Shown in pieces: positions 1 through 64,000 of a stretch of DNA of 64,000 bases. The notes beneath the pieces are model-generated. The model was given only the letters and a program-made list of their open reading frames with translations. It searched no databases and was not told the DNA's origin. Both the position numbers and the translations under genes were made by a program. How positions within the stretch are numbered: position 1 is the first letter of the stretch; the number at the start of each line of letters is the position of its first letter. This DNA comes from Citrus sinensis (taxonomy: Eukaryota > Streptophyta > Magnoliopsida > Sapindales > Rutaceae): positions 992,001 through 1,056,000 of the forward strand of contig NC_068558.1 in NCBI RefSeq assembly GCF_022201045.2, written 5' to 3'.

Positions 1-1105
1 ATAGATCTGGAGAGTCTGGAAAATTGCAATGGGAACTCAAATACGAACCAAATCACAATAATATATAGAGGAAAACAATTATCAAACTACGGATGGACAA
101 TACATTGTTGCAAAGCCCCTCTTTCAAGCAGAAGCAACCCTCTTAGAATGCACTACTAACATAAAAGTTCATGAACTAGTATGACAAGAATGTAAATTTC
201 ACAAGCTTTGAATTCAACCTGCACTTATTATTTAAGAAGATATTCTTCAATTTAACTACAAATAATTACTACTAACACTCATTAAAAACATTTCTCAATA
301 AACAAAAATTCTAGACAAATAGAATTTTAGCAGAAGAGTAAATAAATCAAGATATAGTTCATCAAGCCTACTTCATGCGCATAAATTTTTTACCATAATA
401 GCAGATCACATCAAAAAGGCAATAATACTTGAAACAATTAGCTATAAATTGTTAAAAGTAGAATGCATCTAATTGAAGCGAATGCTTACCGTTTCCTGGA
501 ACTCTCAAACAAGCAACAAACTGCATTTTCTCATCCATGCACTTATTAGAAGAATGACATTCTTCAACCCGAGTTCCCTCCTTCCTTGATTTGCCTGAAT
601 CTTCATCAGGATCCCCTTCTTTGGAAGCATCCTTCGATTTCACCTCATCACTCAAATTATCCTTTCTGTCACTCAACTCCTTTTGACCTTTTGGAACCGA
701 ATTACCCTTTTGAACATTTTTAGCATTTTTTGAACCCAGTGGATGAAATGTATTGTTTTTATCTACACGATTCTTATCATCAGTTCCCTCAACTGATTTG
801 TTCACTTGATCTCCTCTGTTCCCATTCACATTTTTCGTTTGAGAAGAATTTGTTACTAAATTTGACCCACCGGTTGTGTCATTTGAACTTCTAGAGCCAT
901 TTAAATTCGGATCTAATCCAGAACTTGCACTGAAATTTGTCTACAAAAGAATATGTACAGTTACAAACTCTATTGATTTAATTATCAATGTAATGAATTT
1001 AAAATAAGTTACTTTTGCTTCAAGATTTACCTTATCAGCAGCAGAGGAACCATTAACAAGCAGTACTAGGAAGAAAGCCAACAAGAAAATGGAAGTTGCT
1101 TTCAT
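1..1105 (-). CDS. DUF7356-type secreted/membrane protein, 5' part
   Basis: Partial gene running off the left edge. Exon 1 is 1105-1031, exon 2 is 940-490 and the first 15 nt of exon 3 are 15-1, all with GT-AG borders and continuous phase. The first 25 codons give a hydrophobic signal peptide (MKATSIFLLAFFLVLLVNGS, then SAADK). Exon 2 encodes about 150 residues rich in Asn, Ser, Lys and Asp with no fold visible, ending in a Cys motif (ECHSSNKCMDEKMQFVACLR). The join of exons 2 and 3 reads VPGN-DSPDL, which I recall from plant DUF7356 proteins, where a Cys-bearing ectodomain precedes a membrane helix. That later part lies outside the window. Function is not established. The exon 2/3 border rests on motif continuity and good splice sites, so the family call is fairly but not fully secure. 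Confidence 0.82.
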
Positions 1106-1390
1106 GTTTTTTAAAGTAAGCCCAATTCTTTGTGCTACAGAGGATACCTAAATACAGAAATAAATTGGAATCAGAAACTTGAATTAGAAGAGAGTTTGAT
1201 TGTATGAAACAACTGGGCATTTGGCAAAGATTGAACATTAGAGCTACGACTGACCTGATGTACGAAGTTCTTACTGCGCGCGTGTCTGGCTTGATCTTGC
1301 TCGTACACATCGCCGTACGGATTCTACTTCTCATCAGAATTGAGTTCAGCTGGAGTTTGAAAGTTGACTCAAGTTAACCAAATCTTTTTT

Positions 1391-1400
1391 GCTTTATATC
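1391..1400 (-). promoter_or_regulatory. Candidate TATA box of the DUF7356-type gene
   Basis: On the minus strand this reads GATATAAAGC, about 290 nt upstream of the start codon at 1105. The leader would be long and could hold an intron. Position and sequence fit a TATA element; no transcript evidence is available. Confidence 0.4.
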
Positions 1401-4400
1401 CGTTCATTCGGAGCAAGAAGAAAGTACAAAAATCCCCCGTCCTTAAAGCAGCGCTTTCGTTATAATTGTAGTATTGTAGTGTGCAAAAAGCATACGGTTA
1501 ACGCTGAACTATGGTTGGTTACATTTTAAAATTCTGTGTGTCATTTTAGTTGATTTTATTAGTTAAATGAACTAGCACACATCTTCGCCGTGCAATTGAC
1601 ATCATACTTGGAGGCCTGGCAACTGAGCGCGTTGTTTGTTGGGCTAAACCAACCCAAGATAATTTCGGCACGTTAGCAAAAGTTAACAAGCCCAACTATT
1701 CATTAAAGCCCACAAAGCGAAAATACATAAGTCTGTAGATGCTAACTTATTCTTGACTTCTTGTCAAAGAATTCGGGTGGGTGAGGCTGAAGCGAGGCCT
1801 ATCCATTCAGAAACATCCAAATCTGACGTGCTTGTTTTTAACTTAACGACTTAATTGATTTTATTTCAGTCACTTGAGTTATGAAACACCTATTTAGAAT
1901 TCAAATTGCACTAAAATATTTAATAAACACTAAATATTGTAATTTAAAAATTAAGTTAATTTGATTTTATATTTGTTTGATGAAAAATTTTCTACATCTT
2001 TATTGATTTTGCCAAAATTATTATTTAAAACTATATTTATTACACATATTATTAACTTATTTTAAAATTTTAATTATTAATTTATTAAGTTAGTTTTTTC
2101 ACTTTTTACTTAATCTAAAAAATTTTGATAACGGTATTTTCTAAAACATTCATATCCAATTAATTTATTCTCATCTTGATCTAAATAAAATTTACTAATT
2201 AGCATTATTGTTCATCTCTATAACTTACAATAATGAAGTAAATGATTATTATTATATTTATCTTTTTATATTCTTCAAATTAGTATTATTTATCTTTACA
2301 ACTTTTTATAAATATTTTTCATGTAATACATTATAAACTACAATATAATTGATTAATATATTCTAATTTACAATATTAAAGTGTGATGTCCGCTTTTACA
2401 TGAATTAGGTTATGATAAATAAGAAGTTCGATGAGATATTTATTACTTATTTAACATTTAAAATTTGTAAGGTACAAATATAAAAGTATTTGGTTTTCGA
2501 ACTTTTCAAGTTTAAAAAATAAATAACTTAATACTTATTATAAGAGATTCGTACAAAAAAAAAAAGATACATTATTCAAATTAGATATTTAATTCTATTT
2601 AAAATTCTGATTAATTCAAGTATGTTCATATTTAAAAAGAAAAACGTAAACTTATTATGGGCTGAGTATTTAACCCGAAAATCTATAACATAACTTTTGC
2701 ACCAATAACGCAAGTACTTAGCATGGAGAATGCATTTATGGCTCTTTTTATCATTCATCCCGACCTTATTACCATATTAGGAAATAAAATTATAAACGGA
2801 CACAGGGGGAAGAAGATAGTGACATAATAATATAATCCTGACTACAGAAGGTTACTTTGTTATAAATTAAAGCTTCATTTGGTTTGAATAACCAAGCATA
2901 TAGGCTGTGGGGGCTCACAACAGCTAAAGCTACAGTAGCTCTCAAGTCTCAATACAAGACGTGTGTAAACTCAGCTAGGTTTATAATTATTTTTTGTTGC
3001 TGTCTAATTTTTTTGTCCAAATATCTCTATTAGGAACGACAGTCAACTTTTTTGAAAAAATATTACATACTACTCAATTTACAAATAGCAAAGCCTATAG
3101 AAATATACGCATAATCAAAATCTAAAGTACATAACTGAATACCAACATAGAAAATCAAAGAAAATAACTCTCATAACTATTAGAAGGCCTCTAATCCTCC
3201 ACCTTAGAGTTAAGGGGGGTGATGCCACCAATCCCCTTGGAATGAACGCACAAATCTTTCATTTTAAGCTGCCACATCAAGTCATGCGTGTAGCTACTTC
3301 CTTGCTCATTTCAAAAATAATTTCACCATCCCTTAGGACTTAGAAAAACAAATGACATACAACATTATCTCTTATATCCCCAAATAATTAAAAAAAAAAA
3401 ACCCTTTAAAAAAAAGATAGATAGAGAGACTAAGTATGTCAAATTTTAAAACGTTACATTAGAAATCTACCTATATATTAGGGTACACATGAGGGTTTGA
3501 TACTCATTTTCCCTTTAAGAATAAACACCCAAAACATTAAGATTTGCACTAATGCATAGAATTTTATGGATGACTGCATAACAAACTGATAACGAATATA
3601 ACCAAGTTTATTAGTTCGGATAAAGCTCATGCCCCATGAGATTTGACTATATATAGATTATAAAAGTTGAAGATGTGGTTATCAGACTAATTGTAATGGG
3701 AACATCAAGCCTCAATGATGTGAAAAATTAGCACTATCCCTGAAATAGATGAGCTCCACAAACTCACCTACCTGCGCGTCGGTGACGCAAGTCGGCCACA
3801 TGGGCACAAGTCAACTTACCCAATTCTGAGGTTACAATAAGTATACTACTACTAACACACTGTCCAAGTCCAACTAATTTTTGCTTAACCAAGAATTTTT
3901 AATTTCACAATCAGAAGAAGAAAGTTGTTATATCTGAATTAATAATTGTGTGTCAATTACGGCTTTTTGACGACCAAAGGTAATCCAATTGTCAAACCGA
4001 CCTGGTCCACCGTGCTTCTTCGTCTTGATTATTAAAACATTTTCAAATATTCTCGGCGGACCATTACAGCTCATTGAATTAGCTGAAACCACACTGTTGT
4101 GACACAACCCCACTTCTGTGTAATGCAGAAACAATTGGATTTCCCCAATAGTGTGAGACTGTAAGTGTTACATCTTGGTTGGGACAATTTTCAGACTTAA
4201 ACTTGGCTCCTAGCTAGCATTTTGTGTTTTAATTCTTCAAACCTACATCGAAGCTTGTAGGTAAGTATCGATATTAGTATTAAAAACGAGTTTTTACGGA
4301 CTTCTTCACATGAATATGGACTGAGACGTAACCCATAGACGAACGAGTGGCAAAAAGGAAGCCAACAAATTGTAATTGAAATAAAGTTAATTTGGAAATG

Positions 4401-6480
4401 GAGAAATTGAATTTTGACTTCAGTTCTAATACCATTCTAGAGAAAACACTTAAAAAGTGATAGATGGTAGCTCAACAATCGTAATCTTATCTTTATCGAA
4501 TTGTAAGTTAAGTCACGGGTGTAGCTTAGAATGATGAGTTGTTTTGTTATCTCCAATCTCAAAATCACATCGTGCGTGAGATGATCATATAGCAATTATA
4601 AGACGATGCATAGTCTCGAATGCAGGAGAAGGAGGCATACAAAAGAAAATCACATCAGGATTTCGATAAGAGGGGACCATTGCTAGAAAAAAGACAACAT
4701 TTACATGAAAATTTTTCTTCAACGCTAACTCAATTATTTTATGACATTTAAAGTTGAAGACAGCAGAGACATAAGTCTCATCAATCTTGGCTAGCTAGCT
4801 AGAGGAGAAGCCAAAGCATATTCTGTGGTGTTCATAAACGGTGTGTATGCACATGGATCAATTACCAGCAGTCAAAGAGGCGGTGATCTCACACACAGAG
4901 CCCCAAAACCCATTATTGACTTCTTTCAGCTCATAAAAATTCAATTTTGTGTACGTATTGGACCTGCATGACTCTCACACACCTTCTATTATCTTTTGAT
5001 CATAGCTTGAGCTCATTATAAGTAATGTATGGAACAGTTAAACATTATCAACCTCGCTTTTTTATTGAAGATATCTCAAGTCTTTAAATTCTTTTAAATT
5101 GATCTTGACTTTCCAAGTCTTGATTCTTGTTTCCCATAAAATTCTGATTTATGTTTACAACAAAATCTAAGAGTTGTGACGAAGAAACATAGATTTTTAA
5201 TAGAAAGTGAAGAACGTTGTACTAGTAAACAGTTCTGCACGAGATTGTAGATAAGTCTATCAATATAACCATAAAATTATAAAACCCAATATAATTGCTA
5301 TCTACCTAATTTATGCTTTTTAATGGAGAAATTTTGACTAATTTGATAAGCTGCATCGTTTAGGTTTTGTTTCAATCTCAAAAGATGTACGTCTCTATTT
5401 AACTTCTTCACAAATTTGGAATCATATTGTCCTTTTCCTGTGCAATCACAATGAAATGTTCTTAATTTCCACGACTAACTTAAAACGGCAATTCATCTTC
5501 GAGATGCACTGCATACAATTCCATGTTTTTGCTTTTTTGTTCTATATATGTATGATCAAATGAACATGGACGTGGCAGAACCTGAGAATCAGACGAATCA
5601 TGGGAACCTCTCAAAAGTAAATTTTGTCACGATTTCAGACCAGCCACGTGGCTCAGATCCGTTGATCGTGTAAAATAAGAGACCCTAATCATGTATGAAA
5701 CTGTGTCCAGTAACATCACTCCCATACGGCATCAATACGCTGATGAATGGACCACTAAATACCTACTTTTTGATTGATGACTCACCAGTGGGTTACTCCT
5801 CCTCTAGATAGGGTGTAAATATAATATACATTTTTAATTCGTTACACATTAAACACTCTAAACCTACGTATAATCTTTGAATATCTATCACCCTAAGCAC
5901 CCGATTTGTATCCTTTTAGTGCCGAAAAATGGGGGAAAAAAAAAAAGGTTATTGGACATGTTAGAGCTTGATGAGTAATGTTACAATTTACATGCATGCA
6001 GTTCTTTTTATTCCTACCATTTTATTAAGGTTTAAAAGTTGGGCTCGTTTGTTCCAATGGCAGGTAAATGATCTCTCTTTTGGTATTATATTGATGCTTG
6101 TTGATGTCACCATGACATCAATTATCATTGACTTGACGAGGGTGGTGGTTGAAGCGGTGTCGTATCAGTCGTTTCCAGTTGTTACGTAATCTCAAAAAAT
6201 CTTCACCGAAAGGAAACTGATTCACGAGATTTTGGAAATTCTCGTTTCTTTTAGGAGTTGAATAGAGTGGAAAGTGACACGTGCATATGCTGGTAACTGG
6301 TGAACCTACAGTGGGGCTAACGTGTCGGCCTCAGGAGACGGGACCACCAAAGATAGTCGGCCTCCGCCTTTCTGTGACCATGCGACCAAGTCCATATACC
6401 GCCGAAACACAACTTTTTGACAAACTCAATTCCACAAATGCCCCTTAAGTCACCACTAAATTACTTCACTGACAGAGTTC
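1401..6480. other. Gene-poor AT-rich intergenic stretch
   Basis: No reading frame here has protein-like composition or believable splice sites. Around 1,890-2,120 is very AT-rich sequence resembling stretches near 18,650-18,920 and 50,100-50,600, probably old MITE-like debris. Around 2,870-2,960 lies a GC-richer patch (AGCTAAAGCTACAGTAGCTC) that looks like a MITE end. A perfect palindromic G-box, GCCACGTGGC, lies at about 5643. None of these supports a gene. Confidence 0.5.
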
Positions 6481-6545
6481 TATGCATACATACATATACA
6501 TAGAACTATGTATATATGTATGTATGTATGCATGTATGTATGTAT
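6481..6545. repeat. TATG/CATA microsatellite that can fold back
   Basis: ATAC/TACA units on the left are followed by TATG/TATG units on the right around TAGAACTATG, so the two halves are complementary. It is a simple-sequence hairpin with no gene nearby. Confidence 0.8.
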
Positions 6546-9500
6546 CTTCCTTCGTTTCTTATTCTGAAATATAAAACAACCAGCAAGATCGCGAGCCTTA
6601 TAACTCATAACATAATCATTGATGAAGATGCTGTCGTTTAGAAACTCGAAAAAAACTTAATAATTCGAAGTTTAAGCACATTACTGAGTACTGAAAACTT
6701 TCAATTTTAATGCATATATAGTTGGTCTAGAAAGCAACTTGGCTTAGGCCTGAGGGCAAACTTGGTATAACGTGCTAACATGGGCATGTAGATACATAAT
6801 TGAATGGGGAATATAAATCCCATTTGAGTAGCATGAAAAGATTGGGAGAGTACCATCGAGGATTGACTTTTGAGGCGAAAAAGGTTAGGTTTTGTTCACA
6901 TGCCCTTGCGGAGGAAACAAACAGTTCATTGGCTGTTAATCAAGTTCCAAGTTTGAACGAAGGTGGATGCATTGGCGTGGGGTGTCTCCTGTTTGATTAA
7001 TTTCACGAGCTTTGTCTTCAAAAAGGCTAGGGTTGGCTGGCTGGGCTAAATGGCAGGACATGATACTGTCTATCTATCGCCTTTTCAATAGACACCTTTA
7101 CGCCTTTAATGAACCTTTACCCAGAGATGGTCCCCATACCCATTTTGTTATTGGTAAGTTTGTTCCTGTTTTTGTAATTTTGTCAGGACCCCCTTTGAAG
7201 AAAAAGGTCTGTGCTCATCTCAAATCAGTGGTTGATTGCTGATGTATGCTTGCAAATTAGCTTGGCTCCTTGCTTTGTTCTCATCTTTTGGCTTGGCTTC
7301 AAAGTTGTAAATTCATACAACTGAATTGATGAACATTCATTAAAATCATTCAGTGCCCTTACTCTTTTGTCTGCAAATCAGATTCAGTTGCTTCTTTAGA
7401 CTTCCGTATATGTGAGTCAGATGTGATCACTCATGAATGCAAACAAATAAAATCACAGATGCATAATCCCCATCACTTATCTCTTTTGGAGTTAGCGATT
7501 CAAAAAGTTCGCTCGTCCAAAACTGTGAAGGTTTATGGGCTTGTGATTCAACTTTTCTACAAGATCGGATAAATATTGGTGAAACGGTGATGGTTGAATA
7601 GTTTTAATTCTGTAGTAGGCTCATTGAAATTGTGGTCTTTGACATTACTCCAAAGTTTTATTACCCGCCTTTGTAGGCTTTCTCAATCAAGTTACGACTG
7701 CTATAGGTGCTCTGTCTGTTCCATTTCTATGATAAAATTTGATGTGCTTTTATAGTTAGAGCATCGCTAAAAAAGCTCTTCAAATAAAATTAGTATTTTG
7801 GGCTCTAAAAAATATTTTAATTAAAATTATTTAATTTTTTTTCAATATTATCAAGTATTTTTTTTTAATTTATATTTTATTACTTTTTTATTGGAAATAG
7901 AGGGAGAGAGAGAGAGAGAGAGAGAATTATTTTAATTACTATATATTTTTTCTTTTGACAAAATAGATATTTGATTAAAATAATGCTAGCTTATTTTTAT
8001 TTGGAGAGACTTTTGGAGGACAATATTTTTTTTTCACTCTCTTATTTACAAACGAAAGCAAATAGATATTTCAAAAATAAAATTAGTAGAGTCTTTTGAA
8101 GATACTTTTAGTATCTGTTTAATATAGTTTATTTAATGGGTATAAATGTTTATTTAATTCCATAAGTTTATTTTAAACTTTTGATTGTAACTTATTTTCT
8201 TAAGTAGAGCTTTTAAAGACTAAATAAATTATTTTGTGTCGGCTAGTAAAACCTCAAATTTTGAATTTTGAGGATAGAGGTTGAAATTTTTTTTAAAATA
8301 TTAAAGTAGTATACTTTAGTTATTTGATAATTTTTATTTTATTCATTTCATAGCATAACTTTTAAAACCTTGCCTATTATGATAATTACGATTTTTAATA
8401 CAAAAATTTCATTAATAATTGAACAATTAATTTTTTTTTAATAAAAACTCTATTTATAAAAGTTTTACTAACAAAAATTGTATTTAAATAACTTATGTTT
8501 AAAAAATTATACCAAACACAACTTTAACCATTAAATTATGGCAACTGTCGCTGTTTTCAATTTTATTCATTAACTGCATGGATAATGATCTTCCTTTCGA
8601 ATGCTATCGATTCCATCGCTGGACAGTTCAAAGAAATATGACTTTATTTAATTATTCCTTAACAATGACTATAATAATGACAAGAACTATTCACTATTAT
8701 TAGTACTTGTTGGTAGGAATTCAAGTTTTCTTGTGTGGTCTGGGAGACCCGGCTCATTTTGAACCGATCCATTCACTCTGTGGCACTACAGACAGACATT
8801 TTAATTATAGTTGTGTAATTAGTAACCTGAGCTTTGTTTTCCGAATATTATCATTATTTTTATTGCATGATATCATCAAAGTAAAAATAAGGTTGGGTAA
8901 AATTGGAGCTTGAAGCTTAATTAAGCTAGCCAGCTAGCTGATGTATCTGAGCTTGAGGCTCGAGGTATGTGAACGAGAGAGATAGGGCTTGTGTGTGTGT
9001 GTGGAAGGGTCCTTTCCCATTGATGTCAAGCTGTACGAGTCTCTTGAATTAAACGCGTTGGAAGAGAAGTTATGATTTCTGTGAGGCTGGAAACCTAGAA
9101 GGTTGACTCCTTCGCCATGCAATTAATCCAAAAAGTAGCTTTTGAGCATTGTCTTGTATTCATTGCGGGCTGCGCCGAGTAAAATTTTTGTGACACCCAA
9201 ATCGGTAACAAGATTTTTCATGGTAACAGATCCATCTCACGCAACTCTCTGATTGCTAGTGGGCTCGGGTAAATTTACAAGAACACCCTCCTCCAGACCA
9301 GTTGTCGTCATTATTTCTCTTCGATTATTGATTAGTAGATTAAATAAAAATATCCCTAAACCGGAAAAATTAATGATTTGAGGAACACCCAGGAAGTGTT
9401 CGAAAATTTTGAGTTGATTTTGACCTCGGAATTAAGTCGTTTCTTTTTTATTTTATTTTTTCACTCAGAACAGAACAGATTAGTTTTGAAAAGTTCGAGT

Positions 9501-9743
9501 CCGACAGATTAGAATTCACTCTTTATTCGAGACATCAATGCATCCGTTTTTGCTTAGTATTATTATTGGTGTGACGTCGCTCTTTAAAAAATTAATCTAG
9601 AGTTTGGTTCAATAACTAAGAGGGCAGCATGGTCATTAGACAGAGATGCCTTTTGGTGGTAACTTTTGCAAGAGTTCAAATTATCTTGGAGTGTAAAGCT
9701 ATGAACAGAATGGAAGCGCATGGAAAGTGCTTTAATCTTCAGC
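6546..9743. other. Intergenic stretch upstream of the ERF gene
   Basis: It holds a (GA)n tract at 7904-7925 and an AT-rich region about 7760-8110 whose ends share degraded inverted similarity (AGAGCATCGCT near the left, matching weakly near 8,090), possibly an old MITE. Open frames at 6800-7242 lack recognisable domains, codon signal or splice support. An ABRE-like ACACGTGC occurs near 6279. Confidence 0.4.
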
Positions 9744-9751
9744 TATAAATA
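9744..9751 (+). promoter_or_regulatory. TATA box of the ERF gene
   Basis: TATAAATA stands 366 nt upstream of the chosen ATG. A start site near 9,775 would give a leader of about 330 nt without introns. Confidence 0.55.
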
Positions 9752-10109
9752 TACCAGTTGGACGAACCTTAGGGCTCAGCATAGTAACTTAAAATTCCTC
9801 CTCATTGTCAGAAGAAAGTCTGAATTTTCTCTCCTCCCAAACACACACAAAAGTATCGAATGCTTCCATCTCTCCATCTCCACTTTTCTCATAATATTTG
9901 CCTCTTAGTTCCCACATCAAATTGTCAGCTTTCCATGATTCTTCCCCCAACACTTTTTCATTTTTGAGCTAATACCCATTTCTAATTTTCTCGGAAATTT
10001 TTCTCAGTCTTAAAAGTTTTCATTTTTGATAGGAAAAGGGACATTTATTTCTTTTTGGTTCTGGTGCCCTGTTTCCTGCGCTCTATATTCGACCAGAATC
10101 TTAAAAGAA

Positions 10110-11048
10110 ATGGAAGGATTTCAAGAAAATAATCAACCTTTTGCATTCAATGATGGTGCTGATATCCGATCGTCTCTATCGCAACTCATATTGACAGGAG
10201 GCACCAACACAATAGACTCAATTTTCTCTCGTTGTACACCAACATCTACCATGTCAAGCCCTGCTTTTGAGCCTTTAGGCTCTTCGGTTTATCTTCGCCA
10301 AAGAGACCTTCTTCAGAAATTTTCTGAAGAAAACAAAACGACCAACACGACGCTTGCCCGCAATTATTTAACCAACATCCCACTTCAAAATTGTGCTTAC
10401 ACTTCAAGCTCTACTTGTATAGCTCCACCAAAGAAGAAGCTTTACAGAGGAGTGAGGCAGAGACATTGGGGCAAATGGGTAGCTGAAATTAGACTGCCTC
10501 AGAATAGAATGAGAGTGTGGCTAGGCACTTATGATTCAGCTGAAGCAGCTGCTTATGCTTATGATCGTGCGGCTTATAAGCTTAGAGGGGAATATGCAAG
10601 ATTGAATTTTCCTAACTTGAAGGATCCAAGCAAGTTAGGTTTTGGAGATTGTTCAAAACTGAATGCCTTGAAGAGTGCCGTTGACGCCAAGATTCAAGCA
10701 ATATGTCAAAAGGTGAAAAGAGAGAGAGCTAAAAAGAGTGCCAAAAGAAGTTGTATCCTAAGTGATGGTGGGTCTAAAGTTGGTAGTGAGACTGAGAGTG
10801 AGAAAGTGGAGAAAGTTGTTGATTCTTGTTCATCATCTTCAACTATGTCGCCTTTGATTTTTGGGGATGGTGATTTGGTTTCACCAACTGTTTCCGAAGA
10901 TGGGTTTTGGAAGGGGGAAAATTCTCAGACATCTGTTTCAACTGAGCATCCAATGACGACCACCGTGGAATCAGATTTTGAAGGCTGTTCGCTTGCAAGA
11001 TTGCCATCTTATGACCCTGAGTTGATTTGGGAAGTTCTTGCCAATTAG
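10110..11048 (+). CDS. AP2/ERF transcription factor, ERF061/ERF062-like (DREB A-6, group I)
   Basis: Intronless gene for a 312-residue nuclear DNA-binding protein. One AP2/ERF domain lies at residues about 112-170 ([20 protein letters not shown] ... [20 protein letters not shown] ... LNFPNL). Its YRG and RAYD-type elements are present, and the WVAEIRLP strand with V and L at the positions diagnostic for group I fits RAP2.4/ERF059-062 relatives. A basic stretch ([11 protein letters not shown]) follows at about 207-220, and the C-terminus is acidic and Ser-rich, a likely activation region. I chose the ATG at 10110 (AAAGAAATGGAAGG, followed by MEGFQENN) because the frame upstream has no earlier ATG. 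Group I members bind GCC/DRE-type elements and act in stress, wax or wounding responses; which applies here is not visible. Confidence 0.94.
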
Positions 11049-12374
11049 GGAGAGGGTATTTTAAGTGTAAATGGTAGTATCGAAGACCAAATTATGCTGT
11101 CCTATTGTTCTTAGCGTGTTCGGATTTAGCTTAATTAGAGGATGTCATGATTAAGTTGGCCTTAGTGTTTTTGGTATTAAGGCACTGTAGTTGTAGCAGT
11201 TGTCATACTCAGAAACATGTTATCTGAGTAGAGCATCATCTGGCTCCTGAAGTGACAACATATAGTTGTTACTGATTGTTGTTCAACTTTCAGCTGTTAA
11301 TGAATTTTACAATTTCCTCGTTCTTGTAGCAATCTAACGAATAATTTTCGAAAGCTATCGAATCTCTGTTTATTATGAAAAGTAAACTGAGCTGCGTATC
11401 AATAGTTGTTATCGATGAGATGACGGTGGAAGAAGAGGCAGAGGCTGTGGTCCTGGTGACCTCATCTTCTCGAAGAAAGATGGATAAAATGATGATGCCT
11501 CTTTCAGATTCAGCCAAATCGATGTTCAAGTATGACAACACAATCGATGCGGATCCATGCAGCATCGTCCGCTCTATACCAGTTAATTTTAGCTTGCTTT
11601 GCTTAATTGCTTTACCTCAGTCAATAAAACATGCTGATGCAAAACAGTATGTTTAGTAATTGTTTTAAAGAATAATATTTATTATTATTATTATGCCATC
11701 ATGTTCGATACAACACTCGTACTCTCAGTTAAAGACTATTAGTTTTATGTTACGGATACCTCAAATTGTATTGTAGTATATATAAAATATATATAGAGAA
11801 TCATCAATGAAAACTTGAAAGTGTAAAAAATACTCCAAAACGGTGAGATTTGTCAACAGATGATAGCTAGAGCAAGTTTTATGCTTATAGCAAACCAGTC
11901 ACAACCAACAATGCTATACTATAGTCATTTTCACATCTTAAACTTCCAACTTGTCATTCAAGGAAATTCTTCCCATGATTCCATTGTATTAAATAACGAA
12001 ATTTATCATGGAAAATTCGTGATATGCAATTATGCATATAAGCTACAAATAAAATTAAAGTGGTTTTCTGCTAATACAAACTCCATATGTGCTGTAACAT
12101 ATAGATTGACCCATTTGCATTGACAAAAAGAATCCTCAAGTAGCACTGCCCCGGACGGCAATGACTTTTCATAAGAAGGTTGGGATGAGAGGGGGGTGGT
12201 TGGGGGAAGGGAAAAAAAGGAAAAAAGAGAGAGAGAGAGACCCACGTGAAGTAAATGTTATTGCTAATTTTTACACAGTTTTGAAGTTCCTCCATAACCA
12301 CAACCTATGTTGTTAAGACAAAATCAAGGAGCAGAAGAACCTCTGAAGACAAAAATACACACAGCCATATAGCA
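11049..12374. other. 3' UTR of the ERF gene and intergenic DNA
   Basis: The ERF 3' UTR probably covers the first 200-300 nt. Overlapping frames on both strands at 11290-11656 and 11860-12301 look like chance openings without known domains. A (GA)n tract lies at about 12,227-12,240. The interval also contains the 3' UTR of the minus-strand primase gene. Confidence 0.5.
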
Positions 12375-15300
12375 CTACCAGCTCAGAGAATTCTTAGTTT
12401 GCTGTATTTTAGCCTTGTAGCCACTCTCCATCTCCTCCTGTGACAATCATGAATTTCATTCAGTCAAGGTACTACAGCATTCTGGAATTGTTTTCTCATC
12501 AAAGGAATGTGTTATAAGAGAATTATTGGTAACAATTATTTATGGGATGCTGTAAATTAACCTAGAGTGGGATTTTTGCTAATATTAGAAATTTATCCCA
12601 TTTCCAACTACTAGAGATAAGTAAAGACTTGTTAATTGAGTCTTTTGAGAGGAATTGAGCCTTTTGAGATGGATATGAAGTAGGTAACCATTCCTTAAAG
12701 TTTGAATCTAAGTTGCAGATTGTTCTATAATCAAGCGACCACTGCTTAGCCAAAAAGGCCTGGCATAGAATACTGAAAAAATGTAATCCCAAGGGTGAAG
12801 GGCCATCCATTCAAAGATCTGAAAGTTGTTTAATCTTGAATGTGGTAAGCAGTGACACATCAGTAATTTAGAAAATGGACGCATCAAATGGGACAAGATA
12901 TACCTTGCAAGATTTTAGCAGAGGCTGCAAGAATGATGATCTGAAAAACCTAATTGATTTCCCAAGTGAGGTTTTCTCCCATTCTGCCACCAAGAAAAGC
13001 ATTGGAAGTGTCAATGTTGCTGCAAAAAAGCAAATTACAATAGGGCATATATGCAGGTAAATATGACTGTCCAGCAGCTTTTCCTTTAACAAGGATAACT
13101 TGGTCAGCTAACCAACAACTATCAGTCCTTGAAAATAACAGCCAAAATGAAGAGAATGCTGAGTGGTAAGTCCTTCAAGCCATTGCATCCTCTATATGAA
13201 CTTATTTTTGTAGATTGCTTTATATATCATCACAACACTGCTTGGATGAAAAGACAATGGTATTTAATGCCAGAACTTGACAGAGTTGAAAATGGTGGAA
13301 AGCAATATGACATTGTAACTTGTGTTAACATACCATTATCAACATCCATTCTAGAATCTCCCGTGTTAAGTTCCCGTAGAAGCTGCAAATGACATAAGAC
13401 CAGACAATAATTTGTCAGAAAGAAAACAAATTCTTAGAACAGAGATATTCTACAATCCATACTGCACCCTCAGAAAGAGTGACATAGATAAAATATGAAA
13501 ATTCAGTGATATATAATATGCTTACCTCAGACAGGGTTGGTACTGTAGTTGGATCAAACTCTTCACAATCTTTTGGGTCAATGGGAATACAAACACGACC
13601 TGGAACAACGAGAAATAGATTATTGCAGCTGTACAGCAATATTAATATCCAAGGTTTCATATGATAAACACAACTTCCAACAGTGATTTCCAGTAACTAA
13701 TATTGCTTCTTTAGGATCGAGAACGTTTACAACTACGAGACAACTCTAATCCTTTGTATTTACATGCAAAAAATCCGACAATGATTGGTCAAAATTTTCA
13801 TGTGTATGGCCATGCTTATCTCATGCTACGGAATTTTCTGGGTACTGACCTGTTTTAGGATGTACACAAAATGGAGCCTTTAGTAAATGGTTCCTGTGTT
13901 TTGAAACCTGATATACAGATAGGTTCAACATGCAGAGTTAGAATAGATATTTTACATTAAAGTGTAATATCCTTCATCATAGGGGTGAAACTGAGTGTTG
14001 AAGAGAGAGAGAAGGTGGAAAGGTTATAGTGGGTTGATGGCACTAACCTCCATATCAAGCCTAGGGTAGGTAAAAGCAAAAACAATCTCTTCAACACACC
14101 TACGTAGCCCTTGTACCTGGAATAATGAACAAGGTAAAACACAATTCACTCTGTCAATTATTTATAAGATCAAATACCTGCTCTAGCTAGTTATGTGAAT
14201 TTTGCCAAACATCCAAGTGAGAGGAAGTCGTGATAATTTTATCTCATGATTACGGACAAGATAGATTTTAAAGATTCTTGTTTCATAAATTTAGAAACAT
14301 ACAAGTGAGAGTAAATCATGATTCATGATAGGTTCAAAGATCCTTATTTCATAAATGTCCTAATCAACCTTATGTACCATAGATTAGACTTGTGTACACT
14401 TCAGTCACAAGTTAGCTTTTCTACTAGTCACGCACAGCAATACCTTCTGTTTTCCTGATTGCAGGGTATTTTTTAGCTGCTCCCAGCGAAAAAAATTTAT
14501 GTCCTCTTTGGAATTGGAAGATCGCCTATTTTCCTGCCACTTCCCTCGAAGCTCAGAAGTAACAGCTGCAAAAAAACACATGAATTTACATAATTAATAA
14601 TCGGTTTACAAACTATTATCACAGAAAACCATAGCCTTTTCCATCTAAGGGAGATACATAATCTTATAGCATACATTCATCAGGAATCATGCTCAGGATC
14701 TTCTCATATCTCTCCTCAGTTGAAAACAAATTTTGACTTAGAAGCAACTTTTCCTCAAAGAATTCCCTGAGAACTTCAGTGTATGATCTCCTGTAGAGAC
14801 AGAATATCTCATTAGAGGAAAAAGCAAGTCAAATATTACAAAACACATGAGATATATAAACACTTACACGAGGAAAGGATGTAGAGGGCCCGGAAAAGAA
14901 ACTTTTTTATTGCTATTTTCATTGCCCTGAACAGATTATGAAATGAACATCAGTTAAACTAAATACTATGAATGATCTACCAAAATTCAATAGTATCTCT
15001 GAACATAATACTGTACCACCTTGTATACACGAAAATAGTCAGCAATAGCTCCTCTCTGTTCATTGGTCAGTCTGCAGCGTAATAACAGTACAATTCAAAC
15101 CTCTCCATCACATGACAGATATAAGAAACTAAAAGAAAATATTAACTGTTTACAGCAGTACCTTCTAGCTTTTCCATCACAAACCCAACAGTGAACACCT
15201 CGCCGGCCACTATACACCCAAAGAATGTGATCGAAACCAAAATCATCTGCATCATTAAATGCAATGGAATCATGTCACACTCAGCGTCTAAACACCTAAC

Positions 15301-16813
15301 TCTCGAACATATGCACTTTGGAATATACATCATGGGCGTGTTTCCTGCAAAAGCGTATGCCTAGCAAACTTGAAAGAAAGTGTGTGATATTAATGCATAC
15401 CTCTGAGGGCAGTATCAATCACTTTAATAGCAACAGTCATAAGAGGCCAGCACTCCAAACATACATCAGCCCCCGAGCAGCAATATCTTACATCATCATA
15501 GTCTGTTATATCCTGGGGAAGAGGATATAGCTCAAACAGGTCAGATCAAAAAACTACAAAGAAACTCAAATATAAGCTGCTATCCTTTTGCTCATGAGTC
15601 CAATAGCTTACAATATCAAAAATTAGTTCCCTCTCCACTGGAGCAAAAACATTATCACCACCTTGAGCATATGCATGCCTCTTAGCAGGCTGCAGGAGAC
15701 AAGGATCACAAAGAAAAAGGATATCAACCACAAGAGAGTAGACTGAACCAAATATTGGTAAGCAGAAATCAAATAAAGCAATTCTTGCAGTAATTCTGCT
15801 CAAACCATCATGAAGCAAAATATCAAATCCAGGAATATGCAGGACCCATCAGTGAGTTGAATTACTATAGGAAGATGCCAATGTAATTTTTTAGAGAATG
15901 ATGATAGTTATGTTTCAGGTTGTAGTCTAAAACATAGAGAGTCTGGTAAATCAACTAGAAAGCAGAAAATGTTAAAACATATCTACAGATTCCCATGGCT
16001 ATGTGACAGAACAGAAATCTTACATCTACACTGTAGACAGGTCCAATATCTATTTTAGACGGACACTTTTCTTTGATGGAATTTTCCAGTTCAGACTCAC
16101 TGTTGAAAGACTGAAATCGCAGATAAATATCATTGTCTAGAGTGAAAGAAAATTCTCTTCGGCCAAAGTAGGACTTGTCACAGCCAGGATGCCTCCCATC
16201 TACAGGCAAGCAACAAAGTGAGTTAAATCACATATAAGTATCATCTTGAGCACATGAATACCAACATGCAAGATAGAGCAAAGATTAGTTGTTAAGGACA
16301 ATGCCGATTACCATTTCCATAGGACATCCACTTGAAAATATCAGCATGAGGAAAAAGCCTTCCTGCCACACCATAAATATATGCGAGAATTAAAAGCCCC
16401 TTTATCATTTTCAAAACACGTGAAAACGAATGATAAATATTCAGAAAATTCAAAGCAATGTTTTCTTTAATTTTTTTTATTTTTAAAAAACGATAAATGT
16501 TAATTACATAAATATAGTAGTAAAATAAAAAGAAAACAATCAAACAGATGGTAAAAACTTCAAAATCGCCAGTGTAAAATAATCAGAAGAAAAGGACAGA
16601 GGGAAAGAGTAGACAGTATTCGTATGAAATTACAACTTAAACGAAAACGAAAATCAAAACGCCGCCGCGGCGCGTGGAAGGCAAATGATAGGAACATTTA
16701 CCGTAATAGACTTTGAGATAATTAGGGTTGAATCCATCGGGAATCACGCTGCCTTGTTTAGGACCGTCGATCAGCATATCGTCACTTCCATTCTCGGATT
16801 CCTCCTTTGTCAT
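12375..16813 (-). CDS. PRIM1: DNA primase small (catalytic) subunit, Prim1/PriS type
   Basis: Complete 16-exon gene, 451 residues. Exons: 16813-16702, 16362-16312, 16199-16024, 15689-15612, 15512-15401, 15246-15162, 15071-15020, 14926-14868, 14790-14675, 14565-14444, 14116-14048, 13907-13850, 13599-13526, 13382-13334, 12983-12904, 12437-12375. All are GT-AG and phases close exactly. The protein makes RNA primers for DNA polymerase alpha in the nucleus. Landmarks: MSYGN near residue 50; catalytic Asp138 and Asp140 in FDIDITDYDD; a Cys cluster ([12 protein letters not shown], 150-161) that fits the zinc site; [12 protein letters not shown]; and the third catalytic Asp342 in YPRLDMEVS. The C-terminus is [12 protein letters not shown]...SLSW. 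Length matches plant and animal PRIM1. The start was chosen because MTKEESEN leads straight into the conserved [11 protein letters not shown] motif. All catalytic residues are intact. Confidence 0.97.
14207..14360. repeat. Tandem duplication inside a primase intron
   Basis: Two diverged copies, 14207-14294 (88 nt) and 14295 to about 14360, both begin AAACAT(C/A)CAAGTGAGAG and end TTTCATAAAT. They lie within the intron between exons 10 and 11 and leave both splice sites untouched. Confidence 0.7.
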
Positions 16814-17047
16814 GTTTAATTAGAGAATCTACAATTCAATCAACAGAGTCACCGCTTAGATTCGATAATTAATTCTTCGAAAAATAAAAATAAAAAAGCC
16901 ATTACAATTGAAAACAATTCATACCACGGTCCACGACCAAGTTGACAGAAATTACTAATTTGATTGAAAATAGAAAGAAACACTGACCTTAATCGGTGAA
17001 GAGCACGTACAAATTTTGGCGTGAAATGGCAACAGAAGCTTTGCAAT

Positions 17048-17109
17048 GGCGGGAAACGAGCGAGTTTAAGCCTTTTTAGGGCTTGTGATGGGAACTCGTT
17101 GGCGGGAAA
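17048..17109 (-). promoter_or_regulatory. Two E2F-type sites upstream of the primase gene
   Basis: GGCGGGAAA occurs at 17048-17056 and again at 17101-17109; on the gene's strand both read TTTCCCGCC, a full E2F/DP consensus. They lie 235-296 nt upstream of the ATG at 16813, in the likely core promoter or leader. E2F control of primase at G1/S is established in plants and animals, so the pair is credible as S-phase control. Confidence 0.75.
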
Positions 17110-19394
17110 ATGTGCTAGCGACTAATGAGCTGCCATTGGTAATTTTCATTGACGATTTTGAATATATATATATATATATATATTAAACATTTAAAGTTCA
17201 TATGATTGTGTCAAATTTCATTAAAATAAATTTTAAAATTATAAATTATAAAAATAAAAAAAAAAATACATATATAATATTAAAAAATATAAAAATCAGG
17301 CATAAATTCTAAATTAAAAAACCTAGTCCGATGCCAAGCTTTAAGCTTAGCCCGCGTGTCTTAAAATATATTTGGGATGGGCCATACATTACCATACTCA
17401 GGCTTTGATTTGAATTTTGCATCCCTAATTGTTTAACTTAATTTATTGCATATTAAAATTTATTTTATTTTTAAAAATTTTCTTATAAAGGCCACAGCCC
17501 ATGCTTATCTCTTATAGTACCACCCTTGTACCATAAGTTATGGCTTTAAAGAGAGGTGGTACCACAACAACAACCATCAATAAAAGAGGAATTATAATGG
17601 TTCGATAGAGTTGGTAAAATTTAATACGATTCGATTACCTGTCACAAACACGACGTGAATAAATAAGTATGAGTCATTAAATTTGACATGATTGTTAAAT
17701 TAACCAGGTCATGATCGATACTTTTTTAGGCTAAGGTTTAAGTTCTTGACTTATTTACCCAATTAATGATACGATTATAAAATTCTATTTAGATTTAAAC
17801 TTTAATATTATAGGTGTATAATATTTTAGTAGATCTGCATATTTTATGATATCAATAAACAATATTAATGTAAATTTTATTAAATATATAAATATTAAGT
17901 GGATTATTGACACGATTATTAAATGAGTCGTGTTTCGGTCAGGTTTAAATTGATACGATATAAATATGATCTCGTGACCCATTTTGTCAGCTCAATGCTT
18001 TGGTATAAAAATTATATTAGTGACAGATATAAGAATAGTAATGCTAAAACCACAAACTTTTTGTAAAAATGATTTTATATAAAGTAATATGAAATAATTC
18101 AAGCATTACCATAATTGTCATTCTTTTTAGTTGTTTTAAGGTAACAAATGCTAAAGGGTGATTTATTCCCCCCCTCTCTCTCTCTCACTATATATATATA
18201 TGTTCATAATAATGCTGCTTTCGCAAAAAGATTAAAAAAATCCAAAAAACATAGCCGTTTACCTTAAATTGAAATCTAAGTTTTTATTAATTTTTAAAAT
18301 TTTTTAACTTATGTTTAATTTTTAGACATTTACATCTGAATAAAAAAAATTATGTGCCTTTGTTGAAATAAAAAAGTTATGAATAAGAAGTAAATATTGT
18401 ATTCCTAAAATATATTTATTTTTTAAACTATAAAATCTATTTTTTTTAATTTACAAGAATATAAATGTCAAATAATCATGTTCAAGAATTTTTTTAATTT
18501 ATAAAAATAAACAAGATAGCACTTCTATTCATATATTTAAAAAAATATATATTATTCATATATTCACATTCAAAATTTAAAAAAATTCAGATATTTATGA
18601 TTTTTTTGAAAAAAATAGAGAAAACAAATGCGACCTAAGGCTTTAACTATATTTGATATTGAGGTTGGTCAGTTATACGTTAACAATTACAGTATTAAAG
18701 TGTTTGGTAAACATTAACTAGCATAACTAAAAAATTAAGTTGATTTGTTACATTATTTTTATGATAAAAACCTATAATATCTTTATTATTTTTATTAAAA
18801 TTATTATTTAAAATTTATATTTATTATATATTATTAATTTATATTTTATAATTATAATTTTTTATAATAATTATAATTTAAAAATTACAATATCTTAATA
18901 CTAAATATGAACTTAGTTCGTTGGGCGCTAAGTCTTATGTAATTAATATTAAAAAAAATGAAAAAAGGAAGCAAAACGCGGTAAATAATAACTAAATATC
19001 TTAAAAAGTGGAAAGACTTTAGACTTGTTTTGCTACTGACACCAGAAAAGGCCGTGCCTCATTAATACGGCACCGTTTCCGATAATTAAACTCTTGTCCT
19101 CGCACAGTGGCAATATCAAAAGTCCTATTGGCAGAAAAACCCCTCACCATAACAAAAGTTCGAATAACAACAATAAACAATACTCAGTAAAGCAAATAAA
19201 AAATAAAAAAAAATCAGCAGATTTAATAAAATTTTTAAATTAGGTGGATGAGATGAGAAGCTCTGGACCTTTCGCTCCGAATGGCGGTGCATTTTGGACG
19301 CTTCTGAGAATCCGTAACAGAGCCCCGTATTCCCGCTGATTTTTTGGAGCTGACTTTTGCGCCGAAAGCGATTCGATTCTGCTAAGGCTTTGCC
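17110..19394. other. AT-rich intergenic DNA between primase and PYL genes
   Basis: It contains a (TA)n tract at 17163-17182, a hAT-like end (TTTTGCATCCCTAA near 17,420) with GC-rich subterminal words just before it, and a diffuse repeat at about 17,600-17,990 with scattered CACGA/ACACGATTATTAA words that resemble 48,530-48,980. There is a short CT tract near 18,172. No gene was found. The PYL promoter and leader lie at the right end. Confidence 0.45.
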
Positions 19395-21452
19395 ATGATG
19401 GTGACCAACGATTATATCACCGTCAACGGCAGCGGAAGCGGCGGGTTTGGCAAGATTGAGGAGGACTACATCAAGAGACACCACAAGCATGATGTCCATG
19501 ACCATCAGTGCAGCTCTTCGCTTGTTAAACACATCAAAGCTCCCGTTCATCTTGTAAGCATATATGCTCTCCTTCTTTTATTTTTCAAAGGAATCAAAAT
19601 ACTCATGTAAGGTTTTAATTGCTGAGATAGTTTGAGATCTAAGAAGTTCTGTTGGATTTTTGTAGTTGGCTAACTTGAGTTTTGATTGCTTAATAAATCT
19701 TTATGTCTTTGTTTGTATTTTCAATCATTTGACGCAGTAAATAACAGTCGAGGTCGAGAGATGAATTGAGGCATTGGTTTTATAACATTCCCTATCTTTA
19801 TTGGCTGACAATTTTTGTTAAATTTGTGCTAATTTTGGTGGACATTTTAGTGTTTATTATGTGTTTGACGCTTGTTTTCCGGCTGGAGTAACTGCGATGG
19901 GTCTGTTTATAGCTGTGTTGAAGCTTTCACAGGTTTTGAGTGGAAGGGCAAAGTACATGCTTGACAAAAGTTTTCTTGTCATGGCATTGGATTTTGATTT
20001 TGATTTATTTTTTTATTTTTTTGGTGATTGACGTGGTCTCACTAAAATTTATAATTTCTTTGAAACTATTAAAATTTAGATTGGATTGAAGAAAGAATTA
20101 ATGAAAATAATACACGCTTTGGAATGGAATTAATGTTTGGAAATTGTGGATGAGTGTTTGATTTTACAGATTTTTTTTCCCCCTCTTGAGTGAATGATTG
20201 TGGGTATTTTGGACAATCAGGTTTGGTCTTTGGTGAGGAGATTTGATCAACCGCAGAAGTATAAGCCGTTTGTTAGCAGGTGCATTGTGCAGGGTGACCT
20301 TCAGATTGGAAGTGTTAGAGAGGTGAATGTTAAGTCCGGTCTTCCCGCTACAACTAGCACTGAAAGGTTGGAGCTTCTAGATGACGAAGAGCATATATTT
20401 GGCATGAGAATTGTTGGGGGAGATCATAGGCTCAAGGTACTTTTGTCTTGATTGTATAAGTGGCTTGCATGTTATGCACTTTTGATTGTATAGCCTCAAC
20501 AGGTTGGCATCATTCAAGATTCATCAAATATCCTTGACTATGAATCATTATGTATGGTCTTGGTTAGTTATTTTGTCCCCCACCTTTTTTTGGCCTGTCC
20601 ACTGAAGTTTAATATGGCTAGATTATGAAGACATGTTTCATAGCGTCATTGGCTTATAGCCTACCTTATCATGTAGTTTGGCTTCTTGTCTTCCAGTAAC
20701 TTTTGGCACGGTGAAGAATTGAAAACTCAGAATTTCTTCTCTTGTTGGGATAAGATTTAATGAGTCAATCTTAGATTATTATCATGGTGATATGGTTGAG
20801 TGGGTTTATGATATGAAGAATCAAATTCGACTTGAGTTTTGGGTCAAAGATACTGCAGACCATTCAAGTGGCTGGTTAGCTATATTATTTCTCACCGCTC
20901 TGCTCATCTAGTTGTCCCTCCGTTTCTTAGTTCTTACATGGTCGTCCTTCTGTCTACATAGCACATTTTAAGCAAGCCCATTTATTGGTGCTGCTATTGA
21001 TGGATCAATAGTCTGAGGGTACCACTTTATTGATTAGATTACATATTTTGCCTGAGCAGTATTTATTGTCAAATTCTTCATATGTAATTATTATGAATTG
21101 TTTCTATTTTACATGTAAATAATTGAATTTTGTTTTAATGTATTGGTACTGTTTTTCAATGCCAGTGTTCTATTATATGTAGATCATCTGGAACTTTTCC
21201 AACTTTATTTCAACCTCTTCCTCAAAATTGCAGAACTACTCGTCTATTGTTACGGTCCATCCAGAGGTTATCGATGGCAGACCAGGAACACTGGTGATAG
21301 AGTCGTTCGTTGTGGATGTGCCTGATGGTAATACCAAGGATGAAACATGTTATTTTGTCGAGGCTCTAATCAAGTGCAACCTCAAGTCACTAGCTGATGT
21401 CTCCGAGCATTTGGCTGTGCAGGACCGTACGGAGCCCATTGATAGAATCTGA
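19395..21452 (+). CDS. PYL9: Abscisic-acid receptor, PYL9/RCAR1-like (START fold)
   Basis: Complete three-exon gene, 197 residues: 19395-19553, 20221-20436, 21234-21452, all GT-AG with phase 0 joins. PYL proteins are soluble ABA receptors; hormone-bound they inhibit clade A PP2C phosphatases and so free SnRK2 kinases. The sequence has [17 protein letters not shown], in which Lys68 matches the lysine that pairs with the ABA carboxylate; the gate loop SGLPA (residues 92-96); the latch GGDHRLKNY (119-127); and the C-terminal helix with [20 protein letters not shown]. The N-terminus ([10 protein letters not shown]...) and these motifs place it in subfamily I (PYL7-10), whose members are mostly monomeric. 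Every key residue is present. The exact paralogue (PYL8 versus PYL9) is less sure. The start is the first Met of an MM pair following TGCC. Confidence 0.96.
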
Positions 21453-21998
21453 GTACATAGGGTCAGGTTTGTAAGATAAAAGTTTGTATTGTTGTGGGTG
21501 GAGAGTGTGAAGGATGTGATGTCAAAAGCTGATCTTACAGTATAGCATTTACAGGCGTGTTGAACTTTTATATTGCATATACTTTTGGACCAGTTATTTT
21601 CTTTCACTAAAATTGATCATTGGGTTCTTGTGTTCATAGTAGCTGACTATCAAAGTTCATTTTCAGTCTAAAAGTTATCTAAATTAAAGATCGAGATAGC
21701 TCCTATGTGATTTTCCCATGTTTAAAATAATCTTGTATTGTAAATTCTTCTGCATGATGAATTTGTGTTGTATATTCTGCACTGGATTTGATTCGTTTGC
21801 CAACTGCCATTACATTTACTTTTAAAACTTAAATACAATGTGGATGGAGATTTAATTATTTTTTTTTTCACTATTATTTGTGAAAGCTTGAAGCATGCTG
21901 GTGTCATGCAATGCTTGATCTGGTTCCTGTTGGCCATTCTTTTGATGTGAAAGCTAGTATGTAACTGTAAGCCTAGAAACAGGGTGGCTTATGTTAGG
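21453..21998. other. 3' UTR of PYL gene and flank
   Basis: The PYL 3' UTR likely occupies the first 250-400 nt. A short open stretch at about 21,890-21,965 sits just left of the hAT-like element, but I cannot show that it is coding. Confidence 0.4.
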
Positions 21999-22845
21999 TA
22001 GGGTTGGCAAAAAAGTCTGTGCTGGGTCCGCAGACTTTAAACCCGATCCTCATAGTCATGCCATAGACTTGACCAAGATTTTCAAGCCCGTTGTAAACAG
22101 GCCTGGGTAAGGGCTTTTGGACAAAGCCCATGCCAAAGCCTAGGCTTTTGCAATTTATAAAATAAAAAAAAGCAACATCAAATTAAAAAAAAAAGGAAAA
22201 AAAAGCCAAAAAAAGCCAATCCCTAATCAATTGCCAATCCTTAAGTTAAACAGAAGCAAGAATCAAAAGCCAATAGCCGTCAGCCAACACCCACCCAAGT
22301 TGAATCTCAACCATCACTAATCAATCCAACCATTGTTGCACGCCAATCAAACCCAGTAGTTATCACCACCAGCGAGCGACGCAGCACACCACGCAGCAAC
22401 AGCAGCAAACCCAACACGCGAGCATGAGCAGTAGCAGCAGCCAACGAGCCTCTTCGAACCCACGTGATCTTTGAGGTGTAGAAAAGTGCCATATCAAAGG
22501 CCAAAAAGGAAGAGATTCGCAAACAAGAGTTGGTGACTTGTGTGTATGACATTCTCCATTAAATGTTTAGCTCTTTTCATTTTGTGTGAAAAAAAAAAAT
22601 CAATTATGTAAATAACGACAAAATTTGTGTGACCATTTGCCTCTAGTTAAGAACTTAAATTATTATGAAATTTTTATGAAATTATTCTACACTATCAGCA
22701 AGCGATGGATGAATGCGTAGACCTGCTTAGACCCAGCCCAGCCTGTCAATTCTTGGACAAGTTTTTAAAGGGTCTGAATTTGAAAATAATTATATGGGCT
22801 TGGGCTTGAAAAAATCCACCCCAAGTCTGCATTTTGCCAACCCTA
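21999..22845. mobile_element. Non-autonomous hAT-like element
   Basis: Inverted ends TAGGGTTGGCAAAA (21999 on) and TTTTGCCAACCCTA (to 22845) bound 847 bp. Next to each end lie GC-richer subterminal words (CTGGGTCCGCAGACTTTAAA on the left; CCCAGCCTG and TGGGCTTGGGCTTG on the right). There is no transposase. The interior has CAG-rich low-complexity sequence (about 22,370-22,440). The candidate 8-bp flanks (ATGTTAGG and ATTTGGGC) match at only 4 of 8 positions, so the duplication is decayed or the borders are off by a few bases. Ends and layout fit hAT-type non-autonomous elements; the superfamily call is inference. Confidence 0.6.
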
Positions 22846-22867
22846 ATTTGGGCGGCCGGTAAATTAA

Positions 22868-23420
22868 GCTGAAGCATGTGGCTGTTGGGAGTGAGAGGGT
22901 CAAGCTATTGTTGCATGACACCTTCGTTAAATGTGATCAGGATCCGCCTGTTTTTTTATTGCCATTGTTCGATAAAGGTGGAAAGTGGATGCATCACGAG
23001 AATCCTTGCTTGTTCTCTTTGCTTTTACTTTTTTTTTTTTTTAATTCTGTTATACACAGATTAGTACTAATATTATATTAGATATTACAATTACAATATT
23101 TACAATCATACTAAACAACTGAGACCACCGTCATACATTAACCCACTGAAATACTTGCCTAAATACTTCTCTCTAATATTCGAAGGGTGTCTACTTTACT
23201 CACATTTCGTAAGGGAGAACTGAATTAGTTGATAATTAAGGAAGAACTGAAATTAACCTCTATAATCATTTATGGAGGATCGAACCATTGCACTCAACAT
23301 TTTAACTACTTCTCCCATTAGAACAAAGACCCATGGGTCTCTTTGCTTTTACTTAAAGCTCTTGTTTGTAAAATTTGTGTGGAGACCCGAGTCTTATGCT
23401 TTCTTACTTGGTCTATTTGA
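22868..23420 (+). pseudogene. Unidentified coding fragment split by a SINE
   Basis: From 22868 a frame reads KLKHVAVGSERVKLLLHDTF, then VKCDQDPPVFLLPLFDKGGK and WMHHENPCLF. It has no stop, a mixed residue composition and a globular look, unlike nearby noise. I do not recognise the family. The frame runs into the SINE at 23031; the sequence right of the SINE (23355 on) resumes with KALVCKICVETRVLCFLTWS and then a stop near 23,419. On the left it begins just after the end of the hAT-like element. No start codon, upstream exon or promoter can be assigned, so I read it as a remnant of a host gene or a captured gene piece. Confidence 0.4.
23014..23354 (-). mobile_element. tRNA-derived SINE with 17-bp target duplication
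   Basis: The body, 23031-23337 (307 bp), lies on the minus strand and ends in a poly-A run (poly-T on the plus strand at 23031-23041). It is flanked by exact 17-bp repeats, TCTCTTTGCTTTTACTT, at 23014-23030 and 23338-23354. On its own strand the head carries GGTTCGATCCTCC, a good RNA polymerase III B box, about 50 nt in. The family name cannot be given from sequence alone. The perfect duplication suggests a fairly recent insertion. Confidence 0.82.
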
Positions 23421-24571
23421 AATGGAAGTGTTGTAATAGTTGTTCTAAGAAAAAAACTTATAATTATAAAAAAATTTAATATTATGTAGTAAATATATTT
23501 TTTAAATAATAATTCTAAAAAAATTTAATATGATCGCTCTGTCACGCTTGCCTTTACGCTTTATTCTTTGGTGTTTGCTTTGTTTACCAGTTTATCTTGT
23601 TTGTTTACTATTCTTTGTTTTGTACCACACCCGAACTTATAAGAAAAAGGGGGTAATATCTAAGAACTAAAATAAAGCATTTAGGTCTAAAATACGAACA
23701 AGAAAAAGAGACATAGGACGCTTGGGCGTTGATTGGCTGTTAATGGGTGTTGTGGTGATTTGTTTGTATTGTCTAAAAAATAGAGGGCAAGGATTGGGTT
23801 TAATGCTAATATTTCTCGCTTCCATCCAAGTTTTTGGAAATAGAACATAAAATTCTTCTTTCAAAGTATTTATATTGCATGCTCTGTCTGGTTGTTCCAA
23901 TTGTCTCTCTTGAACCGATACGGAAAGTATTAAGACTAGATTATTTTTCCATTTTTGGCACTGTTGTTTTCAAATACTGCATCAAATTAGTTAAAATGTT
24001 CACCTCTTTTTAGCTTGATTGTGCAATGGTAGTTCTATTAAAACACCAAACCCAACTAGTAGGCCTAGTACTTTTTAAATGGCTTTACTTAATTGGTTAT
24101 CTAAATTCAATTATTGAGAGAACAGGGGATAAAAGTTGTTTAATTCAGAATTATTATAATGTACAAAATCATTGGAAAAGAAGAACGCTATCCAATACTC
24201 GTCTCCCACGGCCCACGGGCCATAAGTAACTTCGGTAATGACGCGTCGCCTCTCCCGTGTTAATTATACAAACCTGCTGGCTGCTGCCTCACACTCTTTC
24301 GTATTTGCTCGTGGAAGACAATCAATTCGTGACAAATCGGTTCCTTGCTCTCTCACTTCACTCAGCTTCCTTCATCAGCTTTTTAAGGCCCTTCCGTGAG
24401 GCCGTGAGCTTCTTCAACATAACCAACTCTCTCTTTCTGTTGTAATTAATCCTCAATTAACAATTCCAGATCTTCATTGCTACTCTTCAACTTATCGCTT
24501 TCTCTGTGTTATCATTTCCAGATCTACTATCCGTTTGTTCCTTTCCTTTTGTATCTGCTTCCAAATCCAAG
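23421..24571. other. Intergenic DNA upstream of the GH28 gene
   Basis: No gene or clear element was found. The right part becomes C/T-rich, as is usual near plant transcription starts. Frames at 23667-23900 and 24026-24445 show no domain. Confidence 0.45.
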
Positions 24572-24580
24572 TATATATAT
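24572..24580 (+). promoter_or_regulatory. TATA-like element of the GH28 gene
   Basis: TATATATAT lies 148 nt upstream of the ATG at 24720 and is followed by C/T-rich leader sequence. Simple TA runs are common here, so the assignment is tentative. Confidence 0.35.
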
Positions 24581-24719
24581 TTTATATCTTCGCTAAAGAG
24601 TTTTTTTGTACCCTCTCTCTTTGTCACTGCTTGAAATATTAAAAATCTTCACTAGAGCTCTCATAAACAATCATTTCTCTCCTAAAATACCGCCCTTGAG
24701 TATCGCCAAAATTACGAAA

Positions 24720-27700
24720 ATGTTCCGTTTCCTCGTCACGCTTTCGATTCTCTTATCATATTTCAACTGCTTTTCCCTCGCGAGCGTGGTGACGTGCTCG
24801 GGGATTGTACCGATGAGGTACCGAAACGACAAGATATCGATCACCGATTTCGGTGGCGTCGGTGACGGAAAGACTTTGAACACGAAAGCGTTTCGTGAGG
24901 CAATCTACCGGATTCAGCATTTGAGAAGGAGTGGCGGCACGCTTCTTTATGTTCCTCCTGGGGTGTACTTAACGGGAAGCTTTAATCTTACCAGTCACAT
25001 GACTCTTTATTTGGCTAAAGGTGCTGTTATCAAGGCCACTCAGGTAATTCACTTTCCTAAGAACTGATGTAATTAATCATTAATTTTCTTTTTTGGTTAG
25101 TTATGTATTTATTATTATTATTATTATTATTTTAACAGTAAATTCGGTTTATCAGACTTGAGTTGAAAGAGCAATTTATCTCCTGTGAAATGTGCACCGA
25201 TATTCCAAAGACCTATGATATATGTCATTGTGAGATATTGCCACGTCATCTGGATTTTGTCGGTGTAAAATTGTAGGTTTGTAGATTTACCTTAGTATTT
25301 GCTAATGGCTTACCGATAACGTCGATTCGTATTTGAAACTGTGTTGGATATTCCATGGAATCTGAGCTATTAATTGTCGCGGGTTGTACATAAAACCATA
25401 TAGGTTATGTAAAATGGACGGTCCAGAATGCAACATTGTAGAACATTGTTTATGCACAGCCTAAAATATGATTAGGAGTGGTTTATTTCTAACCGCTAAA
25501 TACAGGACCATTCATGGTCTTTGAACACGAATCTGCGAGTGCAGATTGGATGGTTATAATAGAGATTAAATATGATTGCATGGTAGATAGGCAGATCCTG
25601 CTTCTTTTGCTTTCAGTAATATAAATTGAATGATTTTGTAATGCGGGTTCTCTTTGTGTGGTCTGAGCTGTGTGATATGGTTGAAATGTCATTTGATTGG
25701 GACATTGTCTGTCTCAGCCAGAATTATCGATTATGTCAAACTTTGGGGACGAAGAGATCTCAATTAATTATGGTGGGTCCAAGTATTAAAGAGAAAAATG
25801 GTGGGTCTATGCAGCATGGTTTCATGTGCATTACATTTAAAAGAATTTAGAAAATTTCTAGTTGGACAGCCAGATATCTGGTGGATGATCTTGTCCTCTT
25901 TGGTGCTATCAGATTAAAAAAGAATATTGTTAGGTCCACTACCATGGAGAGCTGTGGATACAACCCATTGTTTTGATAAGGCCAATAGTGAAATTATTAT
26001 TCAATAAAAAAAACCCATGCCTCTTTTCAGGTTAATACATGTTATTAACAGTACTAATATATGATTAATGTTTCGAATCATTCTATAGAATATTGCTTTG
26101 AACATAGTAAATAAATACAGAAGAAACTATTATTGAATGTCAGAAACTATTATATAAAATAAAAACATGACGCCACTGCCTAATAACCATGGTATTATTT
26201 TTGGATCTCAACAGAAATGATTTTGGTATCATTTTATAAGGACCTTATAGAATATTAATCAATTTCCTTTTGTGAGTGTGATTCAAACATTACAGCTGTT
26301 AGATTCATTATCTTTACCAAGTAAAGCTACATGTTTGGACTGAGTTCCTATATTTTGTACTCTACTTTTTTTAGGCGATGTTATGAACTATAGGAGATAG
26401 GATACTGAGCCTTCTATTCTTAGGTGCATGGTGTCCAAAATAGAAATAATTGGAACTGAATGTCCAGATGAAGACTACTTCTTGTTGACCCTACGTTAAC
26501 TAACTTTATACCTATTTCTTCTTTGCTCGATACTTCAGGATACTTGGAATTGGCCTTTAATTGCCCCTTTGCCATCGTATGGAAGGGGAAGGGAGCGCCC
26601 TGGAGGAAGGTATATGAGTTTTATTCATGGTGATGGACTTCAGGACGTGGTAATCACTGGTGGGTTCAAACAAAATTGCAGTTTTTTGCTCCCAAATTAT
26701 ATCTGCAGAAACCTAAGCATCTTAAACAATTTATCCTGGGATCCACCATTAGAGTTGGGAACTAGGGTGCTGTGTGGTAGAAAAGCCTTGTTTATATTCA
26801 ACAATATGCTGTTATTACCATACGACGTCTGTCAGCTGTTCTGCATCGTATTATTGCTTTCATACGGTGTCTGAGTCATGACATTCGGTTTAATGATCTT
26901 GATCTGGATATCAAATGCCATATTTCGCTTCTTGTCTGATTTTTTAATTTCTAAGTTTGAGAAAATTTCCTTCATAGGTGAGAATGGAACAATCGATGGT
27001 CAGGGAGCCATCTGGTGGAACATGTGGAGGCAGAGAACTCTTCCTTTCACGAGACCAAATCTCATTGAATTTATGAATTCTAGGAGCATAATAATTTCCA
27101 ATGTGATTTTCCAGAATTCACCCTTTTGGAACATTCACCCTGTTTATTGCAGGTAATAGTCGAATTTATTTTTTAATTCTAACACTCACCTTCTTGATAC
27201 ATTTACATGGTGCATGGTGATCAAATTGTGTTGATGCTACTAGAATGGCCTTGACATATATTGTTCAATGGATAGGGGCTTTTGGAGGTCATTCATATAA
27301 ATGAAATGTTTGCGAAATTTTTGTCTGTTAGCTTGTGTTTTGGTAGAAGTGGCTGTATGAAAATCATAGAAGCCATTTCAGCCAGGGTTTAAAGTTGTCT
27401 AGAAGTGTGTGGTTGGTCTAGTGTATACTGATAACATGAATTGATTGTTAAAGCTGAATTTACTATTATTTTTCCAATTAAATTCACATTATGATCAGCT
27501 TTTTTTTTGTTTTGGCGCTCACCCTTATGCGATGAGATACTAGAAATTTGGTTGGCCTTTTCAGCTCCTTGTGGTTGCTGATTACTGTTAGCCCGTTACA
27601 GCTGTGTATAAATTGCAGGGTAGAGTTGATAATTCTGGTTTGATATTTTCTTTTCTGCTTTTTTTTTTTTTTCTTCCCCCCCCCCCCTCGCAGCAATGTT

Positions 27701-28710
27701 GTTATCCGTTATGTAACCATCTTGGCTCCAGCTGACTCTCCCAATACCGATGGGATTGATCCAGGTACTTGCTACAATGCAATTTTTTTACTTGGTTTCT
27801 ATCTCTGGTCTGATGCTTTTATAACATCCGCACATGTACGAACGCGTCATGTACATGAGTGAAAAAACCTTAACAATCACTTCTTGTAAAGAGTCTTGAA
27901 TGTTTGAACCGTTTCAATTTAGATTTCCTATAATTTGAACAAACTGCCAATTCACCAAAAATGTTTTGAATGGAAAGGTGAAAATTTAACATTTTCTGTA
28001 GACGATCCCCTGAGCTTGCCTGTTGCCTCAATTTAAGCAGATGATATTTAACTCTTACTATTGATGCAGATTCAAGCTCGAATGTCTGCATAGAGGACTC
28101 CTACATTTCAACAGGAGATGATCTTGTGGCGGTAAAGAGTGGGTGGGATGAGTATGGGATAGCTTATGGTCACCCTAGCTCTGGCATCACCATTAGGCGG
28201 GTAACAGGATCATCTCCATTTTCCGGAATTGCAGTTGGGAGTGAAACCTCGGGTGGAGTGGAAAATGTCTTGGCTGAACACATTAACCTTTACAATGTAG
28301 GAGTTGGTATCCACGTTAAGACAAACATTGGTAGGGGAGGATTCATAAGAAACATCACAGTCTCTGATGTATATATGGAAAACGCGCGCAAGGGGATAAA
28401 GATTGCAGGTGATGTTGGTGACCACCCTGATGACAAGTTCAATCCGAATGCTCTCCCAGTAGTCAATGGTATCACAATTAAGGATGTCTGGGGAACGAAG
28501 GTCCAACAATCGGGATTAATTCAAGGCTTGAAGAACTCTCCTTTCACTGGGATCTGTCTTTCTAACATTAACCTACAAGGTGTGGCAGGACCAACATCTC
28601 CTCCGTTAAAGTGCTCTGATGTAAGTGGATCTGCTTATCAGGTAAAACCATGGCCCTGTTCGGAACTGTCCAGCTCGCAGCAAACTGGTGCCTGTTCCAA
28701 TCACTTCTGA
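24720..28710 (+). CDS. Polygalacturonase-like protein, glycoside hydrolase family 28
   Basis: Complete five-exon gene, 443 residues: 24720-25043, 26539-26659, 26978-27152, 27694-27764, 28070-28710; all borders are GT-AG and phases close. A signal peptide (MFRFLVTLSILLSYFNCFSL) targets the wall. Next comes ITDFGGVGDGKTLNTKAFREA, the GH28 entry motif (broken here to stay short: ITDFGGVGDG, then KTLNTKAF). The right-handed beta-helix follows with ENGTIDGQGAIWW at about 150. Active-site motifs: SPNTDGIDP with Asp226, and STGDDLVAVKSG with Asp247 and Asp248. The canonical GHG and RIK motifs are replaced by SGIAVGSETSGG and GIHVKTNIG, as in the plant clade that carries KSGWDEYG. Members act on homogalacturonan or related pectin, but exact activity in this clade is less certain. 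A (ATT)n tract sits in intron 1. Confidence 0.95.
25110..25130. repeat. (ATT)n microsatellite in GH28 intron 1
   Basis: About seven ATT units lie shortly after the intron 1 donor site. It is a length-variable marker with no coding effect. Confidence 0.8.
27659..27690 (+). repeat. Long T-then-C tract at the exon 4 splice acceptor of the GH28 gene
   Basis: A run of about 14 T, then TTCTT and about 12 C, precedes TCGCAG at the intron 3 acceptor. It serves as the polypyrimidine tract of the splice site and is prone to length change. Confidence 0.8.
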
Positions 28711-29011
28711 GTTCATGTAATTTTTCATCTCAATTCAAACGAAGAATAAAGATTCATGAGTAACCCAATTAATAATATAAACACCAGCTCATCCATTTCG
28801 TAAAATATTTATGCTCAATACAAGCACATTATACATCTTTCACAGATGCATTATTTGTAGCAATATTTATATACTCGATACAAACAAATCAAAAACCCTA
28901 AAGCATATTTGAGAGAGAAAAAAAAATGAAAAGAAAAGAGAACACACGCACACAAACATCAATGAGTGGTGGTTCATCAGCAAAGATGATATTGTCTAAT
29001 TATTCTAGAAT
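28711..29011. other. Tail-to-tail intergenic space
   Basis: It holds the 3' UTR of the GH28 gene, with a poly-A signal AATAAA at 28745-28750, and the 3' UTR of the opposite gene. The two stop codons are only about 300 bp apart, so the transcripts may overlap at their 3' ends. Confidence 0.6.
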
Positions 29012-29671
29012 TTAGAAGTAACCCAAAAACTTGCGGATCTTGGTCATGAATCCAGTTTCATGTTCATACTCTTCTCCGTCTTTCTGCCACTGCGCCTCGT
29101 GGCGTCGATGGAAATGGTGGCGATGGCGATCACTTGGCCTCCTGATCTCGTCTCTCCTCGTCACGTCATCATCGCGCCAGACATGAAACCTATGCACATG
29201 AGCATCGCCGTTGGGAAACTTGGGCCACCTCGCAGGAATCTCAAGAACCTCCCCCTTGCCGTCACCTTTTGATATCAGCATGTCGTTACCGTACGTAATC
29301 TGGCGGTGGTGGAACCATGGCTTCCCGAGACGGTGGCCGTGGCACGGGCGACGGTTACGGAAGGTCAGAGACGGATGGTGGGGGAAGTGACGGTTTATCG
29401 GGTGAAAGTTAATCACGGTTAACGGCAAGAAATCTGTAGTCTCAGTTTCTGGTTTTCCGGACTCCGACCTTTCGGTTTCAGAGTCGGGTTTCTGGCTCGG
29501 AAGAAGAATCGACGCCGGCCGCGTGGCTGTGGTTTTAGAAACAGATTCTTGTTCGTCAGTTGAGACATGTTCTTTGATGATGTCATTTTCCTTCAGATCT
29601 AACGAAGCACGGGCCTGTGCGAGAGCAAGAACGAACAGGAGAAGGCCAACGGTGACGATGAGCTTAGCCAT
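29012..29671 (-). CDS. Secreted His/Arg-rich protein of unknown function
   Basis: Single-exon frame of 219 residues from the ATG at 29671. The frame is open further upstream, but MAKLIVTVGLLLFVLALAQA is a textbook signal peptide with an ARA-S cleavage site, and a TATA-like stretch lies 45-57 nt before this ATG, so I chose this start. The mature protein starts acidic and Ser/Thr-rich (to about residue 80). It then turns basic with many His and Arg residues: INRHFPHHPSLTFRNRRPCH, ITYGNDMLISKGDGKGE and a tail rich in RHRHHFHRRH. It ends MTKIRKFLGYF. The GC content is clearly higher than the surroundings. I do not recognise a characterised family. The His clusters could bind metal or acidic wall polymers, but that is speculation. 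Confidence 0.75.
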   Translation of the reverse strand: MAKLIVTVGLLLFVLALAQARASLDLKENDIIKEHVSTDEQESVSKTTATRPASILLPSQKPDSETERSESGKPETETTDFLPLTVINFHPINRHFPHHPSLTFRNRRPCHGHRLGKPWFHHRQITYGNDMLISKGDGKGEVLEIPARWPKFPNGDAHVHRFHVWRDDDVTRRDEIRRPSDRHRHHFHRRHEAQWQKDGEEYEHETGFMTKIRKFLGYF

Positions 29672-29714
29672 TTTGGTGGATTTTTGTTGAATGCGAGGAA
29701 GTGTATTGAATTTG

Positions 29715-29728
29715 ATTATATATTTAAA
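29715..29728 (-). promoter_or_regulatory. TATA-like element of the secreted His/Arg-rich gene
   Basis: On the minus strand this reads TTTAAATATATAAT, 44-57 nt upstream of the ATG at 29671. That position leaves only a short leader and supports the downstream start over the longer open frame. Confidence 0.45.
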
Positions 29729-31487
29729 AATGTGAGAAGCGCAGATTTCGGGCAGCCTGTGAACACTGCATCGTGATTCGTGGGAGGGGGATTGGTATGC
29801 GGGGCAGCTCTGACAAACACGCGTCAGGATTTTAGAACTTGCGGTTTGTTCGGGTCGCTGTCCGTGCCTATACGATAACGGGTTGACTTTGCCGGATATT
29901 TTAGTATTTACTGGCTTCATTTGTTTTTGTTTTTTTTTTCTGAGTCTGTAGATTTAACACACAACAAATGGCTTTGGCGGTTTAGTTTAGGGGCGGGCAA
30001 TCCATTCGATTTTGTGAACTAAATTGAATCGAATTATATTATGGTAATTTGATCAAATTTGGTTCCGATAATAAATGGTTCATAAGTTTCTGAATCAATT
30101 AGTTTTTGTTTACCAAATAAAAAAACCAATAGGTTTGAAGAAAAAAAATAAAATGAAAATTAAATTTTATATTTCTTAATATGAGTGATTATTAGTGTGA
30201 TAGCATACATTTTATATAATTTGTTTAATTTTTTATGCTTAGCTCACTTTGAGGGATAATATTAGTATTGTGGATGTATGTAGAAATGAATTGGTAACTT
30301 GCGTGTTGTTAAAAAATATGTTTTAAGAATTCAGAAGTGGTGAACTTTGATGACAAATGGTAATGAAATTTTGAAGTTTTTGTTATATATCATTTCGTGT
30401 TGTTGATATTTTGTTTTATTTGTTATTGTGGATTTGTAATTTGTATTAGATTTAAAAAATATGTTTAAAACTCCATAAGTTTTTTTTTCATATCTAATTT
30501 TATTCGTTAATTTATTCATTTTTACTATGTTTTATTGTCTATAAAAAAATTTTATTGTAGTAATAATATATTACAATTATGTGTTTTTTTTTCCCTTTAA
30601 TTGAATGTATACGTACTTGAACTAAACAAAACAAACTATAGTACCAAACTGTACTAAATTAATTTGGTTCGATCATAGTGTTTTAGTTGTAAGATAGAAC
30701 TGAACCAAATCGGATAATGGCGTTTAGTTGCATCTGTTTGTTCGAAGAAAGAGTGAAGAAGAAGCGCAAGAGATTGGATATCAAATCAATTAATAGTTCG
30801 ACGGACCTAGTGACAGACACGTGGAAAGATTTCAGCTCGTCACCAAAATTCCAGTACATTCTATCTTAGTGTAAATTACGCTATCCTCAGGGGTAGGTCC
30901 CCAAAAAATTAGCCTTTTCTAGAAAGCCGCCTAAACCAACGCAGGTAATTCTGCTTAATCCAACTTTGGGCTGCTTGAGTCCAGTCTCTAATGAAACGGT
31001 TGGCTATCTGGTTTATGACACATTTGTTGGGCCTCTTTCTATCAACCGAATGATCTGCGTAAAAGCCCATCAGTTGATCAGTCATGATAATCCAGCAGCT
31101 AAATAAAAAGAAGTATCCCATATTGTTGATACGGCTCCTGGATGTACGATGAGCAGAAGCAAGCAAATTAATAATTAATTTATGAATCTAACTTATTACA
31201 TTGGATTCTAAAGAATGAATTAGAGAAACTAAAACAAGCTGTCCTCCAAGCTGTTCTCATATACTTTTTGTATCTCATCGAATCCATAAGAATCCAAAAC
31301 GAAATACCACCTCCACCCTACCCTGGGTTCGATATCTCCCATGAAAATAAACGTCAAGCCAATCATAAGAATCCAAACTCTCCATCAAAATGATCACAAA
31401 ACCGACTAATTGTTCAGAATTTCACAAAAATAATTGAACATTATTCTCGAGACAAACACCACCTCCACCTCCACCTAAATAGTAAAA
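29729..31487. other. Intergenic DNA between the His/Arg-rich gene and the pseudokinase
   Basis: About 29,990-30,720 looks like a degraded repeat: both sides carry TCGATT/GAATCGAA and TTTGGTTCGATC words and the middle is AT-rich. A GC-balanced patch at 30,890-31,170 has an 85-codon open frame on the minus strand (with INQIANRFIRDWTQAAQSW) that I could not assign. A possible ABRE, GACACGTGG, lies near 30,817. Confidence 0.4.
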
Positions 31488-33182
31488 ATGCTGTCGAGAG
31501 CCTACACAAAAAGTAGAAAGAGCATTAAAGAAGGAGAACAGAGCAAATCAGGGTCAATCCAGGACTACGAGGACTGCCTGGTTGGGTTCTATGGTGATCT
31601 ACCGTTGATCTCTTGTGGGAGTGGGACTAACCGTGGGGTCCGCATGACAATGAAGGAGGTTTTGAGATCATCTGTCGGAGTCATGGGAGAGAGTCGTTTG
31701 GGGTTAACGGACAAGGTTGTGTTGTTAAAAGGTGACTTGTTTGCCGTGAAAAGGTTTCGAAAATTGAGGGTCAGGAGAAGCGAGTTTGGCAAAAGAGTTG
31801 AGAGATTGGCGCATTTTAGCACACTGTGTGAGTATCTCGTGCCTATCACTGCTTATTTGTATGCCAAGAGGATCAAGTTTGTTCTTTGTGATTATTATCC
31901 TATGGGAAGCCTCGCTGACCTACTTGCCGGTGAGTCCTACTTCCTATCCTAATTAATTTAATTGCTCATAAATTGTATCATTTTTTTTCTTTTTCTTTTT
32001 TTTTTTAAGACTACAAAATTACTTGCTCATAATGAATGATAGATACTAGCGGACTAAGATCCGGTGCTGATCTGAGCTTGTTCTGAGCATCAAATTAATG
32101 ATCAGCAATTGCCTTATGTGGATTTCAAGCAATTACTGATCATTGATTCAGTGCTCAGGACAAGTTTAGATCAGCACTGGATCTGTTTCTGATACTATCG
32201 ATACAAAGTACTCTCATTCATACAAATTAATGGGTCATGCTGAAATTTGACAATAAATTACATGTTCAGGCCAACGTTATTATTATGCAAATTGGGAGAT
32301 CGCCATCATCCATTTGTGTATTGTCTCATATATACGCAAAGCATTTATGAGTGTTTTAAAAAATTTAGTAATAATCTCAATTGATTGGATGGTATCAAGA
32401 TATATACAACACAGTGAGACTGATCTCATGTAAGAATTTCTCACTATTAAAATCATTGAGCATGTATCATCCATCATCAATGATGTTATTATCCAAAAAT
32501 CGTATTTAAAAAAAAAAAATTTACAGAATCCTAGCTAGCTAAAACATTTTTGTCAAAATTCGTGATTAGAATCCATATAATAATACTTGTCTCTTCAATT
32601 TTTTTTTTTATAAAATTAGGTGGAAGAAGGCTCGGTCACACTGCCTTGAATTGGAAACAACGGCTGAAGATATTACTTGACATCGCCCAAGCAATTTCCT
32701 TCATCCACACAGAATGTCCTCCAAATGAAAGGAACATGCAGATGAACGTTCACGGCAACATAAAACCCTCCAATGTGATGATAAATATCGACTTCTCAGC
32801 CCTTTTATCAGATTACGGCTTCACCCAATTGGCGAAGCGCATTGAAGTGTCCGATGATCAATGTCAGCGGAAGCCGCCTCCGCTGCTTGAAAATTTTTAC
32901 AGCGAAGATTTGTCTCAGAAAAGTGATATTTTTAATTTCGGATTAATAATAATTGATGTAGTAGCAGGATCAAGGTTTCCAGCAGGTTTCAGCAAGTGCT
33001 CGCTAGAAGAGATTAAAGAAGGTGCGGTCGGGCACTGTTTCGAATTTGCTGTGGAAGGAAGGGAGATGAGGCGAGCTTTGCAAGTTTTGGACATTGCATT
33101 GGCTTGTACGAATCCGTTGCCTGAGGCCAGGCCTTCGATACAACAGATTCTCTTGTCTCTTGGAAATGCATGTCATAATTAA
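31488..33182 (+). CDS. Cytoplasmic receptor-like pseudokinase (LRR-RLK III related)
   Basis: Two-exon gene, 334 residues: 31488-31929 and 32620-33182, joined in phase through LLAG-GRRLG. It has a kinase-like fold without signal peptide, leucine-rich repeats or membrane helix. The lysine of the nucleotide site is present (FAVKRFRK, Lys88), as is the hinge stretch CDYYPMGSLADLL. The catalytic HRD motif is replaced by HGN (VHGNIKPSNVMI, 192-194) and DFG by DYG (LLSDYGF, 212-214). A glycine-rich loop is not recognisable. The end (CTNPLPEARPSIQQILLSLG) matches the last lobe of plant RLKs called probable inactive receptor kinases. Loss of the catalytic Asp means phosphotransfer is unlikely; a scaffold or decoy role is inference. 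The frame is intact in both exons, which argues for constraint. Confidence 0.88.
32058..32183. repeat. Long foldback in the pseudokinase intron
   Basis: Arms 32058-32112 and 32129-32183 (55 nt each) are near-complementary with a 16-nt loop. The left arm begins GATCCGGTGCTGATCTGAGC and the reverse complement of the right begins GATCCAGTGCTGATCTAAAC. By eye about 47 of 55 positions match. Weaker pairing extends outward to about 32,037 and 32,205. It could be a snapback MITE or a young MIRNA-like gene. Confidence 0.7.
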
Positions 33183-33588
33183 TGTTTGATGATGTACTTG
33201 TACAAGTTAAATCAAAGCATATATGGGTGTTACCTACTATTTTAAACCATTCATCATAACTTGCAGGGATCCATGGAAGCTATTACTGTGTTTTGTAATG
33301 AAGTACCTAGTTCAATCATATCAATGCTAACAAAACATGTAATTAATGAAAGAAGCTGCAGCTGCAAGCATATCATGCGAAATAATGATATTTATAAAGT
33401 TTACTGATTTCTCATGGAGAAGGACAAGTATCCCATTTCCCATCCCAGGAAATGAAGATACCACAGAGCAATAGCAACCCCAAATTGCAAGACAATCTTG
33501 CAACTTCGGTATTCTCCCTAGCTAGTCCCTAACAAGCGTGAGTAAATTGGCAATTGATCAAGCGCGAAATCAAATCTCTACATGAGTT
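33183..33588. other. 3' UTR and flank of the pseudokinase
   Basis: Only 3' UTR-like sequence was seen up to the target duplication of the solo LTR. Confidence 0.5.
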
Positions 33589-35145
33589 GATATTGTTGGG
33601 GAAAAATCTGGTTTTTAAATTTTATAAAACCTTTTTAAGGACCGCTCTCATATAATATATAAGAATACGTATTCTAGAAATCATACCTTAGAAATCCAAT
33701 TTGGATTTTTTCCGTTGAAGTGATTTAGGCTCCTAGATCACGATCCGCCACCACCACTCCTGTTAGATCACGATCCGTCACCACCACGCTTGTTAGATCA
33801 CGAACTGTCTCCAATGATCTTCCAGGTTATGACTCAGGTTCGATCTGCACTTGACGTGTGGGCGCCTTTATCACTACCAAAGCAACTAGCACGAGAAAAT
33901 TTTTCTCTCAACAATGGAGAGAAAAATCTTTTTCTCTGATCTGTATAAAGTGGCTTCTCTTTTTTCTGTTGAGAAAAATAAGCCTTATATATCTCCCTTT
34001 AGTGAAAACCCTAGGCTCCAAATAATGAAAAATCAAAACCCACGTTTTTTGCATTTTCAATAGGGGACCCACCTTGTAAAATAACATAAGGCCCCTTATA
34101 CAAAAGCTAATTAAATGGAGCCTCCCACTAAATGATATATTTAGGCTTTTGACCCAAATTGCTAGTTATCTTACTTATTAGTCCAGTAGTGGTGCAATCA
34201 ATTAAATGAGCTAACCCGAGGATCATTTGGGAACATACAATAGTGGCTACAATAATTAGGCATGTAATTAAACTAGCCCAATTATTTAATTCCAAATCTA
34301 CTCCACTAAAAGATTGGAACTGACTTCCATAATTGTATGCTCGAATAATAATTCGTCCCAAGCCACATTGATTTCTTTACTGCACAATCCTTTGTACCAC
34401 ATCGTTAATTAAATTGATATCTCAACTGTCCAATCAATTTAATAACATCTTATTCCTTGATCCTTACTGGTTTTCTCTAATGATCATTTTCAACATACTA
34501 AATATGTTGACACACTCTGGCCAGAGAATTCTATGATCAAGTACCGAAAACCTATCAAGAGATGTGTTGTACAAATTCTATATTGTTAATCCATAACTCC
34601 AATACTCATAATTGCTCCCACCAAGATACTGGGTAATCTTGATCACAAGGATGTGTCGTGCCCATAGGTAACTCAAATGAAATAACAATCACAATCATGA
34701 AATCATAATTAACTCAAGATTAAGATTACAGTAAAATCAACGCCTATGAGATTTAATAAGTCTGACAGTTATTACAAAGTTAATTAAATCTCATATGTGA
34801 TCCTGTTCAATGTAGTCGTACTACATCAATAAATTCATACATGATTAAGACAAATCATTCAATGAATTTATTACAGTCTATACCTAAATAAAGTGCCCAA
34901 CTTTATTTATCAACTGCGAACTAAATTTATTTAATCATAAGATAACTTGTATTTATGTCTTCTGTGAATCCACATGGTGATCACATAAATACATATAATA
35001 TGATTAAATGGACTTTAATACAAATATTAATGCAATTAAGATATTTGAATAAAATACCTCATTTATTTTATTAATCAGAAAAAATTGTTTATTACAGTTA
35101 AATAAACACATATACTTTTAAAAAGCATATTTTCCCAACAGATAT
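33589..35145. mobile_element. Solo LTR, Copia-type
   Basis: The 1547-bp LTR, 33594-35140, begins TGTTGGGGAAAA and ends TTTTCCCAACA, the TG...CA format usual in Copia LTRs. It is flanked by identical 5-bp repeats, GATAT, at 33589-33593 and 35141-35145. No internal region is present, so it reads as the product of recombination between the two LTRs of a former element. The intact duplication suggests moderate age. Family beyond Copia-type cannot be set without a library. Confidence 0.8.
33733..33807. repeat. Three 30-bp tandem units inside the solo LTR
   Basis: Units start at 33733, 33763 and 33793. Each begins (C/T)TAGATCACGA and the first two continue TCCG(C/T)CACCACCAC. The third is shorter and diverged. 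Such repeats are common in LTR promoter regions. Confidence 0.7.
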
Positions 35146-38100
35146 GTCCATCCATCCATATATTCCTCAAAGACAGAGACTCCAGATCGAGGGAAGAATT
35201 AATTAAGAGAAGAGTTATTTGAAAGATGAATAAGCAACAAAGGATCACGCTGGCTACACACACATACACAACTACTCAGGCAAACCCTTTTATTACTTAC
35301 TGCAGGCCAGAGCTCGCCAATTACTAGTTGTTTGTAGAGTATCAACATTGGGATCTACACTACGAGATGATGAATTTTTAGTATATTCCAAAATCGCTAG
35401 ACTCCAACTTTGAGAGATGCAACCAAATTTGAAAATTGCATTTGCACCATTTATTGGCATGATATATAGCTTCCATAGGTATTAGAATTTGACAGATCAC
35501 AATAAATCAAATAATTTATTGATTTTAGTTTGTTGAATCCCCAATTTATTAATGTTTTTATATTAATGGCACTCCGCCTGCCTGATTATCCGGTCGTTAA
35601 TGGCAAAATATAGATTGTCCCAATAATGTCATGTAAAACGCTTTGTTTAATTTTGATCATACTGCTGCTCCATGTTTAGTTTAGGATATATATATATATA
35701 TATATATTGGCTTTTGCTACCTTACATGCAACGTAAGGTACAGCCTTTCACAAGGCTGATGGGCCCAAGTGAGACCCACATCTAAGTTTGTGAGAGGCTG
35801 TACCTTACGTTACATGTAAGGTAGCAGCTCCCATATATATTTTATCCCCTAGTTACAATGACAATCTTTAACTCACTATCTAAAAACTATGAAAACATTA
35901 ATTTATCATTAAGAAGACAAAAAAGTAAAAATAAAAATCAGCGCCTCGAGGACGACAAACATACACACACATTTGTGTACGTGTTGATTTGATTTGTGAC
36001 TTGTAATTTCTTTAAATAACACAGATGATGGCCCCTGCGTTTTTTGGTACTGCGTATCGACATGTAGTTCACCAGCTGCAGCCTCGGCTTGCAAGCCTGC
36101 ATGCCTGCAAGAATTAAAATGTCAGTGTGACAAAGTGGGGACTGGACCGCCATGTGTGAACTGACAACCGTCAGTGTTAAACATACGAGTACGAACGCTC
36201 TCTCTCCCTCCCTGTCTCTTTGGTCTCTTCAGTATTTTCCAATTTCTTATAACGTTATTAATTGAATTCCCACTCCACATGCTCTCTCAGTCAATTTCAG
36301 CTCTTATCCAGCGGATCGCATCGGTGCCTTTTCTTCTTTCCTAGGGCTTCAGAATGCCAAAAGGAAGGGTGCCCCTCTCCCCCACTCTCTTTAGTTCGAC
36401 ACGTGGAGGTGGAGCCTTTTGAATGACTGATGGCCTGGCCAGAAGTACACAACAAATTCCATGCAATGCAATTGATGAGCTGCCTAATTTATTCAGCTCT
36501 TACGGTACAGGTTACACAAGCTCCGGCGCCTCCGTGTTAAGAGTTCATGCTTCAAGTGCTTGACATTTACGGACGAACAATTGCCAACGGTGGTGGCCCA
36601 TGCTTATAACCCTAAGCATTTGACCGTAGTCTTCTGTATCACTTCACATGGAATGGGGATCATTTTTCAATGGCTAAATTTCTTTCTAACCTCAATTTGA
36701 ATGGCAATTTTTTAATATATATACACTTTGTTGAAAATATTAATTTCATATTATTCCTATTAAAAAAATGAGGGGGAGAGATAATTTTTTTTTATCTTCT
36801 CAACAATTGATAGAAATAAATTAATATATTTTAAAGATAAATTAAAGATTATTATTTTATGTAGGGGTAAATTTGAAGTTTTCAATTTAAAATGGAAATA
36901 TGGGTCTTTACCTACTTTTACTTTCCCAACTTGTAGTACACTCGACTCTGAGTAGAGAAACCCTGTCTGGACCTTCAACAACATTACCGTATGAGCATGC
37001 ATGATCAATCTCAATTGGGTCCCATCCTATCACCCTCAAATCTCCAATCTTTGACTCTGTAAAAGTTTAGGTTTAAATTACAGCACCGTGCAGTGCATCA
37101 GTCGGTTGGAGGAATCTATTGACTGTTCAAACCGCCCAAAACTTTTATTTATGAGTAAGATTAGAAAAGAAAAATATAATAGTACCACTAACAAACGCAT
37201 TGATCAACTGTTATGAGATTGTTTTAGCTTAAATAAAATTTTCAATTCGAGACTTATATTACAGTTACATTAAATATTTGTTATGAGAATTTTAATGCCC
37301 CAGTAGTCCTACCTTATTCAAATTTAAATTAGTCGGGATCCAATATAATTTTCAGATACTAGATAATTTAATACACTGAAAAAATATAAAATAGTCCCCA
37401 AGAAGGATATATCATATATATGCTCATCCAAATATTGGACTTTGGTTTTGCATCAAACGTTGGCATGGTAGAGCTAGATAGATCATCGAGCTGGCTACGG
37501 AATAAAACAATAGTATAGAGTTCAAGTGGAAAATTCACTCATCCTTTTTTTTTAAAAAAAAAATATTTTCTAAGATATCTTTAGTCATAAGAAGTTAATG
37601 CTTATTTTAGTTCATACGAACTTACGAAGATAGAATAATTAGAATTAATTCTCGAAACATAGCTTTTAAAAATATTTTATCATGTATTTTTAGTAATTAT
37701 ATATAGTTAGATTTTAATATCTTCATTTAAAATAAGGAATCATAATCTTTTACAAAAACTGAGGAAATTCAAAATATATAGTTCGAATTTACCTGCCAGC
37801 ACATTCATTAATTTGCCGATAAAACTGTTTTACAAATTTTTGTTATGATGGGTTCATATCAGTGACATTCATTTACACACACACACTTCGAAGCAATTAC
37901 TATTATTATTATTATTATTACCCAATGTTTTGTGATCTAGGTTAATTAATGGGTGGTGACATGCACTTAATTTAATGATATATATTGGCTGGGGAAAACC
38001 CATGTGGGTGCCAGGATTAATATTATTTGACAAGACTGTAACGTTATTTATGTTACTATAGTCAGATATGAATTGCATCTTTGACTTTCGAGTTATAGGC

Positions 38101-38756
38101 TTGTTTGTTAATAAATTAAAAAATATTGATAATTAAAACAAGATCAAAATTGGTTTAATTGTTCTATCTGTCGGCGCCAGGGACAAAATTAAATATTTAA
38201 TTTGTAAATTACTTCCATGCGTTGCGGGTTCCAACTAATTAATTATCTTTGATCAGGTCAAAAGGTTCGGTGGTTTACACCCATCAGATCAGGCCATGAC
38301 TCAACTGTGCATGCAGTTCTACGTACTATCTAGCTAGCCGCAAGCATGTTACATAAGACATCTTTGTGCATTTTATGATATCGAATTTCTTCTTCCTGTT
38401 GACCTTTCTACCATTAATTATCCTGGGGTGAAGTACGCATACGGTATATATATTTCAAATTTTAAACTTTTAGGAACCGTATTAGGTGAGAATTGAGAAA
38501 CTTCAAGTGTGAACCAATAATGTGTCTGAATAAGCTGCAGAAGCATTAGTAAATGTCATTATTTTTTCCCTATGATATTGACATATAATATTAATAGTAG
38601 GGGCATTTCAGTAACATGAAAGTAATTATATTTCACTATTTACCCACAGCTGGAAATTAATTACAGTTTATTTTGTATTTTACTTACGGAAAAATGGGTC
38701 CTCCGGTCTCCTGATGGGATGAGTGTTGAAAATTGCAATATTTTCATTTATTCATG
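35146..38756. other. Intergenic DNA upstream of the I9 inhibitor gene
   Basis: It carries a (TA)n run near 35,688-35,708, a snapback element (listed separately), a C/T-rich stretch at 36,200-36,400 and (ATT)n at about 37,900-37,920. The frames at 35909-36153 and 36760-37014 have no domain. No gene was found. Confidence 0.4.
35716..35825. mobile_element. Snapback MITE-like element
   Basis: Arms 35716-35746 and 35795-35825 (31 nt) are reverse complements except for one base: GCTACCTTACATGCAACGTA on the left against GCTACCTTACATGTAACGTA. A 48-nt loop lies between. Whole length is about 110 bp. Superfamily is unknown, since the flanks are simple TA repeats that hide a duplication. Confidence 0.65.
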
Positions 38757-38764
38757 TATAAATA
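38757..38764 (+). promoter_or_regulatory. TATA box of the I9 inhibitor gene
   Basis: TATAAATA is 108 nt upstream of the ATG at 38865, leaving a leader of about 75 nt. Confidence 0.65.
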
Positions 38765-38864
38765 GCCTTCCATCCAATGAATACACTGAGCAGAGTTATT
38801 TTTTGTAACAAAGCAAGGGAGACGGAGGAAGAGGGAGGGTAGTACAACATCAATATTTTTATTA

Positions 38865-39385
38865 ATGGGAACCCAAAATGCCGAGTTATATTTTGTTTTC
38901 ATGAACTATGATCCTGAATATCAGCGCCTCCGAGCCGACAGGTCAGTTCGCGTGCTATTCATATCAAATGTATATTGATTGATAATTTGATACGTGTGCA
39001 TTTCTGGCTCTCTGATAATAATATTGCGAATGAATTAATGAACAATAATGAATGTGCATTATATAGAACAAAACAAGGGGCAGATGAGCTAGATTTGTAT
39101 CTGAGTAAGAAGCATGATGAGCTGTTGGCAAGCACGCTTGAGCCGGGCAGCTACAGAAAGACATTGTCTTTGGTGATCGTTGATGGGTTTGCGGTTGAGA
39201 TCACCGAAGACCAGGTGATGCTGATCTTTGTAAGATATGTGCAGACTAATGTGATTAATTAGATATATGCTTGCTTAATTATTTGTCTATTTGACCATAT
39301 GTATGTATTTATTTATACACAGGCAAACGTCCTTAGATCTGCCAAGGGGGTGAGAGTCGTGGAGAAGAACCAGGAGCTGCCTTAA
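38865..39385 (+). CDS. Subtilisin propeptide-like inhibitor (I9 domain)
   Basis: Three-exon gene, 95 residues: 38865-38941, 39067-39214, 39323-39385, GT-AG and in phase. The protein is one inhibitor I9 domain: MGTQNAELYFVFMNYDPEY, then a helix with KKHDELLASTLE, then SYRKTLSLVIVDGFAVEITE, then DQANVLRSAKGVRVVEKNQE and LP. In subtilases this domain is the propeptide that folds and inhibits the protease. Free-standing forms, such as Arabidopsis SPI-1 and fungal POIA1, inhibit mature subtilases. No signal peptide is visible, so entry into the secretory route where most subtilases act is not explained; a cytosolic or unconventional route is possible. Length fits stand-alone members. The start is the first ATG after the TATA box. 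Confidence 0.88.
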
Positions 39386-42065
39386 TGCAGCTGCCATAGA
39401 TCAAGAGGCCACTCAGCCACCAACTATATATGAGCACTGTCGAAGTATGAGCTATCTCGAAGTTGGGTTTTTACCATTTTTTTTTTTACTAATTAGGATA
39501 TTTGTAAATGTAAGTTGGGTTTTTAATTGTCGATGACTATGAGCTATCTCGAAGGGTGAAGGGTGGTGAATTCTAGGGAGATTTTGTATTAGCTATTGTT
39601 GACTATTGAACTATATCTCTTTCTATCACTTTGGATTTTGAATTATAAGTTTACCTCTCTATGATCTCTATATATATGTGTGTCTCAGTCAGTCAGTCTC
39701 AACATATTATATATAGTTTGATTTGGTGTTATACATGCAACGTGAAAAGCAAGGATCTCAGCAACCCAATTTGGGACTCATAAATTTTGATTTTCTAATC
39801 TAATCTATGCGAGAATTAACTTTAAGTTACTTCTTATTAGCTTCGACTTAGGGAGAAAAGCTCTTTGATAAATATCAAGCAATGAGAGGATGTATACATG
39901 TAGAAACGCACACCGGCTGGGCCTCAGTGACACGATTGGTCGGGCGTGTGGTCCAACTCTAACAACAAGCCAACCCATTATTAATTTGCAGGGTCCCACC
40001 GAGAGAATCAACATGGCGATCAAAAGAAGAAATAAGGAATTCCTCTACGATCAAGTTTCTATTGGATGCTATACGACAAATATTTTTATAATTTATATTT
40101 ATTTGTGATGGAAGAAATTTTAGAATGAGCATAATGTATTATAATTAATTAATATATATATATAACATGTGTAATTAAATTTAATACAATCATAACTTAC
40201 ATAATAATTTTTTAAAATAAATAAATACATATCATAATATTATTTATTAATTATATGGTTAACATGATACTTTTATATTTTAAATTTTCTCCTACGAGAC
40301 AATACACAGGTCGATTGGCTACGTCACTATTTAAGACAATAAAAAAGGCTCAGTAAGCCTAGCCGAAATGGTAGCTAGCAAATTAGCAATTTTCGACGAA
40401 GTCTAAAAGAGAGTTAGGCTGATGACATGACATAGTATATATGTGTGTGGATCTGTAGTCTTGTAGATCATCACATGCAACATCGGTCTATATGACTTTG
40501 CTATGAAGCTGCTATGCTAAAGCGCTTTATTGTAGCATTTCACTATCAGTATTCAGTACTGTCCCCACATCGCAACTCCGTAAATTCCAATGGGACATTT
40601 TAAAAAATTTTTGTTAAAAACAAAGCCGTCTGGTCTATTTTATTGGACAAAGCTAGCGCAATTGTCATCGGCATCCAATGTTTCATGTGCCTTAAGTGGT
40701 AACTTTCAGGTGCTTTTCTGGCTTCTGCATACCCTGCACAGTAACCTCTATCTAACAGAACAGCGCCACTGAGTCATGAATTATAATGCTCAATTTGGGA
40801 CCACGTCCATGCGGCTGGTGGCGGCAGCAGTTTAAATATAACTCTCTTCCCAGTGGCCTCTGGCATCTATCCAGCGTCATCTTTAAGCGAAAGCCAATAT
40901 TGAGATCGATTGATGAGTTTATTTACTACTACCGCACTTGTTTGTTTGTATTTAAATATACAACCCACCCCAATTCGAGTTGTAGGGAAGTCACTTTTGT
41001 TGGGAGAACCTGTGCCTCCCGGTTCGAGCGGAGACTTTTAATCTGAGTTGTGGTACGGATTTAAAAGTGCCTCCCACAGTTAAGGCCCTTCCCAGAATAC
41101 CTCGTGGTTAAGACAAAAAAAAAATATACAACCCACCCCATTCCACTTCAATTTAAATCTTTGATCTTTCTTTTACCGTAAAAAATAACAACCAATTGGA
41201 CAATTCTCTGGACATGTATTTGCATGAAAAGTTAATGAGTTACGGTTATATATACAACACATTCGCTGAGATGCCTCAGCTTCATGAAATACTAATTTCG
41301 TCTAAATCGAAATTAATGTAGAGTACTAGGGAGTTCAAGCGTTTTGCTTTTATTTGATTGATAAAAGAAATTAATGAGGACTGTTCTTAAGAGATTGATT
41401 TATTCATGATAAAGATAGTTAATGTACAAGAATAAAAAGAAATTTGAGGAAATTATTCTTGCTTTCCCTTGGTGCAAAATCCAAACCCCATAATGAATAA
41501 AAAGAACTAGAAGTATTCTTCTCTGTTTTTATATTATCTCATATTCAAAAAACATAGAGGGTCAGGGTTTTTGCTACCCATGAAATTAACATAATTTTTC
41601 TTTAAAGAATCATGTATGAATATCAATATTAACACGTATAACATATATGTGCGCCGGTGCATCATATATATATATATTGTCATTCTCTAGTGCCGGCGCC
41701 CTCATTTTATTTTCATACGGATACACTTTAAAATTGTATGATTTAAGAGAGTTAATTTTTAACTCTATCAAAGCACACGATTTTATAGTTCATTAAAAAT
41801 TTAATTTTTTTAAATTGTATGGTTTAAAAATATGTTTACGTTAAAAAATGCGTGCATATATACCTAAAAATAATTATATATATATATATATATAAGTTTA
41901 AAAAAATACGGGCATCTGCATCTGACAATGATTTTTTATATATATAAAAGCTTGAATAATATATATAGATAGTTAAGAAAAGCATGCATGCAAAAAAAAA
42001 AAAAAAAAGTACCACTTACCTGAACTGTACGTAATGCCTCATAGCCTACTTGATGAAGAAATAGC
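39386..42065. other. Intergenic DNA between the I9 gene and the MIR477 pair
   Basis: Apart from a SINE at 40,956-41,140 I see only AT-rich sequence with TA runs (about 41,660-41,680 and 41,877-41,894) and an A-run at about 41,992-42,008. Frames at 39805-40108 and 40590-41046 lack any domain and partly cover the SINE. Confidence 0.4.
40956..41140 (+). mobile_element. Short SINE with 17-bp target duplication
   Basis: The body, about 40973-41123 (151 bp), lies on the plus strand and ends in an A10 run. Flanking repeats ATATACAACCCACCCCA lie at 40956-40972 and 41124-41140 and are identical. The head contains CCTCCCGGTTCGAGCGG, a near B box. It differs from the SINE at 23.0-23.3 kb. It may be 5'-truncated, since a clear A box was not found. 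Confidence 0.78.
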
Positions 42066-42160
42066 CAGCATTATCTACTCTCCCCAAGAACCTCAGTCTA
42101 GGCCTTTAATTGAAGGTGAACAAGGCCAGTTCAGAAGCCCTTGAGGGAGAGTGAGCAATG
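42066..42160 (-). ncRNA. MIR477: MIR477 precursor, second hairpin of the pair
   Basis: On the minus strand the 5' arm (42153-42132) contains CTCTCCCTCAAGGGCTTC, the core of plant miR477. It pairs with the 3' arm (42096-42075, CTGAGGTTCTTGGGGAGAGT) through one bulge and several G-U pairs. The loop is about 35 nt. miR477 is a conserved 21-22 nt plant miRNA; GRAS-family and other mRNAs have been reported as targets. The star strand differs from that of the partner hairpin while the mature arm is identical, the pattern expected of a true MIRNA. Confidence 0.78.
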
Positions 42161-42220
42161 AGTGCCATTAATGGTTTGCAGTTAAATTAATTGCATTGCT
42201 CTCTCTCTTTATCGCCCCCT

Positions 42221-42221
<1 letters not shown>

Positions 42222-42248
<27 letters not shown>
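42222..42248. repeat. (TG)n microsatellite between the two MIR477 hairpins
   Basis: About 13 TG units in the spacer between the two hairpins, so it would be part of any bicistronic transcript. Confidence 0.85.
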
Positions 42249-42251
<3 letters not shown>

Positions 42252-42279
42252 CAGATATTTGAATTTGTTACGAAGACAA

Positions 42280-42385
42280 CTTTTGTCCACTCTCCCCAAC
42301 GGCCTCAGGCCTGGCAGGCAGCTGCAAGCATTAATAATTGTCATTAATTAACGCCAGAAGCCCTTGAGGGAGAGTGAGCAACCAA
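42280..42385 (-). ncRNA. MIR477: MIR477 precursor, first hairpin of the pair
   Basis: On the minus strand the 5' arm (42376-42355) has exactly the same 22-nt mature region as its neighbour, with CTCTCCCTCAAGGGCTTC at its core. The 3' arm (42309-42288, CCTGAGGCCGTTGGGGAGAG) pairs with it apart from a bulged U and a few mismatches. The loop is about 45 nt. It lies 202 nt upstream of the second hairpin and 65 nt downstream of a TATA box. Confidence 0.8.
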
Positions 42386-42440
42386 CGCCTTAATGAAAAG
42401 ATTCACTCTGTTTATTGATTTCTTAGAGACTGGCTTAGAA

Positions 42441-42451
42441 GCCTTTTTATA
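42441..42451 (-). promoter_or_regulatory. TATA box of the MIR477 unit
   Basis: The minus strand reads TATAAAAAGGC, a very good plant TATA box, about 65 nt before the 5' arm of the first hairpin. A start near 42,415 would yield one primary transcript carrying both hairpins. Confidence 0.65.
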
Positions 42452-42459
42452 GGCATGAA

Positions 42460-43486
42460 AAGGCTAAGGGTGAGTCTCTTCATATGCGGAGAAAATTAAC
42501 AAGTAAAGACAAGTTGATGGGGTCCCCATATCTTGGCATTTGAAATTTTGTGGCCAAACCAGATCCTTTTGTATCTCTCGAATCAGTATAAAATTAGCAA
42601 AAAAAACTTTAAAGCCATGATCGATAAGCTTAATTTGGACACATTTGGAATCCATTATGCATCGTAATATCACACAAGTCGCCATGAAGATAGATTTATG
42701 CTCTCCCAATTTGCAAATCCTAATCAGTCACTTATGAACATGCCAAGCTTTGGACCATTCGATGGGTTGCGTGGGTACTCAAGACATAAAACGCTTGGCT
42801 CTTAAGAAACCTGACAAGGCAAGTTTTGGGGGGCAAAAAAGGAATATATATTTATATATATAGATATAGAGTACATGTTTTAGCTTTTAGGCATCTCAGC
42901 CTTGTATGTTTTAGATTTTGGGCATCTCAGCCTTATCCCATGCATGTGAATATTTGCATGTCAACGCTAAGATAATTCTCTTTTAACATTCCTCAAATGC
43001 TGCTTCTTTATCTTTCACGTGCTGTTTGCTTTCAAGATTAGGTTACTGTCTCGCAATATTTTCAGCAACACTTGTCTGATTCTTTGTCCACGCCAAATTG
43101 CATTGAGAAAGATTATCGTCAAAAGTAAGAAGCTGGAATAGCAATTTCTCCAATTTGTAAACTGTTGTGGTCAACTCAACTGAGATCAATGGTCCCAACG
43201 GCGCAAGTTGGGCTACTGGTCAACGCACTGGACCTCATCTGTACAACCAGGCTTGCTGTTTGGGCTTTCTTCATCATGGACTGCATTAGTTTGGGCCTAA
43301 ATGATGTGTTCTGGAGCACGTGGGCTCCCTCGTCTGAGAAGGTGAGGTGCCACATGCGCATGGCCGAATGTTTTGTCAACATCTGGTCTGGCGCCAAAAT
43401 CCAGTTAGGGTTTACATAGAAGAATTATTCATTTTTCACTAAGGAGGATTAAAGAAATTCGTAACTGATTGTTAACCTAAATCAAA
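42460..43486. other. Intergenic DNA, MIR477 upstream region and hydrolase promoter
   Basis: Divergent space between the MIR477 unit (minus) and the hydrolase gene (plus). It holds a 31-bp tandem duplication (listed separately). Frames at 42464-42709 and 43165-43419 have no domain. Confidence 0.4.
42875..42936. repeat. 31-bp tandem duplication
   Basis: Units 42875-42905 and 42906-42936 differ at only three positions; each has GGCATCTCAGCCTT near its end. Confidence 0.85.
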
Positions 43487-45896
43487 ATGGATTCTCCTTC
43501 TCCTCCTTCGAAGCGAAGGCGAAAGAATGAATGCGGTGATGACACGTCATCATCGCCGGTGGTGGTCTTTGCTCATGGCGCCGGTGCTCCTTCCTCTTCT
43601 GATTGGATGATCAAGTCAAACACTTACTCTTTCTCTCTCTTTTTCCTTTCTTCTGGGACCCTTTTGTTTGTTTTATTTTCATTGATTATTGTTTCTTATG
43701 TTTATTTTTATTTTTTTTCAATTGAGTTGAGCTTGAATTTTGTATGAACTGTGAAGGAATATGGAGGAATATGGAGTATGTTATAGTTTAAGACCATTGA
43801 GCTACTAAAGTCCCTAAATTCTATGCAGATGGAAGGATATGTTAGGAAAGGCATTGGATGCTGTTGAAGTAGTCACATTTGACTACCCTTGTAAGTCCAT
43901 TTCTCATTAAATTATTAATTTGGTAGTCTAAGCTTCGTGTTCTGTTCATGTATGTTCTATACTTTGCTTGTTCAAGATGCTTCGAGTCAGCAAGTTAGCT
44001 TTCCGTGAAAACATTGAAATTAGTTTATGCTAAGTCCGTGGATTTTATTCTTGGCAGACATTGCTGGCGGAAAACGAAAGGCTCCTCCCAAAGCAGAAAA
44101 ATTGGTTGAGTTTCACACAGATGTTGTAAAAGGGGCTGTTGCTAAGTTCCCAGGCCATCCTCTTATTTTGGCAGGGAAATCCATGGGTTCAAGGTATTAG
44201 ATATACGCTTTGAGCGTGAGAAAATAATGCTTCAAATGCTTTTATTTATTAAGTTCGAATGAGCATCCCTGTTTTTTCTTGAACGACATAGTAGGTTGGC
44301 TGGTTTATAGTTCTTTTAACCATTGTTTCTTTGTCTGTATGAGAAATCCTCTTAAAAGTCTGACATACATGTACAATTAGTAAATTGAATAATCTGTACG
44401 TAATGAGTTGTATAATTCATATTTTTGGTGCCTTTTCTTTCTTGTTTCAAATCTATCTGTAGAGTCAGCTGCATGGTTGCTTGCAAGGAAGATATTGCTG
44501 CTTCTGCTGTACTTTGCTTGGGATACCCTCTTAAGGTTTGCTATTATTTATGTCTTTCGATTATGATCCCGAATTCTGCTTGTCATCAATTGTTATTTTA
44601 GTTATTAGTTAACAGTCTGTTATAGTTTGAATCACTTCCTGTCGTATTTTCCATCTGTCAGTTCTAGTGCCATTGATCATGTCAATTGATTTTCCTGGAC
44701 GTTGCAGATACGATTAACAAAGATGTTATCTGTTCAAACTTCTTTCCTATAAGCTTCCTTTAATTAGGAAACCTCCAAATGCTACTACTTTAGCCTATTA
44801 TTGAGCGTTCATAATAGTTGTTTCCCTCTGTCTAACCCCTGATGAACTCTACAAGAGATCTTTAACTTTTACTGTGTAGATTTTGTTTGCTTATAAACTT
44901 ATCTAGCTTATATTTTATGAAATTTAGTGATTATGCTGTGCTAAGGACAAGGTGCATCAGTATATCTGTGATTCAAATGATTTGAGATTCTTCTGACCCT
45001 AGAAAATCTTGCTGCATTTCCGACCTCAGTTGCTCCTTCTAAAAGGCCATAGATAATTACTAAAAGCTACAACTTCTTTGCAGTCTTTTTCTTTAAATAG
45101 TTAGTTTGCCTTGAGCTGGCTTGCCAAAAATAACACTGGGCCAGGATTTCCTATGATCATGATATCATTTCAACCTAGCTACGGTGGCAAAGGCATTTTT
45201 CCTTCAGATATTTTAGAAATGAATGTTTCATGAGGTTTTTATTTACAGGCACGACTCTATGGTTGAAAAGCCATACACACAGAGTCTAATAGGAAAATTT
45301 TGCTAATTCCAGTTTTCTGAGTCCAGGGCATGAATGGAGCGGTACGAGATGAGTTGTTGTTGCAAATTACGGTTCCTATTATGTTTGTACAGGTACCCTT
45401 TTTGCTTTCATTATCAAATATTATTGAAAAAGAGTTTTATCTATTGGTGATGGTTTTGAAACTGTCAAAACTCTCTGACCTTTGGTCTCCCTCTCCTATC
45501 TGGTTTAACTTATTGTTAATAAAAATTGAGTGCTTGTAGTTCTATTGATTGTTGCATTGCCTATGAGGGATAATCAAATCATGTTTATCCCAGGTTTATA
45601 CAGAATTCTTCTGCTTGCTTTAGCATGTTTTAATTAATCCTCATTTTCATTATACTGTGCATTCCCCTTCCTGGGTTAAGGGTAGCAAAGATGGGCTCTG
45701 TCCCTTAGATAAGCTGGAAGCTGTTCGCAAAAAGATGAAGTCTCTGAGCGAGTTGCATCTGATTGATGGTGGTGACCATTCCTTCAAGATTGGTAAGAAG
45801 CACCTGCAAACAATGGGAACAACACAAGATGAAATGGAAGGTCTTGCTGTTCAGGCCATTGCAGCATTCATATCTAAGTCTCTCGGAGAAATGTAA
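43487..45896 (+). CDS. Alpha/beta hydrolase, TEX30/KANL3-like
   Basis: Complete six-exon gene, 226 residues: 43487-43614, 43829-43890, 44058-44193, 44463-44535, 45327-45392, 45681-45896, all GT-AG and in phase. A basic head (PPSKRRRKNE) could be a nuclear signal. The fold starts at PVVVFAHGAGAPSSSDWM, where HGAGA forms the oxyanion region. The catalytic triad is visible: Ser105 in GKSMGSR, Asp159 in GSKDGLCP and His188 in GGDHSFK. Family members are small dienelactone hydrolase-like proteins related to TEX30 and to KANL3 of the NSL complex; their substrates are unknown. Length is normal for the plant member. A poly-A signal AATAAA lies at 46253-46258. All catalytic residues are intact, so an active serine hydrolase is likely. 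Confidence 0.93.
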
Positions 45897-48800
45897 AGCC
45901 TTTGCTGCAAAAGAGTTTTTCAATGTATTATTGAGGGCTGTATAATTTTGTTTAGGGCTTAGGGCATTGACCAAGTCCAAGACGATCAGGCAAGGGGATC
46001 TTTTCTTAGACTTTTTGTAATTGCTTGATACGGGAAAGCAGTTTTGGGGCAAATATACAGGCAGCAGGCATGGTCGGTTCAAATTGTTCACTATAATTAT
46101 TCAGTCCTTGAATCTCCTTTTGCAAGAGGGACAAAAACTTTTCTATCAGGAAATTGTGTGTTGCCGTTTTAAACCAGTTCCCCATAGAAGAAATTGCACA
46201 TTTCTTTTTACTCTCCATATTGAAATGCTACTCTATCCTCTGTTTTCATTCAAATAAAGTTGCTCTTGGTGCTTGAAAATGTAGATGGGAACAAAATGAT
46301 CCATTTTGCCGAGTCTCTTAGAGAATCTGTCTGCGAGGAAAGGATGCATCTTCATTTGGAAGTAATTTCTTCTTCATTATTAGCACTTCGTATCTGGTGT
46401 GCTGTTGCATGATGAGACAAAAGCGTTTCTCTAAGCACAAACGTAGTCGCCCTTTTTATCTAATTGCCCTTCCTGATAATGTTCCATCTTTCTTGATATG
46501 GAAGTACTTCATGAAATGCAAGTTATGCAACCCAATAGGGGGGTGAATTGAGATTTTAAAATTTATGCAGTACAATTCGTACAATAATTTAATCTATAGT
46601 CTTAATCAATTCAAAAATAATAAATTCAATCAAACACAATATTAAAAGAGTAAAGGAAGAGAAAACAAACACAAGAATTTTTATGTGGTTTGGCTATCCC
46701 CGACTACCTCCAAGCTCACCCGGCTTGAGAATTTCACTATCTAAGCCTCCCAATACTTCAAATGTTTACAATTGAATTCCAAGGTGTCAATGGACCTTTA
46801 CAACAAGAGATTATCTCCCCAATCTCTTTACCCCAAGTGTTTTTCACACTTATACACTCACAATTTGATGAGAAATGAAAATTACAACAATAAAACTCTC
46901 TTTAAGAGTGGATAACAAATTATAGCTCAATGATGATTCAACAAATTATGATTTATGAAATGGAAGCTCAATATATGTTATATGATCTTGTTTTTCCTTG
47001 TATTAGTTCTTAAAATGAAGTTTGAGTTGAGTTTTTATAATTAAAGTCCTAAAACCAGCCGTTATAGGCAAATTCCCGCAACCAAGCGGTTAGCCGCTTG
47101 ATTTACCCGGCTAGCCGCTTGATTTACCCAGCTAGCCGCTCATGAACAGTGATATTACCGTTATTTTTGAATTTAGCTACAGTAACACTGTTCACTAAAA
47201 TTACACTTTTAGCCTAAAATGTTCTATAATTGTATTACGACCCACAACGTCATTAAACTTTGTAAATAAGTTCAATTTCAGAATTTCCTAAGAATAGTTA
47301 TCTTTCCTTTCCAAAATTTTTTGAAATTATGATATGGCCCCAAAGATATTATTATTTTTCAAAAAGGTCCTTTTCAACATAATACCCATATTTTTTAAAG
47401 TTCTCAAAATCTTTCACTTTAGTCCAACATATTCATAAATTATAGTATGACCCAAAACATTTCAAATATTTGTAAAAAGGTCCAACTCCGAAATTCAATA
47501 ATAATACTTATTAAAATCAAAGATTTCAAAACTTTGCATTTAAGTCCAAAATACTCAAAACCACAAGGTACTTTATCTTATAAAAATAAAACCTTTTTGT
47601 TTATAAAAAGTATTTCATAAAATTAATCTCTTGAGCTTCTCAAGTGCTAAATCATGCATCAATTAAATCATACCGGCTTTACAAAAATTTATCGCACTAA
47701 TTTGTCCGTTGAGCTCTAAACTTTATTCTTGATTTCGCCGTTGTCCATTGAGTGTCTTGAGCTTGATTTCACTGTATTCACTTGCATAAATATTACCCTT
47801 CAAAAACTAGTGAAAATGTGAAATATAATATTTATTAAATCACTTAATACATATGTTTGTTATCATCAAAATTATATTATGTATAGCCCTTTAGGCTAAC
47901 ACTTTATGCCCATATTAAAAGTCTCATGTCTTGTCTTCATTTATACAAAGGCTTACCGTGTCACCCTTTTTTTTTTGTCGCATTCCTTTAGTCTTTAGCA
48001 TATCTTTCCACCCAAAAAGGGAGTAAAGATTCATGATTCCCCCAAAGTATGTTTGAGAAGGATCTTTCCCTTGCTCAAGACTAGTATGATCAAGGAATTA
48101 CTAAGGATACCAAATTATTCTCCTTCCCTCTCTCGAGTATGATCAACCATGTTTACTTCGAAGAAGGCCACAATAAATAAAGTAATCTCCTTTAGCCAAG
48201 TTGGCATTAGGAGAATTTTGTTGTGTCCATTCCTTTGGGCTTAATATCTATGTTGGCTAACGTTGTAGCTAACACAATGCCCAAGTTTTCCAAGTGCAAT
48301 ACAATTTCCTTTCCTTTAATAATGAGATTGGAATAATTATTTCGGACTATTGTTCTTCTTCTTGTTATGAGGAGAATAATTCTCAAATAAATTTGCCTTG
48401 GAATTGAAATACTTCTTTATATGGAAAAACAATGTTCACATAACAATGAAAATCTCTTAATTCCATTTTCGGTCGAAAGGATGTGTTCTTTGGGTGGGTG
48501 ACACTTTTCTTTATAGACATCACACCACACAACACGATAAATAATCGCGTCTATTCATTTTTGGACTACTTTAACACGATTACATGTTTATGACATGAAT
48601 ATTAATTTGTCAGTTTATCATATTTTATACTTCGGATGAATTATTAATTATTGCGTTGTAATAATTTAATTTTATAATTGTTAGTTTATATTTTTTTTAT
48701 ATCTTGGATTAGTTTAAGTTTGTACATTGTTTATAATTTATTATTATCATATGTATTATTTTTATTTTTAAAAAAATTGAATTATGATAGTATTTCCATC

Positions 48801-49411
48801 GGTAATTAGGTTGTTAATCATATAATCATGTCTTAATCGTACCAAACAGTAACGTGTTAAATGTGTTGTATATTGTCTTGTATACCGGTTTATTAAGTGG
48901 GTTGTTCTCGTATTTTAATTTTTTGACATGATTAATAATTGTGTCATCTGTGTTTACTTAAATTTGACTATCACCTGATAGTCATTAGTTTTGGCATTTA
49001 AACTCATCAATGCTATGGCTCAACTAGCCTTTCACTTCAGTCGCAACTTTCTCCACTTGAGCATATGATATTGAATTTGTTCATGTGATCGTAAACATAA
49101 ATAGGATGGAGATTACGATAATAATGAGACGTGAGCGAAGAAAAATAGAACAAACGTTCTAGCTTCATAGAACACATAGTACACACTTGTGAAGCTACAC
49201 AGTCATCACTGGATTACACATCCATGTCTTGCATGGGACTCCTGATTATTTGTTGTTTTATTTATGTTATGTGTGCTGTGTAGCTTTAAGCTTCTGCAAA
49301 CACCAAACAGAAAAATGAGAAAAGGAAAAAAGAAAAAAAGATACAATGATAAACAATTAAAAAAAAGGAAAAAAAAAAGTTGGCTTAGTTGAAATTAGAA
49401 ACTTGCCATAT
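45897..49411. other. Intergenic DNA with repeat-like sequence
   Basis: After the hydrolase 3' UTR (to about 46,275), the stretch 46,530-47,900 has the look of a dispersed element: it opens CAACCCAATAGGGGGGTGAA and includes GGCTATCCCCGACTACCTCC, then many low-complexity phrases. I found no convincing ends or coding parts. About 48,530-48,980 carries scattered ACACGAT words similar to 17,600-17,990. No gene was seen. Confidence 0.4.
47091..47140. repeat. 21-bp tandem repeat, about 2.4 copies
   Basis: Units at 47091-47111, 47112-47132 and a partial at 47133-47140, each TAGCCGCTTGATTTACCC(G/A)G plus C. It lies in the repeat-like block. Confidence 0.8.
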
Positions 49412-49858
49412 TTATAAGCAGCGAGGGCCACGGCATTCGTCGTCACTCTCACTTTCACTGCAGCTGGAGTACTCTACGGTGCCGAAGCTGTCTCTGCACT
49501 TCAGCTTCCTCCTGTGAGTAGTCTTCCCATGGGATCCATGGTGTTTGCCATAGTAGCCAGTAACAGCAGGAGCAGGGCCATAGGTCCCAGTCAGGTTGGC
49601 GCCTGTGCCCACTCCATAGTTGGAATGAGAGGCTTGCTGATAGCCAGTCAATGGGGGCTTACCCGTGTTGTAGCTGTAGCCAAGAGCTGGGTTTGTGGTG
49701 TGGCCGTAATACTGAGTCTGATTCTGGGATCCGGCCACTGCAGGTTTTGTGTAGTAGGATTGGCTACCTGCTATTCCAGCGGTCGTGTATTGGCTTTCGG
49801 TATAGCTACTGAAAGCTTGGCTTTCATATTCATTCCCATCTCTGTAACACTGGGCCAT
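49412..49858 (-). CDS. Disordered Tyr/Gln/Gly-rich protein, copy A
   Basis: Single-exon frame of 148 residues. It begins MAQCYRDGNEYESQAFSSYT, has a Tyr, Gln, Gly, Thr and Asn-rich centre (SQNQTQYYGHTT, GTYGPAPAVTGYYG) and turns basic (KHHGSHGKTTHRRKLK). It ends with an acidic Ser cluster (SSCSESESDDECRG, then PRCL). No domain is recognised; composition suggests a disordered protein. The GC content is well above its flanks and the start sits in GCCATGG. A TATA box CCTATATATATG lies at about 49,945-49,957, some 95 nt upstream. The plan QCY head, low-complexity middle, Arg/Lys patch and Ser-Glu-Asp tail is shared with the plus-strand gene 4.1 kb away, so I treat them as paralogues. Function unknown. 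Confidence 0.8.
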   Translation of the reverse strand: MAQCYRDGNEYESQAFSSYTESQYTTAGIAGSQSYYTKPAVAGSQNQTQYYGHTTNPALGYSYNTGKPPLTGYQQASHSNYGVGTGANLTGTYGPAPAVTGYYGKHHGSHGKTTHRRKLKCRDSFGTVEYSSCSESESDDECRGPRCL

Positions 49859-52800
49859 GGCAACCTGGGGAAGTGTTTAAGAAGCTTATGGTTTTTCTTG
49901 CGGTCTGTTTTTGATTGCCTGGTTATCAAGTCCGGTTTGGAAACACATATATATAGGCAACGTGCAAGTGGGATTCCCCCACTTCAATTAGATCATCTTT
50001 GTCCTTTGAATATGCTTCCTTTTGCAAGTGGAGGGTGGAGCATATTACACAGTGGTCGTTACTTTACTTTTTCGAAGTATCCTTTGATCGAATAAGTTTA
50101 AGGTTCTGTTTGTGATTGCCTTTGGAACGTTGAAAATTAATTTTGTCATTTTATAGTAGATTTTGAAAAGGAGGGGAAGAAGTAATTTTTCAAAATTTAA
50201 TTTTAAAAATTATTTTTATACTTAGTACAATTTTATATATATTTAAAATTATCTTTATTAATTAAAAAATAAATTCATTAACTTTAATGAGATTATTATT
50301 ATTACCACCAATTATTTTGAGATGACAAAGTAAAAAATAAAATTACTAATATAAAATATTTATTTTAGTTATCAATTATTATATATATACAATTAAAATT
50401 ATTTTATATACATGTTTATAAATATGTAAATAACTTTTATTCAATATTATGTCTAATTAAATTATTTATTTTCTAACAATAATTTAATAGTAAAATTTAT
50501 TAAATATATATGAATATTTTTAAAATTTATAATACTTTAAAAAATATACTTATAAAAAATTTAATTAATTTTTATCATATTTAATTATTTTTACAGCACG
50601 TTAACATTCATTATTTTAAAAGTTTCAGGATCACCAAACTAATCCTACGTGTACCATCTCTGGTTAATGCCTTTTGTCTTCAAATAAAAATTAGTTTAAT
50701 GCTGTAGGACTGGACACGATCATTACATCTCTGCATGACATAACCATAACTTGAGCAATTGTTTTGGGCCCACTATATACAGTTTTACAAGAAGAGGAAT
50801 GCTGGTCATTATTAGTTGTTCGAATCGTCCCAAAAATCTTTTGTTTTGGGAGTTTTTTTTTTTTTCAGAAATTAGATTTATGTATCATTTTTTTTATTTT
50901 CTTTATTTCAGATATTAGAATTTTATTATATTAACACAATTCAAGTTTTGCCCTTTTAGTAAATTTGCATGTTAGGATTAGAATAAAGGCAGGTAGAACC
51001 CTAAATGTGAAATGGTTGCTTATTATTATAAATTTTCTCATTGAGAATTCTGTGATAATTTTTTTCCTTTGCTTAGTTTTGCCCCCACACAATCTCAACT
51101 ATATATGTCTTTTAAGTAGATATCTAATCATATGAAATAGCATCTTAATATCAAAGTGCGTTATAGCATAAAACGGCTGGTGTTACGTTACGTTTAACGT
51201 AACGTACGCCACACACAGCAACAATTGTGGATCCCACCATGGAAACTGTTGCTGTGTGTGGATGTACGTTACGTTCGTTTAACGTAACGGGATCCCCATA
51301 AAACATGTAGTAACAAAACAAGTTTAATTTGAGGCATCATTAATTATGTACGAGGTAACCACAGATCATGACACGGCTTCAAAGGTTACGCAAGGAAGAA
51401 CATCAGTACCGTTGACGGTCTGATTATAAGAGAAACTTCAACTATAAAATCTTCAATACTCATTTAAATAGTCAGATTTGTGGGGTGAGTGCGTATTAAT
51501 TGATATCAAACAGACATTATATCAGGCATATATATATATATACTCATATTGAATCAGTGATCAATGTAAATATACTCGTAGCACCCAAAATCTTTTCTTA
51601 GGACTCTCATCATAATCCTCATGTATTGTGATGTTATTATTCTCAATAAAAAATTTTTTGTTTTATATAAGAAGTCTTGAAATCTAGAATGCTACTTATA
51701 CCAAAACTGAGAGAGGGATTTTTTTTGCAGGTTAATTATTATAACTATTTTATTTGCAAACAATGAATTATGCTCTTGTGAAAAACTGAAGCGAATAAGG
51801 AGATGAAAAAGGTTTTCTTTCTTTCGGATAAATCAACCGTCAAGTGCTCAAATAAACAAAGATGAGTAAGACTTATAATAGCTGAATAGAATTAATTATT
51901 CAATCATTGAATAAGAGACATGCATAATACATGGCTCAATGCCCATGTCCGTCATGGGCGTTTTATTTACTTACTATAATTAAACTATATATGGTTGCCA
52001 GGCGCCTTAAATTCATTTGATTGTATATATATCACCATCCTTAGTAAGCTTTTGCCATTTCATGGCTAGAGTGATGGCTTTTGATCTTCATCATGGTGGT
52101 CATGGTTCTTATTATTGATTTTATATACATGCACACATTTAGCAAGGAGTTACACACACACACACACGCGCACACATGACCATATTGCATACGTTTTTGC
52201 ATTTTTCTGTTTTCTTTTAATCGGTCCATTCTTGTTCTTACACTTTTATATATATGCATATGGAATATGCGTTATTATTGGGGAATCGAAAACGTAGATA
52301 TATAATACTATAATAGATGGGGAATCATGTTGTCTGCCGCAAGAACCATTGATCACTTGAGAGAATCTGACCCTAAAGAATATATTTTGTTTGCATGACA
52401 GCATGAGGCGAAAAGAAAGATTAAAGTTGGACGCAGCCTGCCGGTTACGTAAAAGAAAATTGCATACTCGTTTAATTTGCATCGTGAGAAAAAAATATCA
52501 CATATTTTTAGTTAATTTTTTTAATAAAAAATAGTGATTTTCTTATTATTTATCTAAGTATTAATTAAAATGTTGGAAATATAAGTTTTAATATTTAAGT
52601 CATGAATTTACACATTGAATAATAAGTGTGTCGTATGAGTGTTCAAAATAATTATATAATGTTAACTTGTAAAAAATTATCTTTAATAATAATTCATATG
52701 ATGGACATTTTTATAACAAAATTTTATTAGAATTAGAGTTTTTAAAATGTAAATAATATCCACCTAATTAAAAAGAAGAAAAAAAAAGACTCACTGAATT

Positions 52801-53993
52801 TAATAAACTCTACAAACTCACCATTAAAACTTGAAATTTTAATTCTTACTCAATAAACCCGACGTAATGCCCAATATCCCACTAAATTGAAAATATTAAT
52901 ATAATTCCCTGAAATTAAATCTCTGAATAACTACTATCCTATTTCCTTCAAATCCTTTCTGTCTAATAGGAAAGTTTGATTGAATTTGACTGAAAATTTC
53001 TTCCTTTTAATTTTGGCCTATTAGAAGCTAATGTCAATCTAAATTTCGTCTCGAATTCATAATTTGGTTACAAATTTAAAATTACGCCTGTAAGCTAAAT
53101 GGTAAAAGTACTCATTTCTTCAAGTACCAAGATTTTGACCTATTTTTTCTTCTTTTTTTTTTCAAATAATCACTACTCTACCTACTCACTTCAACGTTTC
53201 ACATAATTTTTATTTTTAACCGACATGTTTTTTTTCAATCCATTCTAATTTCTCAGATAATACCCTCATAGACGTCCTATTTCTAATTCCGAATCCAACA
53301 AACAATTGAGTTGAGTTGGTAACGTTGTACGTACATTTTTTTTTTCATTATGTTATACAGATTTATAATTTACAAAATTTTATTTTTTTTGTTAGATTAG
53401 GCTTTAAAAGTTGGGCTTATAGAATTTAAAACTTTAAAAATATGTGTAAAATATATATATTAGTTGTAATAATATATTTCATTAATTTTTTTAAGTATTT
53501 CTTAAGATTTTCTAATTGGACTTAGGATTTTTAGATGAAACTCGAGCTTATTTGAATATTTATAAAATATGCTCATGTCCGGCTAAGTCTTCTCTAAAAC
53601 ATTCAAGTTCAGGTCGGGCAGGTTTTCTATACCGTCTTTACTCTAAAGAACGAGAATCTTTTTATAGATAAATAAATATATATATATATATATTTCCTTA
53701 ATTATTGCAATTAAGTAGTTTTAATAATAAAGGTTATTTTCAATAATAATGATAATAAAAAGGGTGGATCATATTCAAAGATGCCTCTTTTCACTGGACT
53801 CGGAATAAGGTGCTGTCTAAGCCCATACCTGAAAAACAGATTCCAAAGGCTAAATTGATGTGACGAGAGTTAAAATGCGAGAGAAATCCCTCTTAGTCCA
53901 TGCCTATATATTTGCTCCAACTCACAGCCATCGAGAGCCAAGCAAGCAAGAGCAAGCATAGGCGAATAGAAAAAATACTTGGGCACAATCGCC
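49859..53993. other. Region between the divergent disordered-protein genes
   Basis: Very AT-rich. It includes a MITE-like AT region at 50,100-50,600, a snapback element (listed separately), a (CA)n tract at 52,152-52,175, and about 53,390-53,640, where hAT-like subterminal words (AAGTTGGGC, GTCGGGCAGG) occur without clear ends. Both flanking promoters point outward. The plus-strand gene has a TATA-like CTATATAT at 53,904-53,911. Confidence 0.45.
51182..51288. mobile_element. Snapback MITE-like element with ACGT-rich arms
   Basis: Arms 51182-51226 and 51244-51288 are near-complementary (GTTACGTTACGTTTAACGTA on the left, and CACACACAGCAACA shared in inverted form) with a loop of about 17 nt. 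The outer parts are built from GTTACGTTA words. It has the same size and build as the element at 35.7 kb but a different sequence. Confidence 0.65.
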
Positions 53994-54604
53994 ATGGCCT
54001 CAACGCAATGCTACAAGCCAGTTGAGCAAACATGCTACCAAGGCCAGTACTATGAGTATGACAGCTCAGTGGCTCACAAAACCCAAGCAACACAGCCCTC
54101 ATTGGTCAAAACCCAGACCCAATGCACCACCAAAACCGAGGCCTACTATGGCGAAACCCAAACCAACAATCCAAGTCCAAACAACGGCTATGGCTATGGC
54201 CACCCTCACAGCCAGAGCCACGGTAACTATGTGGAGCAAAGCAAAGCTCATGGATCCACCACTGCTGTCTGTGTGGACCAAAACAAGGTCCATGGACATG
54301 GGCAAGGCCGCGCCCATTCATCCAATTCCACTGGTTTGAATGTGACGGCAGCAACGGCATCAGGATGCCATGGAAATGGAAGCAAGAGGAGCGGTGTGCC
54401 CAGGAGGAGGAGTCTGTTACAGAAGCTCAAGGATGGACTCTCTGGTGGTGACAGCAGCAGCAGCAGTGACAGTGAGAGCGATGGTGAACACTCCTCGAGG
54501 AGAAGCCCAAATGTACGTTAATTTTTTCATCGACATTAACTTGATTTTATTTAACACATTGAAAAATTATAATTTGCTCTGTGGTTATTCTGCAGCACTG
54601 CTAA
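53994..54604 (+). CDS. Disordered Tyr/Gln/His-rich protein, copy B
   Basis: Exon 1 is 53994-54512 (173 codons). It begins MASTQCYKPVEQTCYQGQYY and continues with Thr/Gln/Asn/His-rich sequence (TKTEAYYGETQTNN, HPHSQSHGNYVEQS, HGHGQGRAHSS). A basic stretch (SKRSGVPRRRSLLQKLKDGL) follows, then SSSSSDSESDGEHSSRR. The start is in GCCATGG. If unspliced it stops two codons after AAT-GTACGT (ending SPNVR). A good 83-nt intron (54513-54595, GTACGT...TTCTGCAG) would instead join a 9-nt coding exon, 54596-54604, giving SPNHC and a total of 175 residues, close to the PRCL end of copy A. I favour the spliced form. No known domain; function unknown. Confidence 0.78.
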
Positions 54605-55767
54605 ACATCCACTGAGCTGAAGGTCCCTCTCGCAGCGTACGTATCGACTAAATAAAATGAGTATGAAAATCAATAAAAACCCATGTGACATGTGGTGTGA
54701 TTGTCTTTCCTAAATTAATGTTACTACCTTCTCTACGAATCGAATAAAATAATTATGTTAAATCTGATGATCATAAATCTGTCGATCCGGCCGCGACAGT
54801 TTTTTTTTTTTTTTTTTCCTTCGTTACTGTACTTGAAACCTAGCACATTTTATATACAATTTCATTTTAGACATAAATATATAACTAACCCTAAACAGCG
54901 GCACCTGCAAGAAGAACTAAATAAATATACAGCGTTACAACACAAATGTTGTAACCAAGCATGCATAAAGACTAAACATGCATAATGGTAATTAAATATC
55001 TCAAATTAAAAAACAATTGTTTAATTTATTATTACTTCATGAAATTAAGTCATGGTAAATATAAATTAAAAAGAGACCAAATATGAAGTCCGATCGTCCT
55101 GCTCACCAGTTGTCAAACATAAAACTAACAGAAATGGAATGCTCGATCGCTAGCTCGTCATTTATTGTTTGTGCGTAATTGTGTCCAAAAGCTTAATACC
55201 AAATCATACATAATTGCGATCAGTTACATAAATATTAATTGGCTGTGTAGGATGATCATGAGCAAACCCAGATGGCCCATTGTGCATGCAAGTTGCAGGC
55301 TTGCATGCAGCTTGGTTTAATTTTGATTTTTGAGAGTAACAGTGCAAAAATCTGATAAATATCTTAAGGCTAGCTGTGTGTGTGTGTTCTTTTTGCACCA
55401 CCGAATCACATCACGAATGGAGCTTGATCTGTTGATATCACATCCGGTCGTCTGTGATGCAGTTTATTCAATTTCTCTGAAGAATGCCAAGAGATAATAA
55501 AACTACTTATACAGATTCGAAATTAAAATTGTATACGTATTGATTTTTATTCCTCAATAAATATGCAAACTGATGAAAACATTATTATTAATAATTAAAT
55601 TTCCCTGTAGGGGTAATACAGAGAAGCTGGAACACCCTTATTATTTGCACCGCTAACTTAATTGAAACACAATCAAAGTACTGTAATTATCGAATAAATT
55701 AGGAATTCCAAGAAAATAAAAAGAGTAATAGTAATTCAAATGGGACAAGAAATAATATTAGTTAATG
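54605..55767. other. Intergenic DNA between copy B and the microprotein gene
   Basis: It holds the copy B 3' UTR and a T18 run at about 54,801-54,818. The frames at 54755-54985 and 55204-55401 have no domain. Confidence 0.45.
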
Positions 55768-55914
55768 CTAATCTGCTGGGTCCCAACTCTCTATTTTCTT
55801 GCGAAGCTCGTTAGCAGTATCGTACTCCAGTTTTGTAAGAAATGTTAAAACAACTAATGCGAGAATGACTGAGACCACTAGCCATGCCCATGATGTGAAC
55901 TTGGACACTGCCAT
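55768..55914 (-). CDS. 48-residue single-pass microprotein
   Basis: A short intact frame: MAVSKFTSWAWLVVSVILAL, VVLTFLTKLEYDTANELRKK, IESWDPAD. A hydrophobic helix (about residues 9-27) is followed by a charged tail. The basic head and long helix could be a signal anchor with the tail on one side of a membrane, or a cleaved signal peptide releasing a peptide of about 20 residues. A TATA box (GTATAAATAAG, about 55,957-55,967) stands 45-55 nt upstream of the ATG. The composition is protein-like and GC is higher than the flanks. I do not recognise the family. A small secreted or membrane peptide is the best reading; expression is unproven. Confidence 0.6.
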   Translation of the reverse strand: MAVSKFTSWAWLVVSVILALVVLTFLTKLEYDTANELRKKIESWDPAD

Positions 55915-55956
55915 GAATGATTTAATTAACTCACCACTCGACTCGACTCATCAACT

Positions 55957-55967
55957 CTTATTTATAC
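55957..55967 (-). promoter_or_regulatory. TATA box of the microprotein gene
   Basis: The minus strand reads GTATAAATAAG 43-53 nt before the ATG, a short but normal distance for a plant gene with a small leader. Confidence 0.5.
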
Positions 55968-58198
55968 TCATCTTATAATTAGTACCAACATTACATTACA
56001 TGTGGCTTGTTTCACCAAACAGTTAAACCACTTTACCTCGTCCACTCATTTTCCCATTTGTTCTCTCACTCACATGTATAATGCATCGTTTGATGTTTAT
56101 CACCTAGTAGAAAAATTTTAAAATTAATTAATACATGCGTGATATGTGTCGTTGAATTTAATATAATTATTATTTTTATAATAATTTTTTAAATAAATAT
56201 ATACATATTATAATATTATTTATTTATTATATAATTAATATAATATATCAGATATATTTTAAAATTTCTCTACTTAATATGCTTATAAAAACTACATTCA
56301 TACTTGAACTTTTGTCATATCCTTCTCATCTCTCGATTAATCTTTTCGGTGTTACAATAAATGCAGCCCAGTCCTCTCGACCTCAAGTCACAATTTTTTG
56401 TTTTTTGTTTTATTTCATCATCATAATTTCTGCACCTTCACTTCATAGTATGTGTTGTTTCGTAGTTGTTTCCAGCTGGCCCCTTTATTGAAACTAAGCG
56501 GCTTTTAATAGTTATTTTACCTAACCAGCATAACATATGTTTTCTTTTCTCTACCCCACCAAACAGTTTTAATCGCTTTACCACGCCTACTTTTTTTATT
56601 CATTTGTTCACATTTATGATTTGAGATTTTAATTATCTCACAAGCTTCTCGAAGATGGTGGAGTATTTTATTTTTAATTAGAGTCAATTATAGTATATAT
56701 TTTAATCTTTTATTTTCAGTATAATTATGATTTAATTTTTTTTAAAGTTAATATAGAGAAATAGATTTACGCTATAAATAAGGAGGTCATGTCATTATTA
56801 GTTGAAATCTAATTATTCAATAAAAACCCTTATTCATAATTCTTCTAAGATTATCTTTCAAACTCTCATAGAGTTATTAGAATTAGAACGTTATCTAATC
56901 TCATTGTAAAAATATTATCAAAATCTCATTAAATCATTTAGATTAGAACGAGATGTAATTACGCTTTGATTGAAGCGTAATACAGTCACGTTGGCTTGGG
57001 TCATTCCTAAAATGATATCTAATATTTATTTATCCTATCAATCTATTTCCACTAACCCACTACGTCAATTGGTATTAAAGAGGTTCTCTGTCAGTCGTAC
57101 AGCTTTCCTAGCTACCCATATTCATCCCTATCGAATCACAAAAAAAAAAAAAAAATCCTCAAATTGAAAACTCTAGCCACCACACCCACCATCATCACTG
57201 TTGGCGACACAACCACCATCCATCACCACAATTCAATCAACTGCCGCCAGTACCCAATGGTGTATCTAGAAAAATAATTTACCATGAGCTAAATTAGATA
57301 ATAGTAAAATATGAAAAATTAAAATTTTAAATATATAAAATATTTGCTAATACATTTATAATTATTCTCTACGTATTTTCGTATTTTAAAAATGTTATGC
57401 AATAGACTCATTATCAATATTATTAAATTTATTGTTTCCTATATAAACAACTAAACTATCATTTATCCCATCCGATTCCAAAGATAATTCTTCATGAGTT
57501 TCATTACTAAAAACGTTCGCTCTAATGATATTATAGAGTCTGGAAGAATTAATCCTATTTTTGAGAATATAAAATATTTTGAGTGGTGGGCTATCATTAT
57601 TTTTAATTAAAATATAAGTTTTTATAATTCTTAAAAGTTAAATTTTAAATTTTGTGGGGTTTATAATTTATAGTGATTATTTTAATAAATTTTTTATGGG
57701 GGCTAATTAGAAAATTAAAATATTTTTCTTTTTTAATTTTAGAATTTTGTTTGGCCAGTGGGGGCTGGTCACATGCTACATCCGCCCCAGCCAATACCGG
57801 CCTTCCCAGCCCTCATGACCAAAATTCAACCAACCGTCGTGCAATCACCATGCAAAAGCAACCTAATTCCAGGCAAAACCAACTTTACAAATACTTGAAA
57901 AAATTAAATATAAATTAAAACCATATATCTCTCTAGCTTTTACATCTATTTCGATCTTTGGTTCCTCGTCAAAAGTCTTGTAAAATGCCAAAAATGTAGC
58001 TGTTACGGCTAATTAAAATTTACAAATGAAAAATTAAGATAAAGTTACTTATTAATTAAGTTAAATAGATAAAAACATATAAATTAAAATGTAAATCATA
58101 TATCTCCACAGAGAACACGTATCTAAACTAGTACACATTAAAGACTCTAATATGCTTAGATAAAGCGTATTGCGATATGAGCTTATAAATCGACCACT
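55968..58198. other. Intergenic DNA with retroelement debris
   Basis: Mostly AT-rich. A likely LTR fossil lies at 56.7-57.2 kb (listed). About 57,560-57,860 has phrases such as GGGGGCTAATTAG, GCCAGTGGGGGCTGGTC and CTACATCCGCCCCAGCC, which look like dispersed-repeat sequence. No host gene was found. Confidence 0.4.
56700..57170 (+). mobile_element. Probable LTR retroelement fossil
   Basis: TATAAATAAGGAGGTCATG (near 56,775) and AATAAAAACC (near 56,820) resemble an LTR promoter and poly-A region. Further on, AATTGGTATTAAAG (about 57,066) recalls a primer-binding site of the initiator-Met tRNA type. It looks old, incomplete and broken, and its left end and family cannot be fixed. Confidence 0.3.
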
Positions 58199-58653
58199 AG
58201 TGTTGATAGGGTTAGCAATTTGTGGACTTTGGCCGGGTTTTTCGAAGCCTAGGCCTAAGCGCATATTATTGATAACAAGCCCAAGCCCTTATTGACTGGG
58301 ACGAGCCTGAGCTTTTCTATTAAATATGAAATAATTTTTTAATAAAAAAAATTAAATTAAAGACAATTATCCAATTCATAATAGAATAAATAATCAAATA
58401 CACAAAATATTAGTAACACAACATAATAAATCACAAATACTAATATAAAAATATTAATTTAATATTTTTAATTTTTCTTTTTTATTTAAATTAAATTTAT
58501 TTTTATTTATAAATTAAAAGGCTTGGGCTTTTCCTAGGCCCTTAACTAGGCCAAATCTATGCAAGCTTTATATTTTTCGACTTATATCGATGTCGAACCC
58601 ATGTGGGTCGAGTTTGGACCAACCCAGTCTTTTTTAACAACCCTAAATACTGA
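58199..58653. mobile_element. Non-autonomous hAT-like element, 439 bp
   Basis: The element, 58207-58645, begins TAGGGTTAGCAA and ends TTAACAACCCTA. Subterminal sequence on both sides is rich in GGCCTA/CCAAGCCC words and the core is very AT-rich. Flanks AGTGTTGA (58199-58206) and AATACTGA (58646-58653) agree at 5 of 8 positions and differ only by transitions, as expected of an old 8-bp duplication. No coding capacity. Confidence 0.55.
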
Positions 58654-58689
58654 AAGAAGATTTAGAAATGGTAGTAATTAGAATTGCCA

Positions 58690-59861
58690 AAATATCTCTC
58701 GTAATTTAGGAGATAGTTACTTTCATTCACCTTTCACTAAGTTAAAAGATTAAAAGCGTCCTCAATATTAAATGTACTAACTTTTTATCTAAATAAGTAT
58801 GTAGCTAATCCTTTACTTCCTCATTAGTAACATTAACAAAACTAATAAATCCTGAAATCCATTCAGTTGAACTTCTATGAGAACTTGAACTCGACATAGT
58901 ATGAGAAGTACCCAACGAAGTAAAGCTACACCTAGGAGAACAATCAACTGATGTATATATAGCTTTGTACTCTTTTCACTATTCTTTGACAATAACCACG
59001 CACTGTCTTAAAACAAGAAGTAGCATAATCCCTATAAATTAAGAAAAAGCAACGCTTAATCAACTTAGTTTTGCACCTAAGATCAAAGATGCATGTTGCA
59101 GACAATATTCTACTCATGTCTTGCTTGTCAAACTTGTCAATCATTTTTTGTGGCATGGTTCTAACTTCCTCATACCTAGAAAGTTAAAACACATTTGCTT
59201 AGGCGTAATCTAATATCACACATTTGACACAAAAACATATTAGATGTTGGATAATTAGTACAAGAAAACAATGCAATACAATCATAAAACCATTTCAAAT
59301 CATTTTCTAAGGTACTGGCTAATTGCCAATCATGCTCACTAGGCAAACACTTATATTGTCCATTAATATTCTTCAATCAATGGAAAACATTCTTATAATG
59401 TAATGTGTAATATGAGATACATGAAATTTCATCTAATTTGATAGTCTTCCATTAGTTTCCTACTAGAAGTAATGCTTAATTTACGTGTATTTTCATCAAA
59501 CATCAATTTCCTTTAGTTGATTTTGGAAAAAAAAAAAAAAAAAAACCTCTCACAAACATTTGCAATCAAATCACCTATCACACTTAAAGCATCCTTTACA
59601 ATCAAAATCAGATTGTGGGTAGGCAATGAACATAACACTTTTGTCCTCCCAAGATGAGATCATTTTTATCAAGCGACAACAATATAAAATCAATCATATG
59701 ATCATTGTTAGTAGCACTATGAACAATAATAGAGAATAATTTACACTTAATGTTGAGCTCCAACAGCGAATACATAAATAAATTAGGATAAAATAAATAA
59801 ATAAATAAAACAAACTAAGTTGAATTCAAACAAATCAATGTATAATTCGTTGCCATCTCTA
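58690..59861 (-). pseudogene. Broken hAT transposase (RICESLEEPER type) with one terminal repeat
   Basis: In order on the minus strand: HCLPTHNLILIVKDALSVIG (about 59,620-59,560), CLPSEHDWQLASTLENDLKW and NYPTSNMFLCQMCDIRLRLS (59,376-59,200), MIDKFDKQDMSRILSATCIF and DLRCKTKLIKRC (59,150-59,050), then a Ser-rich linker with SSTEWISGFISF (about 58,880). These match successive pieces of plant hAT transposases with a zinc-finger BED head. The BED head and the C-terminal dimerisation region are missing and the frame is broken by several stops and shifts. The sequence TGCCATCTCTA at 59851-59861 is the same terminal repeat as in the element at 60145, so this is the left-over of an internally deleted autonomous copy. 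Confidence 0.7.
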
Positions 59862-60136
59862 ATTCACATCAATAGGAGTTGGACCAATTCGCTTGAGGCT
59901 CTCTCCTTAAAATACAATATAATTATTCTCATTGACTGGCGCTAAATTCAAAATTTCTCGTGCGTATTTCCTTCAACTCTTTTGGCATTCAACTTCATTT
60001 AATATGTAGGTTATTTGCGCAACAAAAAGACAACAAACTTGTATATCGCTTTAACAGAATATCATCACATAAAGTTTTAATATATATATATATATATATA
60101 TTGACATCTAAAAAGTTCTACTAGCATTTAGTACTT

Positions 60137-61312
60137 GTTTGGTCTAGAGATGGCAGAAAAACCCGCCCGGACCGGATCCGGCTCGGACCCGGCGTATGCG
60201 GTCCGGGTTTTACCCGGACCGGATGCATGGAAAAAGCGGATCCGGGCATTGATTTTCAATGCCCGGCTACTTCCGGGCACGGGTCCGGTCACAGCATTAA
60301 GAACCCGGAACCCGGACCCGTGCCCGGTTTTTTATTAAGTAAAAAAAAGAGAGGAAAATATAAAAGCAAAAATACATTTTGCTTTGCCCAATTGCTCCCA
60401 AACCGAACCCTAAATCGCAAATGCAACACACACTGAAATCTCGCAAACGCAACACCTCTTTTCGTCTCTCCACCAGCAGCCACCACCCACCGGCACCGAT
60501 GCAGTGTTGACCGCCCCTCTCCCTCCACGAACCTCTTACCTTCCTCGGTCAACTCTTTTCATTTATTGCAAAGCAACGTTGCAGTTTTGAAGCATGGCTG
60601 CATTTTTATTTCCAGACTTCCAGTGCAGAACTACAACAGTGTTGTTGCATCCATTATGTTTAGTGTGCAGAACTACAGCAGTGTTGTTGCAGAGATGCAA
60701 AGAATATTGTATCATAATTTTTTTTTTGAAAAAAAAACTTAAATTGGTTTTGTTTTGACTATTTATTCTTCGGTTTAAGTTAAATATAATTTTATTAGAA
60801 TTTTGCATTTTTCGCGTCGGCTTCTTGTAAATTGTCGCTTTGTTGGTTATAATTTTATATCAATTTTAAGGTAACCTTTTGAATTCTGAAGTGGTGGGGG
60901 TTAAAAGTTGAATTTGGGTTTTATTCATTCTTTTGCAGTTTAAAAGAAAAAAAAATTTAAGTCCACATCAGGCCTCTCTTGATCTACGTTGTTCACTAGA
61001 TTTGTGGATGTTGCATCTTCTAATCATTGCATAAATGGAAATTAAATCTTTCTCGCAGTTCTTTTTAATCAGCGAGTTCTTGTAATTGAAAACAATGGTT
61101 GAGAACTGGGCAATTAACAAGCAGCTTTGGAAATGCGGGTAGAGAAAACCCGGAAAAAACCCGTGCCCGGATAGTGCCGGGCATATGCCCGGCCCGCATA
61201 GAAAAAATCCGGGCACGGTCCGGATCCGGGTAGCTATGTGTGACATGCGGGTCGGTCCCGGGCAGCCCCAAACCCGGACCCGACCCGCACTTTTGCCATC
61301 TCTAGTTTGGTC
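60137..61312. mobile_element. Non-autonomous hAT element with perfect 8-bp duplication
   Basis: The element, 60145-61304 (1160 bp), has inverted ends TAGAGATGGCAGAAAA and TTTTGCCATCTCTA. It is flanked by GTTTGGTC at 60137-60144 and again at 61305-61312, the 8-bp duplication of hAT elements. Both subterminal regions (about 60,160-60,330 and 61,140-61,290) are packed with CCGGAC, CCCGG and GGGTCCGG words, making sharp GC islands in AT-rich DNA. There is no transposase. The centre carries a short internal repeat, GTGCAGAACTACA(A/G)CAGTGT, at about 60,623 and 60,665. The exact duplication and clear ends suggest a fairly young insertion. Confidence 0.88.
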
Positions 61313-63528
61313 CAGGCGTAAGAAATGAAAGCAGTTATAGCATATAATACGGCTGAAAAGTTCCATGGGGAAGCTTTTGAAGCATATAATACGGCTGCTA
61401 TTCGATTAAACCGATGAGTATCTCTTTGCGCACATTTTCACACATAAATTTGTGTTCGTGTTCCCACCAAAACTTTCCAAGAACATTCATGAATCTCATA
61501 AAACTCCCAAAAGCTCTGGCTCGTCTTACGTCTGAAAAAACTCATCTTAATTAATTAACTTCCGTTATTTATTTATTATTTCTTTTTGCAACGTGGTCAA
61601 AACTCAAATCAATAGTACGCAGGCACGGAGTCGCTTTCGTTCAAGGTCATTTTTTTACTCCCCTAAACAACGCGGTTTCAGAAAATCTCGACCAAAAGAC
61701 GTTAAATGAGCAAAATTTAATGTAATTAGTACGAAATTTCGTGTTAAGAGGACTGAAATTTGACTCTTTACGTCCCCTCTCACTCACTCGATTCCGAGGA
61801 AAAGTTATTAGTTAGAATTTTCAGAAAGCATGATTTCTTAGTTGAACTCTATCATTTGCATATTTTTCAAATGGCTCTTTTGCCCAATTATGTATAACCG
61901 TGTCACTTTTGACCAACAACAATTTATATATATTGACGTGGATATAGGTTCCTTGAATGGTCCAACAACAATATCAGTAGGTAAAATCACCCAATAGAAA
62001 AAGAAATGAACTCTTTCTGATTTTTCCTATTATTTTATTTTATTTTCTTTTTTTTTTTTGCCTCTTCTAGAATGAATTGAATTTTCAACCGAGTCTTGTT
62101 GCATCTTATTAGAATTTTAATTATGTGAGTCTTAAGTATGGTATATGACTATATTCAATTGTTCCACATGCAAATCCAGATGCTTAAAATTTTGTAAAAG
62201 TACTTATTGACCAAGTCCACGTTATGTTTTTTTATTCCCCAGAAAAATCTAAAATCCATAACCTACATGTGTGGGTCGGCTTACGCCAGTGGTAATGATT
62301 CACTTCTCTAGCAAAATCACAAAACGGAAGCGAACGCGGACTGAGTTTGAAATTTCTTTGGTCCGACTTCTCTCTCTGACTTTCATATTTCATTCTTCAC
62401 ATCAAGTTTTACTTTTAGCTTGCTTTCTTGACAGTAGATAATTCACTTGGAGCCCAAAAATTTTTAACTTATTCCACACGATAACAATATCGAAGATAAG
62501 TATCAACATAACAGGTCTTTTCATGTCAAAAAACAAAAAAAAAAAAAAATTTATATATCCCATGAAGATATAGTAAAATCAAAGTAATAAATCGTGTGGA
62601 TTTGAAATATTGATTTATATATAATTCTAGATAGAACCACTCACATAAACATAAATGATTAAATCTAATGAAGGTCGGACAAAATTATAGCTAAGATAAA
62701 TAGTGCGGAATCAAGGGATCAATAGAAACTATGACAAATTATTGAGACAATTGAAATTAACAAAACGTTTCACTCTGATGCCACATGCCCAATATATAAA
62801 ACAATCAGTACTATTAAGAAAAAAATATTTATCTTAAGCTCAATTATCAAGTTATAAAAGCACGTACATGAGTCCTTTCCCTTTCTCATACGTGAATAAC
62901 GTTCAAATTCCTTTATGTGTATGGTCCCGAAAATTTTATGATGTAATTATCATTAGATTGTTTTACCTAAAAAAACAAAAAACAAAAAGTGCAAATTTCT
63001 TTTAGAAATGTATGTGAAATGAGAATTGGTCAACACTTGGACCTCCACCACACTCACTCTACTGCTCATATGACCAAAGACCGGTCCAAGCTGAAAAACT
63101 CGGTTTCTTAGTCAAAATTCAAAGTTTATACATTCCAATGACTTCTCTTTTAAATACACAAGGCTTCCACTTTTGCTCTTCAAAACTCAACTGCTTCACC
63201 CCTTCTTTACTTCAAACCAGCAAGCATCCCTTCTCCCAGCTCAAACTATCAAATACACAATATATGTACATATCAGACTCCGGCTTATTCCATGATAGTA
63301 GCTCCTCCCTACTGTTCAAAATTCTGCCCTTTTTCACAACCCTTACCCTTTTGGCTTTGCTTCTGATACTGAATGAAGCTTTCATTTGCTTCGCGATGAC
63401 CTATCATGGCATGATAAAATTTGTTCATTAGACACGACGTGATCACACATACAGACGCACACATATATTTCAAAAGTGTTCAAGTTTTTGCTTGGAATTG
63501 TGAACTGAGACAGAGACGATCATTAAAA
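61313..63528 (+). promoter_or_regulatory. Upstream region of the WRKY gene with W-boxes
   Basis: No gene lies here. W-box cores (TTGAC) occur as GGTCAA at 61595 and 63028, TTGACC at 61909 and 62207, and AGTCAA at 63110. The last two near the gene (about 500 and 420 nt before the ATG) are placed for WRKY auto- or cross-regulation, which is well established for this group. An A-run lies at about 62,530-62,549. Confidence 0.5.
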
Positions 63529-64000
63529 ATGGAGAACGCATGGAGGATGGAGCAAAAGACATTGATCAGTGAGCTGACTGAAGGGATGGAATTAGCAAAA
63601 CAGTTAAGAGTGAATCTGGGTTCAGCTGAAACAAGTGAAGTACTGTTGCGGAGGATATTGTCTTCATATGAGAAAGCTCTTTTGATTCTGAATTGGAGTG
63701 GCTCAATGGGACAGGCGCAAGCTAGTGGTGTACCGCCAGAGTCCCCAATATCCATCAATGGGAGCCCTCGAAGTGAGGATTTTGATGGGGCTTTGAAGGA
63801 TAATCAAGATAGCTCAAAGAAGAGGTGAATTTTGTAATCTTAAATGAATATTTATTTGCCCTGTATGTTTCTGCAAGTTATTTTTATGCTAACGGTCACT
63901 GCAAAATTGGGCTGCAGGAAGACTTTGCCAAGGAGGACGGATAAAGTGAAGGTCAGTTTTGAGAGTGGCCTTGAAGGACCCTTTGAAGATGGCTATAGCT
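63529..64000 (+). CDS. Group III WRKY transcription factor (WRKY41/53-like), 5' part
   Basis: Partial gene cut by the right edge. Exon 1 is 63529-63824 and exon 2 starts at 63918; the join AG-G gives KKR-RKTLPRRTDKVKVSF. The N-terminus MENAWRMEQKTLISELTEGM and the helix ELAKQLRVNLGSAETSEVLL, then RRILSSYEKALLIL, form the leucine-rich head typical of group III WRKYs such as WRKY30, 41 and 53. PPESPISINGSPRSEDFD follows. The last bases read EGPFEDGYS, which is exactly where the WRKYGQK motif starts in these proteins. The DNA-binding domain itself is outside the window. Members act in senescence and defence. I chose the ATG at 63529 because MENAW begins the conserved head; the open frame upstream lies in the leader. 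Confidence 0.93.

Follow-up and report, generated by a model that had tools for sequence, protein, structure and literature searches.

A tandem pair of MIR473/MIR477-type hairpins in Citrus sinensis with predicted target sites in GRAS genes

Two homologous hairpins on one strand

The locus lies in a 64-kb stretch of Citrus sinensis DNA, the whole of which was analysed and is called the window here. Read along the minus strand from 42451 to 42066, it consists of a TATA box candidate, a first hairpin (H1), a spacer with an AC run and a second hairpin (H2) (Table 1). H1 and H2 have 27 identical nucleotides in common, TTGCTCACTCTCCCTCAAGGGCTTCTG (42381-42355 in H1 and 42158-42132 in H2), and in both this stretch contains the 21-mer ACTCTCCCTCAAGGGCTTCTG. 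An earlier sequence-only reading of this DNA had described an identical arm of 22 nt; the identity stands but the length does not. Its figure of 202 nt for the spacing of the arms is correct, and the (TG)n tract that it placed between the hairpins is present as the AC run of 13 units. Within the window, the 18-nt core of the arm has exactly two copies, at 42374-42357 and 42151-42134 of the minus strand; allowing up to three mismatches brought no further place. Two or more core matches occurred in none of 100 shuffled windows.

Table 1. Features of the locus, in minus-strand order.
Feature	Position	Strand	Basis
TATA box candidate TATAAAAAGGC	42441..42451	-	exact 11-mer read; promoter use putative
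Hairpin 1 (H1), MIR473/MIR477-type precursor	42280..42382	-	Rfam RF00778 and fold
H1 predicted mature miRNA ACUCUCCCUCAAGGGCUUCUG, 21 nt (22 nt if it extends to 42354)	42355..42375	-	equals published 21-mers
H1 predicted star strand, 2-nt 3' overhang	42287..42307	-	predicted from fold
(AC)13 microsatellite in spacer; (GT)13 on plus strand	42223..42248	-	read from sequence
Hairpin 2 (H2), MIR473/MIR477-type precursor	42071..42159	-	Rfam RF00778 and fold
H2 predicted mature miRNA, same 21-mer as H1	42132..42152	-	sequence identity
H2 predicted star strand	42075..42095	-	predicted from fold

Both foldbacks proposed by the sequence-only reading were borne out by the fold prediction it had suggested as a check. 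The H1 region (42280-42390) folded at -48.1 kcal/mol (z -4.26) and the H2 region (42066-42165) at -42.0 kcal/mol (z -5.61), with none of 200 shuffles as good in either case, and both hairpins scored above the Rfam MIR473 cut-off. The H1 stem was kept in all five longer transcripts folded, with a mean pairing of 0.88. In plant miRNA genes, the miRNA and its star lie in one stem with few mismatches or bulges. On the predicted folds both hairpins have this form: a single base is bulged in the 21-nt arm of each, alongside two mismatches in H1 and two 3' bases left unpaired in H2. The pair also has the layout of a homologous cluster, with two hairpins of the same family close together on one strand.

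Outside the shared arm the hairpins have diverged, as the sequence-only reading had also observed. Their star arms are equal at 18 of 23 positions (by eye on the alignment) and their loops do not align. Two of the star differences change a G-C pair to G-U and so preserve pairing. When 1.4 kb around the locus was compared with itself by BLAST, the sole match between the hairpins was 42 nt long at 88% identity and covered the miRNA arm together with some 20 preceding bases; the remaining matches were short and located elsewhere. From these comparisons, the conserved arm amid a diverged remainder looks like an old duplication under selection on the 5' arm. Partial gene conversion could be an alternative source of the arm identity.

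Family assignment and published relatives

Both hairpins matched the Rfam family MIR473 (RF00778; curated cut-off 52 bits) on the minus strand, H1 at 64 bits (E 9.6e-12) and H2 at 57.5 bits (E 5.9e-10). Nothing else in the window passed an Rfam cut-off, and MIR477 (RF00780; cut-off 65 bits) gave no match above its own. Read on the plus strand, H1 scored only 41.1 bits against RF00778, under the cut-off, and the minus strand was therefore taken as sense. By Rfam, the name of the gene is MIR473. The literature applies both miR473 and miR477 to this core, whereas Rfam separates the two families. Thus, the miR477 identity given by the sequence-only reading holds for the family in the wider sense, in line with published 21-mers, folds and GRAS sites, but the Rfam class is MIR473 and not MIR477. 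Compared with the Rfam MIR473 family, the window differs in carrying tandem hairpins and in having one extra base on each miRNA arm (U42367 in H1 and U42144 in H2), at a position where the Rfam consensus structure is symmetrical.

The small RNA itself is known, and the locus is a further member of the established miR473/miR477 kind. All 21 nucleotides are identical to the published Nat-miR477 of Nicotiana attenuata (PMC3502350) and to grape VvmiR38-5p, which was confirmed by miR-RACE (PMC8480016), and jujube miR477 equals the first 20 nt (20/20; PMC5100886). A 22-nt relative of the 5' type is listed for cassava. Within citrus, csi-miR473a and csi-miR477b have the core CUCUCCCUCAAGGGCUUC in common with the window miRNA but differ from it at their 3' ends, and csi-miR477b starts one base later; csi-miR477a is of the other, classic type (PMC8121382). 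The grape study tables a single locus for VvmiR38-5p (chr2), whereas the window has two hairpins. In the literature consulted, mostly non-subscription and in part, the only parallels to a tandem MIR477/MIR473 gene were the poplar MIR1446-477 clusters (PMC2812943) and a remark on a same location in tobacco. The poplar clusters resemble the window in their two closely spaced hairpins and GRAS (DELLA-like) target, but they combine hairpins of two different families (PMC2812943), whilst both hairpins of the window pair belong to one family.

Promoter candidate and transcript unit

The TATA box that the sequence-only reading placed 65 nt upstream of the first arm is present, and its exact 11-mer occurs once in both window strands. 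The looser motif TATAAA(A/T)A occurs 45 times in the same 128 kb, so that such a box would fall in a given 150 nt by chance in about 5% of cases. By itself the box points only weakly to a promoter. The spacing and orientation of the hairpins, together with this box, suggest that one transcript carries both.

A perfect 5' splice-site consensus, CAGGTAAGT, lies at 42022-42014 on the minus strand, about 50 nt after H2, and occurs once in both window strands. The primary transcript could thus be spliced, with the hairpin pair in its first exon. Part of the spacer (42215-42185) can pair with the foot of H2 (42159-42145, minus strand) at some transcript lengths. This pairing took up 47% of the ensemble in the transcript 42060-42390 and 61% in 42023-42420, against 0.02 in 42060-42215 and 0.00 in three transcripts extended at the 3' end. 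A role for it as a processing switch was considered and dropped.

Other family members in the genome

We searched the genome (300 Mb, 11 contigs) for further members; these searches score the best candidates only, and family counts are therefore lower bounds. The exact core was found at five places, namely the window pair, a pair on contig C4 (22999735-22999953) and a single copy on C2 (6018781). With near-matches the number of places rose to 31, comprising these five, four with one mismatch and 22 with two. Hairpin folds were also obtained for the C4 pair and for the C2 copy, but none of them reaches the MIR473 cut-off: the pair scored 42.7 and 41.3/40.3 bits, and the single copy 28.9 bits.

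The C4 copies are likewise in tandem (C4:22999669-22999962; 4670-4963 of L061), with arm starts 198 nt apart, the same 18-nt core as the window pair and divergence outside the arm. Synteny between the two regions was considered and rejected, since no close paralogue of either the polygalacturonase piece or the ERF protein of the window was found near C4:23.0 Mb. The ERF protein gave weak AP2-domain matches at C4:23.22 and 23.53 Mb, and no open reading frame from the 10-kb surroundings of the C4 pair matched the window.

Thirteen of the 22 two-mismatch places were examined (L068-L080), eight of them on the arm line only. One (L074) is a MIR1446-like hairpin, and three that were refolded (L069, L075 and L076) are not miRNA hairpins of this kind. 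Another, at C3:48.20 Mb (L073 261-352, minus strand), is a weak MIR473-like hairpin of 27.7 bits, below the cut-off, with two core mismatches and an arm that reads ACTACCCCTCAAGGGCTTCCA. Eleven of the 22 places, two of them among those examined, read CTCTCCCTCAGGGCCTTC and are apparently a repeat.

A hairpin of the Rfam MIR477 family proper (RF00780) lies at C4:17882744-17882846; at 70.8 bits it was the sole one above the cut-off among 51 candidates scored. A MIR1446-like hairpin (47.7 bits, cut-off 70) is found 1.1 kb from it on the same strand, and this MIR477/MIR1446-like arrangement (C4:17882744-17884072; L026 269-371 and 1492-1597) is known from poplar (PMC2812943). A second MIR1446-like match, at C2:7960805-7960914, scored 39.4 bits, below the cut-off.

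Predicted target sites in GRAS genes

GRAS loci were found with Pfam PF03514, which gave 51 matches, some of them pieces, and 30 loci were scanned for miRNA sites. The site TGGAAGCCTTTGAGGGAGAGA was found in three of these 30 at a score of 3.0, with miRNA positions 2-12 all paired; the next-best score was 7.0. None of 500 shuffled miRNAs reached a score of 3 across the 30 loci, the best shuffle scoring 4.0. The sites (C3:4099092, C3:4130037 and C4:25738869) are antisense matches to genes found independently with PF03514. Their single DNA mismatch is a G:U pair against the mRNA, and the energy of the miRNA-site duplex is 88% of that of perfect pairing.

The two C3 loci lie in near-identical copies. 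The regions C3:4094500-4104499 (L063) and C3:4125500-4135499 (L064) are 99.98% identical over 9,947 bases, with no mismatch and one gap; they lie 31 kb apart and each holds a GRAS target gene (L052 and L053). They are either a recent duplication or an assembly duplicate, and the number of independent targets is therefore two. The C3 and C4 target proteins are 67% identical. Among solved structures, the C4 protein was closest to the DELLA protein RGA (E 4e-69) and then to SCL3.

When the coding sequences of the diverged GRAS paralogues L052 and L054 were compared, the site fell within one of the two longest exact matches, at 25 nt, with the next at 17 nt, and 159 of 327 codons were identical at shared residues. 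The locus is thus tied to specific GRAS genes by a site that is identical in DNA amid diverging codons. The site codes for LEAFEGE(S), which belongs to the GRAS domain, and a poorer form of this stretch is present in L060, the locus that ranked fourth. Conservation of the site is therefore partly a matter of protein constraint and is supporting, not decisive. Taken together, the presence of matching sites in the same genome predicts a miR477-GRAS module, in which the mRNAs would be cleaved. Joint duplication of miRNA and target as one C3/C4 segment was considered and set aside, as only the GRAS gene and overlapping frames match between the 10-kb regions.

Published targets of the family include GRAS genes as well. 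Poplar miR477, and also miR1446, are reported to cleave a DELLA-like GRAS mRNA (PMC2812943), DELLA GAI1 is among the targets listed for jujube miR477 (PMC5100886), and a divergent DELLA is among four predicted targets of tobacco miR473 (PMC6296096). Other targets given for miR477 are CBP60A in cotton, a glycosyltransferase in citrus and a CONSTANS-like gene in moss, and a clamp-loader gene is a predicted target of grape miR477b (PMC6404619).

The complement of the 21-mer, with up to three mismatches, was found at seven places in the genome, five of which are the hairpins; a non-hairpin site at C2:8434817 was noted in the genome search. The fourth one-mismatch core place, at about C3:52266090-52266092 (L065 4591), scored 4.0 and falls within a 401-aa open frame, in sense orientation. 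This frame (3736-4938, plus strand) had no Pfam match above the cut-off; on inspection by eye its end is reminiscent of clamp-loader proteins (RFC/DNA polymerase III tau-like), which would echo the grape prediction. A further place with a score of 3.0 (L071) falls in a 69-aa frame with no sign of a gene.

Interpretation and alternatives

We put the probability at roughly 0.88 that the locus is a miR473/477 gene in which tandem homologous hairpins on one RNA polymerase II transcript yield the same 5'-arm RNA and repress GRAS genes. The TATA box at 42451-42441 would direct transcription of the minus strand by RNA polymerase II, and DCL1 would cut each hairpin to release the same 21- or 22-nt RNA starting ACUCUCCC. 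Held in Argonaute, this RNA would guide the cutting of a few GRAS mRNAs (from C3:4.10/4.13 Mb and C4:25.74 Mb), and two hairpins per gene may give a higher dose. The genome map gains a tandem MIR473/477 gene, in itself a common type of miRNA gene with good support; its remaining interest lies in the choice of arm, the predicted 22-nt length and the idea of dose.

The choice of arm is where published data from other plants diverge. The hairpins may be real miRNA genes of this family whose main product is the 3' arm, and the grape data lean that way: in grape berries the 5' arm of VvmiR38, termed the star, had 17 reads and the 3' arm 629 (PMC8480016), and a second grape study reports stars as much more abundant for six MIR477-family miRNAs (PMC6404619). 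We nonetheless consider this unlikely, as the 3' arms of H1 and H2 are far less alike (18/23) than the 5' arms (27/27) and the GRAS sites fit the 5' arm. Moreover, the 5'-type csi-miR477b is listed with more than 1,000 normalised counts in citrus stems (PMC8121382), and the 5' type is the one listed for tobacco (PMC3502350), jujube (PMC5100886) and cassava. It is about as improbable that H1 and H2 are transcribed separately, as two genes. A promoter in the spacer is compatible with all tests run, and Merchan et al. point to few experimental data for joint transcription of clustered plant miRNAs (PMC2812943). Against this, the hairpins share a strand, their arms are close together and the one TATA candidate stands upstream of H1; a hairpin spacing of 81-670 bp was held strongly suggestive of one transcript, in that case for clusters of unrelated miRNAs (PMC2812943).

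The equality of the two hairpins may also be questioned. One of them, probably H2, might be a decaying copy that has kept its arm sequence and is poorly processed, given that partial gene conversion could also maintain the arm identity and that the foot of H2 was partly paired with the spacer in two of the five longer transcripts folded. This seems doubtful, since in isolation H2 gives a very good fold and an Rfam score above the cut-off, and the competing pairing vanishes in the three 3'-extended transcripts. Hairpins of AT-rich intergenic DNA are often MITEs, and foldbacks of inverted-repeat or transposon origin would give rise to siRNAs rather than miRNAs. Such an origin is very improbable here. 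A 501-bp piece with the locus matched only itself in the genome, in a search that skips simple repeats and very common words, and this single-copy state speaks against a transposon. The family match, the published sequence and the strand asymmetry of H1 (64 against 41.1 bits) are features of miRNAs.

A predicted 22-nt product

In both hairpins the fold gives the miRNA arm a one-base excess over the star, and a 22-nt product is therefore predicted for the window pair. Asymmetry of this sort leads to 22-nt miRNAs, which are able to start the production of secondary siRNAs. In the C4 pair the folds showed no net asymmetry by eye. Published lengths fall on both sides: the cassava relative has 22 nt, but the exact sequence is printed as a 21-mer in tobacco (PMC3502350) and grape (PMC8480016).

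It is conceivable, albeit a long shot, that the locus acts as a double source of 22-nt RNA which cuts DELLA- or RAD1-like GRAS mRNAs, triggers phased siRNAs and serves as a dose switch on a GRAS branch that is associated with arbuscular mycorrhiza in other plants. The cassava length and a mycorrhiza-induced variant of tobacco miR473 (PMC6296096) are consistent with such a switch. The 21-nt form printed for tobacco and grape speaks against it, as does a second tobacco variant that was present only without the fungus (PMC6296096). In Poncirus, Ptr-miR477a has been linked with PtGRAS18/RAD1 in mycorrhiza (PMC11900033), which would also fit, although citrus csi-miR477a is of the classic type. If the 22-nt and mycorrhiza ideas were true, the locus would offer a simple test of whether a symbiosis regulator is dosed through the copy number and length of a miRNA.

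Elsewhere in the window, two open pieces at 31479-33182 (plus strand) resemble a single receptor-kinase-like gene; the first has no Pfam family and the second matches protein kinase models.
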